DNA from: Prochlorococcus sp. AG-363-P01
GTDB lineage: Bacteria; Cyanobacteriota; Cyanobacteriia; PCC-6307; Cyanobiaceae
NCBI GenBank assembly: GCA_003278225.1
Contig: QCGC01000001.1
Span: forward strand, 124,001 to 188,000
Direction: 5' to 3'
Length of the DNA stretch: 64,000 bases
Shown here one piece after another: positions 1 through 64,000 of this stretch (positions are counted from its first letter, which is position 1; every line of letters starts with the position of its first letter). Position numbers and translations under genes: made by a program. The notes beneath the pieces are model-generated. The model ran no database searches and was not told the DNA's origin. It saw only the letters and a program-made list of their open reading frames with translations.

Positions 1-529
1 GAGTTTTGCCTGTACCTGGAGGCCCAATTAAAAGAATGCCTTTTGGAATTTTTGCTCCGAGCTTTATTAATTTCTCTGGTTTACGTAAGAAAGTGATAAT
101 TTCCTCCAGCTCTTCTTTTGCTTCTGCAATCCCAGCCACATCTTCGAAGCGTATATCAATATCCTCTGATTGAGCTCTCGCCTGGCTACTACCAAATCCT
201 AGAGTCTTATTAGCAATTGTGGTTGACTTTCGGATTATGGCTATAAGTGCAATTAGAAAAATAAGTAACAAGCCTACATTGCCTGTTAAGGAGGCAATGG
301 CTTGCTCTTTTTTAATGTCTTTTACAGTTAGTGGAGTTGAACTAGCTTCAGCAGCCCTCAGAATATTTTGATCATTCGGCAAAATAGGAACAATCTCATT
401 CCTACCGTCTGAATAACTAACTTCTACTTCTCTACGGGCTGGAACTAAAATCAGAGAGACAACCCTGCCTTCCTTCATCTCGGCAAGTAAGTTGCTATAA
501 CTGGGATTAGAGTTGAGTCTTGAGTCCAC
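1..529 (-). CDS. ftsH: FtsH-family ATP-dependent zinc metalloprotease, N-terminal part (runs off window)
   Basis: Only the first ~176 residues are inside the window. The reverse strand encodes the extracytoplasmic region ([14 protein letters not shown]), one hydrophobic helix ([17 protein letters not shown]), the linker [15 protein letters not shown] and the AAA Walker A motif GPPGTGKT at the window edge, the standard FtsH order. FtsH is a membrane-bound hexameric protease; in cyanobacteria it degrades damaged photosystem II and other membrane proteins. The frame is closed upstream by TAG at 542-544. The first usable start is GTG at 529 and the first ATG is at 478. Neither gives the N-terminal membrane helix FtsH usually has. 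Family is certain, start is not. Confidence 0.88.
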
Positions 530-715
530 TAATTTAGTTGTCTAAGTGACTGAAGAATGGCTGCTTTCCTCTTCAGCTTTTCAGTGTTGTAAAAAAGGGA
601 AGAAGATATCATCAGGTTCTCGCCATTTTATCCATATTCCTTCTTATAGGAACTTATACGATTTGACGCAAGGCATCATAAACGTGGAATATGGTATTGA
701 ATACTAGTTATTAGA

Positions 716-892
716 ATGGCAGTACCTAAGAAGAAAACCTCGAAGGGCAAACGTAACCAAAGACACGCAGTATGGAAAGCTAAGGCTGCCACGGCTGCTG
801 AAAAAGCACTTTCCCTTGGCAAGTCTGTTTTGAGTGGCAGAGCACAAGGATTCGTATACCCGATGGATGAAGAGGAAGAAAGCGATGAATAA
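716..892 (+). CDS. rpmF: 50S ribosomal protein L32
   Basis: The 58-residue product begins [20 protein letters not shown], the classic L32 N-terminus, and ends in an acidic tail (DEEEESDE). L32 is a small protein of the large ribosomal subunit. The usual bacterial zinc-binding cysteines are absent, as in many cyanobacterial and plastid L32 proteins. It is transcribed divergently from ftsH across a 186-bp gap and converges on the Ycf20 gene. The ATG is fixed by the universal MAVPK start. Confidence 0.97.
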
Positions 893-913
893 TAACCAAC
901 TTACAAACTAATT

Positions 914-948
914 CTTATTTAAAAAGAAGTATCTATGCTTCAAATAAG
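914..948. terminator. Possible hairpin between convergent rpmF and Ycf20 genes
   Basis: The arms CTTATTT (914-920) and AAATAAG (942-948) are complementary and enclose a second inner pairing GAAG/CTTC. The hairpin lies 22 bases after the rpmF stop, between convergent genes, where a shared terminator would be expected. It is AT-rich and has a bulge, so stability is modest. Confidence 0.35.
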
Positions 949-1001
949 CTATAGATAGAGCCTGTAACCTTAGAGGGGCTAATTGATTCTGAATTAAATT
1001 T

Positions 1002-1331
1002 TTAAGACCCTAATTTGAAGGCCTCTAAACATACTGAATAAATAGAACCTATTCTAAGATTATCAATAATTAGCCAATGTAAAGGCCATGGTGTTTTAGT
1101 TACATAAGACCTGAGTCGAATCAATAATTCAATTATTATCACCATAACAAGTACCACAATAGGCCTTTGACCAATCCTTTGAAGGAAATATACAGTCAAG
1201 TTACTTCCTAAATAATAACCTAGTAGAATTGAAATTAATCCAATAGATCTTCTATTCCAAGGTCCAGAAAAAGATCTAGAGAAGTATGATAAAAGCTGGT
1301 CTAGCAAATTTGTAAAGCGAGTATTCTGCAA
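1002..1331 (-). CDS. Ycf20-like protein (DUF565 family)
   Basis: The 109-residue protein matches the cyanobacterial/plastid Ycf20 family (DUF565). Its N-terminus carries the characteristic stretch RRSIGLISILLGYYLGSNL, and a second hydrophobic segment (PIVVLVMVIIIELLIRL) follows, so two membrane helices are likely. Plant and green-algal members affect non-photochemical quenching; the cyanobacterial role is not established. It lies 8 bases downstream of the HAD hydrolase gene on the same strand, so the two are probably co-transcribed. Confidence 0.8.
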   Translation of the reverse strand: MQNTRFTNLLDQLLSYFSRSFSGPWNRRSIGLISILLGYYLGSNLTVYFLQRIGQRPIVVLVMVIIIELLIRLRSYVTKTPWPLHWLIIDNLRIGSIYSVCLEAFKLGS

Positions 1332-1339
1332 TGGAAGCT

Positions 1340-2095
1340 CTATTCTCCTTTTAGAATATTATTTAAATATTCCAACGTAATATAACCGTGTTTGCAAGAC
1401 TTTCCTCTCAAAACTGTACAAAATTTATTCGGATCTCCCAAATTGTCTAGAATTGATTGTGCGTGACTCATCTCATCGTAAATGATCTTATTAAATGAGG
1501 GTAATGTGAGAATGGAATTAAGGGACGCTTTAGTGGCAGAAAGTAGACCAGGAATTGAATCTTCAATTACTATAATTCGTTCGGGATTTATACCACTTAC
1601 ATTAATAGCCTTCAAGTAAGCTTCTGGATGAGGCTTATGTTGTTTTACATCTTCATAAGTAATATAACCTTGAAAATATGAATTCAATCCATTTTTAAAA
1701 TGCTTACTGATTAATGCATCAACAGCTTTTCTACTACTTGTTGTAACAATATATTGGCTTAGGCCATTTGTATTGATTTCCTCTATTAATCGCTTAACGC
1801 CAATTCTTAGGGGAACCTTACCAGAGTAAATCGCATCTTTGTAATATTCCTGTTTTCTCTCATGTATTTTTTCCAAGATACTGTTATGTAAATCAGTCTT
1901 TTTTAACTTGGCATAGTAGTTAATTCTATTAAATCCGCCTTGAATACTTAAAAGTTGAGCATAAGTTTGAACATCCCATTCCCAATCAAGATTAAACTCT
2001 GAAAATGCATTATTGAAGGCAATTCTATGTCCATACATTTCTGTATCTGCAAGAGTACCATCAACATCCCAAAAAACAGATTTTAGTTTTGTCAT
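1340..2095 (-). CDS. HAD-superfamily hydrolase, CbbY/phosphoglycolate-phosphatase-like
   Basis: This 251-residue protein opens with HAD motif I, VFWDVDGTLADTE (nucleophile Asp and general acid Asp near residues 10-12). Motif II is the Thr/Ser region VTTSSRKAV and motif III/IV the later VIEDSIPGLLSA, with the helical cap domain between them. Such enzymes dephosphorylate sugar phosphates or phosphoglycolate in the cytosol; CbbY members act on Calvin-cycle by-products such as xylulose bisphosphate. Substrate cannot be read from the sequence. It starts at ATG 2095 and is followed closely by the Ycf20 gene. Confidence 0.85.
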   Translation of the reverse strand: MTKLKSVFWDVDGTLADTEMYGHRIAFNNAFSEFNLDWEWDVQTYAQLLSIQGGFNRINYYAKLKKTDLHNSILEKIHERKQEYYKDAIYSGKVPLRIGVKRLIEEINTNGLSQYIVTTSSRKAVDALISKHFKNGLNSYFQGYITYEDVKQHKPHPEAYLKAINVSGINPERIIVIEDSIPGLLSATKASLNSILTLPSFNKIIYDEMSHAQSILDNLGDPNKFCTVLRGKSCKHGYITLEYLNNILKGE

Positions 2096-2166
2096 AAAGC
2101 TTCTAATAAGCTTGCCAAAATTGATTATGCCCTAAACATACATTAAACTAAAAATAGTACTAACAA

Positions 2167-4056
2167 ATTGAAATTTCTAAATACTCTTGGCAACTACCAA
2201 AGCCTATTGGAAACAAACAATTATTAGGAGTTGATTTACCATTAGCATTACAGTCAGTTTTAATACGTCGAGGGATAGGAAGCAAAAATGAATTTTTAGA
2301 ATTCTTTCTTCCATCAAAGTTTGGCGATTTAAAATTACATTTTAGGGATTTGAGTAAGGCTGTCATTCGTCTAAGAAATTCACTCGTTGAGAAGGAATTA
2401 GTGGCTATTTGTGGAGATTATGATGCAGATGGAATGACAAGCACAGCATTACTAATAAATGCATTAAATGAGATGGGTTTTAAAACTGTTGCTGCAATTC
2501 CATCCCGAATTGAAGATGGGTATGGCCTTAATACAAAAATGATATCTAAATTACAAGAGCTTGGCGTAAAGTTGGTAATAACGGTCGATAATGGAATCAA
2601 TGCATTTGAAGCAATTGATTTAGCTAACAATTTAAATATAGATGTAATCATCACTGATCATCACCAAATTAAAGACTCATTGCCTAAGTCTTATGCACTA
2701 ATTCATCCACATAAAACACCCTCGAACTCTGAATATAAGAACTTAGCAGGTGTTGGACTTGCCTATATACTTGCTTCTACACTAGCAGTAGAAGTTAACA
2801 AATTATCTTCTCTTAAGATAGCATTAGATCTTTTTTGTATTGGTACAATTGCTGATATGGCTCCTGTCACTGGATTCAACCGTTACCTGCTAAAGAAAGG
2901 GCTTAAAATCATCCACTTAACTGAATGCAAGGGTTTAAGCGCACTGTATAAACAATGTAGATTTAACCATAATCAAATTACAGCAAGGGAAATAAGTTTT
3001 CAAATTGCTCCTAGAATAAATGCTGTAGGCAGGATAGGTAATCCTGACTTAGTATTAAATCTATTTAGTGAAACTGATAGTACTATAGCGAATCAATTGG
3101 CAAAAGAATGTGATAAAATAAATAATAAGAGAAGAAATATCAGTGAGACTATTGAGTCTGAAGCAAAAGCAATATTAGAAGCAGACAAAAACATAGAACA
3201 TTCTTTTATTTTAATAGCTCAATCACATTGGCATCCAGGGGTTATTGGAATAGTTGCCTCAAGAATTGTAGAGGAATTTAATAGGCCCACGGCACTTTTA
3301 GCGAAAAGTAACGATGGTCTATTTAGGGCTTCCGTAAGGTCACCACATGGATTTTCTGTGATAGGAGCACTTGAGGATTGCTCTTCCCTACTTGAAACCT
3401 TTGGTGGACATCCATTGGCTGGTGGTTTCACAATAAAAGGAGAAAACATAAACGAACTGCACGATAGATTGAATACTATTGCTGATGACTGGTTAAAAAA
3501 TACTCTACATTCATCTTTTATCAGGCCAGAGGCATATCTCAAACTATCTGAGATTAATTCAAGCTTTTGGGCTAAATTATCGGAGCTTGAACCTTTTGGT
3601 ATCTCAAATCCAAGGCCACTCTTCTGGTCCAGAAAATGCAAGATAGATCAATTAAAAATACTTAAAGGAGGACATACGAAGTTCACATTCTCGCAAGATA
3701 ACCTTCAAATTGATGGTATTAAATGGAGAGCTAGATATACAAACAATATTCCTGAATTAGTTGACATTGCATTCTATATCTCCCTCAATAAATGGAGAAA
3801 CAAAGAGCAATTTCAATTAGAGATTATTGGGATAAAACCAAGTGAGGATATTTGCTTGTTAAACAAATCTGGGCAGATATATAAATGCTATGGAAATTCT
3901 GATAGTTATGCAATGATTGAGAATTCTGTTGGTAAGAAGCTTTTATTTTCATTAGAACCTCCTTACAATATAATTGATAATTCGTATGGCACAGATTCCA
4001 GCTATATTAACTCCTTAAAAGATGATGTACTTTTAGCTTTTGGGATAGTTAATTAA
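2167..4056 (+). CDS. recJ: Single-stranded-DNA exonuclease RecJ (non-canonical start)
   Basis: RecJ is a 5'-3' single-strand exonuclease in recombination and mismatch repair. DHH phosphoesterase motifs are clear: CGDYDADGMTS, then TDHHQIKDSLP. The DHHA1 part contains ASVRSPHGFSVIGAL and GGHPLAGGF. The first ATG/GTG/TTG in frame is TTG at 2350, but 61 codons upstream are open and read like a RecJ N-terminus (WQLPKPIG, LPLALQSVLIRRGI, EFFLPSKFGDL). This stretch opens after TAA at 2161-2163 and holds no ATG, GTG or TTG. ATT at 2167 or 2173 is the only plausible start type seen, hence the chosen start (about 629 residues). Function is secure; the start is inferred. Confidence 0.88.
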   Translation: MEISKYSWQLPKPIGNKQLLGVDLPLALQSVLIRRGIGSKNEFLEFFLPSKFGDLKLHFRDLSKAVIRLRNSLVEKELVAICGDYDADGMTSTALLINALNEMGFKTVAAIPSRIEDGYGLNTKMISKLQELGVKLVITVDNGINAFEAIDLANNLNIDVIITDHHQIKDSLPKSYALIHPHKTPSNSEYKNLAGVGLAYILASTLAVEVNKLSSLKIALDLFCIGTIADMAPVTGFNRYLLKKGLKIIHLTECKGLSALYKQCRFNHNQITAREISFQIAPRINAVGRIGNPDLVLNLFSETDSTIANQLAKECDKINNKRRNISETIESEAKAILEADKNIEHSFILIAQSHWHPGVIGIVASRIVEEFNRPTALLAKSNDGLFRASVRSPHGFSVIGALEDCSSLLETFGGHPLAGGFTIKGENINELHDRLNTIADDWLKNTLHSSFIRPEAYLKLSEINSSFWAKLSELEPFGISNPRPLFWSRKCKIDQLKILKGGHTKFTFSQDNLQIDGIKWRARYTNNIPELVDIAFYISLNKWRNKEQFQLEIIGIKPSEDICLLNKSGQIYKCYGNSDSYAMIENSVGKKLLFSLEPPYNIIDNSYGTDSSYINSLKDDVLLAFGIVN

Positions 4057-4084
4057 GGTATAATCTAAGATTAAGAGATTTTAT

Positions 4085-4123
4085 ATTAAAAACTCTAGAG
4101 ACGATTAACTCATCTCTAGAGTT
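4085..4123 (-). terminator. Intrinsic terminator for psb30, possibly bidirectional
   Basis: A perfect 11-bp inverted repeat (4091-4101 with 4113-4123, loop 11 nt) lies between the recJ stop and the 3' end of psb30. Read on the minus strand the hairpin is followed by TTTTTAATATAA, a good U-tract, so it should end psb30 transcription. It may also slow recJ transcripts coming the other way. Confidence 0.65.
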
Positions 4124-4151
4124 CAGGTAGACATTTGTATATTGTATTTAC

Positions 4152-4229
4152 TTATCTTCTATAGAAAATAAGTGCAATAATTGCTGGTCCTGCTAGAACA
4201 ACAGCAGCAAGTGGGATGAGATTGCCCAT
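4152..4229 (-). CDS. psb30: Photosystem II protein Psb30 (Ycf12)
   Basis: A 25-residue open frame on the minus strand encodes one membrane helix ending AGPAIIALIFYRR. The segment V-x-AGP-x-IIxLxxxRR is the hallmark of Psb30/Ycf12, a single-helix photosystem II subunit near cytochrome b559. It is shorter at the N-terminus than Thermosynechococcus Psb30, in keeping with streamlined picocyanobacterial versions. It stands alone between recJ and the YkgJ-type gene, with a terminator hairpin behind it. Confidence 0.8.
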   Translation of the reverse strand: MGNLIPLAAVVLAGPAIIALIFYRR

Positions 4230-4343
4230 GGTTGTGTGAGACGAGAGAGTTTATTGAAGGATTATTCCTTTTGACACAATAAAAGAAAAAGGCGCTATAA
4301 GTCCAATTAAAAAAGATTGCTGTGATGGGTTGTTACAGCTTTT

Positions 4344-4721
4344 ATGATGACGGACTACAAGGAACAATGGAATTGCATTTCCAATTGCGGTGCCTGTTGC
4401 CGTCTTGCCCCACTAGAACGTCTTGAAGCACTAGAGGCTCTAAGCCCTGCAGAAGAGGTTGAATACCTAAAAATGGTTGGTCAGGATGGCTGGTGCATTC
4501 ATTACGATAGTGGTTCTAGGAGCTGTAGGATTTATAAAGACAGGCCTGAATTCTGTAGGGTCTGCAATCTAAAAAGGTTTTTCGACTTAGCCAATGAAGA
4601 GCCCCAATCAATTGCAATCTCTTTTTGTCGCCAACATATAAGAGCCGTTTACGGAGGGAAGAGTAAAGAAATGAAAAAATTTCAAAAAGAACTACGTATA
4701 AAGAAAAAGAAACATGAATGA
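4344..4721 (+). CDS. YkgJ-family cysteine-cluster protein
   Basis: The 125-residue protein has the YkgJ (UPF0153) cysteine pattern: NCGACCRL near residue 15, then CIHYD, CRIY, PEFCRVC and FCRQH. These cysteines are thought to bind zinc or iron; some relatives are called Fe-S oxidoreductases, but the biochemical role is unproven. The C-terminus is lysine-rich (KELRIKKKKHE). Two ATGs are adjacent at 4344 and 4347. Its 3' end overlaps the next gene by 8 bases, suggesting translational coupling with the UPF0016 pair. Confidence 0.8.
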   Translation: MMTDYKEQWNCISNCGACCRLAPLERLEALEALSPAEEVEYLKMVGQDGWCIHYDSGSRSCRIYKDRPEFCRVCNLKRFFDLANEEPQSIAISFCRQHIRAVYGGKSKEMKKFQKELRIKKKKHE

Positions 4722-5070
4722 ACAACAAAAGCAATCAATTGAAGAGCAAAGCAGTAAAGGCCCTGATATAAAAGGCTTCCTAGCAGTATTTGTATCAACT
4801 TTTACGACTGTATTTATAGCTGAATTAGGTGACAAGACTCAAATTGCGACTTTGCTTCTTACAGCTCAATCAGGAATGCCCTTAATAGTTTTCATTGGTT
4901 CAGCATCTGCCTTAATCTGTTCTAGTTTGATGGGCGTCATCATTGGTACCTGGTTAGCCAAAAAGATTCCTGCTGAGAAACTCGAATACGCAGCTGGAAT
5001 GTTAATGGTTGGTATTGGCTTGTATATGAGCCTACAGGCATCACAAAATCTTCTTAATAATCTTGTCTGA
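4714..5070 (+). CDS. UPF0016/TMEM165-family half-size manganese exchanger, subunit 1
   Basis: The 118-residue protein has three predicted membrane helices and one copy of the family signature E-x-G-D-K-T (IAELGDKTQIATLLL) near residue 34. Full-length members (Mnx, GDT1, TMEM165) carry two such repeats. Here each repeat is on its own gene, like the cyanobacterial hemi-manganese exchangers Hmx1/Hmx2, which work as a hetero-oligomer to move Mn2+ across the thylakoid or plasma membrane. The second half follows after 6 bases. A soluble acidic/polar N-terminus precedes the first helix. Substrate is inferred from the family. Confidence 0.85.
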   Translation: MNEQQKQSIEEQSSKGPDIKGFLAVFVSTFTTVFIAELGDKTQIATLLLTAQSGMPLIVFIGSASALICSSLMGVIIGTWLAKKIPAEKLEYAAGMLMVGIGLYMSLQASQNLLNNLV

Positions 5071-5076
5071 TTTGAG

Positions 5077-5409
5077 ATGCTGTCACTTTTCATAGCGACT
5101 TTCACAACCGTTTTCCTGGCAGAACTTGGTGACAAAACACAATTAGCAACTGTTGCTATCAGTGGGACAAGCAAAAGGCCATTAGCTGTCTTCCTTGGCT
5201 CTTCAAGTGCTCTTGTTTTGGCTAGTTTATTAGGAGTAGTGGCAGGCACTTCAATAACATCTTTCATTCCAAACGATATGTTGAAAGCCTTAGCCGCAAT
5301 AGGTTTTATTTGGATTGGATCGAGATTACTATGGCCATTAACGCAAAGTAAAGATGATATTGTTGAGTCAAATAACAAAATAAAAGCAGATGCTGACAAC
5401 AATACCTAA
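5077..5409 (+). CDS. UPF0016/TMEM165-family half-size manganese exchanger, subunit 2
   Basis: The 110-residue protein is the second single-repeat member of the pair, with the signature LAELGDKTQLATVAI close to the N-terminus and three predicted helices. Residues around the signature are nearly identical to the upstream gene, so the pair looks like a split internal duplication that stayed adjacent. By family knowledge the two acidic motifs, one from each chain, would form the cation-binding site. The tail is charged (KSKDDIVESNNK-like) and probably cytoplasmic. Confidence 0.85.
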   Translation: MLSLFIATFTTVFLAELGDKTQLATVAISGTSKRPLAVFLGSSSALVLASLLGVVAGTSITSFIPNDMLKALAAIGFIWIGSRLLWPLTQSKDDIVESNNKIKADADNNT

Positions 5410-5495
5410 TATGTTCTTTATATAATGATTAAATTACATTTATAGGTAAATAAGCTTCATCTTCATTTACACCCACATCAGATCCTAAACAAATT

Positions 5496-7850
5496 ATGAT
5501 TACGGTTTCTAATCTTCTTGACCATTTATCTCTGCATGAGACATTTGAAATTAAGAAAATTGAAAAGATACATAAAATTAGTAACAAGGCAGAGAGAAAG
5601 AAACTTGAAATAGCCTTAACAGCACTTTCAAGGCTAGGAATTATTGAAATCCATGAAAGTGGCCTGTTAAAGCTGAAAGAGGATCATTCGTTGATAAAAG
5701 CCCGGTTACGTTGTAGCTCCAAAGGATATTGTTTTGCTGTTAGAGATGACAAAAAAGGAGATGATATCTATGTAAGAGATAACTTCCTCAATCATGCTTG
5801 GAATGGTGATCGTGTTCTAGTCAAAATTACTAGAGAAGCTGTAAGAAGAAGATCCCCTGAAGGGAAAGTCCAATGTATATTAGAGCGATCATCATCGAAT
5901 ATTCCTTGCTTACTAGATATTGAAAATGATGATTTACTAGCTATCCCTCTCGATGACAGAATACTGACATCTATACAGTTAAATGAATCAGATAAACCTT
6001 ATTTTAGTGAAGAGAGGAAGCAAAATCTTTTTGAAGTAGAGATAGATCGTTTTCCAATCGCACAATACGACGCAATTGGACATATTGTTAGGCCCCTACC
6101 TCTAGATGCAGGAAATAAGGGCGATATAGATATTCTTTTAACCAAAAATAATCTTCATAAATGTATTCCATCTCCAAAGAGTGCAATCAAGAGCCCTGTA
6201 GAGAAAAATAGAAGGGACCTAACCAATCAAGAAACTTTAATATTTAGAAGTTGGAACTCTGAAGATGCTCCGCCATTACCAGCTATTCATGTAGTTCCCT
6301 TTGCCGGTGGAATGAGGTTATGGATACACTCACCATCTGTGGCCGAAAGAGTTGGGATAGGAAATAATTTAGATAACTGGTTACTAGAAAAAGGGCAAGC
6401 TCACTGTCTTGGAGATATGTGGAAACCACTATTAAACAAAAATCTTACAAAAGCCTGTGACTTTAAAGTTGGCTCTGCTAATAAGGCAATTAGTGTTCAA
6501 CTTGATATCAGCTCAGAAGGAGAAGTTATTGATTGGGAATTTTTCTTATCAGAAATACAACCAGTAGCGGAAGTTAATTGTGAGCACTTGACATCTATTG
6601 AAAATAGAAAACCAAAGTCACGAACAATACCTACCATATTAAAACCTCTTAAAGCTCAACTAGTTCAAATACAAAGTGCTATTTTCACCGCACAACTTCT
6701 GTTCAAAAGAGAGAAAGAAGAAGGCTTAATAGAATTAGATTTACCGACACCAGACATCAAAAACTTATCTGAATTGTCATGGCAAGAACCAGGAGATGAG
6801 TTTAATCAGTGGAAATTACCTTTAAACCAGACTGATCCACAGTCAATTCTATGCCCATTGTTAAGAGCGGCTAATAAAGCCTTTTATAGACATATACATC
6901 AGTTAAATATTCCGGGTCTACGAATTAAATCAGATTCCATTGATAAAAATACATTAAATGATGTAGTAAAGTCAGCACTGGCACTTGAACTTAAACTTGA
7001 ACTAGACGAGCAAGGTGTTACAACTGCCTCTCAATTAGCTGATTTATTTGCTAAAAATACTTCTAGAAGAGTTCTAGATAAACTATTAAGAAATTGCTTG
7101 CCAACCCCAAAATTAACTAGTTGTGAAAGTCAATCTAATTCAACACAAGAGGTAGAAATCAGTCCTAATGGTCAATTAGATCGCTCAGCACAAGCTCCTT
7201 GGACATGCCCTACCTTAAACTATTATGAAATAATTAATCAAAGAATAATAATTGCCTTATTAAGGGAAGGCAAATCAAGGCCATCAGCACGACACAAAGT
7301 CACAATAAATCTAGGCAAGAAAGACTGTTGTAAGGAAATAGATTGGCCTATATTTACACCAACAACACTTTTAAATTTAAATAAGCTTACTGAAGAAAGA
7401 TTAGTAACACGATTAAATTCTCAAAGAAGAATTGCAAAGTCATTACGGAATGGAATAGTTTCAATGGCTCTAGCACGAGCTATTGAACCACTCGTAGGTC
7501 AAGAAATGGAAGCAGTGATCAGTGGCGTTCAAAGTTATGGCTTTTTTGCAGAAATACTCCCCTTCATGGCAGAAGGACTTGTTCATGTAAGTTCTTTGAA
7601 TGATGATTGGTACGAGTACAGGTCACGTCAGAGCAGATTAATTGGTAGGAAAAGCAAAATGATATATCAACTGGGCGATATGCTAAAAGTTAAAATTATA
7701 AAAGTAGATATCCTCAAAAATCAGATAGATCTTGAGGTATTTGAGGAAAAAAATAGTAATGATGATACTAGCAAAGAAATAGAGCAACAAGATTCATTAA
7801 ATACATTTACTGAACTTGTTCCAGTGTCAATAGAAGAGACAAGTATATGA
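5496..7850 (+). CDS. RNase II/R (RNB) family protein with degenerate catalytic motifs
   Basis: The 784-residue protein has the RNase II/R layout: N-terminal cold-shock-like region (residues ~65-110), RNB core (~240-640) and C-terminal S1 domain (~670-755, GQEMEAVISGVQSYGFFAEI). The RNB entry RRDLTNQETLIFRSWNSEDA aligns with the active-site segment of E. coli RNase II, but of the four metal-binding Asp only the one in SED remains; the paired DD is PP. The later SPIRKY-D box reads CPTLNYYEI, losing the catalytic Arg. It therefore looks non-catalytic, perhaps an RNA-binding protein. It overlaps ubiX by 4 bases. Confidence 0.8.
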   Translation: MITVSNLLDHLSLHETFEIKKIEKIHKISNKAERKKLEIALTALSRLGIIEIHESGLLKLKEDHSLIKARLRCSSKGYCFAVRDDKKGDDIYVRDNFLNHAWNGDRVLVKITREAVRRRSPEGKVQCILERSSSNIPCLLDIENDDLLAIPLDDRILTSIQLNESDKPYFSEERKQNLFEVEIDRFPIAQYDAIGHIVRPLPLDAGNKGDIDILLTKNNLHKCIPSPKSAIKSPVEKNRRDLTNQETLIFRSWNSEDAPPLPAIHVVPFAGGMRLWIHSPSVAERVGIGNNLDNWLLEKGQAHCLGDMWKPLLNKNLTKACDFKVGSANKAISVQLDISSEGEVIDWEFFLSEIQPVAEVNCEHLTSIENRKPKSRTIPTILKPLKAQLVQIQSAIFTAQLLFKREKEEGLIELDLPTPDIKNLSELSWQEPGDEFNQWKLPLNQTDPQSILCPLLRAANKAFYRHIHQLNIPGLRIKSDSIDKNTLNDVVKSALALELKLELDEQGVTTASQLADLFAKNTSRRVLDKLLRNCLPTPKLTSCESQSNSTQEVEISPNGQLDRSAQAPWTCPTLNYYEIINQRIIIALLREGKSRPSARHKVTINLGKKDCCKEIDWPIFTPTTLLNLNKLTEERLVTRLNSQRRIAKSLRNGIVSMALARAIEPLVGQEMEAVISGVQSYGFFAEILPFMAEGLVHVSSLNDDWYEYRSRQSRLIGRKSKMIYQLGDMLKVKIIKVDILKNQIDLEVFEEKNSNDDTSKEIEQQDSLNTFTELVPVSIEETSI

Positions 7851-8452
7851 AAACATTTGTTTTAGCTGTTACTGGAGCTTCTGCTCAAATACTAGCTGAA
7901 CGCTCTATTGAAATACTCTTAAATAACAACTATAACCTACACCTTGTTTTAAGCCGTGGTGCTTACGAAGTATGGCTATCTGAAATAGGTGTCAAGATTC
8001 CTCTAGATCCTATAATCCAACGGAATTTCTGGATTGAGCGATTAAATATTAAAAATGGAACATTAATCTGTCACAAATGGAACGAGAATTCAGCCTGTAT
8101 TGCAAGTGGTAGTTTCAAAACTAATGGTATGGCAATAGTTCCCTGTAGTATGGGAACGTTGGGAAGAATAGCTGCAGGATTCTCGTTAAATTTAATCGAA
8201 AGATGTGCTGATGTACATTTAAAAGAAGGTCGCCCATTAATTATTGCTCCTAGAGAAACCCCACTTAGCTTGATACACTTAAGGAATATGACAACTTTAC
8301 TTGAGACTGGTGCAACTATATTCCCACCAATACCAGCTTGGTATACATCGCCAAAAAATATAGAAGAAATGGTTGATTTTTTAGTAATCAGACTTTTCGA
8401 CACTTTAGGAGAAGATCTAGCCCCTTTAAATCGCTGGGCTGGCCCTAAATAA
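7847..8452 (+). CDS. ubiX: Flavin prenyltransferase UbiX
   Basis: The 201-residue protein begins with the flavoprotein fold TFVLAVTGASAQILAER and contains VPCSMGTLGRIAAGFS and APRETPLSLIHLRNM, the conserved UbiX/Pad1 sites for FMN, the prenyl phosphate and the Arg-Glu catalytic pair. UbiX makes prenylated FMN, the cofactor of UbiD-type decarboxylases used in prenylquinone synthesis. The start overlaps the preceding stop (ATGA), and the next gene starts at its own stop (TAATG), so the three are translationally coupled. Confidence 0.93.
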   Translation: MKTFVLAVTGASAQILAERSIEILLNNNYNLHLVLSRGAYEVWLSEIGVKIPLDPIIQRNFWIERLNIKNGTLICHKWNENSACIASGSFKTNGMAIVPCSMGTLGRIAAGFSLNLIERCADVHLKEGRPLIIAPRETPLSLIHLRNMTTLLETGATIFPPIPAWYTSPKNIEEMVDFLVIRLFDTLGEDLAPLNRWAGPK

Positions 8453-9021
8453 TGACTTCATATAAGAAGGCCCTATTAATAATAGGCTCCCTACCAATAC
8501 TAACAGTCACTTTCATTTCCATAATGAATGTTAATAAAACAACCAAATTAAAATTACTAACATATACCTCAGCACCTATCAATCTAGGTGTACTGATGCT
8601 TGTAAGTAGTAGTGGCTCTGCATTGCTTACCAATATTTTATTGAAGAAAAGTAATCAAACAGACCAAACCATAAGAAGAGAAGTACATTTTAGCCCTAAC
8701 CAGCCTGATTTACTCAAAGATGAATTAGAGCTTGAAGAACTTGATATTAATCAAAATGATTATAATGCTAATGAATTTAATCAGATCTTGGCAAAAAGAG
8801 ATCCGAGGGATCCAACTCCTACAATTTCTGTTCCTTATAGAATTATAGAGGTGCCAACTAGTATTTATAACAATCATGAAGATATCTTAGAAGAGGATAT
8901 CATAGAAGAGCAAATTTTTGATGATAAGAATATCTCTCGTAAAGAATCAGAAACTATAAATGACTTAAATAAAAATTATGAAAAGGATGGTTGGGGCATT
9001 GAATATGGAGAAAACTGGTAA
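8452..9021 (+). CDS. Conserved membrane-anchored hypothetical protein
   Basis: The 189-residue protein has two N-terminal hydrophobic segments (residues ~7-25 and ~38-62, the second rich in Ser/Gly) followed by a long acidic soluble tail with clusters such as LEEDIIEEQIF. I do not recognise a catalytic domain. Its ATG overlaps the ubiX stop, suggesting co-translation, but this says little about function. Composition matches its neighbours, so recent transfer is unlikely. Confidence 0.65.
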   Translation: MTSYKKALLIIGSLPILTVTFISIMNVNKTTKLKLLTYTSAPINLGVLMLVSSSGSALLTNILLKKSNQTDQTIRREVHFSPNQPDLLKDELELEELDINQNDYNANEFNQILAKRDPRDPTPTISVPYRIIEVPTSIYNNHEDILEEDIIEEQIFDDKNISRKESETINDLNKNYEKDGWGIEYGENW

Positions 9022-9110
9022 TATTAATTATTTATAAAAATATTGAATTCGATTAAATAAAGCACTATCTTATAAATTAATTATACAGTTAAATTAAAAT
9101 CACTAATCAT

Positions 9111-9551
9111 ATGAGTGAGAGTAATTCACACATTTCAAGTAAGAAAAAGCAAGGGGATTCAAAAACTAGTCCAAAAGCTGATTCAAAAGCGAAACCTGAG
9201 CTAAAACCTTTTAATGAATTCATAAATGATGATTTTATCCCAGGCCTTTCTAAAGAGCTAGTGGATATGGGGATTGAGCCGGATAAGCTTTTGCTAGAAA
9301 GAGGAAAACGGCCTGTGACTGGAGATACATGTTGGATGGTTCTTGGAGAGATTGATGGAGGACGGCGGTTTTGGCTTTGTTTTAATTCGGATAAAATTAC
9401 CTCAGATAAAACATTAGCAATAGCAGAAAGAGGATCAGTTCCAAGTGTCCTTGAGTCGTTTCTTATTGATGAAAAAAAAACAACATGTGCTCTACTGATT
9501 TCAAGACTCTTACAAAGGCTTAATGGCCAAAAATGGTTAGGAGCAAACTAA
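9111..9551 (+). CDS. DUF2996 family protein
   Basis: The 146-residue protein has a lysine/serine-rich disordered N-terminus (~35 residues) and a conserved core with RGKRPVTGDTCWMVLGEI and GGRRFWLCFNSDKIT, typical of the cyanobacterial DUF2996 family. No catalytic residues can be named. The family is soluble and of unknown function. It stands alone between the ubiX group and tldD. Confidence 0.78.
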   Translation: MSESNSHISSKKKQGDSKTSPKADSKAKPELKPFNEFINDDFIPGLSKELVDMGIEPDKLLLERGKRPVTGDTCWMVLGEIDGGRRFWLCFNSDKITSDKTLAIAERGSVPSVLESFLIDEKKTTCALLISRLLQRLNGQKWLGAN

Positions 9552-9661
9552 AGCGAAGGTATCCCGCCATTGCATTTAACGTATAACTGCTTGCTATACT
9601 ATAATTAGAATTATATATTTACTTTAAATTCTTATAAACACCTACACAGATTTAAATCAAA

Positions 9662-11098
9662 TTGAATAGATCATTGAAAAACCCCTCCGAGTTCATAGCA
9701 TCAGTAAATTCTCAGTGGAAGAGTACACTTGAGTCATTGCTCTCAACTGGGAAGCGATCTGGCGCAGACTTCATTGAAATCTTTATAGAGAATATCGACA
9801 ATATTAATATATTAGCTGAACAAGATTTAATAACTAGTGTTACGCCATCCTTTGGGAAAGGAGCCGGTATTAGAGTTTTTCTAGATAAAAAGGATGGATT
9901 TGTAAGCACAAATGACTTATCAGAAAAGGGACTAAGTGAAGCACTTGAAGAAGCTTTAGGGATGCTTGGCTTAGAACCATGTAAATCAAATTGTTTATAT
10001 TTTGATGGATTACATCAAATAAGAGATTATGGAATAGAAAAAGAGAATTGGCTATATCAATGTCCAGATTTACTAGAATCAACAGAAAAGATATTACTAG
10101 GAACAAACAATATAAAAAACTATGGTAAACATATTACCGTTCGTAGAGGAAGTTATTCAAGGACATTTCAGGAAGTATTAATTGCTTCAAGTGATGGTAC
10201 CTATGCTAGGGATATAAGATTACATCAATCCATTGGATTAAATGTTTTAGCTTCTGATAGAACAAATCGTTCAAGTATCGGTAGGAGATATGGAAGTTCA
10301 GATCAACCTGATGATTTAAGTAAATGGGACCCAGAGAAATCAGCTCAAGATATATGTGAAAGCTCAAATAAGATGCTTTATGCAGATTATGTAGAAGCAG
10401 GACAAAAGCCAGTTATACTTTCAAATAAATTTGGAGGAGTTATTTTTCATGAGGCCTGTGGACATTTACTTGAAACAACCCAAATAGAAAGGGGAACATC
10501 ACCCTTTTCTGAGAAACTAAATAAACAGATTGCAAATAAATCAGTAACCGCGGTAGATGAAGGTATTAGCAAAGGAGCTTTTGGCTCAATGTCAATTGAT
10601 GACGAAGGAATGGAACCCCAGAGAACTGTCCTGATCGAAAAGGGTGTTCTAAAAAGATTTATAAGTGATCGTGCAGGTGAGATGCGTACAGGTCATAAAA
10701 GAACTGGTAGTGGTAGACGACAGAATCATACTTTTGCAGCTGCAAGTAGAATGCGAAATACCTATATCATGGCTGGTAAGTACACACCCAAGGAACTTAT
10801 TGATAGTGTAGATAATGGTATATATTGTAAATCAATGGGCGGTGGAAGTGTCGGTCCAACTGGACAATTTAATTTTTCTGTAGAAGAAGGATATATTATT
10901 AAGGAAGGGAAGTTGACTGAACCAGTTAAAGGCGCGACTCTTATTGGTGAAGCCAAAGAAATACTTCCAAGAATTTCAATGTGCGCAAATGATATGGATC
11001 TGGCTGCAGGCTTTTGTGGGTCAATAAGTGGAAATATTTATGTAACCGTAGGCCAACCACATATTAAAGTCGATTCTATTACTATAGGCGGTCGATAA
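9662..11098 (+). CDS. tldD: Metalloprotease TldD
   Basis: The 478-residue protein is the TldD half of the TldD/TldE peptidase. The zinc site HEACGH lies near residue 264, and the C-terminal catalytic region includes GSGRRQNHTFAAASRMRNT and GGGSVGPTGQFNF. In bacteria TldD/TldE degrades unfolded peptides and matures microcin B17 and the antitoxin CcdA. tldE follows after 2 bases. The chosen start is TTG at 9662; no ATG lies in frame nearby and no clear ribosome-binding site precedes it. Confidence 0.94.
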   Translation: MNRSLKNPSEFIASVNSQWKSTLESLLSTGKRSGADFIEIFIENIDNINILAEQDLITSVTPSFGKGAGIRVFLDKKDGFVSTNDLSEKGLSEALEEALGMLGLEPCKSNCLYFDGLHQIRDYGIEKENWLYQCPDLLESTEKILLGTNNIKNYGKHITVRRGSYSRTFQEVLIASSDGTYARDIRLHQSIGLNVLASDRTNRSSIGRRYGSSDQPDDLSKWDPEKSAQDICESSNKMLYADYVEAGQKPVILSNKFGGVIFHEACGHLLETTQIERGTSPFSEKLNKQIANKSVTAVDEGISKGAFGSMSIDDEGMEPQRTVLIEKGVLKRFISDRAGEMRTGHKRTGSGRRQNHTFAAASRMRNTYIMAGKYTPKELIDSVDNGIYCKSMGGGSVGPTGQFNFSVEEGYIIKEGKLTEPVKGATLIGEAKEILPRISMCANDMDLAAGFCGSISGNIYVTVGQPHIKVDSITIGGR

Positions 11099-11100
11099 AA

Positions 11101-12474
11101 ATGACAAATGATTTTAATAATGGATTAAATTCAGAAAAGCTAAGAAGTATTTTAAGAAGCTTGGCCGCAGAAAAAAAAGTTAAGCAGTGGGATCTAGGAG
11201 CATCTTGTAGCAAAGATCATTTTGTACAAGTAGATAAAGGGGAGGCTAAACAATTAAAAGCTTCACAAAGGAGCTCTATCACTATTCGAGTTTGGAATAA
11301 TGATGGGCTAGTTGGAACAACAAGCACTTCAGATTTAAGTAAAGGAGGTATCGAAAAAGCATTCGTAGGTGCCTTTCAGGCTAGTCAGTTTGGTAACCCT
11401 AATGATATCCCAGACTTCTCTCCACTCGCAAAATCAGAATTACCAAAATTAAGCAAAAAATTATATAGCTTTAAGGGCATTAAAAAATTATTAGAGCTAC
11501 TTAGAACAGCGGAATATGAATTACTAAATAAACATCATGCCATTCAGAATATTCCCTATAATGGCCTTGCGGAATCTGAATTCCAGAGAATTTATCTAAA
11601 TAGTGAAGGTGCAAGTAGAAATATCAAATCTACACATGCGAATTTATATCTCTATGCAAGAGCCGAAGAAAATAATAATAAACCCAGAAGTTCAGGAGCG
11701 ATAAGAATTGCAAATGGTATTGATGAACTTGATATCAATGGATGTATAGAAGAGGCCGCAAAACGTACAATAGATCACTTAAATTATAGACCTATAGATA
11801 CTGGTAAGTATTTAGTCTGTTTTACTCCAGAAGCCTTTATCGAATTAATTGGAGCATTTAGTAATATGTTTAACGCAAGAGCAGTAATAGATGGTGTAAG
11901 TTTGTCAACAAAAGAATCACTTGGAACAAAAATTTCTGTTGAAGAACTATCTATTTATGATGATTCAATTCATCCATCGAACGTCAATGCCTGTTCTTTT
12001 GATGGAGAGGGTACACCAACTAAGAAACTATGCCTTATAAATAAAGGAATCTTAGAGAATTTTGTCCATTCAGAATCTACAGCAAAACAATTTGGCGTAA
12101 GTCCTACAGGCCATGCTGGTATGGGTTCTAAGGTATCTGTAGGAATAGACTGGCTTGTTATTAGTGGAGATACAGTTAATCCAAGTAAAAGTAAATTTAA
12201 CCACAAAGAGTATAAAGATAAATTTATACTTATAGAGGGATTAAATGCATTACACGCAGGAGTTAAAGGAAGTCAAGGTTCTTTCTCACTTCCTTTCAAT
12301 GGTTGGATTGTAGACCAAGGGCAAAGAATTTCAATTGAAGCCGCCACGGTTGCTGGAGACATAAGGGAAGTTCTTAATAACATTATTCACATAGAGAAAG
12401 AACAACAAGTTACTCACCAAGGGATATCTCCACATGTATGGGTTGACCGTTTATCCATCACTGGGGAAGAATGA
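11101..12474 (+). CDS. tldE: TldE/PmbA family protein
   Basis: The 457-residue protein is the partner of TldD. It shares the U62 fold (NGLVGTTSTSDLSKGG-like entry, ACSFDGEGTPTKKLCLI, HAGMGSKVSVGIDW) but lacks the HExxxH zinc motif, as expected for the non-metal subunit. TldE and TldD form a heterodimer whose substrates thread between the subunits. It lies 2 bases after tldD and overlaps fmt by 4 bases (ATGA), an apparent three-gene operon. Confidence 0.92.
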   Translation: MTNDFNNGLNSEKLRSILRSLAAEKKVKQWDLGASCSKDHFVQVDKGEAKQLKASQRSSITIRVWNNDGLVGTTSTSDLSKGGIEKAFVGAFQASQFGNPNDIPDFSPLAKSELPKLSKKLYSFKGIKKLLELLRTAEYELLNKHHAIQNIPYNGLAESEFQRIYLNSEGASRNIKSTHANLYLYARAEENNNKPRSSGAIRIANGIDELDINGCIEEAAKRTIDHLNYRPIDTGKYLVCFTPEAFIELIGAFSNMFNARAVIDGVSLSTKESLGTKISVEELSIYDDSIHPSNVNACSFDGEGTPTKKLCLINKGILENFVHSESTAKQFGVSPTGHAGMGSKVSVGIDWLVISGDTVNPSKSKFNHKEYKDKFILIEGLNALHAGVKGSQGSFSLPFNGWIVDQGQRISIEAATVAGDIREVLNNIIHIEKEQQVTHQGISPHVWVDRLSITGEE

Positions 12475-13505
12475 AAATAATCTTTTGGGGAACCCCTCCC
12501 TATGCAGTACCAATCTTAAATGCAATTAAAAACTCTAATCATGAAATCCTTGCAATAGTTACTCAACCCGACAAGCGCAGAAGCAGAGGAAAAAAACTAT
12601 CAGCTTCTGCTGTAAAACAAAGAGCACAAGAACTTGGAATAAAGACTTTTACACCTAGCAATATCAAAACCCAAACGGATATTCAACAAGAACTAGCAAA
12701 TATTCAAGCAGATATATATATTGTGGTGGCTTTTGGGCAAATTTTACCACTAAGCGTTTTAAATTATCCCCCTTATGGATGCTGGAATATCCATGCATCA
12801 TTACTTCCAAATTGGCGCGGTGCAGCTCCTATACAATGGAGCTTAATTTCTGGTGATAAGTATACAGGTGTTGCAATAATGGCAATGGAAGAAGGCTTAG
12901 ATACTGGTCCAATACTAAACCAACAAAAACTTGAAATAGGTATTACAGAAAACGCAGAAGAATTATCTAATAGGTTAAGTAAATTATCCTCTCAACTTAT
13001 AATAGAATCACTACATAAGATACAGCTTGGAGGAATTGGATCAGCAAGTGAAAGATATCAAAGACTTAATCTAATAAAGCAAGAAGATCTTAAAGGTTCC
13101 ATTCGCTATGCAAGGCAAATCTGTAAAGATGACTATCATATTGACTGGAATGATACTGCTATCAAAATTCATAGAAAGATTATGGGTCTTTATCCACATG
13201 CTTTTACAATATGGAAAGGAAAGAGAATTAAACTCCTTAACTGCACTCCAATTGAAGAATCCTTTAGAAAGCATTTTAAAGGGAAAGATATAAAAGGATT
13301 ACAATCCAATAAAAATGCTCCAGGTCAAATAATCGAGATTATAAAAGATACAGGTTTGGTTGTTTCTACAGGTGATTCAGGAATACTAATTACAGAAGCA
13401 CAAATTGAAGGGAAAAAAGTATCCAGCAATTCAGTATTACTTCAGCAATTAAAGGCTAGCATAAATGAAAAGTTTGATAAGTTAACTGTCTGTAGCTTGA
13501 ACTAG
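12471..13505 (+). CDS. fmt: Methionyl-tRNA formyltransferase
   Basis: The 344-residue enzyme formylates initiator Met-tRNA with 10-formyl-THF. The N-terminus MKIIFWGTPPYAVPIL and the formyl-transfer site NIHASLLPNWRGAAPIQWSL (Asn, His and later Asp) are diagnostic, and a C-terminal OB-like tRNA-binding domain follows. The start overlaps the tldE stop, and the 3' end overlaps the opposing TerC gene by 24 bases. Its substrate tRNA gene is in the same window at 40.3 kb. Confidence 0.96.
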   Translation: MKIIFWGTPPYAVPILNAIKNSNHEILAIVTQPDKRRSRGKKLSASAVKQRAQELGIKTFTPSNIKTQTDIQQELANIQADIYIVVAFGQILPLSVLNYPPYGCWNIHASLLPNWRGAAPIQWSLISGDKYTGVAIMAMEEGLDTGPILNQQKLEIGITENAEELSNRLSKLSSQLIIESLHKIQLGGIGSASERYQRLNLIKQEDLKGSIRYARQICKDDYHIDWNDTAIKIHRKIMGLYPHAFTIWKGKRIKLLNCTPIEESFRKHFKGKDIKGLQSNKNAPGQIIEIIKDTGLVVSTGDSGILITEAQIEGKKVSSNSVLLQQLKASINEKFDKLTVCSLN

Positions 13506-14201
13506 ATTTTTCTTTGAAAATCCCCAAAGGAATATTCCTAGCATTACGATAAAAACAATCCATTCAGGTATTATCAAATTCTGAAATACTAAAGATAGTA
13601 GAAGTTTGATTCCAACCAATCCAACTGTGATATACCCTGCAGCTTCTAATCTTGAAAACTCTTCAAGCCAACGAATAAACAACCCAGAGGTAAAGCGTAA
13701 GGCTATAACACCAATAATAGCTCCTGTAACTACAAGAAGAAATTGATCACTAATTGCTACTGCTGCTGCAATACTATCAATAGAGAAAGCTAGATCTGTT
13801 AAAGCTAAAAGCAATATAATTTTAAATAATGATATTTGTGCAGTTTCGTTCATATTTTTCTTATTATCTTTATTATTTATATTGTCAAAGAGTTTGTTAT
13901 AGAAAAGAGATAACAAATAAATTCCCGCTAAGAATTTTATAGGCCAAAACTTTAGTACATATTGAGCTGTTAAGATCAGAATAATTCTTAGGATTAAGGA
14001 AAGTCCAATTCCAAAATTTAATGCTACAGTTTGAAGTTGTTTAGAAGGGAGTCTACTAGTTATCGAGGCAAGTGCTATAGCATTATCCGCAGACAAAGTC
14101 AATTCCAGAGAGATTAATACTGGAAGCAATGGGGCTAACTCAACCCACTTATCAATATCGTCAAGTAAGGGGGTAAGTGAAGTTAGAGATGCTGAGTCCA
14201 T
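13482..14201 (-). CDS. TerC-family integral membrane protein
   Basis: The 239-residue protein has about seven hydrophobic helices with acidic residues inside helices 1 and 5: ELTLSADNAIALASI and LAFSIDSIAAAVAIS, the TerC signatures. TerC proteins are linked to metal (notably Mn2+) export and to tellurite resistance; the plant homologue is needed for thylakoid membrane protein insertion. With the UPF0016 pair nearby, a manganese role is possible but not shown. The gene is convergent with fmt and shares 24 bases with its 3' end. Confidence 0.88.
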   Translation of the reverse strand: MDSASLTSLTPLLDDIDKWVELAPLLPVLISLELTLSADNAIALASITSRLPSKQLQTVALNFGIGLSLILRIILILTAQYVLKFWPIKFLAGIYLLSLFYNKLFDNINNKDNKKNMNETAQISLFKIILLLALTDLAFSIDSIAAAVAISDQFLLVVTGAIIGVIALRFTSGLFIRWLEEFSRLEAAGYITVGLVGIKLLLSLVFQNLIIPEWIVFIVMLGIFLWGFSKKNLVQATDS

Positions 14202-14293
14202 AGGAACATGTCAATTCAATTACTCATCTAGCTTTTAATACACCAGAATAGTCAAATAACTGATAATTGAGAAAGTAAGGAGGGGAAACTTCT

Positions 14294-14965
14294 ATGCAAT
14301 TCCAGTCAAAACTCTGTCATATTGATAGTAATAGGACAATTGTTAGTGTATCAGCATGGGAAGGTGATAGAAAGCTTAGTAGTACTTTGGGAGAAGGACC
14401 TACAGTCGATATTGCAGAAGAAAACGCCATAAAAAAGCTTTATTACAGGCTAAAGAGCTCACAAGAAATAAAAGATGCTAATTCAGAAGGACAAACACCC
14501 AATCCTCAGAATAAAGAAAAGGAAATTGGACAATCACAGAAATTGATGGAAAAGAGCAATGATAGTGTTAATGTTGAGCCTGAAGAATGGAGTAAAGAAC
14601 TATCAGAAATAGATATAGAGGTCAAACGGCTTGGTTGGGATAGAGAAGCTGAGAATCGCTATCTAATTGATAATTTTGGTATTAGTGAGCGAAATAGAAT
14701 TACAAACTATAGTGTTCTCATAAACTACATAGAAAAATTAAAGAGTACGATTAAAGTAGAGCCAGGGTCTTCCCAAACTGATGAACAAAGCAAATTAGAG
14801 CTAATTCAAGATTCGGATACAATCATTAGTCTGTTAAATTGGACAACCATTAAAGCTAGAGATTTTCTGCAGGAACATATGGAAGTCACAAGTCGACAAA
14901 ATTTAAGTTGTAATCAATTAAGGGAATTTAATAAGCTCCTAAGAGCTCAATTAAAACTAAACTAA
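14294..14965 (+). CDS. Conserved cyanobacterial hypothetical protein
   Basis: The 223-residue soluble protein is preceded by a strong ribosome-binding site (AAGGAGGGG, 7 bases before ATG), unusual in this window where such sites are rare. The N-terminal ~55 residues (KLCHIDSNRTIVSVSAWEGD, then GPTVDIAEENAIKKLYYRL) resemble a small alpha/beta domain like those repeated in cyanobacterial proteins of unknown function. A low-complexity linker and a helical C-terminal part follow. It precedes mfd by 78 bases. I cannot assign a function. Confidence 0.7.
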   Translation: MQFQSKLCHIDSNRTIVSVSAWEGDRKLSSTLGEGPTVDIAEENAIKKLYYRLKSSQEIKDANSEGQTPNPQNKEKEIGQSQKLMEKSNDSVNVEPEEWSKELSEIDIEVKRLGWDREAENRYLIDNFGISERNRITNYSVLINYIEKLKSTIKVEPGSSQTDEQSKLELIQDSDTIISLLNWTTIKARDFLQEHMEVTSRQNLSCNQLREFNKLLRAQLKLN

Positions 14966-15043
14966 TCAATTTAATCTAAAAACCCTATAAATAATCTTTT
15001 TCTTCTATGACTTGATATTATAGATAGTGATTAGTTTCTGGCA

Positions 15044-18000
15044 ATGGCTTTAAGCTCATTAATTCAACACCTAAAGAATTCTAAATTAACTAGAGAGTTG
15101 ATTGAAAGGATAAAAAGGGAAGATAGGCTTCTAGTAAAAGGAGCGGGTAGAACTTCAAAAGCATTACTAACAACTGCAATAGCAAAAAGTGAAAATAAGC
15201 CCCTTTTAGTAATAGTCCCAACTCTAGAAGAAGCTGCTAGGTGGTTCTCAATCCTAAAAATACTAGGTTGGGAAAAAACATACTTATATCCAACAAGTGA
15301 ATCCTCCCCTTATGAAGGTCAGGATAGTAATAATGAAATTATCTGGGGTCAACTACAAGTATTAAGTGAACTTCTAACGAACAAATCAAATAATAATATT
15401 GCTATTGTGTCAACTGAACGAAGTTTACAACCTCATTTACCACCTAAAGGTTGCCTTAGTTCATGCTGTATAAACTTAACAAAAGGGGCGGACATAAATA
15501 TAGATAGTTTATCTAATGAATTAGCTGAATTAGGCTACATAAGAAAAAATAGTATAGAAATAGAAGGACAATGGGCAAGAAGGGGAGATATTATTGACAT
15601 CTTTCCAGTTAATTCAGAGCTTCCGATAAGATTAGAGCTTTTTGGAGAAGAGCTTGAAAAAATAAGGGAATTTGATCCAGCATCTCAAAGATCATTAGAT
15701 CAAATTGAGGAAATTTGCATAACACCTACATGTTATACACCATTGATTGCAAATAGACTCAGGGAGAATACACCAATTAATATTGACCAGTTGTTGGATG
15801 ATATCTCATTTGAGAAATTAATAAATGGAGAAACACCTGATGGATTAAAAAGATTAATGGGTCTTGCTTGGAATAACCCAAATACACTTTTGGACTATAT
15901 TGCAAAAAATACATGCCTAGTAGTAGATGAAAAAGATCAAGGGTTAGCTCATGGTGAAAATTGGTTTATACACGCAGAAGAAACTTTTAAAGAATTCACA
16001 AAAAGCATAACAGGATCTACATCAGGAGAATTTAACTATCCTGGTAAATTACATATATCAATTATAAAGAGCTTTGATAATACAAATCAATTCTTTGGAT
16101 TCGAGCTATCAGAATTAGATTACAATGCTAATCACCCAAATAAGTTCGACTTATCCTCAAGTCTATTAAATTCATATCCTAATAATTTCAGCAAAATTGC
16201 ACAACAAATAAAGGAATTTAGAAAAGATAAAGTAAAGATCTGGATCTTTTCAGCTCAACCAACTCGCACAGTATCTTTACTAGAGGAACATGAATGCCCA
16301 TCTAGATTTGTTTCTAATCCAAATGATTATCAGGGTATAGAAAGAATTGTAGCCGATAATGTCCCGATAGCATTTAAGAATTCAAGTAATTCAGAAATAG
16401 AAGGATTAATTTTGAAAGCTTGGAAAGTTGCTTTAATCACAGATAAAGAGATCTTTGGTCAGCAAAATTTAAATTCTATAGGATATATAAGGCGTAGACG
16501 AGTTTCAGCAAGTAGTACCGTAAATCCAAATAGAATGAAACCAGGGGACTATGTAGTGCATAGAAACCATGGAATTGGACGATTTCTAAAAATACAAAAG
16601 AATGCAATATCAGGCCAAATAAGAGATTATTTAGTTGTGGAATATTTGGACGGCAAACTGAGTGTTGCTGCAGATCAATTAGGAAGTTTAGGAAGGTATA
16701 GAGCTACCGATGGTAAGAGCCCTAAAATTAACAAGATGGGAGGAGCTAGTTGGAAGAAACTCAAAGAAAGAACTAAAAAGCAAATTCAGAAAATAGCTAT
16801 AGATCTGGTTAGACTTTATGCAGAACGTAGTAGATCTAAAGGATATGCTTTTCCTAAAGATGGTCCATGGCAAATAGAGCTAGAAGATTCCTTTCCTCAT
16901 GAACCGACCCCTGACCAACGACAAGCGGTTATAGACGTAAAAGAAGATATGGAAAAGGAAAAGCCGATGGATAGATTAGTTTGTGGTGATGTTGGTTATG
17001 GCAAAACTGAAGTAGCTGTAAGAGCTATCTTTAAAGCGATAACATCAGGCAAACAAGTTGCATTACTGGCTCCAACAACGATTTTAGCCCAACAGCATTG
17101 GAGAACAATTGCAGATAGATTCGCACCATATCCTATAAAAGTTTCATTGTTAAATCGCTTTAAATCAAATACTGAGAAGAAGGAAATTTTAATAGGATTA
17201 AGAGAAGGAAAGATTGATGCTGTTATTGGTACGCATCAAATTTTGTCTAAAACAATTGAATTTAAGCAATTAGGGTTGTTAGTAATAGATGAGGAGCAAA
17301 GGTTTGGTGTTAACCACAAGGAACGAATTAAGAATCTAAAAAAAGACGTTGACGTATTAACTCTATCAGCAACACCTATCCCACGTACTCTTTATATGAG
17401 CCTGTCAGGTGTAAGAGAGATGAGTCTGATAACTACGCCACCCCCTTTACGTAGAGCAATTAAAACTCACTTAGCGCCTATAGATAACGAGACAATACGC
17501 AGTGCTATATGCCAGGAATTAGACAGAGGTGGGCAAATATTCTACGTATTACCAAGAATTGAAGGAATAGAAGATTGTGCAAATAAGCTGAAACAAATGG
17601 TCCCTAAACTAAAATTATTAATAGCTCATGGCCAAATGAATGAGGGGGAACTTGAAAATGCAATGATTGCCTTTAATGCAGGTGAAGTTGACCTAATGTT
17701 GTGTACAACAATAATAGAGAGTGGATTAGATATTCCGAAAGTGAATACAATTTTGATTGAAGATGGTCACAAATTCGGACTTTCACAGCTCTATCAATTA
17801 CGTGGAAGAGTTGGTCGAAGTGGGGTGCAGGCACATGCCTGGATATTTTATCCTTCAGCTAGCGCCTTAAATGATTCTGCTCGACAGCGACTAAAAGCAA
17901 TACAGGAATTTTCCCAACTAGGAAGTGGATATCAGTTAGCTATGAGGGACATGGAAATTAGAGGAGTAGGAAATATTTTAGGTGTTCAACAGAGTGGACA

Positions 18001-18619
18001 AATGGAGACAATCGGTTTTGAATTATATATGGAGCTCTTACAGGAGTCATTGGCAGAAATACAGGGTCAAAACATACCATTAGTAGATGAGACACAAATA
18101 GATTTAAAAATTACAGCATTTATCCCTGCAGATTGGATTGTAAATACAGAAGAGAAAATTTCTGCATATAGACAAGCAACTGAATGTGTTTCAAATCAGA
18201 AAATCATTGAGTTAGCTGCTACTTGGACAGATAAATATGGCAAATTACCTACTTCTGTAGAAACTTTATTAGAGATTATGAAATTAAAGTTACTGTCTAA
18301 AAGATGTGGCTTCTATAGAATAAGACAAGATAAAAATAATGTAATATTTGATACAAGAATGGAAAAACCAGCTTTCTCTATACTTCAACAAGCAATTCCT
18401 AAACATTTACAAGGAAGATTTATATACCAAAATGTTGAAGGGCTTAATTCATGTGTTATCGGAAGAGGACTAGGAGTTCTCCCTTCTGATAAAAAGATAG
18501 AACAACTGATTTACTATTTGAGTTTAATGAGTGAAAGAGTTCCGAGTTCAGATGGCACAAGTTTGTATGAAAAGAACATAAATAATGAGAATAAGAATAA
18601 AGAAGTAATAGTTACATAA
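15044..18619 (+). CDS. mfd: Transcription-repair coupling factor Mfd
   Basis: The 1191-residue ATPase displaces RNA polymerase stalled at DNA lesions and recruits UvrA. Visible parts in order: UvrB-like N-terminal region (DSNNEIIWGQLQVLS, WARRGDIIDIFPV), the RNA-polymerase-interacting CarD-like domain (KPGDYVVHRNHGIGRF, residue ~498), the translocase with Walker A GDVGYGKTEVAVRA (~647), DEEQRFG (~748) and QLRGRVGRSG (~917), and a C-terminal TRCF domain. Length matches the family. It appears to be transcribed alone or with the upstream hypothetical gene. Confidence 0.97.
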   Translation: MALSSLIQHLKNSKLTRELIERIKREDRLLVKGAGRTSKALLTTAIAKSENKPLLVIVPTLEEAARWFSILKILGWEKTYLYPTSESSPYEGQDSNNEIIWGQLQVLSELLTNKSNNNIAIVSTERSLQPHLPPKGCLSSCCINLTKGADINIDSLSNELAELGYIRKNSIEIEGQWARRGDIIDIFPVNSELPIRLELFGEELEKIREFDPASQRSLDQIEEICITPTCYTPLIANRLRENTPINIDQLLDDISFEKLINGETPDGLKRLMGLAWNNPNTLLDYIAKNTCLVVDEKDQGLAHGENWFIHAEETFKEFTKSITGSTSGEFNYPGKLHISIIKSFDNTNQFFGFELSELDYNANHPNKFDLSSSLLNSYPNNFSKIAQQIKEFRKDKVKIWIFSAQPTRTVSLLEEHECPSRFVSNPNDYQGIERIVADNVPIAFKNSSNSEIEGLILKAWKVALITDKEIFGQQNLNSIGYIRRRRVSASSTVNPNRMKPGDYVVHRNHGIGRFLKIQKNAISGQIRDYLVVEYLDGKLSVAADQLGSLGRYRATDGKSPKINKMGGASWKKLKERTKKQIQKIAIDLVRLYAERSRSKGYAFPKDGPWQIELEDSFPHEPTPDQRQAVIDVKEDMEKEKPMDRLVCGDVGYGKTEVAVRAIFKAITSGKQVALLAPTTILAQQHWRTIADRFAPYPIKVSLLNRFKSNTEKKEILIGLREGKIDAVIGTHQILSKTIEFKQLGLLVIDEEQRFGVNHKERIKNLKKDVDVLTLSATPIPRTLYMSLSGVREMSLITTPPPLRRAIKTHLAPIDNETIRSAICQELDRGGQIFYVLPRIEGIEDCANKLKQMVPKLKLLIAHGQMNEGELENAMIAFNAGEVDLMLCTTIIESGLDIPKVNTILIEDGHKFGLSQLYQLRGRVGRSGVQAHAWIFYPSASALNDSARQRLKAIQEFSQLGSGYQLAMRDMEIRGVGNILGVQQSGQMETIGFELYMELLQESLAEIQGQNIPLVDETQIDLKITAFIPADWIVNTEEKISAYRQATECVSNQKIIELAATWTDKYGKLPTSVETLLEIMKLKLLSKRCGFYRIRQDKNNVIFDTRMEKPAFSILQQAIPKHLQGRFIYQNVEGLNSCVIGRGLGVLPSDKKIEQLIYYLSLMSERVPSSDGTSLYEKNINNENKNKEVIVT

Positions 18620-18670
18620 TTTCTTCCTTAATTTAATCCATTAAAGTTTAATTGTTGAGAACTATTCAAA

Positions 18671-18991
18671 TCAACTTTTATTATAGTTATCAAGTATATT
18701 TAAAAGTTTAGTTCGAAAATCACCCTTAGGTATGCCACCCTTAAGTTCTCCAAGAATTGTAAATTCTTTTTCTGGATTATTTACTATTAGATAAGTCGGC
18801 CAACCCATTCCCTCCTTGTTTGGGTATTGAGCAAGCAAGATACGTCTATATTTTCTATAGTTTTCTGTATCTTGAAGCATCACATTAATAAAAAGACAGC
18901 CAAGTTCTTCGCTAACTAATGAGTCGTAGTGACTCATTCGATGACATGTGCCACAATCCTCGGAACTAAACTTAATAATCGTTAATGGCAT
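18671..18991 (-). CDS. Thioredoxin-like protein
   Basis: The 106-residue protein has a thioredoxin fold start (LTIIKFSSEDCGTCHRM) with active-site pair CGTC at residues 12-15, and a Pro-containing segment GWPTYLIV in the cis-proline position. The central part is shorter and more divergent than classical TrxA, and the usual W-C-G-P-C is absent. It probably acts as a thiol oxidoreductase in the cytosol. It is the first of a minus-strand run of small genes behind mfd. Confidence 0.75.
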   Translation of the reverse strand: MPLTIIKFSSEDCGTCHRMSHYDSLVSEELGCLFINVMLQDTENYRKYRRILLAQYPNKEGMGWPTYLIVNNPEKEFTILGELKGGIPKGDFRTKLLNILDNYNKS

Positions 18992-19123
18992 GAATTAGAG
19001 CTTTTCAACATAATTCTATTCTAAATAAAAACGAAGTCTTAACGGAGCAATATTATTATTTATTCATAAGATTATTACTTTTACTTAAACTACTTTTATT
19101 AAATGGAATATAATTTGTTTAAT

Positions 19124-19534
19124 TCAATTTAGTTTTATTCTTTGATATAAACCAATTGCATAACCAGCAAAAATAAATACAAGTCCAATACTAGGAATCA
19201 TAAAAAAACTCTTATCATTAAATGGAAGAATATATATTAAGCAAAATAAACCATACGCAAAGGAAATAAATAATACGTTCATCATTAAAATTAACAGAAT
19301 TCTTTTTATGAATATTGGAAGCAAAAGCATAGAAAATAAATTAGAGAGAAATCCCTCCCCTATAACAATGGTGCATAAGTTAAGTAGTACAAGAAATCCT
19401 ATAGGTATCCAAAAAATAGAATTTTTAATGTATAGAAATAACAATGATATAAGACCCATACTTATTGAAAGCCATGCTGACACTATTGAATATTCCATAT
19501 AGTTACTTAGTTTAGATTTTTTGTTGTTAATCAT
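19124..19534 (-). CDS. Small multi-helix membrane protein, unknown
   Basis: The 136-residue protein is almost entirely hydrophobic, with four or five predicted membrane helices (for example SAWLSISMGLISLLFLYI and FWIPIGFLVLLNLCTIVIG) and short charged ends. I recognise no family. The region is very AT-rich, and Ile/Leu/Phe content is correspondingly high. Uninterrupted reading and a clean ATG support a real gene, but there is no conserved motif to confirm it. Confidence 0.5.
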   Translation of the reverse strand: MINNKKSKLSNYMEYSIVSAWLSISMGLISLLFLYIKNSIFWIPIGFLVLLNLCTIVIGEGFLSNLFSMLLLPIFIKRILLILMMNVLFISFAYGLFCLIYILPFNDKSFFMIPSIGLVFIFAGYAIGLYQRIKLN

Positions 19535-19569
19535 TTAAACATTTGTCCCTAAACGTATTTCAGTGTTGA

Positions 19570-19977
19570 TTAGGATCTCTTTCGATAATTAAATACTCTT
19601 CTGTTCCTCTGTTTGTTTATCTTCCTTTTATTATTATAGTAAGCTATTATTTTTAATGTTCTTATGCTTCCAGCTATTAATAAGATTATGCCAGTAAATA
19701 TCCCAAGAACAACAAGAATTATGGTTAAGAAAACTATTAACGCTGATATTATCATACTCAATCCTGATATCAAATCAATCGAGGCAACTTGAATATCTTC
19801 TATCCAAAGCGATCCGATGGGCAACTCATGCATAAATTTAAGCAAGTAGATACCTACTATCAACATTACCAACGATTCAACAAATCTTCTTTCTATTGAT
19901 TTATTAGATTTCTTATCTTGCCTTATATAGGAAGTGTCCTCGAAAATATTAAATCGATTTAGTTTAGGTGATGGCAT
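19570..19977 (-). CDS. Small membrane protein with basic tail, unknown
   Basis: The 135-residue protein has one helix near residues 31-48 and a long hydrophobic segment around 70-112, then a strongly basic C-terminus (YYNNKRKINKQRNRRVFNYR). By the positive-inside rule the tail is cytoplasmic. No family is recognised. It lies in the same orientation as the preceding small membrane gene, 35 bases apart, so the two may be expressed together. Confidence 0.55.
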   Translation of the reverse strand: MPSPKLNRFNIFEDTSYIRQDKKSNKSIERRFVESLVMLIVGIYLLKFMHELPIGSLWIEDIQVASIDLISGLSMIISALIVFLTIILVVLGIFTGIILLIAGSIRTLKIIAYYNNKRKINKQRNRRVFNYRKRS

Positions 19978-20113
19978 TTTTTGTTAATATTGAATTAAAT
20001 CTAATTAAGAATTGACCCTAACGTATGAAAATATATTATATGATATTAGTCGGAAATCAATCTATATAAGCAATATCATTACAAATGAACATATGATATT
20101 ACTATTAGTGGAA

Positions 20114-20725
20114 TTAGTTAGCTAACAAAGATTTCTTATCTGTGCCAACATTTTTAGGTCCATAATTATATTCAGTTTTGGGATCATAGATAATTGTAAA
20201 TAAAAATATAGTTAATACAAGAGATAACAGACCTAGTATAGGAGAAGATAGTTGAGTAATTAAGTAAAAATAATTTAGTTTATGTTTAAGTCTTTTGGGT
20301 TGATTTATAACAATATTCCAATCAACTAATACTCTTTTGTCATATCTTAGGCTGTCCAAGCAGTATATTAGATCGACTAATTCAGCATCATCGATTTTTA
20401 CTTCTAGTGGCTCGATATTCTCCTTTGAACTTCGAAGGATAATTAGATGCCCTTTAGTGATTGGCCTTATTTGTACTGGACCGTCTAATTCCCCGAATGT
20501 CTTCCTAAATCCCGACAAATAATATCTCGTGTATTGAGTGATTGTTGATATCAAAATTTGAAGATGTTCTAAATTTCCTTCAAGAGTTGGGTAACCAACT
20601 AAATCCAGCTTCCATGTAGATAATATACCTATTTGCTCAGCTGATTGACCTAGTGAAAGGTCAGGTAAACCTTGAATAATCAAACGTACTGAATTCCGAT
20701 CGTACTGGTAATTTAATCTAAGCAT
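20114..20725 (-). CDS. DUF4335 family protein
   Basis: The 203-residue protein starts MLRLNYQYDRNSVRLIIQGL and contains TITQYTRYYLSG and VLVDWNIVINQPKRLKHK, the pattern of the cyanobacterial DUF4335 family. One membrane helix is predicted near the C-terminus (LSSPILGLLSLVLTIFLFTII). It sits 8 bases after the DUF3038 gene; this pair is conserved together in cyanobacteria, which strengthens both assignments. Function is unknown. Confidence 0.75.
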   Translation of the reverse strand: MLRLNYQYDRNSVRLIIQGLPDLSLGQSAEQIGILSTWKLDLVGYPTLEGNLEHLQILISTITQYTRYYLSGFRKTFGELDGPVQIRPITKGHLIILRSSKENIEPLEVKIDDAELVDLIYCLDSLRYDKRVLVDWNIVINQPKRLKHKLNYFYLITQLSSPILGLLSLVLTIFLFTIIYDPKTEYNYGPKNVGTDKKSLLAN

Positions 20726-20733
20726 CGAACTGT

Positions 20734-21402
20734 TTAATAGTTAAGTTCCATTAAAGAGGCGCGTAGACGATCTACACCCCCGGGACCTACGGATAAGGCT
20801 AAAGTTAAGATTAAGTTTCTAAAGAGAGCATCGGTATATTCATATGACAATAGCTTTTTAACTGCACTTCTACGATTATTAAACCTCTCTGAAATTAAAT
20901 CAATAAGTCGTGCATAGAACAATTCCCAACGCTCTTGATTCTTATTTGCTGGTTCTTTAGAAGAAATAAGTTGCCGTAAATCTGGGTAAATCTTATCGGC
21001 CATAGTAGATATCAAAAGAATTAGTGCCTCTGATTGCATAGAATTAAGTTGGCCACGCCGTGCAGTCTTTCTCAAAGGATTGTGACATCTACACTTCCAA
21101 AGTTCTACATGATTGGGGAAATAATCTTGTAGGCCAAGCTTATCTGATGTCCACAGCAATCCTTTCGATGCATTAAGGTCTAAAGCCTCTATAACCAAAA
21201 GAAGAAGGTCTAGCCTTTCTAATCCACGTCTCCCAATAACAACGGGCTTGGCCGAGAGATCGGTAAGTTGAAATGGTTTTTTCTTATGACCTTCCAGCTT
21301 TTGAGGCATTGTTGGTGAAGCTGTCATTTGATCCATAAACCAAATAATGACAGGTACATGCAAGATGAGGCAAGCTCTTGTGATTGTTTTGCGGAAATGC
21401 AA
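20734..21402 (-). CDS. DUF3038 family protein
   Basis: The 222-residue soluble protein contains the family segment RRGLERLDLLLLVIEALDLN and a C-terminal GVDRLRASLMELNY. The first ~25 residues before MTASPTMPQ look unlike the family, so the true start could be the internal ATG around 21327. It is followed by its usual neighbour DUF4335. No enzyme activity is known or visible. Confidence 0.72.
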   Translation of the reverse strand: MHFRKTITRACLILHVPVIIWFMDQMTASPTMPQKLEGHKKKPFQLTDLSAKPVVIGRRGLERLDLLLLVIEALDLNASKGLLWTSDKLGLQDYFPNHVELWKCRCHNPLRKTARRGQLNSMQSEALILLISTMADKIYPDLRQLISSKEPANKNQERWELFYARLIDLISERFNNRRSAVKKLLSYEYTDALFRNLILTLALSVGPGGVDRLRASLMELNY

Positions 21403-21651
21403 AAAATCTTTATCCTTTTCAGTTTATAACTAGTTTATATATTTATTTAGGGTCAATATAATTAAATGTGTAAATAATAAATTAATAGTAACTATTTATA
21501 GACCAAATGAATATCAATATTTACTAATAGTATCTTAAACAATAAATCTATTTTTTGGAAGACTAGTGACTTATCAATAAGTACTATTATGCAAAAAGGT
21601 CATTTAGTTAAATCAAGTTTATTAATTTTAATTATAGATACATAATGATAG
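21403..21651. other. AT-rich intergenic stretch, nothing recognised
   Basis: These 249 bases lie between two minus-strand genes. They are very AT-rich, carry no open frame with a plausible start and show no strong hairpin or tRNA-like fold. They probably hold the promoter of the DUF3038 operon, but no convincing -10/-35 pair can be singled out. Confidence 0.5.
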
Positions 21652-21870
21652 CTATATATTTCTTTGTTCTTTTTGCCAATCAATAACTTGAATATACTGT
21701 CTTAAAGTCAATAAGCCGAAACTCCATAAAACAATAGGTAAAGGGGCTTGCTCTAGTTCTGACTGACGAAGACCTAATTCCATTGCTTTTTGATTCAATC
21801 CTATCTTTTCTTGTAAAAACTTTATAAGTTCCGAAGAAACCTTTGGGAGAGGATGACTAGTTATGATCAT
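21652..21870 (-). CDS. DUF2949 family protein
   Basis: The 72-residue protein reads like the short cyanobacterial DUF2949 family: ELIKFLQEKIGL, an AMELGLRQSELEQAPLPI stretch and a terminal LWSFGLLTLRQYIQVIDW. These proteins are soluble, mainly helical and of unknown function. It lies 40 bases beyond the UbiH-type gene start-to-stop order on the same strand, but no functional link is evident. Confidence 0.78.
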   Translation of the reverse strand: MIITSHPLPKVSSELIKFLQEKIGLNQKAMELGLRQSELEQAPLPIVLWSFGLLTLRQYIQVIDWQKEQRNI

Positions 21871-21910
21871 TTTTGTGAATGTATAATTAGGAATCAGCCT
21901 GGTTTAATAT

Positions 21911-23047
21911 TTACATTAAACCATATGACATGAACCGTAGGGAAAACATTCTTAGAATCTTAAATTTATCTAATATTCCTAAAATGATAATCCTTAAGAT
22001 TAAGGATATAGGATTCTTATTTGAAAATAGTTTTATGAGTAAATGAGTAAAGAAACTTACGGATAAAACATCTAGAATTCTTTTTTTTGTATAAATTAAT
22101 CCAACAGAAGAACTTTTAATTTTATTTCTATTTAATTTATCTATTATAAACATAAACTGATATACATCACGCCAGCAAAGGTTCAAGCCCTGACCTCCCA
22201 CTGGGTGACATCTATGTGCTGACTCACCAACTAATATGATTTTACCTTTATAAAATTGCGTTGCTATGGATAATTGAAGAGGGAAAACAGCTGGTTGGTC
22301 AACTAGGGAGTCTGGTTCAAGTCCATTTGGCAAGAAGGAGGCAAGTTTATCCAAAAACAATGAATTAGAAAGCTCTAATCTCTTTTTACATATGTAGGCT
22401 GGTGCACTCCAGACTAGTTGAAAAAGATCTGAGCCCATAGGTAATAGGGCTAATGGACCCTCAGATTGAAAAAGTTCATATGCAGTATGTGGAGTAGCTC
22501 CTCTAAGCAAAATTTTTGCTGTAAGGCAACACTGTGAATAAGAGTATTGAAAGGAACCAATGCCGAATTTACTTCTAGTAGGTGAATTTGGACCATCAGC
22601 TGCAATTAAGAAATCATCGTTGATTGTTTGGTTATCTATTTCTGCTCCAAAAGAGGTCACTATATTGCTACAAGAGTTTAAGTTTTCAAAGAGTACAGAC
22701 ATTAAACTTTTATGGTCTATTATCCAACCTATATCTTTTCTTTGAGGATTAATTACACAAAAGTCATTTGGGTCAAATGTAATATGCTTGTTAAGGACTC
22801 TATCTTCTAAATATAGTCGATTAAACGAGGTAAGGTACGGTAAAACTTTATCCCAAAGTTCAATCGTTTCGAGCAAATTCCTAGTCGAATTAGTGATAGC
22901 ATATGCCCTACTTCGATTAGAAATGTCCATACTATTTTTTTTATCTATTATTTCGATTTGGCTTCCAGCACGAGATAATGCTATTGCTAACATCGAACCC
23001 GTAGGTCCTGCTCCTAGAATTTTTATCTTTGTTTTATTATTAATCAT
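21911..23047 (-). CDS. UbiH/UbiF/VisC-type FAD-dependent monooxygenase
   Basis: The 378-residue flavoprotein begins with the dinucleotide-binding motif KILGAGPTGSMLAIALSRAG and carries the second FAD motif LVGESAHRCHPVGGQGLNL, both typical of aromatic-ring hydroxylases of the ubiquinone family. Cyanobacteria make plastoquinone and tocopherols rather than ubiquinone, so the substrate is uncertain; a prenylquinone precursor is the likeliest. The C-terminus ends in a hydrophobic stretch that may associate with membrane. It lies downstream of the 214-residue membrane protein and dapB on the same strand. Confidence 0.82.
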   Translation of the reverse strand: MINNKTKIKILGAGPTGSMLAIALSRAGSQIEIIDKKNSMDISNRSRAYAITNSTRNLLETIELWDKVLPYLTSFNRLYLEDRVLNKHITFDPNDFCVINPQRKDIGWIIDHKSLMSVLFENLNSCSNIVTSFGAEIDNQTINDDFLIAADGPNSPTRSKFGIGSFQYSYSQCCLTAKILLRGATPHTAYELFQSEGPLALLPMGSDLFQLVWSAPAYICKKRLELSNSLFLDKLASFLPNGLEPDSLVDQPAVFPLQLSIATQFYKGKIILVGESAHRCHPVGGQGLNLCWRDVYQFMFIIDKLNRNKIKSSSVGLIYTKKRILDVLSVSFFTHLLIKLFSNKNPISLILRIIILGILDKFKILRMFSLRFMSYGLM

Positions 23048-23086
23048 ATAGTTGTTGATTGTATTATTTGCTGAGAAATAAGTTGT

Positions 23087-23731
23087 TCAACGAAATCTCA
23101 TACGACATATCTCCTCAAATGCAGGTCTGAGAAGAAATGGGTACTCTCCTGCCCATATTTTAATAGCTGGTAACCATGCATCACTCAAAGCAACTATTTT
23201 ACTAAAGTCTCTTCCTTCACTTAACACAACGCATAGAATTCTATTCCCAATTCGAATTGTTTGATGGATTTTTTCCATAGGGAATGACACTTCACCCACG
23301 TAGCCATCTTCGTCCTCTATTTCTAAGAACATCCAAGTTCTTCGATCCTCCACAATCTCTAAATTACCAATCTTGTTAGCTTGTTCTTTCCGACCCTCAA
23401 TCTTTTCACGTAAATAAACATTACTTACTTGGCCGCTGAGCAAAGCTGAAAAAGGATATTTGCGTAATTGATTATTTTTACGACTTGCCTCAGCAATTGG
23501 TCCCCAAAGAATGAATAGAAGAAAAGCGACTCCTATAAGAAGCCAAAGTGGATAAAATTGGCTTGATACCTGACTTTGACTTATCAATAGAGTTATTACA
23601 CCTCCAATAGATGAAATCATTAAACGCTGAAGAATCTTCTGCGGACTTCCTAATGCAATACGAAATTGATTTCCTGTTGCCACCGCAGGTATTAATCTAT
23701 TTAGTTCTTCAGTACGTAATGGTATAAGCAT
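23087..23731 (-). CDS. Conserved cyanobacterial/plastid-type membrane protein, possible assembly factor
   Basis: The 214-residue protein has a conserved N-terminus (LRTEELNRLIPAVATGNQFR), two adjacent membrane helices (residues ~38-54 and ~60-77) and a soluble C-terminal domain containing WMFLEIEDEDGYVGEVSFPM. Similar proteins occur across cyanobacteria and plastids and are sometimes labelled factors for photosynthetic-complex assembly. I cannot place it securely. It lies between dapB and the UbiH-type gene in one orientation. Confidence 0.65.
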   Translation of the reverse strand: MLIPLRTEELNRLIPAVATGNQFRIALGSPQKILQRLMISSIGGVITLLISQSQVSSQFYPLWLLIGVAFLLFILWGPIAEASRKNNQLRKYPFSALLSGQVSNVYLREKIEGRKEQANKIGNLEIVEDRRTWMFLEIEDEDGYVGEVSFPMEKIHQTIRIGNRILCVVLSEGRDFSKIVALSDAWLPAIKIWAGEYPFLLRPAFEEICRMRFR

Positions 23732-23747
23732 TAATAGTTAATTTTAA

Positions 23748-24599
23748 TCAAAGGATCCTTTCAAGCCCATAAACAAGTCCTTTTAATTGACGGATCTTCC
23801 GAACTGTTACTAAGACTCCTGGCATATAAGCAGATCTATCAATGGTGTCATGCCTAAGTGTATATGTTTCTCCTTTAGCACCAAACAATACCTCTTGATG
23901 GGCTACAAGACCAGGAAGCCGAATCGAATGTATTCTCAATCCACTTTCCCTCCGAGCTCCACGACAACCTGGAAGAGATTCATGCTCCTGTACTTCTTGT
24001 TGATTAAAAGTTTTACCGAGCTCTTCTATTAATTGAGCGGTTTTTATACATGTCCCACTTGGTGCATCTGCTTTTTGATTGTGATGCAATTCCGTTAATT
24101 CAATATTGTCATAAAAAGCTGAAGCGGCAGCTGCGGCTTGCTGAAGAAGTACCATCCCTACTGAAAAGTTTGGAATAACAGCCGTCCCTATCTCTGCCTT
24201 TTCAGCAAATTGACTTAGTTCTAATAGTTGTTTTGATGTTAAACCAGTAGTTCCAATAACTGGATTTACTCCATATGCAATAGCCGTCCTTGTGTGTTCA
24301 TAAACAACTGAAGGATGAGTAAAGTCGACAAGGACAGAAGCACCTCCGGGTCCCTCTTTAGAGGTTGCTTGGCTGGCATTACAAAGACAAGCCTCAAAAT
24401 CTGTGGTCAAAGGTACATTTATTGATGTAAGCCCAATAATTTCGCCTATATCAAAACCTTCCTTCTCTGGGGCTGTATCAATAGCACCAACAAGCGAAAA
24501 ATCATCTGAGGTGTGGACAGCCTTAATAACCTCTGTACCCATTCGACCTAGAGCCCCTGCAACTACAACAGGGATTGGCTTATTTGCATTGTTTGTCAT
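23748..24599 (-). CDS. dapB: 4-hydroxy-tetrahydrodipicolinate reductase
   Basis: DapB makes tetrahydrodipicolinate in the lysine/diaminopimelate pathway. The NAD(P)-binding motif [17 protein letters not shown] is at the N-terminus; the catalytic [14 protein letters not shown] and the substrate motif follow. The frame stays open to 24647, but [13 protein letters not shown] at 24599 gives the usual length (283 residues) and a normal N-terminus, so that start was chosen. It is transcribed divergently from chlH across ~115 bases. Confidence 0.95.
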
Positions 24600-24715
24600 T
24601 TTTTCAATGAAAAAACGGGATCGAGTACCCTCCCTTCCTTGTAACACGAAGGAGGCAATACTCGCGGTTGTGGCCTATAGAACATTAGGCTTGGCAGATA
24701 TATTTAACTTTAATT

Positions 24716-27700
24716 ATGTTTACGCAGGTTAGCTCCGCCAGTCGCAGAGTCTCTCCTGTCGAGAACCATCATCACAATTCTGTGATGAAGGCAGTTTATG
24801 TAGTGCTTGAGCCTCAATATCAAAATGCACTAACAGAAGCGGCTAAAGCCCTTAACAATCAAAATGGTCCTATAGGCATAGAGCTAAACGGATATTTAAT
24901 AGAAGAACTAAGATCTAACGATAATTACGAACGATTTAAAGAAGATATAGCAGATGCAGACGTTTTTATTGCATCTCTGATTTTTATTGAAGACCTAGCA
25001 CAAAAAGTAGTAGACGCTGTACAGCCTCATAAAGAAAGACTAAAAGCATCCATAGTCTTTCCATCAATGCCTGAAGTGATGAGGCTGAATAAGCTAGGTA
25101 GCTTTTCGATGGCTCAACTTGGTCAGACAAAAAGCATTATCGGCGACTTTATGAAGAAAAGAAAGGAATCTGGCGGCGCAGGATTCCAAGACTCAATGTT
25201 AAAGCTTTTAAATACCCTCCCTGCAATACTTAAATATTTGCCAGTAGATAAAGCTCAAGATGCAAGAAGCTTTATGTTGAGTTTTCAATATTGGTTAGGG
25301 GGAACACCCGATAATCTTCGTAATTTTCTCCTAATGATTGGAGATAAATATGTATTCCCAACCGATGAAGGAAATAAACAGACAGATCTCGATATTGAAG
25401 CTCCTGAAATATTTCCTGACCTAGGTATATGGCATCCTTTAGCACCAAATATGTTTGAAGATGTCAAGGAATATCTTAATTGGAATGAAAGTAGAAGTGA
25501 CTTGTCTAAAGAAGCTAAAAATGGACCTGTTATAGGACTTGTACTTCAACGTAGTCATATAGTTACTGGTGACGAAGCTCACTATGTAGCAATAATCCAA
25601 GAGCTAGAATTTAGAGGAGCAAGGGTAATACCTATTTTTTGTGGAGGACTGGATTTTTCTAAGCCAGTTAATGCATTCTTTTACGATCCATTAGATAAAG
25701 ATAAACCACATGTTGATGGAGTTGTTTCACTTACAGGGTTTGCACTTGTTGGGGGCCCAGCAAGACAAGACCATCCCAAAGCGATTGAATCTTTAAAAAG
25801 ATTAAATAGGCCATACATGGTTGCTCTCCCACTTGTTTTCCAGACCACTCAAGAGTGGGAAGGTAGCGATTTAGGACTTCACCCCGTGCAGGTTGCACTA
25901 CAAATTGCCATCCCTGAGTTAGATGGTGCTATAGAGCCAATTGTTCTATCAGGAAGAGATGATGCAACTGGAAAAGCCCATACCCTTCAGGACAGAGTAG
26001 ATGCAATTGCGGAAAGAGCGATTCGCTGGTCATCATTAAGAATCAAACCAAGATCCCAGAAAAAATTAGCTATTACAGTTTTTAGTTTTCCGCCAGACAA
26101 AGGCAATGTAGGAACTGCTGCTTATCTTGATGTCTTTGGATCTATCTATAGAGTACTTCAGGAAATGAAAGCACAAGGTTATTTAATAAAAGACCTACCC
26201 AAGGATCCAAAATCTTTAATGGAGACTCTTATAAATGATCCTCAAGCATTAGATGGGTCTCCTGAGTTATCAATAGCACATAGAATGTCAGTTGAAGAGT
26301 ATGAAAAATTAACTACATATTCGGATCGACTCGAAGAAAACTGGGGTAAGCCTCCTGGGAATCTTAATAGTGACGGACAAAATCTACTTGTGTATGGACG
26401 TCATTTTGGAAATGTATTTGTCGGCGTTCAACCAACATTTGGTTACGAAGGTGATCCAATGAGACTTTTATATTCACGAAGTGCAAGTCCTCATCATGGT
26501 TTTGCTGCTTATTACACATATTTAGAAAAAGTCTGGAAAGCAGATGCTGTTCTTCATTTTGGAACTCATGGTTCCCTTGAATTTATGCCTGGGAAGCAAA
26601 TGGGGATGAGCGAAACCTGTTATCCGGATTCACTAATAGGTGGCCTTCCTAATCTTTATTACTATGCTGCAAACAATCCATCAGAAGCAACAATTGCAAA
26701 AAGACGAGGATATGCATCAACTATAAGTTATTTAACTCCACCAGCAGAAAATGCTGGTCTTTATAAAGGACTTAAGGAACTAAGTGAATTAGTTGCCTCT
26801 TATCAGCAACTAAGAGAAAGCGGTAGAGGGGTACAAATTGTGAATGCAATTATTGAAACAGCTCGTAAATGCAATCTTGATCAAGATATAAATTTCCCCA
26901 AAGAGGATGCAGCATCAATAGATTTAGATGGCAGAGATACTGTTGTTGGAGCTGTTTATAGCCAATTAATGGAGATAGAAAGCCGCCTATTACCATGTGG
27001 TCTTCATACAATAGGTAAGCCGCCAACGGCAGAAGAGGCTATAGCCACACTTGTAAGTATCTCTGCTCTAGAAAGAGAAGATGACGGCCTACGCTCACTT
27101 CCTGCTCTTTTAGCTGAGTCCTTAGGGAGGGAAATTGAGGATATCTATAAAGGAAACAATGATGGGATATTGAAAGATGTTGAGTTAAATCGACTAATTA
27201 CTGAAACATCTAGAGCAGCTGTTGGTTCAATGGTCTTTTCATTGACTGGTAGAGATGGAAGGGTGAATATGCAAACATCTTTTATATCTAAATTAATAGA
27301 GATACTGCAGAAATTAGGTTTTGATTTTCCTGACCCATGGATAAAAGAATGTAGGAAATCAGGCTTTAAGAATGTAGATACAACTTCCATAAATAATTTG
27401 TTTAAATATCTAAGATTCTGTCTTGATCAGATTTGTGCGGATAAAGAAATGGAGAGTCTTCTAAAAGCATTAGATGGAAACTATGTTCTACCTGGTCCTG
27501 GTGGAGATCCTATTAGAAATCCAGGTGTATTACCAAGTGGCAAAAATATTCATGCCCTAGACCCACAATCAATACCGACTTTGGCTGCAGTCACAGCAGC
27601 CAAAGGGGTTGTTGACAAGTTGATAGAACGTCAAAAAGAGGAGCAAGGTGATTGGCCAGAAACCATTGCTTGCGTACTCTGGGGCACTGACAATATCAAA

Positions 27701-28738
27701 ACATATGGTGAATCTTTAGCACAGATTCTCTGGTTTGTAGGAGTTAGACCAAAATCTGATTCAGTTGGAAGAGTAAATAAACTTGAATTAATATCTTTAG
27801 CTGAACTTGGTCGTCCAAGAATTGATGTTGTTGTCAATTGTTCAGGAGTATTTAGAGACCTTTTCATTAACCAAATGGCTCTTATTGACCAAGCAGTCAA
27901 ATTAGCAGCTGAGGCTGATGAGCCCATAGAGCAAAACTTCGTAAGAAAGCATGCTCTAGAACAATCAAAACTAGAAGGTACAAGTATTAGAGATGCCGCA
28001 TGCAGGGTATTCTCAAACGCAAGTGGAAGTTATAGTTCAAATGTAAATCTGGCAGTAGAAAATTCAACATGGGAAGAAGAAGGTGAGCTCCAAGAGATGT
28101 ATTTATCTCGTAAAACATATGCATTTAATGCTGACAATCCAGGAGAGATGAATCAAAAGAGAAAGGTATTTGAATCAGTAATGAAAACAGCTGATGTAAC
28201 TTTTCAAAACCTTGATTCATCTGAAATATCATTAACTGATGTCAGTCATTATTTTGATTCAGATCCTACAAATTTGATTAAGAATCTTAGAAAAGACGGG
28301 AAAGCACCAAGTAGCTATATAGCAGACACGACAACAGCAAATGCACAAGTTAGATCATTAAGTGAAACTATACGACTCGACTCAAGGACAAAACTTCTTA
28401 ACCCTAAATGGTATGAAGGCATGCTTAATTCAGGCTATGAGGGCGTGAGGGAAGTATCAAATCGTTTGAATTACACCTTGGGATGGAGCGCCACAAGTGG
28501 ACAAGTAGACAACTTTGTATACGAAGAATCAAATGAAACCTTTATAAATGATCCCGAAATGAGAAAGCGCCTAATGGATATGAATCCACATAGTTTTAGG
28601 CGTATTGTAGGAACTCTATTAGAAGTCAATGGGCGAGGATATTGGGAAACATCAGAAGAAAATATAGAACAGCTAAAAGAACTCTATCAAGAAGTAGAAG
28701 ACAGGATCGAGGGAGTAAATCTTCCACCTGAAAATTAG
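24716..28738 (+). CDS. chlH: Magnesium chelatase subunit H
   Basis: ChlH is the large porphyrin-binding subunit of the ChlHID complex that inserts Mg2+ into protoporphyrin IX, the committed step of chlorophyll synthesis. The 1340-residue length is normal. Recognisable segments are [18 protein letters not shown] at the N-terminus, [40 protein letters not shown] and the terminal [21 protein letters not shown]. It is divergent from dapB and convergent with folP (16-base gap). ChlD and ChlI are not in the window. Confidence 0.98.
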
Positions 28739-28754
28739 TAGAATATATTAAAGC

Positions 28755-29621
28755 TTAAAAAATAGCTTCTGCCATTTTAAGAGTTTGTTTTATTGAATAA
28801 GCATCATGTACACGTATCATAGAAACCTTTTCTTTCGCACAGAGAGTTGCCACAACGGCTGTCCCCCAGATTCTTAATTCTAGATTTGTTTCTTCTAAGA
28901 TTTCTCCAATAAATCTTTTTCTAGAAGGCCCAAGAAGGATAGGGAATCCTTCATCTATGAAAATCGAAATCTCTTTTAGTAAAGTTATACAATGATGTGT
29001 ATTCTTTGCAAAGCCAAGTCCTGGATCCCAAACTATATTTTCACGCTTTATTCCAGATCTAAGTGCATCTTCTGTACTTATAAGCATTTCATAAAGGACT
29101 TCTTTTGTGACATCTTTATACTTTGCTAATGAATCCATAGTCTCGCTATCTCCTCTACTATGAGTAATAACAAATGGACATTCTGCTTGAGCAACTACAT
29201 GTAATATTCTTGAATCATGTCTGCCAGCACTAACATCATTTATCCAATTTGCTCCCTGAAGTAAAGCTTCCTCAGCTACCTTTGAATCGAACGTGTCTAT
29301 CGAAATAAGAGCACTGGGATACATTCTACGAATAGCTGATAGGGACGGAATTAATCTTCGCAACTCTTCTTTAGTACCAATTTGAATTGCTTGTGGTCTA
29401 GTACTTTGTGCTCCAATATCTAAAATATCAGCACCCTGAGATATAAGCTCTGATGCTCTATTACATGCATCTTCAACTTCTAAATAAAGACCTCCATCAC
29501 TAAAAGAATCTGGAGTGACGTTTATCACTCCCATAATGCAAGTTCTAGATTTCCAGCCAGTTGGCCAGTTATCTCCATTAATTTTGGTAATTTGCAATCC
29601 TGGCAAAGCCCTGAGGTTCAA
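28755..29621 (-). CDS. folP: Dihydropteroate synthase
   Basis: FolP joins p-aminobenzoate to the pterin pyrophosphate in folate synthesis. Signatures are [41 protein letters not shown] and GPSRKRFI. The frame runs upstream into tpiA. GTG at 29630 and TTG at 29621 are candidates; AGGAGG (29630-29635) sits 8 bases before the TTG, which decided the start, though it is also tpiA coding sequence. Either way folP overlaps tpiA by over 40 bases, so translation is probably coupled. Confidence 0.92.
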
Positions 29622-30312
29622 GAGAAGCACCTCCTACTAACACACCATCTATATCGCTCATGGCCATAAGTTCATCTATATTTCCAGGTTTAACTGATCC
29701 ACCATATTGAATAATTAAATTTGGTGAGCCAACCCAGCCTCTAATTAATCCACAAATCCTATTAGCTTCTTCTGACTGACAGGTCTTCCCCGTACCAATT
29801 GCCCATATAGGCTCGTAGGCCACAACAAGTTTCTCAGGATTTGTCCCCTCTAGGCCCTGTTCAATTTGACGACGTATTACCCTCTCGGCCTCTCCTCGTT
29901 CTCTTTGTAGATCACTCTCCCCTACACAGACAATTGGAATAAGACCATGTGCTTGCGCTGACCTGGCTCGCTTATTTATTTGTTCATCACTCTCACTAAA
30001 ATATTTTCGAGGTTCACTGTGGCCAACAATTGAGTATTTAGTATGAAGTTCTATAAGCATCTTTGGAGAAATTTCAGCTGTATAAGCTCCTTCCTCTTCC
30101 CAATGAACATTTTGACTAGATAATTCAACATTTGTTTCTGCTACAGCTTGGGAGAGTGTCGATAAGGCAGTAAAAGGAGGAGCAATAACAATATGCCGAT
30201 CATTTGGGATATTCGAAACCAAAGGGAGAAACTCATCCATATATGCCTGTGATTCGGCACAGGTCATATGCATCTTCCAATTGCCAGCAATTACAGGCTT
30301 CCGCACGCTCAC
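29578..30312 (-). CDS. tpiA: Triosephosphate isomerase
   Basis: TpiA interconverts dihydroxyacetone phosphate and glyceraldehyde 3-phosphate in the Calvin cycle and glycolysis. The 244-residue protein has all active-site parts: AGNWKMHM (Lys), [11 protein letters not shown] (His), [13 protein letters not shown] (Glu) and the phosphate loop [19 protein letters not shown]. The start overlaps the S4 gene stop by 4 bases and its 3' end overlaps folP, giving a tight S4-tpiA-folP operon. Confidence 0.97.
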
Positions 30313-30536
30313 AACCTCTCTTGATCGTCTATTGCCAACCTACGGCCTGGAGCATCCGATTGACTAAAGATCACTTTAATATTGCCAAAGATAATTTGAT
30401 CTCCATTCTTTAATTTTCGTCCTCGCCTAACTTCCTTAGAACCATTAACGTGCACTTGCCCAGAACTAATAAGGTGCTTGGCCTCCCCCCCTGTAGAGGC
30501 CAAGCCCTCCCATTTCATGAATTGATCAAGTTTCAT
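30309..30536 (-). CDS. S4-domain RNA-binding protein (YaaA/YbcJ type)
   Basis: The 75-residue protein is a single S4 domain: [31 protein letters not shown] and [12 protein letters not shown] are the standard positions. Such stand-alone S4 proteins bind structured RNA, probably ribosomal. It overlaps tpiA by 4 bases and leads the operon. It is divergent from the ABC transporter gene (41-bp gap). Confidence 0.88.
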
Positions 30537-30577
30537 TGGAATCAGTAAAAGTTTGATCGCGCTAATTGCTTTGACAG

Positions 30578-32311
30578 ATGTATTCCCAACCTAAATACGA
30601 CTTCCGAATACTTCTACCGCTCCTAAGACCGCATCTAGGACAATTAATTTGTGGTGGCATAGCAATGCTCATATATGTAGCCTGCTGGCCTATTCTCGCT
30701 TGGTTGGCTGGTGAATTAATTCCCAATATAGGCAAGGGCAACCTAAATAGAGTTTTATCCCTAACCTCATTAGCCTTATTTATTTTTCTTATCCAGAAAT
30801 TTGCCCAATTTATTCAAGATATAATTTTAGCAAAGCCTGCACTTAAAATAAGCCAATATATACGTTGCAGTGTAATTAGTAGATTACAAAAAATTGAATT
30901 ACTTTCTATTGAAAGATTATCTTCTGGAGATATAACATACAGGCTAACTGAAGATGCAGATAGAGTTGGAGAGGTAATTTATAAATTAATACAAGACACG
31001 ACTCCTTCTTTTTTACAATTAATAATCGTTTTTAGCTACATGGTTTTTCTAGATTGGAAAATCTCTGTTGCAACTTTAATTCTTGTCCCATTAATTGCAA
31101 TGTTGGTAAACAGCTTTGGATCTAGAGTTTTAAAAGCTGCTGAAAGAAGTCAGAATCAAATCAGTAACTTAGCTGCTTTGCTAAATGAGTATATTCAAGG
31201 ATTACCTTTAATAAGAGCCTATGCGGCCGAAAATTGGATGTTAAAAAGATTAGAGAAAGAAATTGAAACACATCGAATTGAGAGATATAGAACACTAAAA
31301 CTTATCGCCCTACAACATCCTGTAATTGGTTTCATTGAGGCTAGTGGAATACTTACTGTTTTAGCACTAGGTGCGGCTCGAATTCAAAGTGGAGGAATGG
31401 ATGCACAGAGTTTTAGCAGTTATATTGCTGCTCTTTTGATGCTTATAGATCCAATAAGTCATCTAACAACTAATTATAATGAGTTCAAACAGGGAGAAGC
31501 CTCCCTTAAAAGGCTTTTTTCTATTGAGAGAGAGCCATTGGAGATTCAAGATTGTAAGTTTCCAATTAAATTAAAAAAGCCTAAAGGGGACATATATTTA
31601 AATAATGTTAGTTTCTCTTATGATCAAGAAAACATAATTATAAGAGATTTGAACATTAATATATTAAAAGGTCAAGTTGTCGCTCTAGTTGGCCCTTCGG
31701 GTTCTGGCAAAAGTACAATATTTGCCCTTTTAATGCGTTTCCTAAAACCAAAGAAAGGCACAATAAGTTTTGATGATATTAATATATCTAATTTAAGAGC
31801 AATAGACATTAGAAAACATATAGCACTTGTCCCTCAAAAGGCAATTATTTTCTCAGGTAGCATCTCAGAAGCTATTAGTTTTGGGAGAAAAACCAGCAAA
31901 GAAGAAATTATTAAGGCTGCCAAGATTGCAAATGCCCATGAATTCATAATGCAAATGCCTAATGGATATAAAACATTACTCGAAGAAAGAGGATCTAATT
32001 TTTCTGGTGGTCAATTACAAAGAATTGCAATAGCAAGAGCTCTTGTTGGTAATCCATCAGTACTTTTACTTGATGAAGCAACAAGTGCTCTAGATTCCGA
32101 GTCAGAAGCATCTGTTCAAGTAGCTCTAAGTCAGGCAATGAAAGGAAGAACTGTGCTTGTGATAGCTCATAGATTATCAACCGTTCAAGAAGCAGACAAG
32201 ATTATTGTTCTTGAAAATGGTTCAATATCCGAGCAAGGCACACATGACGAACTTATAAGCAAAAAAGGGCGTTACAAAGAACTTTGTTCAAGACAACTGA
32301 TAAGACAATAG
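30578..32311 (+). CDS. ABC-type multidrug/lipid exporter, fused permease-ATPase
   Basis: The 577-residue half-transporter has an N-terminal six-helix membrane domain (residues ~20-310) and a C-terminal ATPase: Walker A GPSGSGKST (~372), signature NFSGGQLQRIAIARAL (~475), Walker B VLLLDEATSALDSE (~496) and the His switch IAHRLSTV. This is the MsbA/LmrA-like type, working as a homodimer to export lipids or hydrophobic compounds. The substrate cannot be inferred from the context, which holds no lipid gene. Confidence 0.9.
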   Translation: MYSQPKYDFRILLPLLRPHLGQLICGGIAMLIYVACWPILAWLAGELIPNIGKGNLNRVLSLTSLALFIFLIQKFAQFIQDIILAKPALKISQYIRCSVISRLQKIELLSIERLSSGDITYRLTEDADRVGEVIYKLIQDTTPSFLQLIIVFSYMVFLDWKISVATLILVPLIAMLVNSFGSRVLKAAERSQNQISNLAALLNEYIQGLPLIRAYAAENWMLKRLEKEIETHRIERYRTLKLIALQHPVIGFIEASGILTVLALGAARIQSGGMDAQSFSSYIAALLMLIDPISHLTTNYNEFKQGEASLKRLFSIEREPLEIQDCKFPIKLKKPKGDIYLNNVSFSYDQENIIIRDLNINILKGQVVALVGPSGSGKSTIFALLMRFLKPKKGTISFDDINISNLRAIDIRKHIALVPQKAIIFSGSISEAISFGRKTSKEEIIKAAKIANAHEFIMQMPNGYKTLLEERGSNFSGGQLQRIAIARALVGNPSVLLLDEATSALDSESEASVQVALSQAMKGRTVLVIAHRLSTVQEADKIIVLENGSISEQGTHDELISKKGRYKELCSRQLIRQ

Positions 32312-32406
32312 TAAAATTAAGTAAGTTGTTTGCAATCCTTCTTACTTCAGAATATTTTAAACAAGTTTAAACGATTTAATCCATCACTCAAATTCGAGCT
32401 AATCAA

Positions 32407-32646
32407 ATGACAGACACTACTTCACAGACTACTGATCCGATTCTCACTTTTGAGGGCAAGCGCTATGACCTCAATGCATTGCCAGATGAACTAAAAGAGT
32501 TGGTACGAGGCATGCAAGTTGCTGATGCTCAACTACGCATGCATGAAGACACACTCAAAGTTTTGGCTGTGGGTCGTCAATCAATGGCCATGCAATTAAA
32601 CCAAAAACTAAAGGGGATTGCACCTATGCCGAATCAAGAAAAGTAA
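32407..32646 (+). CDS. DUF6447 family small protein
   Basis: The 79-residue protein reads LTFEGKRYDLNALPDELKEL followed by a helical GMQVADAQLRMHEDTLKVLA, which matches the DUF6447 pattern common in marine picocyanobacteria. It is soluble with no catalytic residues. It starts at ATG 32407 and follows the ABC exporter gene by 95 bases. Function is unknown. Confidence 0.72.
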   Translation: MTDTTSQTTDPILTFEGKRYDLNALPDELKELVRGMQVADAQLRMHEDTLKVLAVGRQSMAMQLNQKLKGIAPMPNQEK

Positions 32647-32671
32647 AATACCCTCATTATTATTACTTTTA

Positions 32672-34066
32672 CTAATTTGAAAAGCGATAATTTCTAGTTA
32701 GCTTGAAAACTGTTCTTGATAGAAGAATCAAGGCGATCAAATTAGGTAAAGCCATCAAACCATTTAATGTCTCAGCTATAGACCAAACGACTCCGCGTGT
32801 ACCTGCAATAGAACAAAAAACAACTACAGCGACCCATGCCAACCTAAAAGGCAAAATTGCTCTTACGCCAAAGAGAAATTCACTGCAACGTTCACCATAT
32901 AAACTCCAACCTAAGACAGTAGTAAAAGCAAAAACTGCTAACCCGATAGTAACTATTATTCCAAAGCCAGGGACTCCACTATTGAATGCAGCTATTGATA
33001 AGTCTGAACCAGATTGTCCGCTCTGATATGCACCGGTAGTTATTATTACCAATGCGGTCATTGTACAGATAATAATTGTGTCTATAAAAGTACCAAGCAT
33101 CGCAATGGTTCCTTGCTTAACTGGATCATTTGTTTTTGCAGATGCATGCGCTATTGGGGCACTTCCTAGCCCTGCTTCATTCGAAAAAATACCTCTTTTA
33201 AATCCAATGAGTACTACCTGAGCCAATGTTCCACCTGTAGCTGCCTTACCAGTAAATGCATTTTCAAATATTGTTGAGAATGCTGATGGCACATCCGAAA
33301 AGTTAATTAGGAGGACTATTAAGCAAGCAAAGATATATAAAACAGTCATTACAGGAACAATCGCAGAAGCTGCCTTTGCAATTCTTTTTACACCACCAAT
33401 AACAACTGAAAAAACTAGAAAACCCAAAACGAATCCAGTTACAAGCCTTGGAATTCCAGCAAGTTCAAGTGCACTAGAAACTTCAAAAACCTGTACCCCA
33501 TTACCGATACCAAAACAAGCCAACATTCCAAACAAAGAAAACAACCCCCCTAACCATGTCCAATTTGGGCCCAAACCATTTTTTATGTAATACATCGGAC
33601 CACCTACATGGTTACCTAGTTCGTCAACTTCTCGAAAATGAACTGAGAGAAGAGCTTCTGCATATTTAGTTGCTATCCCAAACACGGCTATTAGCCACAT
33701 CCAAAAAACAGCCCCTGGACCGCCAATTGCGATTGCTCCCGCAACACCTGCAATATTTCCTGTCCCAATAGTTGCTGAAAGTGATGTCATTAATGCTTGA
33801 AAAGGAGTTATCTCTCCAGATTTCGCATCAATCTTGTTAGAAGTACCTTTCAACATCATCCTGATTCCGAATGGAAGACGTATTAAGGGCATAAAGCCAA
33901 GTCCAACCATTAGTAAGAGGCCTGTAAAAGATATAAGAAAAATGGTCGGCCAACCCCAAACGAATGAACTTACACTGTCATTAATTAGACTTATTTTAGG
34001 CTCTATAGCAGATAATTTCATGTTAAAATTATGTGATAATAGTGTTAGTAAAATGTCGTTCAGCAC
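32672..34066 (-). CDS. Sodium:alanine symporter (AGCS family)
   Basis: The 464-residue membrane protein has the AGCS signature GGPGAVFWMWLIAVFG and the downstream SATIGTGNIAGVAGAI and GIFSNEAGLGSAPIAHASAK motifs that build the substrate and Na+ sites. About ten to eleven helices are visible. The family imports alanine or glycine with Na+, reasonable for a marine cell. It is convergent with the DUF6447 gene and stands alone on its strand. Confidence 0.93.
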   Translation of the reverse strand: MLNDILLTLLSHNFNMKLSAIEPKISLINDSVSSFVWGWPTIFLISFTGLLLMVGLGFMPLIRLPFGIRMMLKGTSNKIDAKSGEITPFQALMTSLSATIGTGNIAGVAGAIAIGGPGAVFWMWLIAVFGIATKYAEALLSVHFREVDELGNHVGGPMYYIKNGLGPNWTWLGGLFSLFGMLACFGIGNGVQVFEVSSALELAGIPRLVTGFVLGFLVFSVVIGGVKRIAKAASAIVPVMTVLYIFACLIVLLINFSDVPSAFSTIFENAFTGKAATGGTLAQVVLIGFKRGIFSNEAGLGSAPIAHASAKTNDPVKQGTIAMLGTFIDTIIICTMTALVIITTGAYQSGQSGSDLSIAAFNSGVPGFGIIVTIGLAVFAFTTVLGWSLYGERCSEFLFGVRAILPFRLAWVAVVVFCSIAGTRGVVWSIAETLNGLMALPNLIALILLSRTVFKLTRNYRFSN

Positions 34067-34123
34067 TTTAATAAGAAATTATTGACTTAGATATTCTCAC
34101 AGACCATCGAGGTTTGCAAGAAG

Positions 34124-34783
34124 CTAGTCAAGCTTATTTAAATCTATAAAAGAATATGTTAGTTTTTTTTCGGGATTTTCTTTATGGCCTTCTGTTATTG
34201 CAGATCTGCTTGATAAAACCCAAGGTCCACCTTCAACTAGTGGCACAAAGGTATCATGATAGTGGGTCTTTGGTTGGATGAGGCCAGTATTGTTTAAATC
34301 ACTAATTTGACTTGTATATGTTCGACTTAGATAGCCTTTGTCAGTATTAGTAACGCTTTCGGTAATTATAGTTATATATTTACCTTGTATTTTGCGATAT
34401 ACCATTGTAACTATATCATTTTTTATTCGGTAGAAATCCCCTTCATTTTTTCCAGTAACTATTACTTTCATACCAATTTCATTAATGTCTCCTTTCGAGA
34501 AATTATTATCCCCATGTACATCACTAAATTTTCTTCTAACTCTGTGAATAGCTACTTCCCATAATTGAGTAGATAAAGACTTATGCACATCAGTATCTTC
34601 AATTCCAAAAACTGTTGATTTAAGGTCTCTACCTAATTTAAAGCTGCCTTTGAAAACCTTGAAGCCATTGTCCAAAATGCAATTACCTTTATAACCAGAA
34701 AATTCTGCTCCCCAGGTATAACGATTTTCATAAGCAGCCTGAAACTGACTTTTGCAATCTTCTGCTCGAACTGCGGTATTCAT
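34124..34783 (-). CDS. DUF3386 family protein
   Basis: The 219-residue protein matches cyanobacterial DUF3386: FQAAYENRYTWGAEFSGYKG near the N-terminus, and a beta-rich C-terminus with TYTSQISDL and TFVPLVEGGPWVLSSR. Relatives are soluble or peripheral and of unknown function. It lies 11 bases downstream of carB on the same strand, so it may be co-transcribed. Confidence 0.75.
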   Translation of the reverse strand: MNTAVRAEDCKSQFQAAYENRYTWGAEFSGYKGNCILDNGFKVFKGSFKLGRDLKSTVFGIEDTDVHKSLSTQLWEVAIHRVRRKFSDVHGDNNFSKGDINEIGMKVIVTGKNEGDFYRIKNDIVTMVYRKIQGKYITIITESVTNTDKGYLSRTYTSQISDLNNTGLIQPKTHYHDTFVPLVEGGPWVLSSRSAITEGHKENPEKKLTYSFIDLNKLD

Positions 34784-34794
34784 TGTAAATGATG

Positions 34795-37700
34795 CTATGA
34801 GTGAATATCTTGAAGAGCATTAATAGATATCACTTGAGATTGAAGTGAAGTAATACCCTCTAACGCAGCCCTAGCTCCTGCAATTGTAGTAAGTGTTGGT
34901 ACTGAATAATCAAGAGCCGCACGTCGAATATATTTATCGTCATGGGCTGCTTGTCGACCAATTGGTGTATTAATAACTAATTGGATTTCTCCAGATCGAA
35001 TTAAATCTTCTACATTTGGATTACCTTCATGGACTTTGAGAACCTTTTCTACATTTAGTCCCACTGAAATTAAAGCTTGAGCAGTCCCAGAAGTAGCAAC
35101 TAGGCCAAAGCCTAATTCAACTAATCTCTTAGCTATTGGAATTAACTCAGGTTTATCACGATCATGAGTTGAAAGAAACACAATGCCAGAAGTCGGTAAT
35201 CCTTCTCCTGCGGCTAATTCTGATTTGGCATAAGCCATTCCAAAAGTAGTGGCAAACCCCATAACTTCTCCAGTAGAACGCATCTCGGGACCAAGGATGC
35301 TATCTGTACCGGGAAATCTCCGGAATGGTAGTACAGCTTCCTTTACAGCCTGAATAGGTGGAACTGGTTCTTTTATAAGTCCAATTTTTTCGAGAGTATT
35401 TCCGGCCATAAGACTTGTGGCAATTCGGGCTAAAGGGATGCCAGTAGCTTTTGAAACAAAAGGAACAGTTCTAGAAGCCCTTGGATTTGCCTCAATAATG
35501 AAAACCTTTTCACAATCAAATTCATCTCTCTGTACAGCAAACTGAAGATTTATCAAACCATTGACATTTAATTCTAATGCTAATTGTGTAGTCCAATTTC
35601 TAATTATCTCCAAGGAATCTCTTGAGAGGGAAACAGTTGGCAAGCAACAAGCCGAATCTCCTGAATGAATACCAGCTGGCTCTATATGCTCCATCAGGCC
35701 CCCTATAACTACTACACCTTTAGAATCACATAAAGCATCTACATCTACTTCTACTGCATTTTCAAGATACTGGTCAATTAAAACAGGATGATCAGGCTCA
35801 ATACTTACAGCCTCAGCCATATATAGACTCAGTTCATCCTTGTTATATACAACTTCCATAGCTCTACCTCCAAGAACATATGAAGGCCTAACAACTACGG
35901 GATATTTAATATGATTTGCTATCTCATATGCTTCATTCTTTGTTCTTGCAATTCCATTTTTGGGTTGACGTATACTTAATCGTGTGAGAATTTGTTCAAA
36001 TAATTCTCTATCTTCAGCCTGATCTATAGATTTTGGAGATGTCCCCCATATCTTAGATTTACAAGTCGAGGAAGAAAACTTCTGAAGATAATCAAGAAGT
36101 GGCATTGACAACTTTAAAGGTGTTTGGCCACCAAACTGAACAATTACTCCATCAGGTTGTTCTTCTTCAATTACATTTAAAAGATCTTCTAAAGTTAGAG
36201 GTTCGAAATAAAGTCTATCGCTAGTATCATAATCGGTAGAAACAGTTTCAGGATTACTGTTCATCATAATGGTCAAATAACCTTGCTTTTGAGCTTCATA
36301 AGAAGCATGACAACAGCAATAGTCAAACTCAATACCCTGTCCTATTCTATTTGGGCCCCCTCCAAGAATGAGGACTTTATTCTGACCCTCCTTTTTAACT
36401 TCATTCTGAAAGAAAGTATCCTCTATAATATTATTCCTGTTAATTCTTTTAATAGGTAATTCATAAGTTGAATAATAGTAAGGAGTTTCAGAAATAAACT
36501 CAGCTGCACATGTATCTACAGTTTTATATAAAGGTTTAATTGATAATTTTTTACGTCGGTTCCTAACATCAAACTCTGAAGTATTTGTGGCCCATGCAAT
36601 CTGCTTGTCGGAAAAACCATATTTTTTTAGTTCAAATAGCTGATCAAAGTCTAACGAATCTAGTTTAGTATTATGAAGGTAAGTATTTTGCAGATTAATT
36701 ATATTTCTCAATTTAGATAAGAACCACGGGTCAATATGACTTACTGAATATATTTCACTATTAGTCATTCCTTGAACCATTGCCGTTCTTATGGCCATTA
36801 TTCTTTCTGGCGAAGGAGATCTTAATAATTTTTCAAGCTCCTTCCCCCCTATAGATTTTTCTGGTCTATCGCAACCCCAACCTGAATATCCAACTTCTAA
36901 GGACCTTAAGGCTTTTTGAAATGACTCTTCAAAGGAACGCCCTATTGACATGGCTTCTCCAACAGACTTCATTGAGGTATTCAATGAAGATGAACTACCT
37001 TTGAATTTCTCAAAAGCAAACCTAGGAATCTTTGTAACGACATAATCAATAGTAGGTTCAAAACATGCTGGTGTTTTGCCAGTTATATCATTAGTTATCT
37101 CATCTAATGTATAACCAACAGCAAGTAGTGCCGCTATTTTTGCAATAGGGAATCCAGTTGCTTTACTTGCTAGTGCTGATGATCTACTAACTCTGGGATT
37201 CATCTCTATAACAATAACTTCTCCATTGTCTGGGTTGACTGCAAACTGAATATTGCTTCCTCCTGTTTCTACTCCTATTTCACGAATAATTGCTATAGAT
37301 TGATCTCTTAGTCTTTGATATTCTCGATCTGTTAGTGTTTGAGCCGGGGCAACAGTTATTGAGTCTCCTGTATGAACTCCCATCGGGTCAAAGTTCTCTA
37401 TACTGCATACAATAACAACATTATCTGCAAGATCTCTCATAACTTCAAGCTCAAATTCTTTCCATCCTAAAAGTGATTTTTCTATTAGAATTTGAGATAC
37501 AGGACTAGCTTCAAGTCCGGCCTTACAAATACAATTAAACTGATCATCATCATATGCAATTCCTCCTCCACTACCACCAAGAGTAAATGCAGGCCTAATA
37601 ATCCTAGGGAAACATGCTATTTCCCTTCCTACTAATTTTGCCTCCTCAAGGGTCGACGCTATTCCAGAAGGACATATTCCCACTCCAATCCTTTGCATAG

Positions 37701-38103
37701 CTTGTTTAAAAAGCAACCTATCTTCTGCTTTACGAATTGCTGAGAGATCAGCACCAATTAGCTCAACACTATATTTGTCAAGAATACCTTTTTCAGCAAG
37801 CTCAACGGCAATGTTCAAAGAAGTCTGACCACCCATTGTGGGAAGTAATGCTTGAGGCCGCTCTCTCTCTATAACTCTCTCAACGACAGCGGTAGTAAGC
37901 GGCTCAACATATGTGCGTTCGGCCATCTCGGGATCTGTCATTATTGAAGCTGGGTTGGAATTAACCAACACGACCTCAAAGCCCTCCTGACGCAGTGCTT
38001 TACAAGCCTGAGTTCCGGAATAATCGAATTCACAGGCTTGGCCAATCACTATTGGACCAGACCCAAGCAATAGAATTCGACGCAAATCAGTACGCCTGGG
38101 CAT
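34795..38103 (-). CDS. carB: Carbamoyl-phosphate synthase large subunit
   Basis: CarB makes carbamoyl phosphate from glutamine-derived ammonia, bicarbonate and two ATP for arginine and pyrimidine synthesis. The 1102-residue protein shows two homologous halves, each with an ATP-grasp fold ([20 protein letters not shown] opens the first; [20 protein letters not shown] opens the second near residue 580), and a C-terminal MGS-like allosteric domain ([17 protein letters not shown]). The gene lies alone with its small-subunit partner carA elsewhere. Confidence 0.98.
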
Positions 38104-38227
38104 GAGCTTTTAAAAAAAGATCCTGTATACAGCTATTTTCATATGTAGCTGAATGCAGAGGACTAAGTAAAGTATGAAACTACTTCACCATTCTCGCTAA
38201 CCTAAATAGTCAGGAGATTTCCAGACC

Positions 38228-38863
38228 ATGAGCGAACTCCAGCGCCTTAAAGGGCTGCTGCCACCTGAGAATCAAAGCTGGGTGTTCGTGGAGGCCGCTG
38301 CCGCGGTAGATCCACCATTGATAACCCTAGAAGAGATTGGGCGTGATGAAGTTGAAATCCAGATAGATCTTGACCAATGGGATGAACTGGCGCAAGACCA
38401 CCGCAACATGCTTTTCTGGCATGAAATAGGCCGAATTCAAAATGACACTATTCCAAGAGATGGTTGGGAAATGGCAGCCCTAGCTATTGGCTTAGGCGGT
38501 GCGATTGGAGAATTATGGGTACAAGATGGGCTGCTGCTTCTAATGGCCTTAGGTCTTTCAGGGTTTGCTGGATATAGGCTTTATTTGAAAAATAATTCAG
38601 AAAAGCGACTCCAAGATGCAATATTTGCAGATGAGAGAGCCATTGATATTGCATGTAGATTTGGTTATAGCGTTCCCAATGCTTATAAAAGTCTTGGAGG
38701 TGCTCTCAAAGAAATGATAGAAAAAACGAGAAAGAAAAAGAAGCGCTCATTTTTTGAAGATAGGCTTGAAGCTCTCAGAAAAAGTGCAGAAAAAGCTCGA
38801 GCTGAAATGGCACAAAGAGAAGGGTCTCCTACTTCAGTTACAAGTGAAAATGTATATGGATAG
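38228..38863 (+). CDS. DUF3318 family membrane protein
   Basis: The 211-residue protein has the DUF3318 N-terminus (LKGLLPPENQSWVFVEAAA), one or two hydrophobic helices near residues 85-118 (ALAIGLGGAIGELWV, LLLMALGLSGFAGY) and a charged C-terminal coil rich in Lys and Arg. Its stop overlaps the start of rsfS by about 14 bases, so the two are coupled. Function is unknown; the pairing with rsfS is widespread in cyanobacteria. Confidence 0.78.
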   Translation: MSELQRLKGLLPPENQSWVFVEAAAAVDPPLITLEEIGRDEVEIQIDLDQWDELAQDHRNMLFWHEIGRIQNDTIPRDGWEMAALAIGLGGAIGELWVQDGLLLLMALGLSGFAGYRLYLKNNSEKRLQDAIFADERAIDIACRFGYSVPNAYKSLGGALKEMIEKTRKKKKRSFFEDRLEALRKSAEKARAEMAQREGSPTSVTSENVYG

Positions 38864-39212
38864 TGAAAAACTAGCTGAATTTGCGGCTGAGGCCTGTGAC
38901 GATAGAAAAGCAAAGGATATTCAATTAATTCGTATTGATAAGGTATCTAGCTTATGTGACTGGATAATCATTGCCGAAGGTTTATCTGATGTAAATGTAA
39001 GGTCAATTATTAAATCAGTTGAGGATAAATTAAAGGAAAAAGCAGATAGATTACCATTGAGAAGAGAAGGAATAAACGAAGCTAAATGGGCACTACTAGA
39101 CTATGGAGAAATAATAATCAATGTGTTGCAATCGAATGAAAGAAAATACTACGATTTGGAGTCATTCTGGAGTAATGGACAAATATATAAATATGAAAAT
39201 ATTATCAGATAG
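38850..39212 (+). CDS. rsfS: Ribosome silencing factor RsfS
   Basis: RsfS (RsfA/YbeB family) binds ribosomal protein L14 and blocks subunit joining when nutrients are scarce. The 120-residue protein contains KAKDIQLIRIDKVSSLCDWI, IIAEGLSDVNVRSI and WALLDYGEIIINVLQSNERKYY, all typical. The frame continues upstream, but family length favours one of the two close ATGs at 38850 and 38856. It overlaps the DUF3318 gene. Confidence 0.9.
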   Translation: MYMDSEKLAEFAAEACDDRKAKDIQLIRIDKVSSLCDWIIIAEGLSDVNVRSIIKSVEDKLKEKADRLPLRREGINEAKWALLDYGEIIINVLQSNERKYYDLESFWSNGQIYKYENIIR

Positions 39213-39251
39213 TATCCATTAATATGCTTAATAGGAACAATCATTATTATC

Positions 39252-40223
39252 ATGTCTAATGTTATAGGATCAAGTCACCGTGCAAAGATTCCACCTTTAG
39301 AGGTAAATCTAAAGAGGGGATCCAGTATTGAGTCAATTCATAGAGTACATGCAGTAGTAACTGATTCAAAAGGTAGAATATTAATTTCAGCCGGTCAAAC
39401 TAATTATCAAACATTTATTAGATCTGCGCTAAAGCCTTTTCAGTCACTACCGTTTGTTAGTAGTGGTACAGCGGACAGAATAAACGTTGGAGAGAAGGGA
39501 ATTGCTATTAGCTGTGCTTCACATTGTGGGCAACCTTATCATTGCCGTGAATCATTTAAGATTCTATGGAATTCTAATATTGAAGTAGATTCACTTCAAT
39601 GCCCTATTCCTTCAGGTCGTAATAGCCCATTAGAACATAATTGTTCTGGAAAACATGCAGCATTTCTTGCTACATGTAGAAAGATGGGATGGCCATTAGA
39701 TAACTACCTAGATGGGAAACATCCTCTTCAAATCGAAATAATCAGACGCGTTTCTGAATTAGTAGGTTTACCTGCTGATGAGTTTGTAGTAGCTAGGGAC
39801 GATTGTGGAGCCCCCACATTTCTTTTGCAATTGGATCAAATATCCCTTCTTTATTCACATTTAGGTGAGTCTAAAAATACAGATTTTGAACAAATTAGTA
39901 GATCAATGATTTCCCACCCGAATTTGATAGCTGGAAAAAGCCTGTTTGATACTGAGCTGATGCTGCGAGCCCATGGACAACTCATTAGCAAGGGCGGGGC
40001 AGAAGGAGTCCAATGCCTAACCAAGGTAGGCGATGGAATTGGAATTTCGATTAAGGTTGAAGATGGATCCAAACGGGCTAAGCATGCAGTTGCTTTGCAC
40101 CTATTAAAGCAACTTGACTGGATTACCCCCATAGCTCTTCAAGAGCTAGAAGAAAAAATTCTTTTGGTTTCCCCTGGTGTGCAGTTAGAGGTGAATGGGC
40201 AACTTGGTTTTAATCTAAGGTGA
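39252..40223 (+). CDS. Asparaginase II-like protein
   Basis: The 323-residue protein belongs to the Rhizobium-type asparaginase family (pfam Asparaginase_II): FIRSALKPFQSLPFV, ISCASHCGQPYH, LEHNCSGKHAAFLATC and VARDDCGAPTFLLQL are the conserved Ser/His/Cys-containing sites. Members hydrolyse asparagine or act as serine-hydrolase-like proteins; activity of the cyanobacterial ones is not well proven. It is followed by the initiator tRNA gene after 44 bases. Confidence 0.85.
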   Translation: MSNVIGSSHRAKIPPLEVNLKRGSSIESIHRVHAVVTDSKGRILISAGQTNYQTFIRSALKPFQSLPFVSSGTADRINVGEKGIAISCASHCGQPYHCRESFKILWNSNIEVDSLQCPIPSGRNSPLEHNCSGKHAAFLATCRKMGWPLDNYLDGKHPLQIEIIRRVSELVGLPADEFVVARDDCGAPTFLLQLDQISLLYSHLGESKNTDFEQISRSMISHPNLIAGKSLFDTELMLRAHGQLISKGGAEGVQCLTKVGDGIGISIKVEDGSKRAKHAVALHLLKQLDWITPIALQELEEKILLVSPGVQLEVNGQLGFNLR

Positions 40224-40267
40224 ATTTACACAATTATGAAACTCGACAATGTATGCTTATTAAGCTT

Positions 40268-40344
<77 letters not shown>

Positions 40345-40350
40345 ATTAAA

Positions 40351-40377
40351 AAGTCTGTCTATGACAGGCTTTTTTTA
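40351..40377 (+). terminator. Terminator after initiator tRNA
   Basis: Arms AAGTCTGTC (40351-40359) and GACAGGCTT (40363-40371) pair over 9 positions with one G-T wobble and a 3-nt loop, followed by a T-run. It starts 6 bases after the tRNA CCA end. Confidence 0.85.
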
Positions 40378-40548
40378 ATGCTAATTTTTTATCATTATGC
40401 TCAAACAAGAGAGATATTTACTTAAATAATGACATTTCAATATTACTGTTATGAGAACCCTTTTTCTCTTTTCTTTCCTTGGCACACCTCCAAGCACACT
40501 ATCGATACACAAACTTTTCACACAAATAGAACTATTGCAATTATCGCT

Positions 40549-40588
40549 GGGCTCATAACCCGAAGGTCGGGAGTTCAAATCCCCCCCC
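40549..40588 (+). repeat. 40-bp direct repeat of the tRNA-fMet 3' half (tRNA fragment)
   Basis: Bases 40549-40588 are identical to 40297-40336 inside the tRNA gene, covering the anticodon stem-loop, variable region, T arm and start of the acceptor C-run. The 5' half of a tRNA is absent, so it is not functional. A near-copy of the tRNA end (CACCTCCA) and its own terminator-like hairpin follow. A 3'-end tRNA copy at this range is what integrating elements leave as an attachment-site repeat. Confidence 0.9.
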
Positions 40589-40594
40589 ACCTCC

Positions 40595-40624
40595 AAAAAA
40601 GACCTCCGAAAAGGTTTTTTTTAA
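40595..40624 (+). terminator. Terminator-like hairpin after the tRNA fragment
   Basis: AAAAAAGACC (40595-40604) pairs with GGTTTTTTTT (40613-40622), with one G-T wobble and an 8-nt loop, ending in T. It follows the tRNA remnant the way the first terminator follows the intact tRNA, though the stem sequence differs. Confidence 0.6.
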
Positions 40625-40702
40625 TACAGCAATAGGTTATCTATTACGTGTATATTTTTATGGTCTTACAAGGCTTATTGAATAAGTTGACATTTATTTT
40701 GA

Positions 40703-41377
40703 TTAAATATAAATGTTTTTAAATATATAATCCTTTTGATCAGGGGTCCAAGGTTGAATCTTCTGCATTAAAGAATTATATAGTATGTTACTAGTAAAAT
40801 ATTCCAGCCAAAGTTTTAAGGAATTTAACTCTTTATCATTGTCGAAATTACTTATATCAACAAGTCGAAACTGCCTTACAAAAGGCCAAATAGCCCAGTC
40901 AGCTATAGTTTCAGATCCAGAAATCAACCATCTATTTCTATTTTTTTGACCTGATAGTCTTTCATTCAATTGCAAAAGTATATCTCTTGCTGATTTCTTG
41001 TGGGACAGGAAATTGCCGTCTAAATATCTATCTGGATATTTATAGCGGTCAAGATGGTATTTAAATGGGCCATCATTAATATCTATGATAGTTTGTATAT
41101 CATACTGATCATCTAAATTACCTATAAATTCGTGTTTTGTGGAATCGGATTGCTTAATACTCCAGTAAATTATATCTAGACTTTCCTCAAGAACCTCACC
41201 ATTGGCGGTAATTAATACTGGTACCGTGCCTTTTGGTGATTGCTCCAAAAGGGACTGAGGCTTATTTCTTAATGCGACTTCTCGTAGTATTACGCCCTGG
41301 TTGGTCCTTAATAAAGCCCAACGAGCTCTCATTGCATAGGGACAACGGCGGAAAGAGTAAAGAATATGATTTGACAT
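40703..41377 (-). CDS. Glutathione S-transferase-like protein
   Basis: The 224-residue protein has a thioredoxin-like N-terminal GST domain (ILYSFRRCPYAMRARWALL, then SPKGTVPVLITANGEVLEES with the glutathione-binding cis-Pro and Glu-Ser) and a helical C-terminal domain. The Cys in CPYA resembles omega/beta-class enzymes, which act as thiol transferases. Substrate is unknown. It stands alone on the minus strand. Confidence 0.83.
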   Translation of the reverse strand: MSNHILYSFRRCPYAMRARWALLRTNQGVILREVALRNKPQSLLEQSPKGTVPVLITANGEVLEESLDIIYWSIKQSDSTKHEFIGNLDDQYDIQTIIDINDGPFKYHLDRYKYPDRYLDGNFLSHKKSARDILLQLNERLSGQKNRNRWLISGSETIADWAIWPFVRQFRLVDISNFDNDKELNSLKLWLEYFTSNILYNSLMQKIQPWTPDQKDYIFKNIYI

Positions 41378-41562
41378 GTAATAACACTGTAGTGAATTAC
41401 TGATTTACTTGAATACAGCTAATACCTCAAACAATTGTAATCAGATTATTGAAGATAATAACACGTTTCAATCAGCTATAATTTTAGAATATTAATTTAA
41501 TATAAACATCATTTAAATAATGTTTTAGATACAATAATATATAAGAGTAGGATTGAATAGCC

Positions 41563-41820
41563 TTGACTTCAATAAAAAATTCGCTTACAAATTTTTTAGA
41601 TGAAAGACTTCCAACAATGGAAGATGTAGAAGATTTCCTTGACAACCTAGAAGATGAAGTGCTGGGAATCAGCAACAGAGAGTTTTTTCTTATGTACAAA
41701 GGTGATATAAAAGAATTGAATGAAGAGTATGGTCAATCTGCTAAGGAGCTAGGTTTTGAAAAAGAGTTATTAAAGGGATTAGTAGCCTATGCAAAGCAAA
41801 GGCAAATTAATCAGATTTAA
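41563..41820 (+). CDS. Small acidic hypothetical protein
   Basis: The 85-residue protein is acidic and helical (PTMEDVEDFLDNLEDEVL). It starts at TTG 41563; an internal ATG at codon 19 (41617) would give a 67-residue product that keeps most of the acidic region. No family is recognised. Reading frame quality and gene spacing are consistent with a real small gene. Confidence 0.5.
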   Translation: MTSIKNSLTNFLDERLPTMEDVEDFLDNLEDEVLGISNREFFLMYKGDIKELNEEYGQSAKELGFEKELLKGLVAYAKQRQINQI

Positions 41821-41968
41821 TGAGAATATCTTATGGTTTGTACGCGGCCTCAGAAAATTCACTGAGATTCCTGATAGTCAAAGACTCAATTTTGTAACAG
41901 TACTAGTAATTACACCTATTGCACAACAATTGACGATGTCTTATCTAAGAGCAATAACCTAATTTAAA

Positions 41969-42142
41969 ATGTCCCCATTACCACAACTAATTCAAACTCA
42001 TCAAAATGGAGGAACAATCCACAAATATGAATTATCTGGTGGTAAAAAACAATTTATGCGTTTTATAGGGTGTTTCGATGGTTCCTGCAAATTCTTTAAT
42101 GATGTTGAAGAAGCGACTAGATATCTAGAAACAAATGTTTAA
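41969..42142 (+). CDS. Small conserved-looking hypothetical protein (57 residues)
   Basis: A short frame reads MSPLPQLIQTHQNGGTIHKY, then a beta-type core KQFMRFIGCFDGSCKFFND and ends EEATRYLETNV. The alternating hydrophobic pattern and Gly/Cys positions look like a compact folded domain rather than random translation. It ends ~30 bases before the convergent amidotransferase gene. Family unknown. Confidence 0.5.
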   Translation: MSPLPQLIQTHQNGGTIHKYELSGGKKQFMRFIGCFDGSCKFFNDVEEATRYLETNV

Positions 42143-42171
42143 TATTAATTTACCAATAATAGTAAGTACTA

Positions 42172-42906
42172 TTAACGAGTTAAAACAACTTTAATCAAAT
42201 TCTGAATCAGTTGAATTCTGTTTGATTTTGATTTTAGACATATATCTTTTTGTTTTTTCAATATTTCTTCTCCCATGGGGCCCAAACCACTTTTAACAAA
42301 CTCATAATCTTCTTTAATCCATCTGTCAAAATCATTCTGCTCTAACTCTATATGAAATTGGATGCCATACGCAAATTTACCTACTCTAAACATTTGCTCA
42401 TTACATATAGGAGTAGATCCTAAAAGAATAGAATTTTTTGGAAGAATGATCCTATCTCCATGCCAATGCAAACCATAGAAAGGAAATGATAATTTGGAGA
42501 AGATAGATTCCTCTGGAGAAGAATTTATAAAATCAATAGTGCTCCACCCCAATTCTTTTATTGGAGTTTTCGAAATTTGGTCTATAAGTGGTTCACATTT
42601 TCCTCCATTAGCAACAGCTAGCAATTGGGCACCTAAGCAAACTCCAATAATTGGGATATTATTTATGATTGCATATTTAATAATTTCAACTTGTTCTGCT
42701 AGCCAAGGATATAAAGGGTTGGTAATATCTGCTACGCCCATTGGCCCACCCATAATTAATAAAATATCGTTCTTTCCAGGGAAAACAATTGGATCCCCTC
42801 TATACATTCTTAAAGTACATATTTTGAGCCCTAACTCAGATGCAACCTTACTAAATAAAGCAGGTCTCTCTCTCTCAATCTGCTGTATAACAAGCAACCT
42901 ATTCAT
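42172..42906 (-). CDS. Class I glutamine amidotransferase-like protein
   Basis: The 244-residue protein has the GMP-synthase-like amidotransferase fold: LIMGGPMGVADITNPLYPWL, the nucleophile loop PIIGVCLGAQLLA (Cys ~93) and the His-Glu pair in YGIQFHIELEQ. These stand-alone proteins act on glutamine or gamma-glutamyl compounds; the acceptor is unknown. It begins at ATG 42906 and is divergent from the small membrane gene at 43067. Confidence 0.85.
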   Translation of the reverse strand: MNRLLVIQQIERERPALFSKVASELGLKICTLRMYRGDPIVFPGKNDILLIMGGPMGVADITNPLYPWLAEQVEIIKYAIINNIPIIGVCLGAQLLAVANGGKCEPLIDQISKTPIKELGWSTIDFINSSPEESIFSKLSFPFYGLHWHGDRIILPKNSILLGSTPICNEQMFRVGKFAYGIQFHIELEQNDFDRWIKEDYEFVKSGLGPMGEEILKKQKDICLKSKSNRIQLIQNLIKVVLTR

Positions 42907-43066
42907 CTTATGATAGAAGTAGTAATCTTCTTGATTTTAAAGCAAAATAACTATTGATTAATTAACAAAATATTTATTGCAAAACAAAACTTGAAAAGTT
43001 ATCATTGTTTAAGTCAAATGTTTATCTAGTTTAAGCTTTATTAATCATACATAAATCAGCTAAGCC

Positions 43067-43180
43067 ATGAGCCAACAACAAAATCGACCAGTATGGATGA
43101 ATTGGGCCTTTTTGATTATCTTCATGTGGTCTTCATATATTCTTTATGAAATGTGGAGGGCAAAACTAATGGGGCCATGA
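43067..43180 (+). CDS. Single-helix small membrane protein (37 residues)
   Basis: A short frame encodes MSQQQNRPVWMNWAFLIIFM, continues through one membrane helix and ends YEMWRAKLMGP. Trp residues flank the helix, typical of interfacial anchoring, and the basic C-terminus suggests orientation. Such short one-helix proteins are common photosystem subunits, but this one matches none I know. It lies upstream of flavodoxin, at the edge of the iron-related genes. Confidence 0.5.
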   Translation: MSQQQNRPVWMNWAFLIIFMWSSYILYEMWRAKLMGP

Positions 43181-43240
43181 AGAAACTATATTCTCCTAGT
43201 CTCATGATTCCAAAATCTAAAAAAATGAACAGATCATCTA

Positions 43241-43281
43241 ATCAATTGAGATATTAAGATGATTAGTTAGATTCAATTGAT
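43241..43281. promoter_or_regulatory. Inverted repeat upstream of flavodoxin, candidate operator
   Basis: ATCAATTGA (43241-43249) and TCAATTGAT (43273-43281) are exact inverted copies separated by 23 bases, ~120 bases before the flavodoxin ATG. The spacer includes TGATTAG, complementary to CTAATCA that overlaps the first arm. In AT-rich DNA such repeats can arise by chance. Confidence 0.3.
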
Positions 43282-43401
43282 ATGTATTACATAAATTATA
43301 AGAACATTTAGTTGTATAATTAATCATATTAAATGGTTTCATGTTTTTCCCACACAGAACGTGATTATGATCTAATAAAGTATGAACACAAAAAACATTC
43401 C

Positions 43402-43926
43402 ATGTCAGTAGGCATTTACTTTGCAACAACAACGGGAAAGACAGAAGATATAGCAGAGCGTCTACATGAGTTGCTTTCTTCAGCCGAATCTCCAAAAGAT
43501 CTTGCAGATTTAAGTGATTTAAATGAATTCTCTTCGCTAGACGGCATTATCTGTGGAATTCCAACCTGGAATACAGGAGCAGATAGTGAACGATCTGGGA
43601 CTGCGTGGGACTCACTATTGAATGATATAGGCTCACAAGACTTAAATGGCATAAAAGTAGCTATATTTGGTTTAGGAGATTCATCTACATATACAGAGAA
43701 TTTCTGTGATGCCATGGAAGAATTACATTCTTACTTTGTCAAGGCAGGTGCAACTATGGTTGGTTATGTTAAAAGATCAGATTACACATTTGATGATTCA
43801 AAGAGTGTGATTGGTGATTCGTTTTGTGGGCTACCATTAGATGAAGATAGTGAGTCAAATATGACTGACAATAGGCTATTAACTTGGTCTAATCAACTAA
43901 AAATTGAAATGAAAGGAATATTATAA
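43402..43926 (+). CDS. isiB: Flavodoxin
   Basis: Flavodoxin replaces ferredoxin as electron carrier when iron is short. The FMN site starts YFATTTGKTEDIAERL; PTWNTGADSERSGTAWD supplies the first isoalloxazine-flanking Trp, and GLGDSSTYTENFCDAMEEL the last loop. The frame is open upstream, but MSVGIYFATTTG at 43402 is the family N-terminus, giving 174 residues, normal for long-chain flavodoxin. It heads the group of iron-related genes up to 51 kb. Confidence 0.93.
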   Translation: MSVGIYFATTTGKTEDIAERLHELLSSAESPKDLADLSDLNEFSSLDGIICGIPTWNTGADSERSGTAWDSLLNDIGSQDLNGIKVAIFGLGDSSTYTENFCDAMEELHSYFVKAGATMVGYVKRSDYTFDDSKSVIGDSFCGLPLDEDSESNMTDNRLLTWSNQLKIEMKGIL

Positions 43927-43972
43927 TTTAACCAATGATAAATCACAGGTAAATCTTACTGAACTACATCAA

Positions 43973-44185
43973 CTAAAGTATTATAAAACATATTATAATT
44001 AAAATAGCTATCGTAAAGGGAACATTAAACCCCCTAAAAGAAAAAGATCTTCTAACAGTACTATTTTTATTAACTAATTTACTTCCAATCAGGTAACCAC
44101 ATTGATTGCAAACAAGACGTCCTGCAAGTGCCCGATCAGCTCTCATATTAGTACTTCCACAATTTCTACATCTTAAAGCCGTCAT
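43973..44185 (-). CDS. Zinc-ribbon small membrane protein
   Basis: The 70-residue protein begins with a four-cysteine zinc ribbon (ALRCRNCGSTNM ... LVCNQCGYLIG, CxxC-x17-CxxC) and ends in one membrane helix (VPFTIAILIIICFIIL). The ribbon would lie on the cytoplasmic side. It is convergent with flavodoxin. Function unknown; similar ribbon-plus-helix proteins are widespread in cyanobacteria. Confidence 0.65.
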   Translation of the reverse strand: MTALRCRNCGSTNMRADRALAGRLVCNQCGYLIGSKLVNKNSTVRRSFSFRGFNVPFTIAILIIICFIIL

Positions 44186-44273
44186 ATAGTTAAAGCCTAT
44201 GGATTAAGTGCTTAATTATAAAGTTAACAAGAATATCCAGCTAGACTTTTTCTATTTTGTTATAAAAAAGGTT

Positions 44274-45032
44274 CTATGGTTCAGTGTTATCTAGATATGG
44301 CTTAAGAAAAGTAGTTGGGGTGTTCATTGTTGAAGAATAGCTTAATAGGCTTTTTGGTTTATATGAATAAATGACATTATCATCTTCACTAATAAGAAAA
44401 GTACCACCTCTGTTGGTCAAGAATTGATCATTTTTCATATAAATACTCCAGTTAGATAATATTTCACGCATATTGATTAGACGTTTTGTTGCCATTTCAA
44501 AAGGTCTAAGGTAACCAGTTCCCAAACGTTCATCAAATAATTTAGCCTTAAAATCGGGGAATATACCTATATGAATTGTGTCTTCTGATTTGAATAGTTG
44601 TGATGATGTTTTATCTCCTGTATACCCCCTTAACACCTCTTTTATTGTTCCAGGTGAATGAAAGCCTAAGCACATTAGAATAAGGTTAAAAAGAGGGTGA
44701 AAAAAATTAACTAGCCCAGGTGAAAGTCCCAATAATTGATGAAGGCTGGCATCTTCTTCAACTTCTAAAAGTTGAGAAGGTAATTTGGTAAATGAGCAGA
44801 ATTTTCTTTTTGAGTGCTGATCTCCTATAGCTATAAAAACCAAATTGATCCTAGATCTTTTCAAGAGAGGTAAAATATTAATTATAGCTTCAACATATTC
44901 AAAGCTATCTAAGTCTCCCAATAGACCTAATATGATTACCAGTTTTTTAGATTTAGGATTAATATGTGATATATCTCTTATCCTTAGTAAAAGAGTTTGA
45001 AGATCACTTCTTTTAGGCTCAGTGGGGGACAA
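44274..45032 (-). CDS. Peroxiredoxin-like (AhpC/TSA-related) protein
   Basis: The 252-residue protein resembles the AhpC/TSA-like PRXL2 group: KKLVIILGLLGDLDSFEYVE, RINLVFIAIGD and LEVEEDASLHQLLGLSPGLV follow the thioredoxin-fold order. The position where peroxidatic or CxxC cysteines would stand reads LLGDLDSFE, with no cysteine. It may therefore not be a peroxidase. It lies between flavodoxin and ferritin, on the opposite strand. Confidence 0.68.
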   Translation of the reverse strand: MSPTEPKRSDLQTLLLRIRDISHINPKSKKLVIILGLLGDLDSFEYVEAIINILPLLKRSRINLVFIAIGDQHSKRKFCSFTKLPSQLLEVEEDASLHQLLGLSPGLVNFFHPLFNLILMCLGFHSPGTIKEVLRGYTGDKTSSQLFKSEDTIHIGIFPDFKAKLFDERLGTGYLRPFEMATKRLINMREILSNWSIYMKNDQFLTNRGGTFLISEDDNVIYSYKPKSLLSYSSTMNTPTTFLKPYLDNTEP

Positions 45033-45168
45033 CTATAAATGACATAATGCAAACAATAATATCACATTTGAAATCTGCTAGCCTCCTAGATATTTAATAT
45101 TATAAAAAAATTATCACGATTATTCAGAGTTTTTGAGGTAAACTTTAAAAAATTTTTATTATAGTTAA

Positions 45169-45687
45169 ATGCAAGAATTAACAAAGGCAATAAATAACCA
45201 TCTATCCTTTGAGTTTCAAGCCAGCCACACGTACCTTGCAATGTCCATCTGGTTAAGAGAAAGTGATTTCTGTGGCTTCTCATACTATATGCAAGAAAAA
45301 AGTTTAGAAGAAAGAACCCATGCAGATAAACTCATTGAATATCTTGTCGATTCAGATGAACAAGTCGAGCTCCCAAACATAGATGCCCCTCAAAGAAGTT
45401 GGATCTCAATACAAACCCTCTTTGATGATGTATATGAAATGGAACAGGCTGTTACTGCTTCAGTAAACCGAAGTTATTCAATAGCTGAAAAGTCAGGAGA
45501 ACGAAGTGCCACGGCTATGCTCGATTGGTTTATCTCTGAGCAATTAAAGGAAGAAGCAGAAGCACGTTTTGTTAGAAAAAGACTTCGTCTGGCTGGAAAA
45601 AATAATGCTGCGTTACTAATTTTGGACCAACAATTTCTTGATGGTAAAGGGCTATCTGCCTTAAAAGCGTCTTTCGGAAGAAAATAA
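45169..45687 (+). CDS. Ferritin 1
   Basis: This 172-residue non-haem ferritin stores iron as a mineral core in a 24-mer. Di-iron ligands are seen in FEFQASHTYLAM (Glu ~17), EKSLEERTHADKLIEYL (Glu and His, ExxH) and DWFISEQLKEEAEARF (Glu/Gln). All canonical ferroxidase positions appear intact. It precedes the Pcb gene by ~180 bases. Confidence 0.93.
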   Translation: MQELTKAINNHLSFEFQASHTYLAMSIWLRESDFCGFSYYMQEKSLEERTHADKLIEYLVDSDEQVELPNIDAPQRSWISIQTLFDDVYEMEQAVTASVNRSYSIAEKSGERSATAMLDWFISEQLKEEAEARFVRKRLRLAGKNNAALLILDQQFLDGKGLSALKASFGRK

Positions 45688-45865
45688 GAATATAAAAATT
45701 TTATAAACAAGATTATTTCCAATGCAAAAAAACGGTTTACAAGAAAATTAACAACCTTCACTCAAGAATATTAATATTAGAGTCCTTCTATTAAGCCATG
45801 TGAAGAGAATTTCCATAATTGCTCTATTGAAAATATCTTATTTACGCCCTTTTTAAATTTTTCTC

Positions 45866-46921
45866 GTGCAGACCTACGGGAACCCCAACGTTACCTACGC
45901 GTGGTACGCGGGTAACACTGGAGTTACAAACCGCTCAGGCCGATTTATTGCCTCGCACATTGGTCATACAGGATTGATTTGCTTTGGAGCTGGTGCAAAC
46001 ACTCTTTTTGAACTAGCCCGCTACAACCCAGGTTTACCAATGGGTGAGCAGGGGATGGTGATGCTTCCCCATCTCGCAACATATGGTTTAGGTGGATGCG
46101 AAAACGGTGTACTTACTGATCCATACCAGATCACTGTAGTAGCAGTTTTCCATCTTATTTTCTCTGCCGTATATGCAGGTGGAGCAATGCTTCATTCCTT
46201 CAGATATAAGGAAAAGCTTGAAGATTATCCAGCAGGTTCAAGACCTAATAAGTTTGCTTTTGATTGGACAGATCCAAACAGGCTTACTTCAATTCTTGGA
46301 CATCATTTGTGCTTCCTTGCACTTGGCAACGTTCAATTTGTTGAATGGGCTAAGTACAACGGAATATACGATCCAGCTATCGGGGCTGTTCGTACAGTTG
46401 ACTACAACCTTGATCTAGGAGCTATCTGGAACCATCAGATTGATTGGCTTTCAATTAGCAGCCTTGAAGACATCATGGGTGGTCATGCATTCTTAGCCTT
46501 CTTTATGGCAGCTGGTGCAGCTTTCCATATATTCACCAGTAACTTTGGCGAATATACAGAGTTCAAGGGCAAAGGATTGCTTGGTGCTGAATGGGTACTT
46601 TCCACCTCTCTTGCAGGTGCTGCCTATACAGCTTTCGTTGCAGCCTTCTGGGTTTCAACCAATACCACCATCTATCCAACTGAGCTTTACGGACAAACTC
46701 TTGATCTGAAACTTCAGATTGCTCCTTACTTCCTGGACACTAAACTTCTGGCAGATGGAACCAACACTGGTCGTGCTTGGTTGGCTAACTTCCACTACTA
46801 CGTTGGATTCTTCTATCTACAAGGTCATCTGTGGCATGGTTTAAGGGCTATGGGCTTTGACTTCAGGCGTATTGGCAAGTTGTTTGACACCTTGGAGACA
46901 AACCAAATCTCTGCAGGCTAA
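45866..46921 (+). CDS. Pcb-type chlorophyll a/b-binding antenna protein
   Basis: Pcb proteins are six-helix relatives of CP43/IsiA that form the main Prochlorococcus light-harvesting antenna; some are induced by iron shortage and ring photosystem I. The 351-residue protein starts MQTYGNPNVTYAWYAG, the family start, here with GTG at 45866. Chlorophyll-ligand His lie in ASHIGHTGL, HLATYGLGG, GHHLCFLALGN, GGHAFLAFF and QGHLWHGLRAMGFDF. Length lacks the large CP43 lumenal loop. Between two ferritin genes and near flavodoxin, it is probably the iron-stress (IsiA-like) member. A terminator follows. Confidence 0.95.
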   Translation: MQTYGNPNVTYAWYAGNTGVTNRSGRFIASHIGHTGLICFGAGANTLFELARYNPGLPMGEQGMVMLPHLATYGLGGCENGVLTDPYQITVVAVFHLIFSAVYAGGAMLHSFRYKEKLEDYPAGSRPNKFAFDWTDPNRLTSILGHHLCFLALGNVQFVEWAKYNGIYDPAIGAVRTVDYNLDLGAIWNHQIDWLSISSLEDIMGGHAFLAFFMAAGAAFHIFTSNFGEYTEFKGKGLLGAEWVLSTSLAGAAYTAFVAAFWVSTNTTIYPTELYGQTLDLKLQIAPYFLDTKLLADGTNTGRAWLANFHYYVGFFYLQGHLWHGLRAMGFDFRRIGKLFDTLETNQISAG

Positions 46922-46968
46922 ATAAAAACCTTTATTCAAAGGCTTTTAAACTAACCAAATACACTCAG

Positions 46969-46997
46969 AAGCCCTGCTAAATGCAGGGCTTTTTTTT
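46969..46997 (+). terminator. Rho-independent terminator of the Pcb gene
   Basis: A GC-rich stem (AAGCCCTGC with GCAGGGCTT, 4-6 nt loop) followed by eight T bases lies ~48 bases after the Pcb stop. It is the strongest terminator in the window, fitting a highly expressed antenna gene. Confidence 0.93.
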
Positions 46998-47105
46998 GAT
47001 AGTTGAACTTAAGAAGATTATGTTTACTTAACCTTCACTGCAAACAATCTCAAAGAGATTTGCACGAGAAATTCAATACCTTTCAAAATGAAAATTTAAT
47101 TCATC

Positions 47106-47123
47106 TGATAAATATCGTTATCA
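47106..47123. promoter_or_regulatory. TGATAA-N6-TTATCA inverted repeat, candidate Fur/CRP-type site
   Basis: Two perfect 6-bp arms separated by 6 bases resemble the outer arms of a Fur box (GATAAT/ATTATC), though the spacing differs by a base or two from the consensus. It lies ~240 bases upstream of the regulator ATG. Chance occurrence is possible in AT-rich DNA. Confidence 0.3.
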
Positions 47124-47286
47124 CTCTTTTTTGAAACTTCGGATTGCTTATCTTCTATCCTGAAATCTTCAAGTCATCATCTCCAAATAATTACCCAACA
47201 AAGGTGGAGATATCACAAACCTATGTATCTTTGATTACTAATTCAAGATAAATAGACAGTTTTACGTCTCAAGAGCATATTGCTAT

Positions 47287-47301
47287 TGAGAATCGCTTGC
47301 A
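47287..47301. promoter_or_regulatory. TGAGAATC-type half site, weak Fur-box resemblance
   Basis: TGAGAATCGCTTGCA matches the 15-bp TGAGAATNATTCTCA form of the Fur site in its left half and only partly in the right half. It lies 62 bases before the regulator ATG, a plausible operator position. Confidence 0.22.
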
Positions 47302-47362
47302 AAAGGGTGTACTGACCTACTAGGTTGAGAGAGCTTCTCAACAAGGCCTCAATATATTCCTA

Positions 47363-47956
47363 ATGAGCTTTCGATTCCTTCCTGATGATCCTGTTCCATT
47401 GGTAAGAATGCCAACCGGACAGTCAGTGTTAATAGATCCCTCAGCGAGATACGGTTGTGGATGCATAGAGGTAGTTGAAGGTGTAGCCAGAGTTTTTTGT
47501 CCATGCGAAGAAACTGAAGGAATGACTCTTGCCTTTCTGCAAGCAGGAGACCAACTAAGAGCAGATCGACTATGTAGTGAAGGAGTCTGCCTGGAAGCGT
47601 TAACCCCAATGTGCTTTCGGAGTAATGCAGAAGCTAATGAAACTGACGGTTTTGATGCCGTAAATGAATGGACATTGCAATTACTGCGTATACGCCATCT
47701 AAGTAGTGCAGATCAAAGGCTCCAAGCTTTATTTGCCCTACTTGTAAACAGACTGGGGAGACGATGTGGTGATTGGTGCCAACTTCCTTTTAGGCTCACG
47801 CATGAAAGAATTGGTGAATTAATTGGCTCAACAAGAGTTACATCAACACGTCTAATTTCTAGGCTTAGATCAGAAGACTTATTAAATGTGCCTAATGGCG
47901 AACAAATATTAAAACTAGCTCCAACCCTTATAGAAGCAGCTCCTTTGGCCGCTTAA
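47363..47956 (+). CDS. CRP/FNR-family transcription regulator, cysteine-rich
   Basis: The 197-residue protein has a C-terminal winged helix with the recognition pattern LTHERIGELIGSTRVTSTRL (~145-164), as in CRP/FNR/NtcA, and a shortened N-terminal sensor domain. The sensor carries Cys 32, 34, 46, 48, 71, 76 and 84, in two CxC pairs and a C-x4-C; two more lie at 135 and 139. CRP family members lacking cyclic-nucleotide residues are known iron regulators in cyanobacteria (IdiB type). Here a metal or redox sensor is inferred from the cysteines and position beside Pcb and ferritin genes. Confidence 0.85.
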   Translation: MSFRFLPDDPVPLVRMPTGQSVLIDPSARYGCGCIEVVEGVARVFCPCEETEGMTLAFLQAGDQLRADRLCSEGVCLEALTPMCFRSNAEANETDGFDAVNEWTLQLLRIRHLSSADQRLQALFALLVNRLGRRCGDWCQLPFRLTHERIGELIGSTRVTSTRLISRLRSEDLLNVPNGEQILKLAPTLIEAAPLAA

Positions 47957-47966
47957 TTGTTAAATC

Positions 47967-48260
47967 ATGATTAGTTCTCAACAAAATTCTTATAGCATCA
48001 TAGGAAACCTCTCAAGGGAAGTTGATTCAATCCGAATGCGAAGCAAAAGTATATGTAAATCTATACTAGATTGCAAAGATGATTGTTTATCCTGCAGACT
48101 CAAAAAAGAATTATGCCTTCTAGATAAAAGAAGGCTAGAAATTTTAAAGATTGCTTCTTTTATTAGGGGTTGCAATAATAAAGATACATTGGCTATTGAT
48201 TTTCTAATCGAGATATCTGGCCGAGCTATTTCTTATAGATCAACCAGTAGAAATCAATAG
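47967..48260 (+). CDS. Cysteine-rich small hypothetical protein (97 residues)
   Basis: The gene begins 10 bases after the regulator stop and is probably in its operon. The product has Cys 30, 36, 40, 43, 50 and 69; the middle four form C-x3-C-x2-C-x6-C, which could bind a metal ion. The rest is helical and basic. No family is recognised. The gene converges on ferritin 2. Confidence 0.6.
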   Translation: MISSQQNSYSIIGNLSREVDSIRMRSKSICKSILDCKDDCLSCRLKKELCLLDKRRLEILKIASFIRGCNNKDTLAIDFLIEISGRAISYRSTSRNQ

Positions 48261-48285
48261 ATATGAATCCAGGATTAAATGGAGC

Positions 48286-48831
48286 TCAGCGCAACTCACC
48301 ATCAATTAATAACAAAGCTGAGGGATGATTTTGAGCAAATTTTACTCTTCCAAGCATATAGGCAAATTCATCTTCTGATGATGTCTGACCCTCAATCATA
48401 GGATCTAAATAAACTGTTGTTCGAAAATCCGAGTCTCTTTCGGCTATTGAATATAATTGGTGTAATGAAGTAGTTACGTCAGCCTCCATTAGAAAAGATG
48501 CTGAAAAAACCTCCTCAATATCTTTCCACGTTTGTATAGGTTCTTTTAACTTCTCTAAAACAACTGTTTGCCCACGAGCTATGAGATATTCAGAAAATTT
48601 ACTCGCATGCTCTCGTTCACTTTCAGCTTCTGACTTGAAAAACTTAGAAAAACCTCTTAATTCGCGTTCAGCAAACCATAGAGATATTGCAAAATATTGG
48701 ACACTTGCATTTCTCTCCATTGTCAAATGCTGATGCAAAGCTTCTACAAGCTCAATCTGCATTGGCTCCGCCATCGCCCGTCCCGCAGGGCCTGTAGCTA
48801 CTTTGAAAGAAGAATTTGTGGTTACAGACAT
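48286..48831 (-). CDS. Ferritin 2, diverged
   Basis: The 181-residue ferritin-like protein has an extra ~25-residue N-terminus before the first helix. Di-iron ligands appear in MERNASVQYFAISLWF and SEAESEREHASKFSEYL (ExxH). The fourth helix differs from ferritin 1: the usual W-F-x-S-E-Q-x-E-E reads YLDPMIEGQTSSEDEF, breaking the helix with Pro and Gly. It may have altered ferroxidase or assembly behaviour. It converges on the 97-residue protein and lies divergent from the Lys-rich microprotein. Confidence 0.85.
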   Translation of the reverse strand: MSVTTNSSFKVATGPAGRAMAEPMQIELVEALHQHLTMERNASVQYFAISLWFAERELRGFSKFFKSEAESEREHASKFSEYLIARGQTVVLEKLKEPIQTWKDIEEVFSASFLMEADVTTSLHQLYSIAERDSDFRTTVYLDPMIEGQTSSEDEFAYMLGRVKFAQNHPSALLLIDGELR

Positions 48832-48948
48832 GTGTTTCTGGAGATCAGACTCCTGGAAATTGACTTAAGGCGTTTGCCTATCATGTGATTAATCACCTTT
48901 CTATCTTAATAGAAAGATTCCAATTTAGCTAGCATTTCTATTAACAAG

Positions 48949-49146
48949 ATGAGAATGAATCTCAGTTGCGTTTGCATTAATAAGCTAAAAAGTTTGCTTT
49001 ATGGTCTAGGTTTATTTAAAGAAATTAAGGCTAAAGGTCATAAAAAAATAAAAGAAAAGAAACGAAAAAAGAAACGAAAAAAGAAATGTAAGAAGAGTAA
49101 ATGTAAAAAATGGAAGGGTGGGCAATGTATATGCAGAAAAAAATAA
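48949..49146 (+). CDS. Lysine- and cysteine-rich microprotein
   Basis: The 65-residue frame has an N-terminal amphipathic part (MRMNLSCVCINKLKSLLYGL) and a C-terminal half that is almost all Lys/Arg (EKKRKKKRKKKCKKSKCKKW) with Cys 47, 52, 60 and 62 and two N-terminal Cys at 7 and 9. It could bind nucleic acid or metal. The A-rich DNA makes a chance frame possible, but six cysteines paired as CxC or C-x4-C argue for a real product. It sits between ferritin 2 and the iron ABC ATPase. Confidence 0.45.
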   Translation: MRMNLSCVCINKLKSLLYGLGLFKEIKAKGHKKIKEKKRKKKRKKKCKKSKCKKWKGGQCICRKK

Positions 49147-49155
49147 ATTACAAGA

Positions 49156-50220
49156 TTAGTTTGTCAAAGAACAGTCTATGCCTCCAGGAAATAAAATTCC
49201 GTGTTTATTGTCTCTAAAGGTTAGATCACATTTATCACCTGGCTTAAAAGGATTATCCAATGGATGAGAAACCCTTAACTTGTGAGGGCCCAACTGAATT
49301 CTTAACAACCAATGATTTCCATGAAACTCTACACCCATAATAGTTGATTCTCCCTCTAAGTTTTTAGAAACTTGTAAGCAATGATTATCTAAAATTAACT
49401 CATGTGAAAAAGAGTATTTAATATCAGTGGGATTTATTAGAGTCCCTAAAGGCGTTAGTATGTCCCCACCTGAAATTTTTATTGGGAGACAGTTTCTCTG
49501 CAATACGAATCTGGCAACAAATGAAGTAGCGGGTTTATAAACTAATTCACAAGGGCTTGCACATTGATGAAGTTGTCCCTCACACATTACAGCTACCCGA
49601 TCACAAATCGCTAAAGCTTCTTCTGGATCATGAGTTACTAAGATTGCACTCGCTGAACAAGTCTTAAGAACATTTGCAAGTTCACTTCTCAATTTAAGTC
49701 GTACATCTACATCTAAATTAGAAAAAGGCTCATCTAGAACAACTATTGAATTTCCAGGTGCTAAAGATCTAACAAGTGCTAACCGTTGTCTTTGCCCCCC
49801 CGAGAGTTCATGAGGATAACGACATCTCAAATCTGAAAGGCCAAGTAACTCAAGCAACCACTCAACCCTACTTTTATCTTCTCCTCGTCTCAAACCAAAG
49901 CATGCGTTACACCATGCGTTTAAATGAGGAAAAAGGGCATAATCTTGAAAGACCATGCCAACTCCACGCCTTTCTGGTGGCATTAAATATTTAGAAGTAG
50001 CGACTACATGATTATTTATGATGATCCTTCCTGAAAGTGGCTTTTCAAATCCAGCTATTAACCGAAGTAAAGTTGTCTTTCCACATCCAGATGGTCCTAG
50101 TAATCCAATAAGTTCACCATTCCCCATTCTTAAATTAATTTGATCTAATGTTAATTCCTTACAGGATGAACTTCTATAGCGATAGGAAAGATCTTCAATT
50201 TTTAAACTTAGATTATCCAA
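49156..50220 (-). CDS. Ferric iron ABC transporter ATP-binding protein (FbpC/FutC type)
   Basis: The 354-residue ATPase has Walker A GPSGCGKTT (42-50), the Q loop FQDYALFPH, signature ELSGGQRQRLALVRSL (138-153), Walker B VVLDEPFSNLD and the switch VTHDPEEAL, then a C-terminal TOBE domain. This composition fits the Fe3+/sulfate/polyamine family, FbpC/FutC most closely. No permease or binding protein gene is adjacent, so its partners are elsewhere. Iron as substrate is inferred from the neighbours. The stop of the CRP-family gene is 8 bases upstream on the same strand, so the two may be co-transcribed. Confidence 0.85.
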   Translation of the reverse strand: MDNLSLKIEDLSYRYRSSSCKELTLDQINLRMGNGELIGLLGPSGCGKTTLLRLIAGFEKPLSGRIIINNHVVATSKYLMPPERRGVGMVFQDYALFPHLNAWCNACFGLRRGEDKSRVEWLLELLGLSDLRCRYPHELSGGQRQRLALVRSLAPGNSIVVLDEPFSNLDVDVRLKLRSELANVLKTCSASAILVTHDPEEALAICDRVAVMCEGQLHQCASPCELVYKPATSFVARFVLQRNCLPIKISGGDILTPLGTLINPTDIKYSFSHELILDNHCLQVSKNLEGESTIMGVEFHGNHWLLRIQLGPHKLRVSHPLDNPFKPGDKCDLTFRDNKHGILFPGGIDCSLTN

Positions 50221-50228
50221 TATTTTAT

Positions 50229-50912
50229 TTAGTTCTTATCTATAAAGGTTTTTGAAAGAATATACTTAGTCTCTAATTCATGGGAGATAAGATAATTATT
50301 TTTACGTAGTTTAGATAGCAGCCTTGTAACTGTTGACCGTGTGCTTCCAATTAATTCAGCTATTAATGAATGAGCCATAGAAAAGGGAATAACATACCTA
50401 TCTTGATCGAGTTCGCCAAAATATCGCACTAACAAACAAAATAAGGCATATAACCTAGAATCAGCTCCTACCGGATGACGAATAATGTGTAGCTCTAGCA
50501 ACCATTGCATCATACAGTCATCTAAAACATTGCAATCTTCGATATAAGAAATTTCAAGCAGGCAATCTGTCATTCCCTCTAAAAGTAGAGAAGTAACTTG
50601 AGGCATTCGAAAGCATTGGCTTTGTTTGCTTCCAACGAAGCCAAGCGTCATTTCCTCATATTTACTGCCCAATGATCCATATATACGAGCTATTCCGCTG
50701 TCAAACGACAACTTTATACAACGTAGGCTTGAGGAAGGTTCTGAAATCAATGCCGTCTGACCTTCCTTTAGCTGTAAGGTTCTAGTAAGTTCCAGGTTTC
50801 TTGTTTGAAGTGTAGGTCTTTTAATATTTTGAACTAGCAAAACGTTTCTGTACCTCCTATATGTATAAGAGGCTTTAACACTTGGAATAAAATTACATGA
50901 AATATCTTTCAT
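50229..50912 (-). CDS. CRP/FNR-family transcription regulator 2
   Basis: The 227-residue protein has a C-terminal helix-turn-helix (FSMAHSLIAELIGSTRSTVTRLLSKL) very like that of the other regulator (LIAELIGSTR versus RIGELIGSTR), and a sensor domain with no evident cyclic-AMP-binding residues. Its sensor lacks the dense cysteine pattern of the first. It leads the gene pair with the iron ATPase and is preceded by an inverted repeat (50950-50980). The two regulators may share or compete for sites. Confidence 0.83.
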   Translation of the reverse strand: MKDISCNFIPSVKASYTYRRYRNVLLVQNIKRPTLQTRNLELTRTLQLKEGQTALISEPSSSLRCIKLSFDSGIARIYGSLGSKYEEMTLGFVGSKQSQCFRMPQVTSLLLEGMTDCLLEISYIEDCNVLDDCMMQWLLELHIIRHPVGADSRLYALFCLLVRYFGELDQDRYVIPFSMAHSLIAELIGSTRSTVTRLLSKLRKNNYLISHELETKYILSKTFIDKN

Positions 50913-51052
50913 CTGTAATCAGTTGGAGGGGAAGGGGTTCGGGAGAAAAAAAAATCTCAAAGTGCACTAAACCGAGATTTAAGTATCAAATGTTATAGCT
51001 ATTTATGTATATTATCTTAGCCGTAGGAGCAATTTGGCATGTAGTTCTGTGC

Positions 51053-51102
51053 TCTATCTCACACTCTTATGTGATGGATGATACACAAGAGTGTGAGATA
51101 GA
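51053..51102. repeat. 16-bp perfect inverted repeat upstream of nth
   Basis: Bases 51053-51068 are exactly complementary to 51087-51102 with an 18-base loop. The sequence is GC-richer than the surroundings (CTCACACTCTT arm). No U-tract follows in either direction, so it is not a simple terminator. It lies between the CRP-family gene and nth, inside the leader of nth. Confidence 0.85.
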
Positions 51103-51113
51103 TTTTATTGTAA

Positions 51114-51800
51114 ATGAAAATAATAGATTGTGTTATGACAAAAAGAGTCGGAATCGAAGAAAGAATAAAAATAATTATTCAAGAATTAGAAAGACTCTAT
51201 CCAGATCCTCCTATACCATTAGATCATATAAATAATTTTACTTTACTGGTTGCTGTAGTCCTAAGTGCACAATCTACAGACAAGAAAGTAAATGAAGTGA
51301 CAAAAGCTTTATTCAAAAAAGCCTCAGATCCTCTAGCTATGTACAATTTAGATGAAAAGAATATTCATTACTTCATAAAACAACTTGGAATTTCAAAGCA
51401 GAAAGCCAAATATATTCATCAATTATCTGAGAAGATTCACAAGCAATACAAAAATGAAGTGCCAAGTAATTTTAAAGATTTAGAGTCCCTCCCAGGGGTA
51501 GGTCACAAAACTGCAAGTGTTGTAATGGCACAAGCATTTGGAACACCCACATTTCCAGTTGATACACATATTCATAGGCTGGCTCAAAGGTGGGTTCTAA
51601 CTAGTGGTATAAATGTTGTGCAAACTGAAGCTGATCTAAAAAGACTATTCCCAAAAACTAAATGGAACAAGATTCATATACAAATGATCTTGTATGGACG
51701 AGAATATTGCACTGCTAGAGGGTGTGACGGTAGACAATGCCTCTTATGCAAAAGGCTCTTTCCAAATAGAAGCAAACCTGTGATATATAAAAAAGCTTGA
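51114..51800 (+). CDS. nth: Endonuclease III
   Basis: Nth is a DNA glycosylase/AP lyase for oxidised pyrimidines. The helix-hairpin-helix LPGVGHKTASVVMAQAFG with catalytic Asp in FPVDTHIHRLAQRW is typical. The C-terminal Fe-S cluster region has four Cys (YCTARGCDGRQCLLCKRLFP) with non-enteric spacing of the kind seen in other cyanobacteria. Two starts are possible, 51114 and 51135 (MTKRVGIEERI). A 16-bp inverted repeat lies in the leader. Confidence 0.93.
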   Translation: MKIIDCVMTKRVGIEERIKIIIQELERLYPDPPIPLDHINNFTLLVAVVLSAQSTDKKVNEVTKALFKKASDPLAMYNLDEKNIHYFIKQLGISKQKAKYIHQLSEKIHKQYKNEVPSNFKDLESLPGVGHKTASVVMAQAFGTPTFPVDTHIHRLAQRWVLTSGINVVQTEADLKRLFPKTKWNKIHIQMILYGREYCTARGCDGRQCLLCKRLFPNRSKPVIYKKA

Positions 51801-51896
51801 TATTCCTTGATTCAAAGTTGTTTGTATTAAAGCTGAGCTAAGTAAAGATGAGTATTAATTACGAGAGTCAAAGGTTCAATATATGTTATCAAGAAA

Positions 51897-52148
51897 TTGT
51901 TTACAGTTAAATTTGTGATCATCATTCGCACAGCAACATCTAAATGGGTAAATGGAGAAGAAGCTAGTCATAAACTTGGTTTTAGTGAAAACAGCCTAAA
52001 TTGCTGGCGAAATTGTGGGTATTTAAAATCTGGAAAACATTGGCGTGAAGATAACCATTGCGACGACAAAAAGATTCTTTACAATATTGATCAATGCACA
52101 AAAGAAATGAATGAATGGTGGGGAAGAGACGCCATCAGTGGTCCATAA
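51897..52148 (+). CDS. Small helix-turn-helix-like protein
   Basis: The 83-residue protein contains NGEEASHKLGFSENSLNCWR followed by NCGYLKSGKHWR, the pattern of MerR/excisionase-type winged helices seen in phage and mobile-element regulators. It starts at TTG 51897 (GTG at 51915 is an alternative). No phage gene is adjacent. Similar small proteins occur widely in picocyanobacteria, so it may be a resident regulator. Confidence 0.55.
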   Translation: MFTVKFVIIIRTATSKWVNGEEASHKLGFSENSLNCWRNCGYLKSGKHWREDNHCDDKKILYNIDQCTKEMNEWWGRDAISGP

Positions 52149-52233
52149 GTTCATTAATTACAGTTATCAAAGTAATCAACATTCCTAAATAATCTTAGCT
52201 AGAAACCCATATAGGAAGATTCAACCTAACCAC

Positions 52234-52914
52234 ATGAAAATTGCCATTAGCGGGGCATCGGGTAAAACAGGATATCGAATAGCTGAAGAAGCACTAAAAG
52301 TCGGACTAGATATCCGATTACTAGTACGCACGAATTCTCAAATTCCTGATAACTTAAGCAACTTAGAGAAAGCTATAATTTCTCTAACGGATAAGACTTC
52401 ACTGGACAAAGGGATTGAAGGATGTGATGCACTTATAATTGCTACAGGGGCTAAGCCCTCAATTGATCTAACAGGACCAGCCAGAGTTGATGCCTTTGGC
52501 GTTCAAAACCAAGTTGAAAGTGCAAAGAGAGTAGGTGCCAAACGTTTGATTTTGGTAAGTTCGTTATGTGCAGGAAGGTGGTTTCATCCATTAAACCTTT
52601 TTGGCCTAATTCTTGTCTGGAAAAGGATTGGTGAAAAGCATCTGGAGACCAGCAATCTAGATTGGACTGTCATTAGACCAGGTGGACTTAATGAAAGGGA
52701 AGATGATCTAGCAAATGAAGCTGTTCTTTTTACAGGTCCAGATATTCAAGAAGAAGCTTATATACCACGAAGACTTTTAGCTAAGTGTTGCATTGAAGCA
52801 CTAAATACACCAAGTTCAATTGGAAAGATTCTAGAAATAACAAGTAACACAGAAAACAGCACGCTAACAATGAAAGAAGCTATAAAAAGACTTACAGTAA
52901 AAGAAGCAAATTAG
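52234..52914 (+). CDS. NAD(P)-binding atypical SDR (NmrA/Ycf39-like)
   Basis: The 226-residue protein has an NAD(P) motif KIAISGASGKTGYRIAEEAL, LVSSLCAGRWFHPLNLFG, and NLDWTVIRPGGLNE, typical of NmrA-like/atypical SDR proteins of cyanobacteria and plastids. Such proteins help chlorophyll or photosystem assembly (Ycf39) or act as stress reductases. The YxxxK pair of classical SDRs is absent. Substrate unknown. The 62-residue gene follows after 18 bases. Confidence 0.85.
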   Translation: MKIAISGASGKTGYRIAEEALKVGLDIRLLVRTNSQIPDNLSNLEKAIISLTDKTSLDKGIEGCDALIIATGAKPSIDLTGPARVDAFGVQNQVESAKRVGAKRLILVSSLCAGRWFHPLNLFGLILVWKRIGEKHLETSNLDWTVIRPGGLNEREDDLANEAVLFTGPDIQEEAYIPRRLLAKCCIEALNTPSSIGKILEITSNTENSTLTMKEAIKRLTVKEAN

Positions 52915-52932
52915 TAGGAGTTAGTAAGACTA

Positions 52933-53121
52933 ATGGACACCAATGCCAAAATTGATGCTTTGCAGCTAATGCTTACCGATTTACGTACTCGTAATGAACC
53001 TATAAGGCACAAGGCCGCTTTTAGAGGATGTCAACCTGAATTCCAAAAACTTGTAACCAAACTAATAGAACAATTGGAATCAGATCTTCTCATAGAAAAG
53101 AGACGTTTACGTGAAAAATAA
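52933..53121 (+). CDS. Conserved small hypothetical protein (62 residues)
   Basis: The product is soluble, basic and probably helical (QPEFQKLVTKLIEQLESDLL). It follows the SDR gene by 18 bases and probably shares its transcript. No family is named with confidence, though the compact composition looks conserved. Confidence 0.5.
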   Translation: MDTNAKIDALQLMLTDLRTRNEPIRHKAAFRGCQPEFQKLVTKLIEQLESDLLIEKRRLREK

Positions 53122-53190
53122 ATATATTTCCATTCCTATCAGTTAAGAGTTTTTAGATATCTTAAATAAATGAATGGGGCCTTCTTAAAG

Positions 53191-54081
53191 TTAGCCAAGT
53201 TCTAAGCAGGCCAAACCGTAAACATCATTCATACTTATAGGTGGTTGATTGCCGCGATACATACGAATAGTTTGAGATATATTTGAGAAGCCTAGCTTTT
53301 GTAAAAGTTTATTTGCTAAAGGGTTAAGTCCTGGGCTGTCAATCAAAACAACACCATTATGCCTTTTCAATAAAAGTTGAATCAATGATTCAGCTAATTG
53401 AGGGGTATCAGCAAGAAGTGGCCCTATCCTCCAACCTTCTCCATGAGGTAAAAGGCAAGGTCGAATTCGTCCAAAACCATGACATGATCCCTGCGAATCA
53501 ACTAGAGCCAAAACAGTTCCAGCTGGATGATTTAACCAATCAGATAAAAAGTGTGGTCTAGGACTTGGCTCTCTTTTTGCATCATATGACTGCACAGCTA
53601 TTGCTGGTATCTGATTGTCTTGAAGAACCATTAGCGAAGAAATCTCAATGTCAGATGATTCAAAATTATTATCTATTGGTCGATCCCCTTCCCACTGCCA
53701 TCGAGTAGTTAAAGAAGATTTCTTAAATCCCCAAGTTGAGTAATCATCAACTCGATCGAGAGCTGCTTCTAGTCCGATACAAGGAAGATTAGATAAATGC
53801 TCAAAGGCATGGTTCCAAAGCTTGATCCCATAGCCTTTCCCCCTTTGAATCTTCTCGACAATAAATAAACCAACAAAACCATACAATGAATTGTATCTGA
53901 CACCAGCAATACACCCTATGGGTTTATCTCCAATAGTTCCTACCCAAAGCCCCTGTCTGTCTGTGTGTTGATAAATACCTACATCTCCAGCACCCGGAGC
54001 AAACCCTTCAATCCTTGACCAATTAGTGACAAGAGGTATATCTCTTTTTTCCAAAGGCCTAATAATCAACGGGGGGTCCAA
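53191..54081 (-). CDS. GNAT-family N-acetyltransferase, likely two-domain
   Basis: The 296-residue protein starts with a GNAT domain (IGCIAGVRYNSLYGFVGLFI, RGKGYGIKLWNHAF, the acetyl-CoA pyrophosphate loop) and continues with a second related domain (SHGFGRIRPCL-like beta strand, LLKRHNGVVLID). Double-GNAT proteins acetylate small molecules or proteins. Substrate is unknown. It stands alone on the minus strand. Confidence 0.82.
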   Translation of the reverse strand: MDPPLIIRPLEKRDIPLVTNWSRIEGFAPGAGDVGIYQHTDRQGLWVGTIGDKPIGCIAGVRYNSLYGFVGLFIVEKIQRGKGYGIKLWNHAFEHLSNLPCIGLEAALDRVDDYSTWGFKKSSLTTRWQWEGDRPIDNNFESSDIEISSLMVLQDNQIPAIAVQSYDAKREPSPRPHFLSDWLNHPAGTVLALVDSQGSCHGFGRIRPCLLPHGEGWRIGPLLADTPQLAESLIQLLLKRHNGVVLIDSPGLNPLANKLLQKLGFSNISQTIRMYRGNQPPISMNDVYGLACLELG

Positions 54082-54302
54082 TCGAAAGTAGTGATTTGTA
54101 TAAGCTTAAATCAAGCAGATATAAAACAACTTAAATGTAGTATTTAATTTTCAAAATATCTTGAAAAGCGAATTTAATTGTTATTAATACAAAGTAGGGT
54201 TACATATTATTGGTAAAATTGTTTACTAATGCTAGGAAGCATTCACGAAATGATAGAGAAATTAAATTATACCCTTCTTTATCAAAAGTTGATATCATTT
54301 TC

Positions 54303-54557
54303 TCAGTTATTAGTTTTCTCTTGGTGTTCATAATCATTCAGCTGATTTATATATGTGAGTGGAGCAACATATAGAAATAAAAACCACCATAAAACAACGA
54401 AAATTGAAAGGATTAAATTTAGAATAATTATTTTTATTAATACAAAACCGAGTATAGTTATCAATATTCCTGTGAATATAACACTCCAAGGCTGACACCA
54501 AAGAGGTTTTTGATCCCAGAATTGATTAGCAAATATATTGATTTTGTGTTTGCTCAT
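54303..54557 (-). CDS. DUF6737 family small membrane protein
   Basis: The 84-residue protein has a conserved FWDQKPLWCQPWSVIFTGI motif and two membrane helices, matching the small cyanobacterial/plastid DUF6737 family. Its start overlaps the upstream gene's stop region by 4 bases, so it is coupled to the DUF296-glutaredoxin gene. Function unknown. Confidence 0.72.
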   Translation of the reverse strand: MSKHKINIFANQFWDQKPLWCQPWSVIFTGILITILGFVLIKIIILNLILSIFVVLWWFLFLYVAPLTYINQLNDYEHQEKTNN

Positions 54558-55171
54558 CTTAATTCTTCCAATTTACCAGATGCATCTAAGTCCCTCAAAG
54601 ATTCAAAGCCACCTATAAATTTCCCATCCACAAAAATTTGTGGGAAGGTGGTTACCCCACTCCTTTTCCTTGATAATAAGAAATCATCGTCATTATCTAC
54701 TATTTTTACCTTGTGAGGAATATCAAGAGCAGTGAGTCGACGCAAGGTTCTAGACGACCAAGGACATCCTGGCATAACTGCTACTTCTAATCGTGGAATT
54801 ACATTGTTTTCGGTATTTCCAGTGCTGTCAGCCTTAGGCTCATTGTAATCAAGTAAACCCAGAAGAAGATCTGCCCCTTTAAGCACATATGTCCCAAGTT
54901 CAAGATGACCACCCCATACTTGACATTCACCGTCAGAGAGACTCAAATGCAAGTGAACGCTCTCTGGAGAAAAAGTTCCATTAAGAGTGATAATTTCAAG
55001 ATTGCCCTCCATGACAGTGGGGTTAGGTCGACCAGGACATTGGAAACAAGCTCTAGAAAGATTACCCACCACCCCAAGGACAAACCCAGTATGACCTTCT
55101 AGTTTTGCAGAATTCTCAATACTTAATCGCAAGTCACTTCCTGGAGCAAGTTTTAAAGGAAAAGATTGCAT
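54554..55171 (-). CDS. Fusion of DUF296 (PPC) domain and glutaredoxin
   Basis: The 205-residue protein joins two domains. Residues ~10-108 form a PPC/DUF296 domain with the His set HLHLSLSDGECQVWGGHL (His 73, 75 and 89). Residues ~128-205 form a glutaredoxin: active site MPGCPWSS (CPWS, monothiol, 136-139), cis-Pro TTFPQIF and glutathione-binding GGFESLRDLD. PPC proteins bind DNA or small ligands; glutaredoxin uses glutathione. Combination suggests a redox- or metal-controlled PPC protein. It overlaps the DUF6737 gene by 4 bases. Confidence 0.83.
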   Translation of the reverse strand: MQSFPLKLAPGSDLRLSIENSAKLEGHTGFVLGVVGNLSRACFQCPGRPNPTVMEGNLEIITLNGTFSPESVHLHLSLSDGECQVWGGHLELGTYVLKGADLLLGLLDYNEPKADSTGNTENNVIPRLEVAVMPGCPWSSRTLRRLTALDIPHKVKIVDNDDDFLLSRKRSGVTTFPQIFVDGKFIGGFESLRDLDASGKLEELR

Positions 55172-55317
55172 ACAAAGATTTCCTGGGTTTAGAATTTATA
55201 AAAATATTTTATCAATCAAAGACAGAAGTAAAGCATTATAAAAAAAACTGATTGTACTCATTGTTTCTGCTAATCCAAAATCCGTGTTATCTTTTTTGAC
55301 CCTAAAAGAATATTAAA

Positions 55318-55863
55318 ATGTATCTAAAAAGCCTCAAAGGATGCAAGCTTAAGATTGGTAGATACCCTCAATTTGATTACAACGCAGAGGGAGGAGGGGG
55401 TAAAGGTATTTTTGCATCAAGTAAAAAGCAAACAAAAAGGCATATTTTCTTTGACCCAAAAGACTTCAATATTCCATCGATAAATTGGATGACTACAAAG
55501 ATATTAGGATTTCCGTTACCTCCTGGCATAGTTATAGACATTAAAACAGAAAGATTAGAAGGCTATATAGATTATAAAGAAATGGATATCTCTCTTGAAT
55601 TTGAAGCGAAATTTAAATTCTCAATAGGTTCTATCATCTATGCACCTGACCTTATTGTTAAGACATTGCTTAAGAATAAAGCATTGAATGCTATAAATAA
55701 TATTCAACCTTCTAAATCTATTGATGATCATAGAGTAATAGTCTTGAAAGGTATTGCAAATGTACCTCCTACGGGTAATCGTTTATTTGATAATTTTTTA
55801 TCTTTACCAAATAAGGCTGAGGCAATTCTTAATTGTACAATAAATGGACTTACAGATTACTAA
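55318..55863 (+). CDS. Conserved cyanobacterial hypothetical protein (181 residues)
   Basis: The product is soluble and beta-rich, with FDYNAEGGGGKGIFASSKKQ near the N-terminus and a later PPGIVIDIKTERLEGYID. The glycine-rich stretch and the overall pattern suggest a lipid-binding or barrel-like fold, but no family was recognised. It is transcribed alone. Confidence 0.65.
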   Translation: MYLKSLKGCKLKIGRYPQFDYNAEGGGGKGIFASSKKQTKRHIFFDPKDFNIPSINWMTTKILGFPLPPGIVIDIKTERLEGYIDYKEMDISLEFEAKFKFSIGSIIYAPDLIVKTLLKNKALNAINNIQPSKSIDDHRVIVLKGIANVPPTGNRLFDNFLSLPNKAEAILNCTINGLTDY

Positions 55864-55885
55864 GTAAATCTAGATATATATTTTA

Positions 55886-55999
55886 TTAGTTATAGTTAAT
55901 AAGGAGATTAATTGAATTATTAGCTTTGTTCGATTTTGCGTGCAATGTATGCCATTAGGATAAGGGATCCGACCAAAACAAGAAGAAGAAAAGTCGTCA
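55886..55999 (-). CDS. Single-helix small membrane protein (37 residues)
   Basis: A short minus-strand frame reads MTTFLLLVLVGSLILMAYIA then RKIEQS and a polar tail, one membrane helix with a basic cytoplasmic flank. It lies in the gap between the 181-residue gene and the CDP-alcohol phosphatidyltransferase. It could be a minor photosynthetic subunit, but matches none I recognise. Confidence 0.4.
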
Positions 56000-56159
56000 T
56001 AATGAAATTATAAAAAATATTAATTATATTCGCACTAGTCAAACAAAAATGCAATAAGATAAAAATATATTACTTTGAAATCAAATCATCGCTAACGTCA
56101 CACTAGGAGAAACAAATTACCTAGGAACAAACAAAAGGTTATCGAACTATGCAAACGCA

Positions 56160-56672
56160 TTGACATTATTTCGCATTGTTATCGGCTTGCCGGTAATTAT
56201 TGCCCTTGGAAGCAAAAACCTTTACGTGGCGTGGATTTTAATCCTATTAGGTGGTTTTAGCGACATAGCCGATGGTGTCTTAGCCCGAAGAGCTGGTAAG
56301 ACTAGTGACTGGGGAGCCAGACTAGATCCATTAGCAGACAAAATTCTTCTTTTAGCTCCATTATTATGGCTGGCAAAAGAATCTATTTTACCAATCTGGT
56401 CTATATGGGTACTAATAACAAGAGAATTGATAATTTCTCTATGGCGTTCATATCAAGATAAAGGTGGTCCTGCTTCTTTAGCTGGAAAAACTAAAACAAT
56501 TCTTCAATTCATAAGCATTTTACTAATGATCTGGCCTAATGAATTGGGAGGCGAAGAATTTGCTAAGTTTCTACAAATCTTAGGATGTTATTTGTTTTGG
56601 GTTTCTTTAATTATTGCATTACTATCTGCCTTCAAATATCTTAAGATCCAATCAAAGTTTGATCTAAACTAA
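56160..56672 (+). CDS. CDP-alcohol phosphatidyltransferase (PgsA-type)
   Basis: The membrane enzyme transfers the phosphatidyl group from CDP-diacylglycerol to an alcohol, probably glycerol 3-phosphate, for phosphatidylglycerol, the only phospholipid of cyanobacterial thylakoids. The signature DIADGVLARR plus GARLDPLADK is complete. The TTG at 56160 cuts into the conserved NALTLFRI start, and the codons upstream to TGA at 56076 hold no ATG, GTG or TTG. The true start is therefore uncertain. Its 3' end overlaps the opposing epimerase by 32 bases. Confidence 0.83.
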   Translation: MTLFRIVIGLPVIIALGSKNLYVAWILILLGGFSDIADGVLARRAGKTSDWGARLDPLADKILLLAPLLWLAKESILPIWSIWVLITRELIISLWRSYQDKGGPASLAGKTKTILQFISILLMIWPNELGGEEFAKFLQILGCYLFWVSLIIALLSAFKYLKIQSKFDLN

Positions 56673-57561
56673 AGTCTGGAGATAATGTTGGATTTAATAG
56701 ATAATCATTTTGATAACTATCAGAAAATCCATCTATTAAGTCATAATTAGGAGACCAATTTAATTCAGATTCAGCACGAGTAATATCTGTAAGAAAATGC
56801 CCAATTCTTAATGGGAATGCCTTACGGGCTTTTAAATCAAGGGTATTATGGTCAAATGAAACAGTTTCTACTTGGTCGAGTTTCATTTGACAAGCGGTAG
56901 CGGCTATATCTACCAATCCCTTAAAAGTAATACCCTTTTTCCCTGAGCAATTATATATTCGATTTTTTGCGCCGTTTACCTCAATACTCTTAGAGATAGC
57001 TTCAGCTAAATCACTAACATGGCCTAATTGTGTTATCCATTCACCATTTCCTGGGATTGGCAAGGGGCGACTATTCGTTATTCGGTCAAAAAACCACCTT
57101 TCTATTGGATTATAATTACCTGGACCATAAATATATGTTGGACGAAAACTTGTAAAAGGAATGCGTTCCTTAATAAGCCAGCCTTCAGTGTCTACTTTTC
57201 CAGAATGCCGACTATTTGGATCTGTTTCATATTCCTCATCAATAGGCCAGCAATTAGTGCTTTTATATACACCTGCAGAACTTACATATATGAATCTATG
57301 TCTAGGCAGACCAGTAAAAAATAATACTTTTTGTGTGTCTTGAAGTGTTCTTCCAGAAATATCAACGATTACATCAAAATTTCTTCCTTCGAGAGCTCTG
57401 AGATCATTATCAATGTTGCGATCACCCTTTATATGATGAACGTTATTAGGAACAGGTCTTTTACCACGAGTAAACAGCGTGATCTCATAGCCCTTACTAG
57501 ACAAATTAGTCACTAAGGCCTTACCAACAAAACGTGTTCCACCCAGCAAAAGCGTCTTCAC
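56641..57561 (-). CDS. NAD-dependent epimerase/CSP41-like protein
   Basis: The protein has the Rossmann start KTLLLGGTRFVGKALV, YVSSAGVYKST with the catalytic Ser-Tyr region and FRPTYIYGPGNYNP, matching NAD-dependent epimerase/dehydratases and the CSP41 group (plastid RNA-binding relatives). GTG at 57561 gives the usual N-terminus; the frame extends to ATG 57591. It is convergent with the phosphatidyltransferase and divergent from hisA. Confidence 0.85.
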   Translation of the reverse strand: MKTLLLGGTRFVGKALVTNLSSKGYEITLFTRGKRPVPNNVHHIKGDRNIDNDLRALEGRNFDVIVDISGRTLQDTQKVLFFTGLPRHRFIYVSSAGVYKSTNCWPIDEEYETDPNSRHSGKVDTEGWLIKERIPFTSFRPTYIYGPGNYNPIERWFFDRITNSRPLPIPGNGEWITQLGHVSDLAEAISKSIEVNGAKNRIYNCSGKKGITFKGLVDIAATACQMKLDQVETVSFDHNTLDLKARKAFPLRIGHFLTDITRAESELNWSPNYDLIDGFSDSYQNDYLLNPTLSPDFSLDQTLIGS

Positions 57562-57658
57562 AACAAAAAATCCAGTGGCCCTTCCATTCAAGCGCTTGGG
57601 TTATTAGTACGAAAACCTTATTTACATTCAATCTGTCTAATACTGACAAAGAACTCAC

Positions 57659-58426
57659 ATGGAAATCATCCCAGCGATTGATCTACTTGAAGGAAACTGT
57701 GTTCGACTGAATCAAGGTAAATACAATCAAGTTACAAAGTTCAGCAATAATCCAGTAGAGCAAGCATTAAGTTGGCAGAACCAAGGCGCAAAAAGATTAC
57801 ATCTTGTCGACCTTGACGGTGCAAAGACAGGCATGCCTATCAATGATGCTTGTATTAGAGAAATAACTGCTGCTCTAGATATCCCTATTCAGTTAGGAGG
57901 TGGTATCCGCTCAATCGAAAGGGCAGAAGACTTATTGAATTATGGGCTTGACCGAGTAATTCTCGGAACTGCCGCTCTTGAGAATCCTACATTGGTTAAC
58001 ACACTGGCCAAGGATCATCCAGAAAGAATCATTGTTGGAATCGATGCAAAAAATGGAAAGGTTGCTACTAGAGGTTGGATTAATCAAAGCAATATTCAAG
58101 CAACTGATTTAGCAAAGAGTTTTATAGGGTCAGGAATATCTGCGATTATCAGCACAGATATTACAAAAGACGGAACACTTAAAGGGCCAAACCTATCTGC
58201 CCTAAAAGACATGGCCCAAGTAAGTAGTGTTCCTGTTATTGCATCAGGAGGTATTAGTTCTATATCAGACTTAATTTCGATCCTAGCTTTAGAACATGAA
58301 GGAATTAGTGGCGTAATAGTAGGCAGAGCTCTTTATGACGGAACTGTTGACCTGAGTGAGGCCATAAAAGCAATAGAGAATGGACATATTCAAGATTATC
58401 CATCAAATAAAAGTTTTTATGCTTAG
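57659..58426 (+). CDS. hisA: Phosphoribosylformimino-5-aminoimidazole carboxamide ribotide isomerase
   Basis: HisA is the fourth enzyme of histidine synthesis, a TIM barrel. The 255-residue protein starts MEIIPAIDLLEGNCVRL and has HLVDLDGAKTG, GGGIRS, DRVILGTAAL, STDITKDGTL and SGGISSISDL, all typical with both catalytic Asp. Start is fixed by the family N-terminus. The gene is transcribed alone. Confidence 0.97.
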   Translation: MEIIPAIDLLEGNCVRLNQGKYNQVTKFSNNPVEQALSWQNQGAKRLHLVDLDGAKTGMPINDACIREITAALDIPIQLGGGIRSIERAEDLLNYGLDRVILGTAALENPTLVNTLAKDHPERIIVGIDAKNGKVATRGWINQSNIQATDLAKSFIGSGISAIISTDITKDGTLKGPNLSALKDMAQVSSVPVIASGGISSISDLISILALEHEGISGVIVGRALYDGTVDLSEAIKAIENGHIQDYPSNKSFYA

Positions 58427-58531
58427 TACCTAGCCTTGTTGGTTTATAACCCATTAGATTAATTCCTTTACAGACTCATCAGGATTAGGACTGGAGAAAT
58501 TCAGTAATGCTGGTTATCTTATTAATACAAG

Positions 58532-60211
58532 ATGAATATGGAGACTAATTTGGCCGAGGGAGAATCAAATCAGATCCTCTTACTAGCTCCAAATTTATTA
58601 GGAGAATCTTTAGCTCTGCAGTTAGAGAATGCAGAGCCTGACTTAAAAGTTCTGTTAGAGGAAAATGCACTCACAAGGAGTCCTTCATTAGTGATATGGA
58701 TCTTAGAGAGTGTTGAAGTCCCAAGTGCTATAGAACTTGAACTGAGAAATCTACAAGAATATTGGGGAAAAGTACCACTTCTACTGATTTTGCCAGCAAA
58801 GCTAACGCTAAAAACAAATCAATTCTTCCAATTTGACTGCCCTGGCCTGCTTCAAGATCCCGACTTTGAAACTTTAAGGGAGTCGATCGAAACTATCATC
58901 TCAGGTGGACGAGTTGTAAGACTAAAAGATCAATCAAAAGATCCATTGCTTAATAAGCCATCCCCTATAGGACTTGGTCAATGGTTTTTGTTAAGTGGCG
59001 TCCAACAAATTGATGAAGAGATTAAGAATATAGAGTTCCTTCTAAATAGAACATCTAACAATTCTTTTAAAGAGATTATTTTATATGGACGTAGAAAAGA
59101 ACTTAAAGCCGCAAAAGCTCTTCTCTATTGGCTCTGGGGTCCTCTTAAAATATCTATTCACACATTACAATATAAAGGAGATTCCTTTGACAAGCCAAAC
59201 CAGAAAATAGGCTCATTTGATTTTCCCCAGCAGAAAGATTTTGGAACTACTATTAGTCTTAGAAAAAGAGACTCTATAGCAGTGTGGGAAGCAATTCGTG
59301 ATCATATAGAAACAACAGTCCAAGAAGGGTTAACTAATTCAACTGATTCTCTTCTTGCAATTGAAGGCTTAAATCCTACAAAGCAAAAAGCGTTACTCAA
59401 CGCATTAATAAAACAATTTGATCAGATTATTATAACCCTGCGCTCATTAAAAAATGATCATAAGACGTACAAAAAAGACTGGCTCGAACTTCAACCTGAA
59501 TTACGTCAAAAGGCACTGCAATCCTTAGCGGGTAGTTACGTAAGGCTTCCTTTTAATGGTGAATTAAAGCTAATTGGTGAACAGTTATTAGCTATGTCCG
59601 ATTTGCTTGATGATGATGATGAGCTTCCCGATGCAGAAAAGATGCTGGATCCTCTAATTTTAAACAAGCCAATAATAGTTGATGGTCAGCTATTACCAGC
59701 AGATGATCCACGTGCATTTATTCAACTAGAAATGTTTATCAGTAATTGGTTGATTAGAATATCCGAAATAATTAGTGCAGAAGTGATTTCAGCCTGTGGA
59801 GAATGGCCAGAACTTCGTGGCTACCTTTTAAATCCAGAATTAATTTCTACTAGAGAGCTTGAACGTCTACGTAATCAGTTAAACAGTCAGAATCGATGGC
59901 AAAACTTAATTAAAAGGCCTATTCAACTTTACGAGAGTAAACGTCTATTTTATAATTTAAATAATGGTAGAATTGAGCAAGTTCTTGTTACTGAACCTCG
60001 AGATAAGGAGCTTAGAGACCTGGACTGGTGGCAACAACAAGTAGCACTTTTGGTAGAAGCAAGAGATGCCATAGCACCCCAAATTCAAACCTTAGTCAAA
60101 AAATTTGGTGATTTAATGGTGGTTTTGCTTACACAAGTCATCGGTCGGGCAATAGGACTTGTAGGAAGAGGAATTGCTCAAGGAATGGGAAGAAATCTTC
60201 GCAGAAGCTAA
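58532..60211 (+). CDS. Ycf55-like protein (DUF3685)
   Basis: The 559-residue protein has an N-terminal receiver-like domain (QILLLAPNLLGESLALQLEN ... IWILESVEVP) and a long C-terminal DUF3685 domain with ELRGYLLNPELIS, LERLRNQLNSQNRWQNLIKR and a final IGLVGRGIAQGMG. The family, also called Ycf55, is conserved in cyanobacteria and red plastids, with unknown function. Phosphorylation residues of true receivers are not evident. Confidence 0.78.
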   Translation: MNMETNLAEGESNQILLLAPNLLGESLALQLENAEPDLKVLLEENALTRSPSLVIWILESVEVPSAIELELRNLQEYWGKVPLLLILPAKLTLKTNQFFQFDCPGLLQDPDFETLRESIETIISGGRVVRLKDQSKDPLLNKPSPIGLGQWFLLSGVQQIDEEIKNIEFLLNRTSNNSFKEIILYGRRKELKAAKALLYWLWGPLKISIHTLQYKGDSFDKPNQKIGSFDFPQQKDFGTTISLRKRDSIAVWEAIRDHIETTVQEGLTNSTDSLLAIEGLNPTKQKALLNALIKQFDQIIITLRSLKNDHKTYKKDWLELQPELRQKALQSLAGSYVRLPFNGELKLIGEQLLAMSDLLDDDDELPDAEKMLDPLILNKPIIVDGQLLPADDPRAFIQLEMFISNWLIRISEIISAEVISACGEWPELRGYLLNPELISTRELERLRNQLNSQNRWQNLIKRPIQLYESKRLFYNLNNGRIEQVLVTEPRDKELRDLDWWQQQVALLVEARDAIAPQIQTLVKKFGDLMVVLLTQVIGRAIGLVGRGIAQGMGRNLRRS

Positions 60212-60267
60212 AAAAAGCTTATTGTTATACAACACGACAAAATGACTAAGAGTTGCACAAGTTCCTA

Positions 60268-60837
60268 ATGGCTCATCTGCTCAAAGCAATCTTGAGTCTT
60301 TTTATAACCTTGACTTTTGCGATACCAAATGCGTATGCAGCAAGAGACACAGACAGCTATGACGGAAATATTTTCCCTATTTACGCTGGGAATGGGTCGC
60401 TAGTTCCACCTCCAACAAGTCTTTCTGAGTCACTTGATAATAAGCGAACAAGTGTAATCATTTACTACTTAGATGACAGCTCGACCAGCAAGGCCTTCGC
60501 ACCAGTAGTTTCAGGATTGAAACTTCTATGGACTTCCTCTATAGATTTATTACCAATTACAACCGATGAAATTCAAGGAACTGAAAACACTGATCCCAGA
60601 CAAGAGGCCTATTACTGGCATGGCAATGTCCCACAAGTCGTGGTCATAAATGGAGAAGGAACGGTAGTACTTGATCAAGAAGGACAAGTCTCTATCGACA
60701 GCATTAATGAAGCTATCAGTACTGCAACAGGACTCCCAGAGCCATCCTTTTCAATAACTATCAAAAGCTTTAACGAATACAACAGTGAGCCTGCCAAAGA
60801 TGGATACACTGATAGGCGTCAATCGATAAACAAATAA
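60268..60837 (+). CDS. Lumenal thioredoxin-like protein, possible photosystem I accumulation factor
   Basis: The protein has a signal peptide (LLKAILSLFITLTFAIPNAYA, cleavage before ARDTDS) and a thioredoxin-like domain (TSVIIYYLDDSSTSKAFAPV, VPQVVVINGEGTVVLDQEG) without CxxC. Such lumenal proteins are annotated as thylakoid photosystem I accumulation factors in cyanobacteria. ATG 60268 starts the signal directly; TTG 60253 is a longer alternative. It precedes the CofE-like gene. Confidence 0.7.
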   Translation: MAHLLKAILSLFITLTFAIPNAYAARDTDSYDGNIFPIYAGNGSLVPPPTSLSESLDNKRTSVIIYYLDDSSTSKAFAPVVSGLKLLWTSSIDLLPITTDEIQGTENTDPRQEAYYWHGNVPQVVVINGEGTVVLDQEGQVSIDSINEAISTATGLPEPSFSITIKSFNEYNSEPAKDGYTDRRQSINK

Positions 60838-60922
60838 AGCGTTATTAATTAATTGACTTTAAACGTGCTCTTTTAGATTTACCTATTACCTTCAAAACAT
60901 CCTTCAAAGCACACCGGCTATC

Positions 60923-62092
60923 ATGATGTCCGGACAACTTATTTACCTTATAACTCCCGCGATCTTTTTTGCATGGCTTGAGTTAAGCCATCGGCTCAGA
61001 CCGCATTCTCCTCTCCAGTTAAAGACATTCGACTGGAGCATCAACAAAGAGGGTAGAAGTCTAAAAGCAGTTGGTTATCTAGAAATTAGGAATCCCCATC
61101 CAAGGATGGAAGTCATGGTCCCAGAGTTTGAAATCAAGCCCAAGGTTATTGGCAAAGAAAAAGTTAATCAAATACAAATCAAAACAATAATTAGACCTAG
61201 ATACCCAGAAGAAAGTCAAAGAAAAGATGGCTACTGGCAAGCTCATATAATCAAAAGCAACCAAAGTACTCGAGTTTATATATCATTAGAGTTATTAGAT
61301 GATGAATTACTTAATCCAACTGAATTAGTAGAAAACATCTGGTTGGACATACATTGGGTTAATTACGGTCCCTTTGGAAGAATAAAACTGCAACAAGGTT
61401 TTATTCTTCCTATAAAGTTTCCGATTACACTAGTATCAGAAAATGCTTACTTTAAACAGTATAAGAACTTCCAATTACTCCCAATAAGCACCCATTTATT
61501 AGGAACTCTTGACGACATTAATGAAGTGGTTAATAAATATGTGTCAAAATTGATTCGCAAAGGAGATATCCTCACAATAGGAGAGACACCTGTTGCAGTA
61601 ATGCAAGGTCGATATATTCATCCATCTAATATAAAACCAAGCTTCGTAGCAAGATTACTTTGCCCTGCTTTTCACCCAACAAGTAGCCTTGCTACAGCAT
61701 GTGGCCTCCAATCACTTATTAATCTAGTAGGGCCTTCAAGAGTAATCATCTCATTTCTTATAGGATTTATAGGAAAACTATTAGGCATTAGAGGCCTCTT
61801 TTATAGACTTGCTGGATCACAAGCCAGGCTTATTGATGACATAACTGGAACCACTCCACCTTATGATCAATGTATAGTTTTAGGCCCTGCCTTCCCAAAC
61901 AAGGTTTGTGAAAAGCTTTCAAAAGAACTTGGTATTGACGTGGCAATAGTCGATGTAAATGATCTAGGCAGAGTTAAAGTTCTTGCGTCAAGTAATGATT
62001 GCAATAGGCCTTTATTAGCTAAAGCCTTAAAGACAAACCCAGCAGGAAATGCAAATGAACAAACTCCACTTGTACTTGTAAGACCTTGCTAA
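60923..62092 (+). CDS. F420-0:gamma-glutamyl ligase-like (CofE-like) protein
   Basis: The 389-residue protein has an N-terminal membrane helix, a beta-rich domain unique to cyanobacteria (~40-170) and a C-terminal CofE-like domain (GDILTIGETPVAVMQGRYIH, CGLQSLINLVGPSRV, YDQCIVLGPAFPNKVCEKL). CofE adds glutamates to coenzyme F420, but cyanobacteria lacking F420 keep this homologue, so its reaction is unknown. It is followed by a GNAT-like gene and ruvX. Confidence 0.75.
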   Translation: MMSGQLIYLITPAIFFAWLELSHRLRPHSPLQLKTFDWSINKEGRSLKAVGYLEIRNPHPRMEVMVPEFEIKPKVIGKEKVNQIQIKTIIRPRYPEESQRKDGYWQAHIIKSNQSTRVYISLELLDDELLNPTELVENIWLDIHWVNYGPFGRIKLQQGFILPIKFPITLVSENAYFKQYKNFQLLPISTHLLGTLDDINEVVNKYVSKLIRKGDILTIGETPVAVMQGRYIHPSNIKPSFVARLLCPAFHPTSSLATACGLQSLINLVGPSRVIISFLIGFIGKLLGIRGLFYRLAGSQARLIDDITGTTPPYDQCIVLGPAFPNKVCEKLSKELGIDVAIVDVNDLGRVKVLASSNDCNRPLLAKALKTNPAGNANEQTPLVLVRPC

Positions 62093-62116
62093 TACAAACA
62101 CTACAGAATAATTGAA

Positions 62117-63196
62117 ATGAATAAGTCAATCAAAATTTCTGACATGAATAAAAAAGAAAACACTAATAGCTCGCTTCGCGTGGAAATACTTAAAGCAAGT
62201 CACTTTTCCATGCTTTCTTCTATTAATCCTTCTGAGAAACTCAATTGGCTTCAATTAATGCTCATAAATTGCTGGGTTGCTCAAGCAGAGCGTAAATTTC
62301 CTGGCTGGCTCCCAGCAAAAAGACCTTTTTGTTTGTTAGCTCTTGAAACTAACAAACCCATAGCACTTATAGTTCTTAGGCCATGTAATCTCCGTGGTAC
62401 CTGCTGGTCAGTAAGCTTTCCAGAATTATTATCTGATCCTAAAGAATATTCAATCAAGACAATCAGGCTTAATCTCCTACGACATTCATTAGATCACGAG
62501 AACAATAGAGCAAGAAGTTGGATCATTAGGTGCCCAGCTAATGATCAAAATCAACTGGAGACATCACGAGAACTTGGATTTCAACCTTTAAAAATCCTCA
62601 ATCAATGGCTACCTCCAAAAAATTCTATTAATTCAAAAATATTAACATCCAAAATTAATAACAATAATTACGAATGGCAAGATATTAATAATACCAATGC
62701 TCAATATCTATGGCGTTTAGAACAAGCTGGAGAGTCAAGTCATCTTCGACAAATTCTCGATCGTCAATCCAAAGATCTTATTCAGCCTAAGCAACCGTTT
62801 AATGGGGTTTTAATTTATAAAGATAGCAAGCCTCACAAAGCAATTGCTGGACTAGTTGCACGTGATTTTTATGAAAATCAATTAATAATTGAATTAGTTA
62901 GAGATATTGCATGGGATGAAAGAATTACAAAAATGCTGCCTAAAGTTTTACGACAATTAAATAATCACAATAAAGAAATTATTCTCGAGACAAATCATGA
63001 TGACGAGATTTTAACCAACCTTCTAAATGAATCTGGTTGGTCTCTTAAGTCAGAAGTTATTCTTCTAGGTCGTAGTTTATGGCGACGCCAAGAAAATAAA
63101 AAACTAATTAAGGGAGCAAGGCAGCTTGATTCAATGCTAGGACGCTTAAATCCGCAAAATCCGCCCCTTCCAACTCCAAGCCTGGGCAGGAGATAA
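62117..63196 (+). CDS. GNAT-like protein of unknown function
   Basis: The 359-residue protein has features of acetyltransferase folds (LETNKPIALIVLRPCN, NGVLIYKDSKPHKAIAGLV) but no classical R/Q-x-x-G-x-G/A acetyl-CoA loop that I can point to. Such genes sit beside ruvX in many cyanobacteria. The stop overlaps the spacing to ruvX with only 4 bases, so the two are likely co-transcribed. Confidence 0.6.
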   Translation: MNKSIKISDMNKKENTNSSLRVEILKASHFSMLSSINPSEKLNWLQLMLINCWVAQAERKFPGWLPAKRPFCLLALETNKPIALIVLRPCNLRGTCWSVSFPELLSDPKEYSIKTIRLNLLRHSLDHENNRARSWIIRCPANDQNQLETSRELGFQPLKILNQWLPPKNSINSKILTSKINNNNYEWQDINNTNAQYLWRLEQAGESSHLRQILDRQSKDLIQPKQPFNGVLIYKDSKPHKAIAGLVARDFYENQLIIELVRDIAWDERITKMLPKVLRQLNNHNKEIILETNHDDEILTNLLNESGWSLKSEVILLGRSLWRRQENKKLIKGARQLDSMLGRLNPQNPPLPTPSLGRR

Positions 63197-63200
63197 TGCA

Positions 63201-63635
63201 ATGCCAAAACCTAAACCACAATCAATTCTATGTATTGACGTTGGAAAAAAAAGAATTGGGCTCGCAGGTTGCGACCCGCTAGGAATAACCATTTCAAGGC
63301 TTCCAGCAATTCATCGCAAAAGCTTCGAAGAAGACCTAATAAGATTCAAAAGTCATTGTCAAACAAGGGAAGTGAAGGGTCTAGTAGTAGGTCTCCCACT
63401 AAACAAAGAAGGATTTCCAACAAAGCAGGCAAAGTATTGCGAGAGATACGGAAAAAAAATAGCAAGAACGCTTAACTTGCCAATAGCTTGGGTAAATGAA
63501 CACAGTAGTAGTTGGGTTGCTGGAGAGATAAATGGCCTACATAACGATCGAACAGGACAACTAGATAGTGCCGCGGCAGCATTGCTACTCGAGCAATGGC
63601 TAAGAGAAGGGCCAGAACTTAAACCAGTCCAATAA
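63201..63635 (+). CDS. ruvX: Holliday junction resolvase-like protein RuvX/YqgF
   Basis: The 144-residue RNase H-like protein starts ILCIDVGKKRIGLAGCDPLG with the catalytic Asp, and has GLVVGLPLNKEGFPTKQA and a final LDSAAAALLLEQWL acidic site. YqgF acts in pre-16S rRNA processing and may resolve junctions. ATG at 63201 lies 4 bases after the preceding stop. It is followed by the DUF3727 gene. Confidence 0.93.
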   Translation: MPKPKPQSILCIDVGKKRIGLAGCDPLGITISRLPAIHRKSFEEDLIRFKSHCQTREVKGLVVGLPLNKEGFPTKQAKYCERYGKKIARTLNLPIAWVNEHSSSWVAGEINGLHNDRTGQLDSAAAALLLEQWLREGPELKPVQ

Positions 63636-63699
63636 AATCATATGCAATAAGGCATGTGAACTGAGATGCTAGATCTTGAGCAATAAAAGCTAAAAGGAA

Positions 63700-64000
63700 A
63701 TGTCTCGAGCAGGATCAACCAACAACAACGAAGTACCAACAGTACTAGTAAGGGATAAGAATGGAACTGCATTGCTATGTTTCCTCGAACAACTAATACC
63801 CATTGAGGGCTCGGAATATGCTCTACTCACACCCGTAGATACTCCTGTTTCTTTATTCCGAATTGCTCAAGAAGGGGATCCAGAATTAATTGAAACCATT
63901 TCCAGTAGTGAACCAATCCTAGAAGTAGCTGATGTGGTTCTTCAAGAACATGATTTGACATTAATTCGTTCTGCCGTAACCCTTACAGTTACAGGTGAGC
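63700..64000 (+). CDS. DUF3727 family protein, N-terminal part (runs off window)
   Basis: About 100 residues are present: MSRAGSTNNNEVPTVLVRDK, GTALLCFLEQLIPIEGSEYA and LLTPVDTPVSLFR match DUF3727, a cyanobacterial/plastid family related to DUF1292. AAAAGGA just before the ATG is a good ribosome-binding site. The remainder is outside the window. Function unknown. Confidence 0.8.
   Translation, partial: MSRAGSTNNNEVPTVLVRDKNGTALLCFLEQLIPIEGSEYALLTPVDTPVSLFRIAQEGDPELIETISSSEPILEVADVVLQEHDLTLIRSAVTLTVTGE

Follow-up and report, generated by a model that had tools for sequence, protein, structure and literature searches.

A zam ortholog of Prochlorococcus encodes an RNase R-like protein with a degenerate, probably inactive RNB domain

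In RNase II of E. coli, the residues D201, D207, D209, D210 and R500 are catalytic. Across the cyanobacteria, a clade of the RNase II/R family called Zam carries a degenerate version of this site, and according to Thomas et al. (2022, PMC9145284) Zam is an RNB protein that is inactive and controlled by two cysteines, C73 and C79, in CSD1. In PCC 7002 both cysteines are required in vivo, their mutants phenocopying a zam deletion, and the purified protein, which aggregated, showed neither detectable nuclease activity nor detectable RNA binding (PMC9145284). In cyanobacteria other than the one treated here, deletion of zam alters pigments and drug resistance, and the function of the protein is redox-dependent (PMC9145284). 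An RNase II of Anabaena, which Thomas et al. equate with Zam (PMC9145284), is reported to bind RNase E and to increase its activity (also PMC10989914), the contact being with the catalytic domain of RNase E (PMC10783494). The word Prochlorococcus is absent from the main text of PMC9145284, and no paper on Zam in Prochlorococcus was seen in the literature searched, which covered few subscription journals. The Zam family is thus already known, and the gene described here is a further member of it.

The gene occupies positions 5496..7850 on the + strand of the window, i.e., the whole 64,000-nucleotide stretch of DNA that was analyzed. The ORF has exactly these limits, begins with ATG and is open for 784 codons; it is assigned as zam, encoding an RNase R-like, catalytically degenerate protein of 784 aa, on the basis of the ORF, Pfam, C73/C79, the tree and gene order. 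The first-pass annotation had proposed that the domain order and the S1 domain are retained, and this is borne out by Pfam, which finds OB_RNB, CSD2, RNB and S1. The OB_RNB domain, corresponding to CSD1, spans aa 70-126 (5703..5873, +) and is overlapped by the CSD2 match at aa 84-130; the degenerate RNB domain spans aa 239-590 (6210..7265, +), with 139 bits against a cut-off of 29.3; and the S1 RNA-binding domain, which together with CSD1 is the best-conserved part of the protein, spans aa 666-748 (7491..7739, +). Together, Pfam and the predicted structure give this protein the domain architecture that typifies the RNase II/R family, CSD1-CSD2-RNB-S1. Its score against the NCBIfam TIGR02063 RNase_R model (189.9 bits) does not reach the equivalog cut-off of 597.85 bits.

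An AlphaFold2 model of the window Zam (pLDDT 81.8, pTM 0.78), for which 15 sequences from the window and the loci were used, was compared with known structures. The best match is RNase R 8cdu (Z 35.5, 613 residues, rmsd 5.0), followed by Mycoplasma RNase R 7dcy (Z 35.2), RNase II 2ix1 (Z 33.3, 593 residues, rmsd 6.5) and the fungal pseudonuclease Ssd1 7am1 (Z 29.0, 595 residues, rmsd 5.4), so that the RNase R fold is predicted to be retained. Because 8cdu is a 30S-bound RNase R, and because it again ranks first in a sequence search with the window Zam, the protein might be thought to act at the ribosome, as an inactive RNase R that binds the 30S subunit and, instead of degrading it, blocks or marks it. 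However, the Z score of 8cdu lies within 1 of that of the Mycoplasma enzyme; given this tie, the 8cdu match speaks for an RNase R fold and for nothing beyond it, and a ribosomal role is improbable.

The loss of the active site was assessed in a MAFFT L-INS-i alignment that took E. coli RNase II and RNase R as yardsticks and contained, beside the window Zam and the other RNB protein of the same genome, 83 Zam, 30 Rnb and 9 other RNB proteins. In this alignment, D201, D207, D209, D210, R500 and D504 of E. coli RNase II correspond to R, P, L, P, L and E. The first four fall in the former metal-binding motif I (aa 251-262; 6246..6281, +), where they are replaced by R251, P259, L261 and P262; the last two fall in the former SPxRRYxD box (aa 568-582, PWTCPTLNYYEIINQ; 7197..7241, +), where R500 has become Leu and D504 Glu. 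The residue set of active RNase R and RNase II, consisting of four acidic metal ligands plus R500, is absent from the protein. The initial reading had counted three of the four Asp residues, together with the Arg, as replaced; the loss of the site and of the Arg stands, but the count has to be raised to four of four. The discrepancy stems from differing gap placement around 'SED', whose Asp (D257) can slide onto D207 by shifting one gap. D257 as a surviving D207 is ruled out by the family pattern, since Asp stands there in 40/117 distinct picocyanobacterial Zams and the Pro that aligns with D207 is retained in 115/117. None of the 43 same-family Zams has Asp at any of the four metal positions, which, together with purifying selection on the frame, rules out chance or sequencing error. 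The conserved acids of the window RNB domain include E284, D337, E426, D483, D489 and a few others, and a scan of conserved acidic columns across the domain placed none of them within motif I or motif IV. The conserved acids D241 and D293 are shared with E. coli RNase II at the aligned columns and do not belong to its four metal-binding Asp residues.

Zams from outside the picocyanobacteria suggest how this state may have arisen. Among 40 such proteins, taken mostly from top-30 lists by RNB score with extra genomes chosen partly for lower scores, and thus a sample that leans to better-preserved RNB domains, an Asp or Glu is found at D209 in 38/40 and at D504 in 40/40, while R500 is retained in 27/40, D210 in 9/40 and D201 in 5/40. 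The D207 position is Asp in 0/83 Zams, with Glu in two of the 40 from outside the picocyanobacteria, and R500 is left in a single one of the 43 picocyanobacterial proteins. The stem leading to the picocyanobacterial Zams is long, at 1.39 changes per column. The loss of the site therefore looks stepwise, with D207 lost early and full erosion following on the picocyanobacterial stem, as we infer from the residue patterns. One non-picocyanobacterial Zam (L006) has D201, D209, D210, R500 and D504 and is missing D207 alone, making it a possible near-active intermediate.

These partly preserved sites bear on whether the window Zam might keep some residual RNase activity through other residues. According to a review (PMC10989914), Anabaena Alr1240, which is listed beside sll1910 and is probably a Zam, degrades unstructured RNA like RNase II. 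If Alr1240 is indeed a Zam, its activity conflicts with the view that all Zams are dead, and some partly eroded Zams, such as those with an acid at D209 and an intact R500, may be active. The Alr1240 case would nonetheless not rescue activity in the window Zam, whose site is fully replaced: all four Asp residues and R500 are gone, no new conserved acid has appeared at motif I, and the few conserved RNB acids (e.g., E284 and D337) fall outside motifs I and IV by sequence. Residual RNase activity is thus very improbable, and the window Zam very probably lacks exonuclease activity. It is predicted to keep the RNase R fold and to have given up RNA hydrolysis. The suggestion made from the sequence at the outset, that the protein is a pseudoenzyme with RNA-binding or scaffold domains, is still the best reading; it matches the published view of Zam (PMC9145284) and the conservation of CSD1 and S1 but not of RNB.

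At the outset Zam had been listed as a protein with which to compare the gene; the gene is itself a zam, almost certainly the picocyanobacterial ortholog. It has a degenerate RNB site, two CSD1 cysteines, a place in the Zam clade and a second RNB gene in its genome. The codons of the redox cysteine pair lie at 5712..5732 (+), within the L12 loop of CSD1, and the role of the pair was described in PCC 7002 (PMC9145284): C73 at 5712-5714 and C79 at 5730-5732, exactly the positions 73 and 79 of PCC 7002 numbering. Among distinct picocyanobacterial Zams C73 is found in 115/117 and C79 in 116/117, and among other cyanobacterial Zams in 40/40 and 39/40, respectively. The Rnb proteins have Cys in the first of these columns in 1/30 rows and in the second in 9/30, so C79 by itself is not diagnostic of Zam. 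A quick maximum-likelihood tree with 52 rows, computed with no bootstrap and containing no PCC 7002 or PCC 6803 reference Zam, joins the Zams in one clade (29 rows, SH-aLRT 100) and Rnb in a separate one (14 rows, SH-aLRT 99); it puts the two E. coli enzymes, RNase R and RNase II, on the Zam side, a position with weak resolution and long branches. Two extra RNB proteins, a 628-aa frame (L058, genome G131) and an 884-aa frame (L049, genome G236), fall outside both clades. The closest named relatives of the window Zam are in Prochlorococcus single-cell genomes, at 63% identity.

Gene order around zam is also conserved. A ubiX-like flavoprotein gene (PF02441; 7847..8452, +) overlaps the zam stop by ATGA and is linked to zam across cyanobacteria, lying downstream of it at 40/43 same-family, 78/80 named and 26/40 other Zam loci. 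A GDT1 gene lies upstream at 42/43 same-family and 77/80 named loci; in these neighbor counts short loci were scored as misses, and the same-family and named sets overlap in part. In the window, gene order and Pfam identify two half-size genes for GDT1 cation transporters side by side (4714-5070 and 5077-5409, together 4714..5409, +), and nearly all of the picocyanobacteria examined have such a pair directly upstream of zam. The ORF after ubiX (8452-9021) has no Pfam match and is found downstream of zam-ubiX in many relatives. Promoter-like sites near zam number 18 versus 17.5 expected, and terminator-like sites 7 versus 3.4 expected.

The pattern of sequence conservation indicates which parts of the protein are under selection. 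Mean pairwise identity among 124 picocyanobacterial Zams is 0.78 for CSD1, 0.72 for S1 and 0.43 for RNB, and in 37/37 independent pairs omega is lower in CSD1 plus S1 than in RNB (medians 0.036 vs 0.162). The largest RNB omega among these pairs is 0.447, and whole-gene omega ranges from 0.08 to 0.354, a pattern showing that constraint acts on the whole of zam and is strongest in the OB domains. In 21 matched genomes, S1 identity is higher for Zam than for Rnb in 210/210 pairs; RNB-domain identity is higher for Rnb in 146/210 (means 0.418 vs 0.387), so overall RNB identity separates the two proteins weakly, whereas active-site residues and S1 separate them clearly. The fast evolution of the RNB domain and the long picocyanobacterial stem might be taken as signs that the gene is decaying into a pseudogene and is about to be lost from a streamlined genome. 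CSD1 and S1, however, are nearly frozen, and at the sequence level a pseudogene is ruled out by the open 784-codon frame, an omega well below 1 and the conserved gene order, leaving this reading with a negligible probability.

The bulk of RNB-type catalysis appears to reside elsewhere. It had been asked whether another complete RNB gene exists in the genome; the answer is a gene with an RNB domain and its core residues, but not the N-terminal cold-shock domains. This own Rnb (G000:C1:112745-113596; frame L001:1420-2694), about 17 kb upstream of zam, is a 424-aa protein with D/E/D/D at the metal positions and R500 present, in which Pfam detects the RNB domain and no cold-shock domain. Among the Rnb proteins aligned, D201, D209, D210 and R500 are present in 30/30, and the D207 position is Glu (25) or Asp (5). 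A scan of 61 family genomes gave 45 with an Rnb match, in which the frame is at most 466 aa in 22 (two short frames may be cut), 676-737 aa in another 22, and split between contigs in one. At 16 short Rnb loci the distance from the rpsR end to the start of the open frame is -47 to 143 bases, and searches with full-length Rnb give no match there before query residue 248, which argues for loss of the cold-shock domains in the Prochlorococcus-like Rnb. The genomes concerned have a GC content of 0.28-0.40 in 15/16, the exception being G297 at 0.62. In low-GC, Prochlorococcus-like genomes the catalytic Rnb has thus lost its N-terminal RNA-binding domains, and the loss in G297 is apparently a separate event. 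Besides L001, short Rnb frames of about 400-450 aa that start right after rpsR are seen at L112-L122, L033-L035 and L038, against about 680-730 aa in larger relatives. The G297 genome (L109, L120) combines its high GC content with a 466-aa Rnb frame and a very divergent Zam that has Ser in place of C73. A coupling of Zam site loss to Rnb cold-shock domain loss is unsupported, as G175, G181 and G311 have a full-length Rnb and equally degenerate Zams. No paper on a shortened Prochlorococcus RNase II was seen in the literature searched, which included few subscription journals.

Taken together, these observations are compatible with a reading, somewhat favored on balance when taken as a whole chain, in which Zam regulates RNA decay non-catalytically and under redox gating, working through its OB domains, with RNase E as a likely partner. 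The working parts would be the CSD1 and S1 OB domains, with C73 and C79 positioned in the RNA-contacting L12 loop of CSD1, and the redox state of this pair would gate the protein. Zam would then modulate RNA decay with no catalysis of its own, probably in partnership with RNase E, and the separate rnb gene would supply the RNB enzyme for bulk hydrolysis in the 3'-5' direction. The parts of this reading differ in strength. That Zam acts through its OB domains is likely; that RNase E is its main partner is an evenly balanced proposition. RNase E is present in 11/12 related genomes examined, including all 11/11 near-complete relatives. A search of the window's own genome, which is 64.7% complete, did not find it, an absence read as incompleteness given its presence in every near-complete relative.

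The main rival to an RNase E-linked modulator is an RNA binder like fungal Ssd1, in which Zam would bind specific transcripts on the outer CSD surface and affect their translation or stability independently of RNase E, a blocked RNase funnel being irrelevant. The evolutionary pattern of fungal Ssd1 is the same, with CSDs conserved and the active site lost (PMC8097288, PMC8934651), and both the structural match to 7am1 and the gap in identity between CSD1 and RNB fit this idea. Against it, S1 is conserved nearly to the level of CSD1, unlike what a mechanism using the CSDs alone would entail, and the one reported partner of a Zam is RNase E. We know of no RNA motif or bound transcript for Zam, which also counts against it. 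An Ssd1-like mechanism is therefore unlikely, if the most serious competitor to modulation of RNase E.

The RNB domain of the picocyanobacterial Zams seems to have undergone more than erosion. Among 117 distinct picocyanobacterial proteins, 30/352 RNB columns are invariant (at least 95%), and in 17/30 of these the residue is specific to picocyanobacteria, being found in no more than 10% of the 40 Zams from outside this group; the lineage-specific share of invariant columns is 2/29 in CSD1 and 1/38 in S1. In a matched control of 21 family genomes plus 9 other genomes, Rnb has 42 invariant RNB columns, of which one is new, whereas Zam has 23, of which 12 are new. The new invariant residues at the old motifs include W253, P259, P568 and N581. 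In addition, a third cysteine beside CSD1, C127 (codon 5874..5876, +), is Cys in 117/117 distinct picocyanobacterial Zams vs 0/40 others, and C304, at the position of E. coli Y253, is Cys in 106/117. Shared ancestry on a long stem can explain the difference from other Zams; what it leaves over is invariance amid an RNB identity of 0.43. The alignments thus suggest a domain rebuilt with new conserved residues. A more speculative and rather unlikely extension is that the dead pocket of marine picocyanobacterial Zams has been rebuilt into a new binding site (W253, P259, E284, R285, W309, K386, P568, N581 and C127) that senses or binds a new partner, and that in Prochlorococcus the work is split, Zam providing RNA binding via its OB domains and the CSD-less RNase II catalysis, such that the two may cooperate. 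The literature searched, which includes few subscription journals, yielded no account of the complete site loss, the new invariant residues, C127 or the CSD-less Rnb.

If these readings are correct, one of the two Prochlorococcus RNB proteins, easily annotated as an RNase, is none, and RNA-decay models for Prochlorococcus should then count one RNB exonuclease. The stepwise loss, with its intermediates outside the picocyanobacteria, offers a natural series for asking when an RNase turns into a regulator and parallels fungal Ssd1, and the lineage-specific invariant residues are testable sites for a new function. Prochlorococcus has no phycobilisomes, and the retention of zam there argues that the core role of Zam is other than phycobilisome synthesis. 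A PSII/CP43-type antenna gene (PF00421) lies in the window at 45866-46921, as would be expected for Prochlorococcus, and its product is presumably a Pcb-like antenna protein; since the published Zam phenotype concerns phycocyanin, that readout may not transfer.

Among known systems, the window Zam is closest to the Zam (resistance to acetazolamide) of Synechococcus PCC 7002 and Synechocystis PCC 6803 (sll1910), with which it has in common its architecture, a degenerate site, cysteines 73 and 79 and a separate Rnb. The picocyanobacterial form differs from the PCC 7002/6803 type in that the whole site is lost, 17 invariant RNB columns are lineage-specific and an extra invariant cysteine, C127, is present. 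With E. coli RNase R and RNase II (Rnr and Rnb) it shares fold and domain order, but their catalytic Asp tetrad and R500 are both missing from it; the non-picocyanobacterial Zams score better with RNase R than with RNase II. Fungal Ssd1 is an independent case in the RNase II family in which, as in the window Zam, the CSDs are conserved and catalysis has been lost (PMC8097288, PMC8934651). Unlike Zam, however, Ssd1 is derived from Dis3L2 and has fixed elements that block its funnel, and the descriptions of Ssd1 in the texts consulted contain no cysteine switch.
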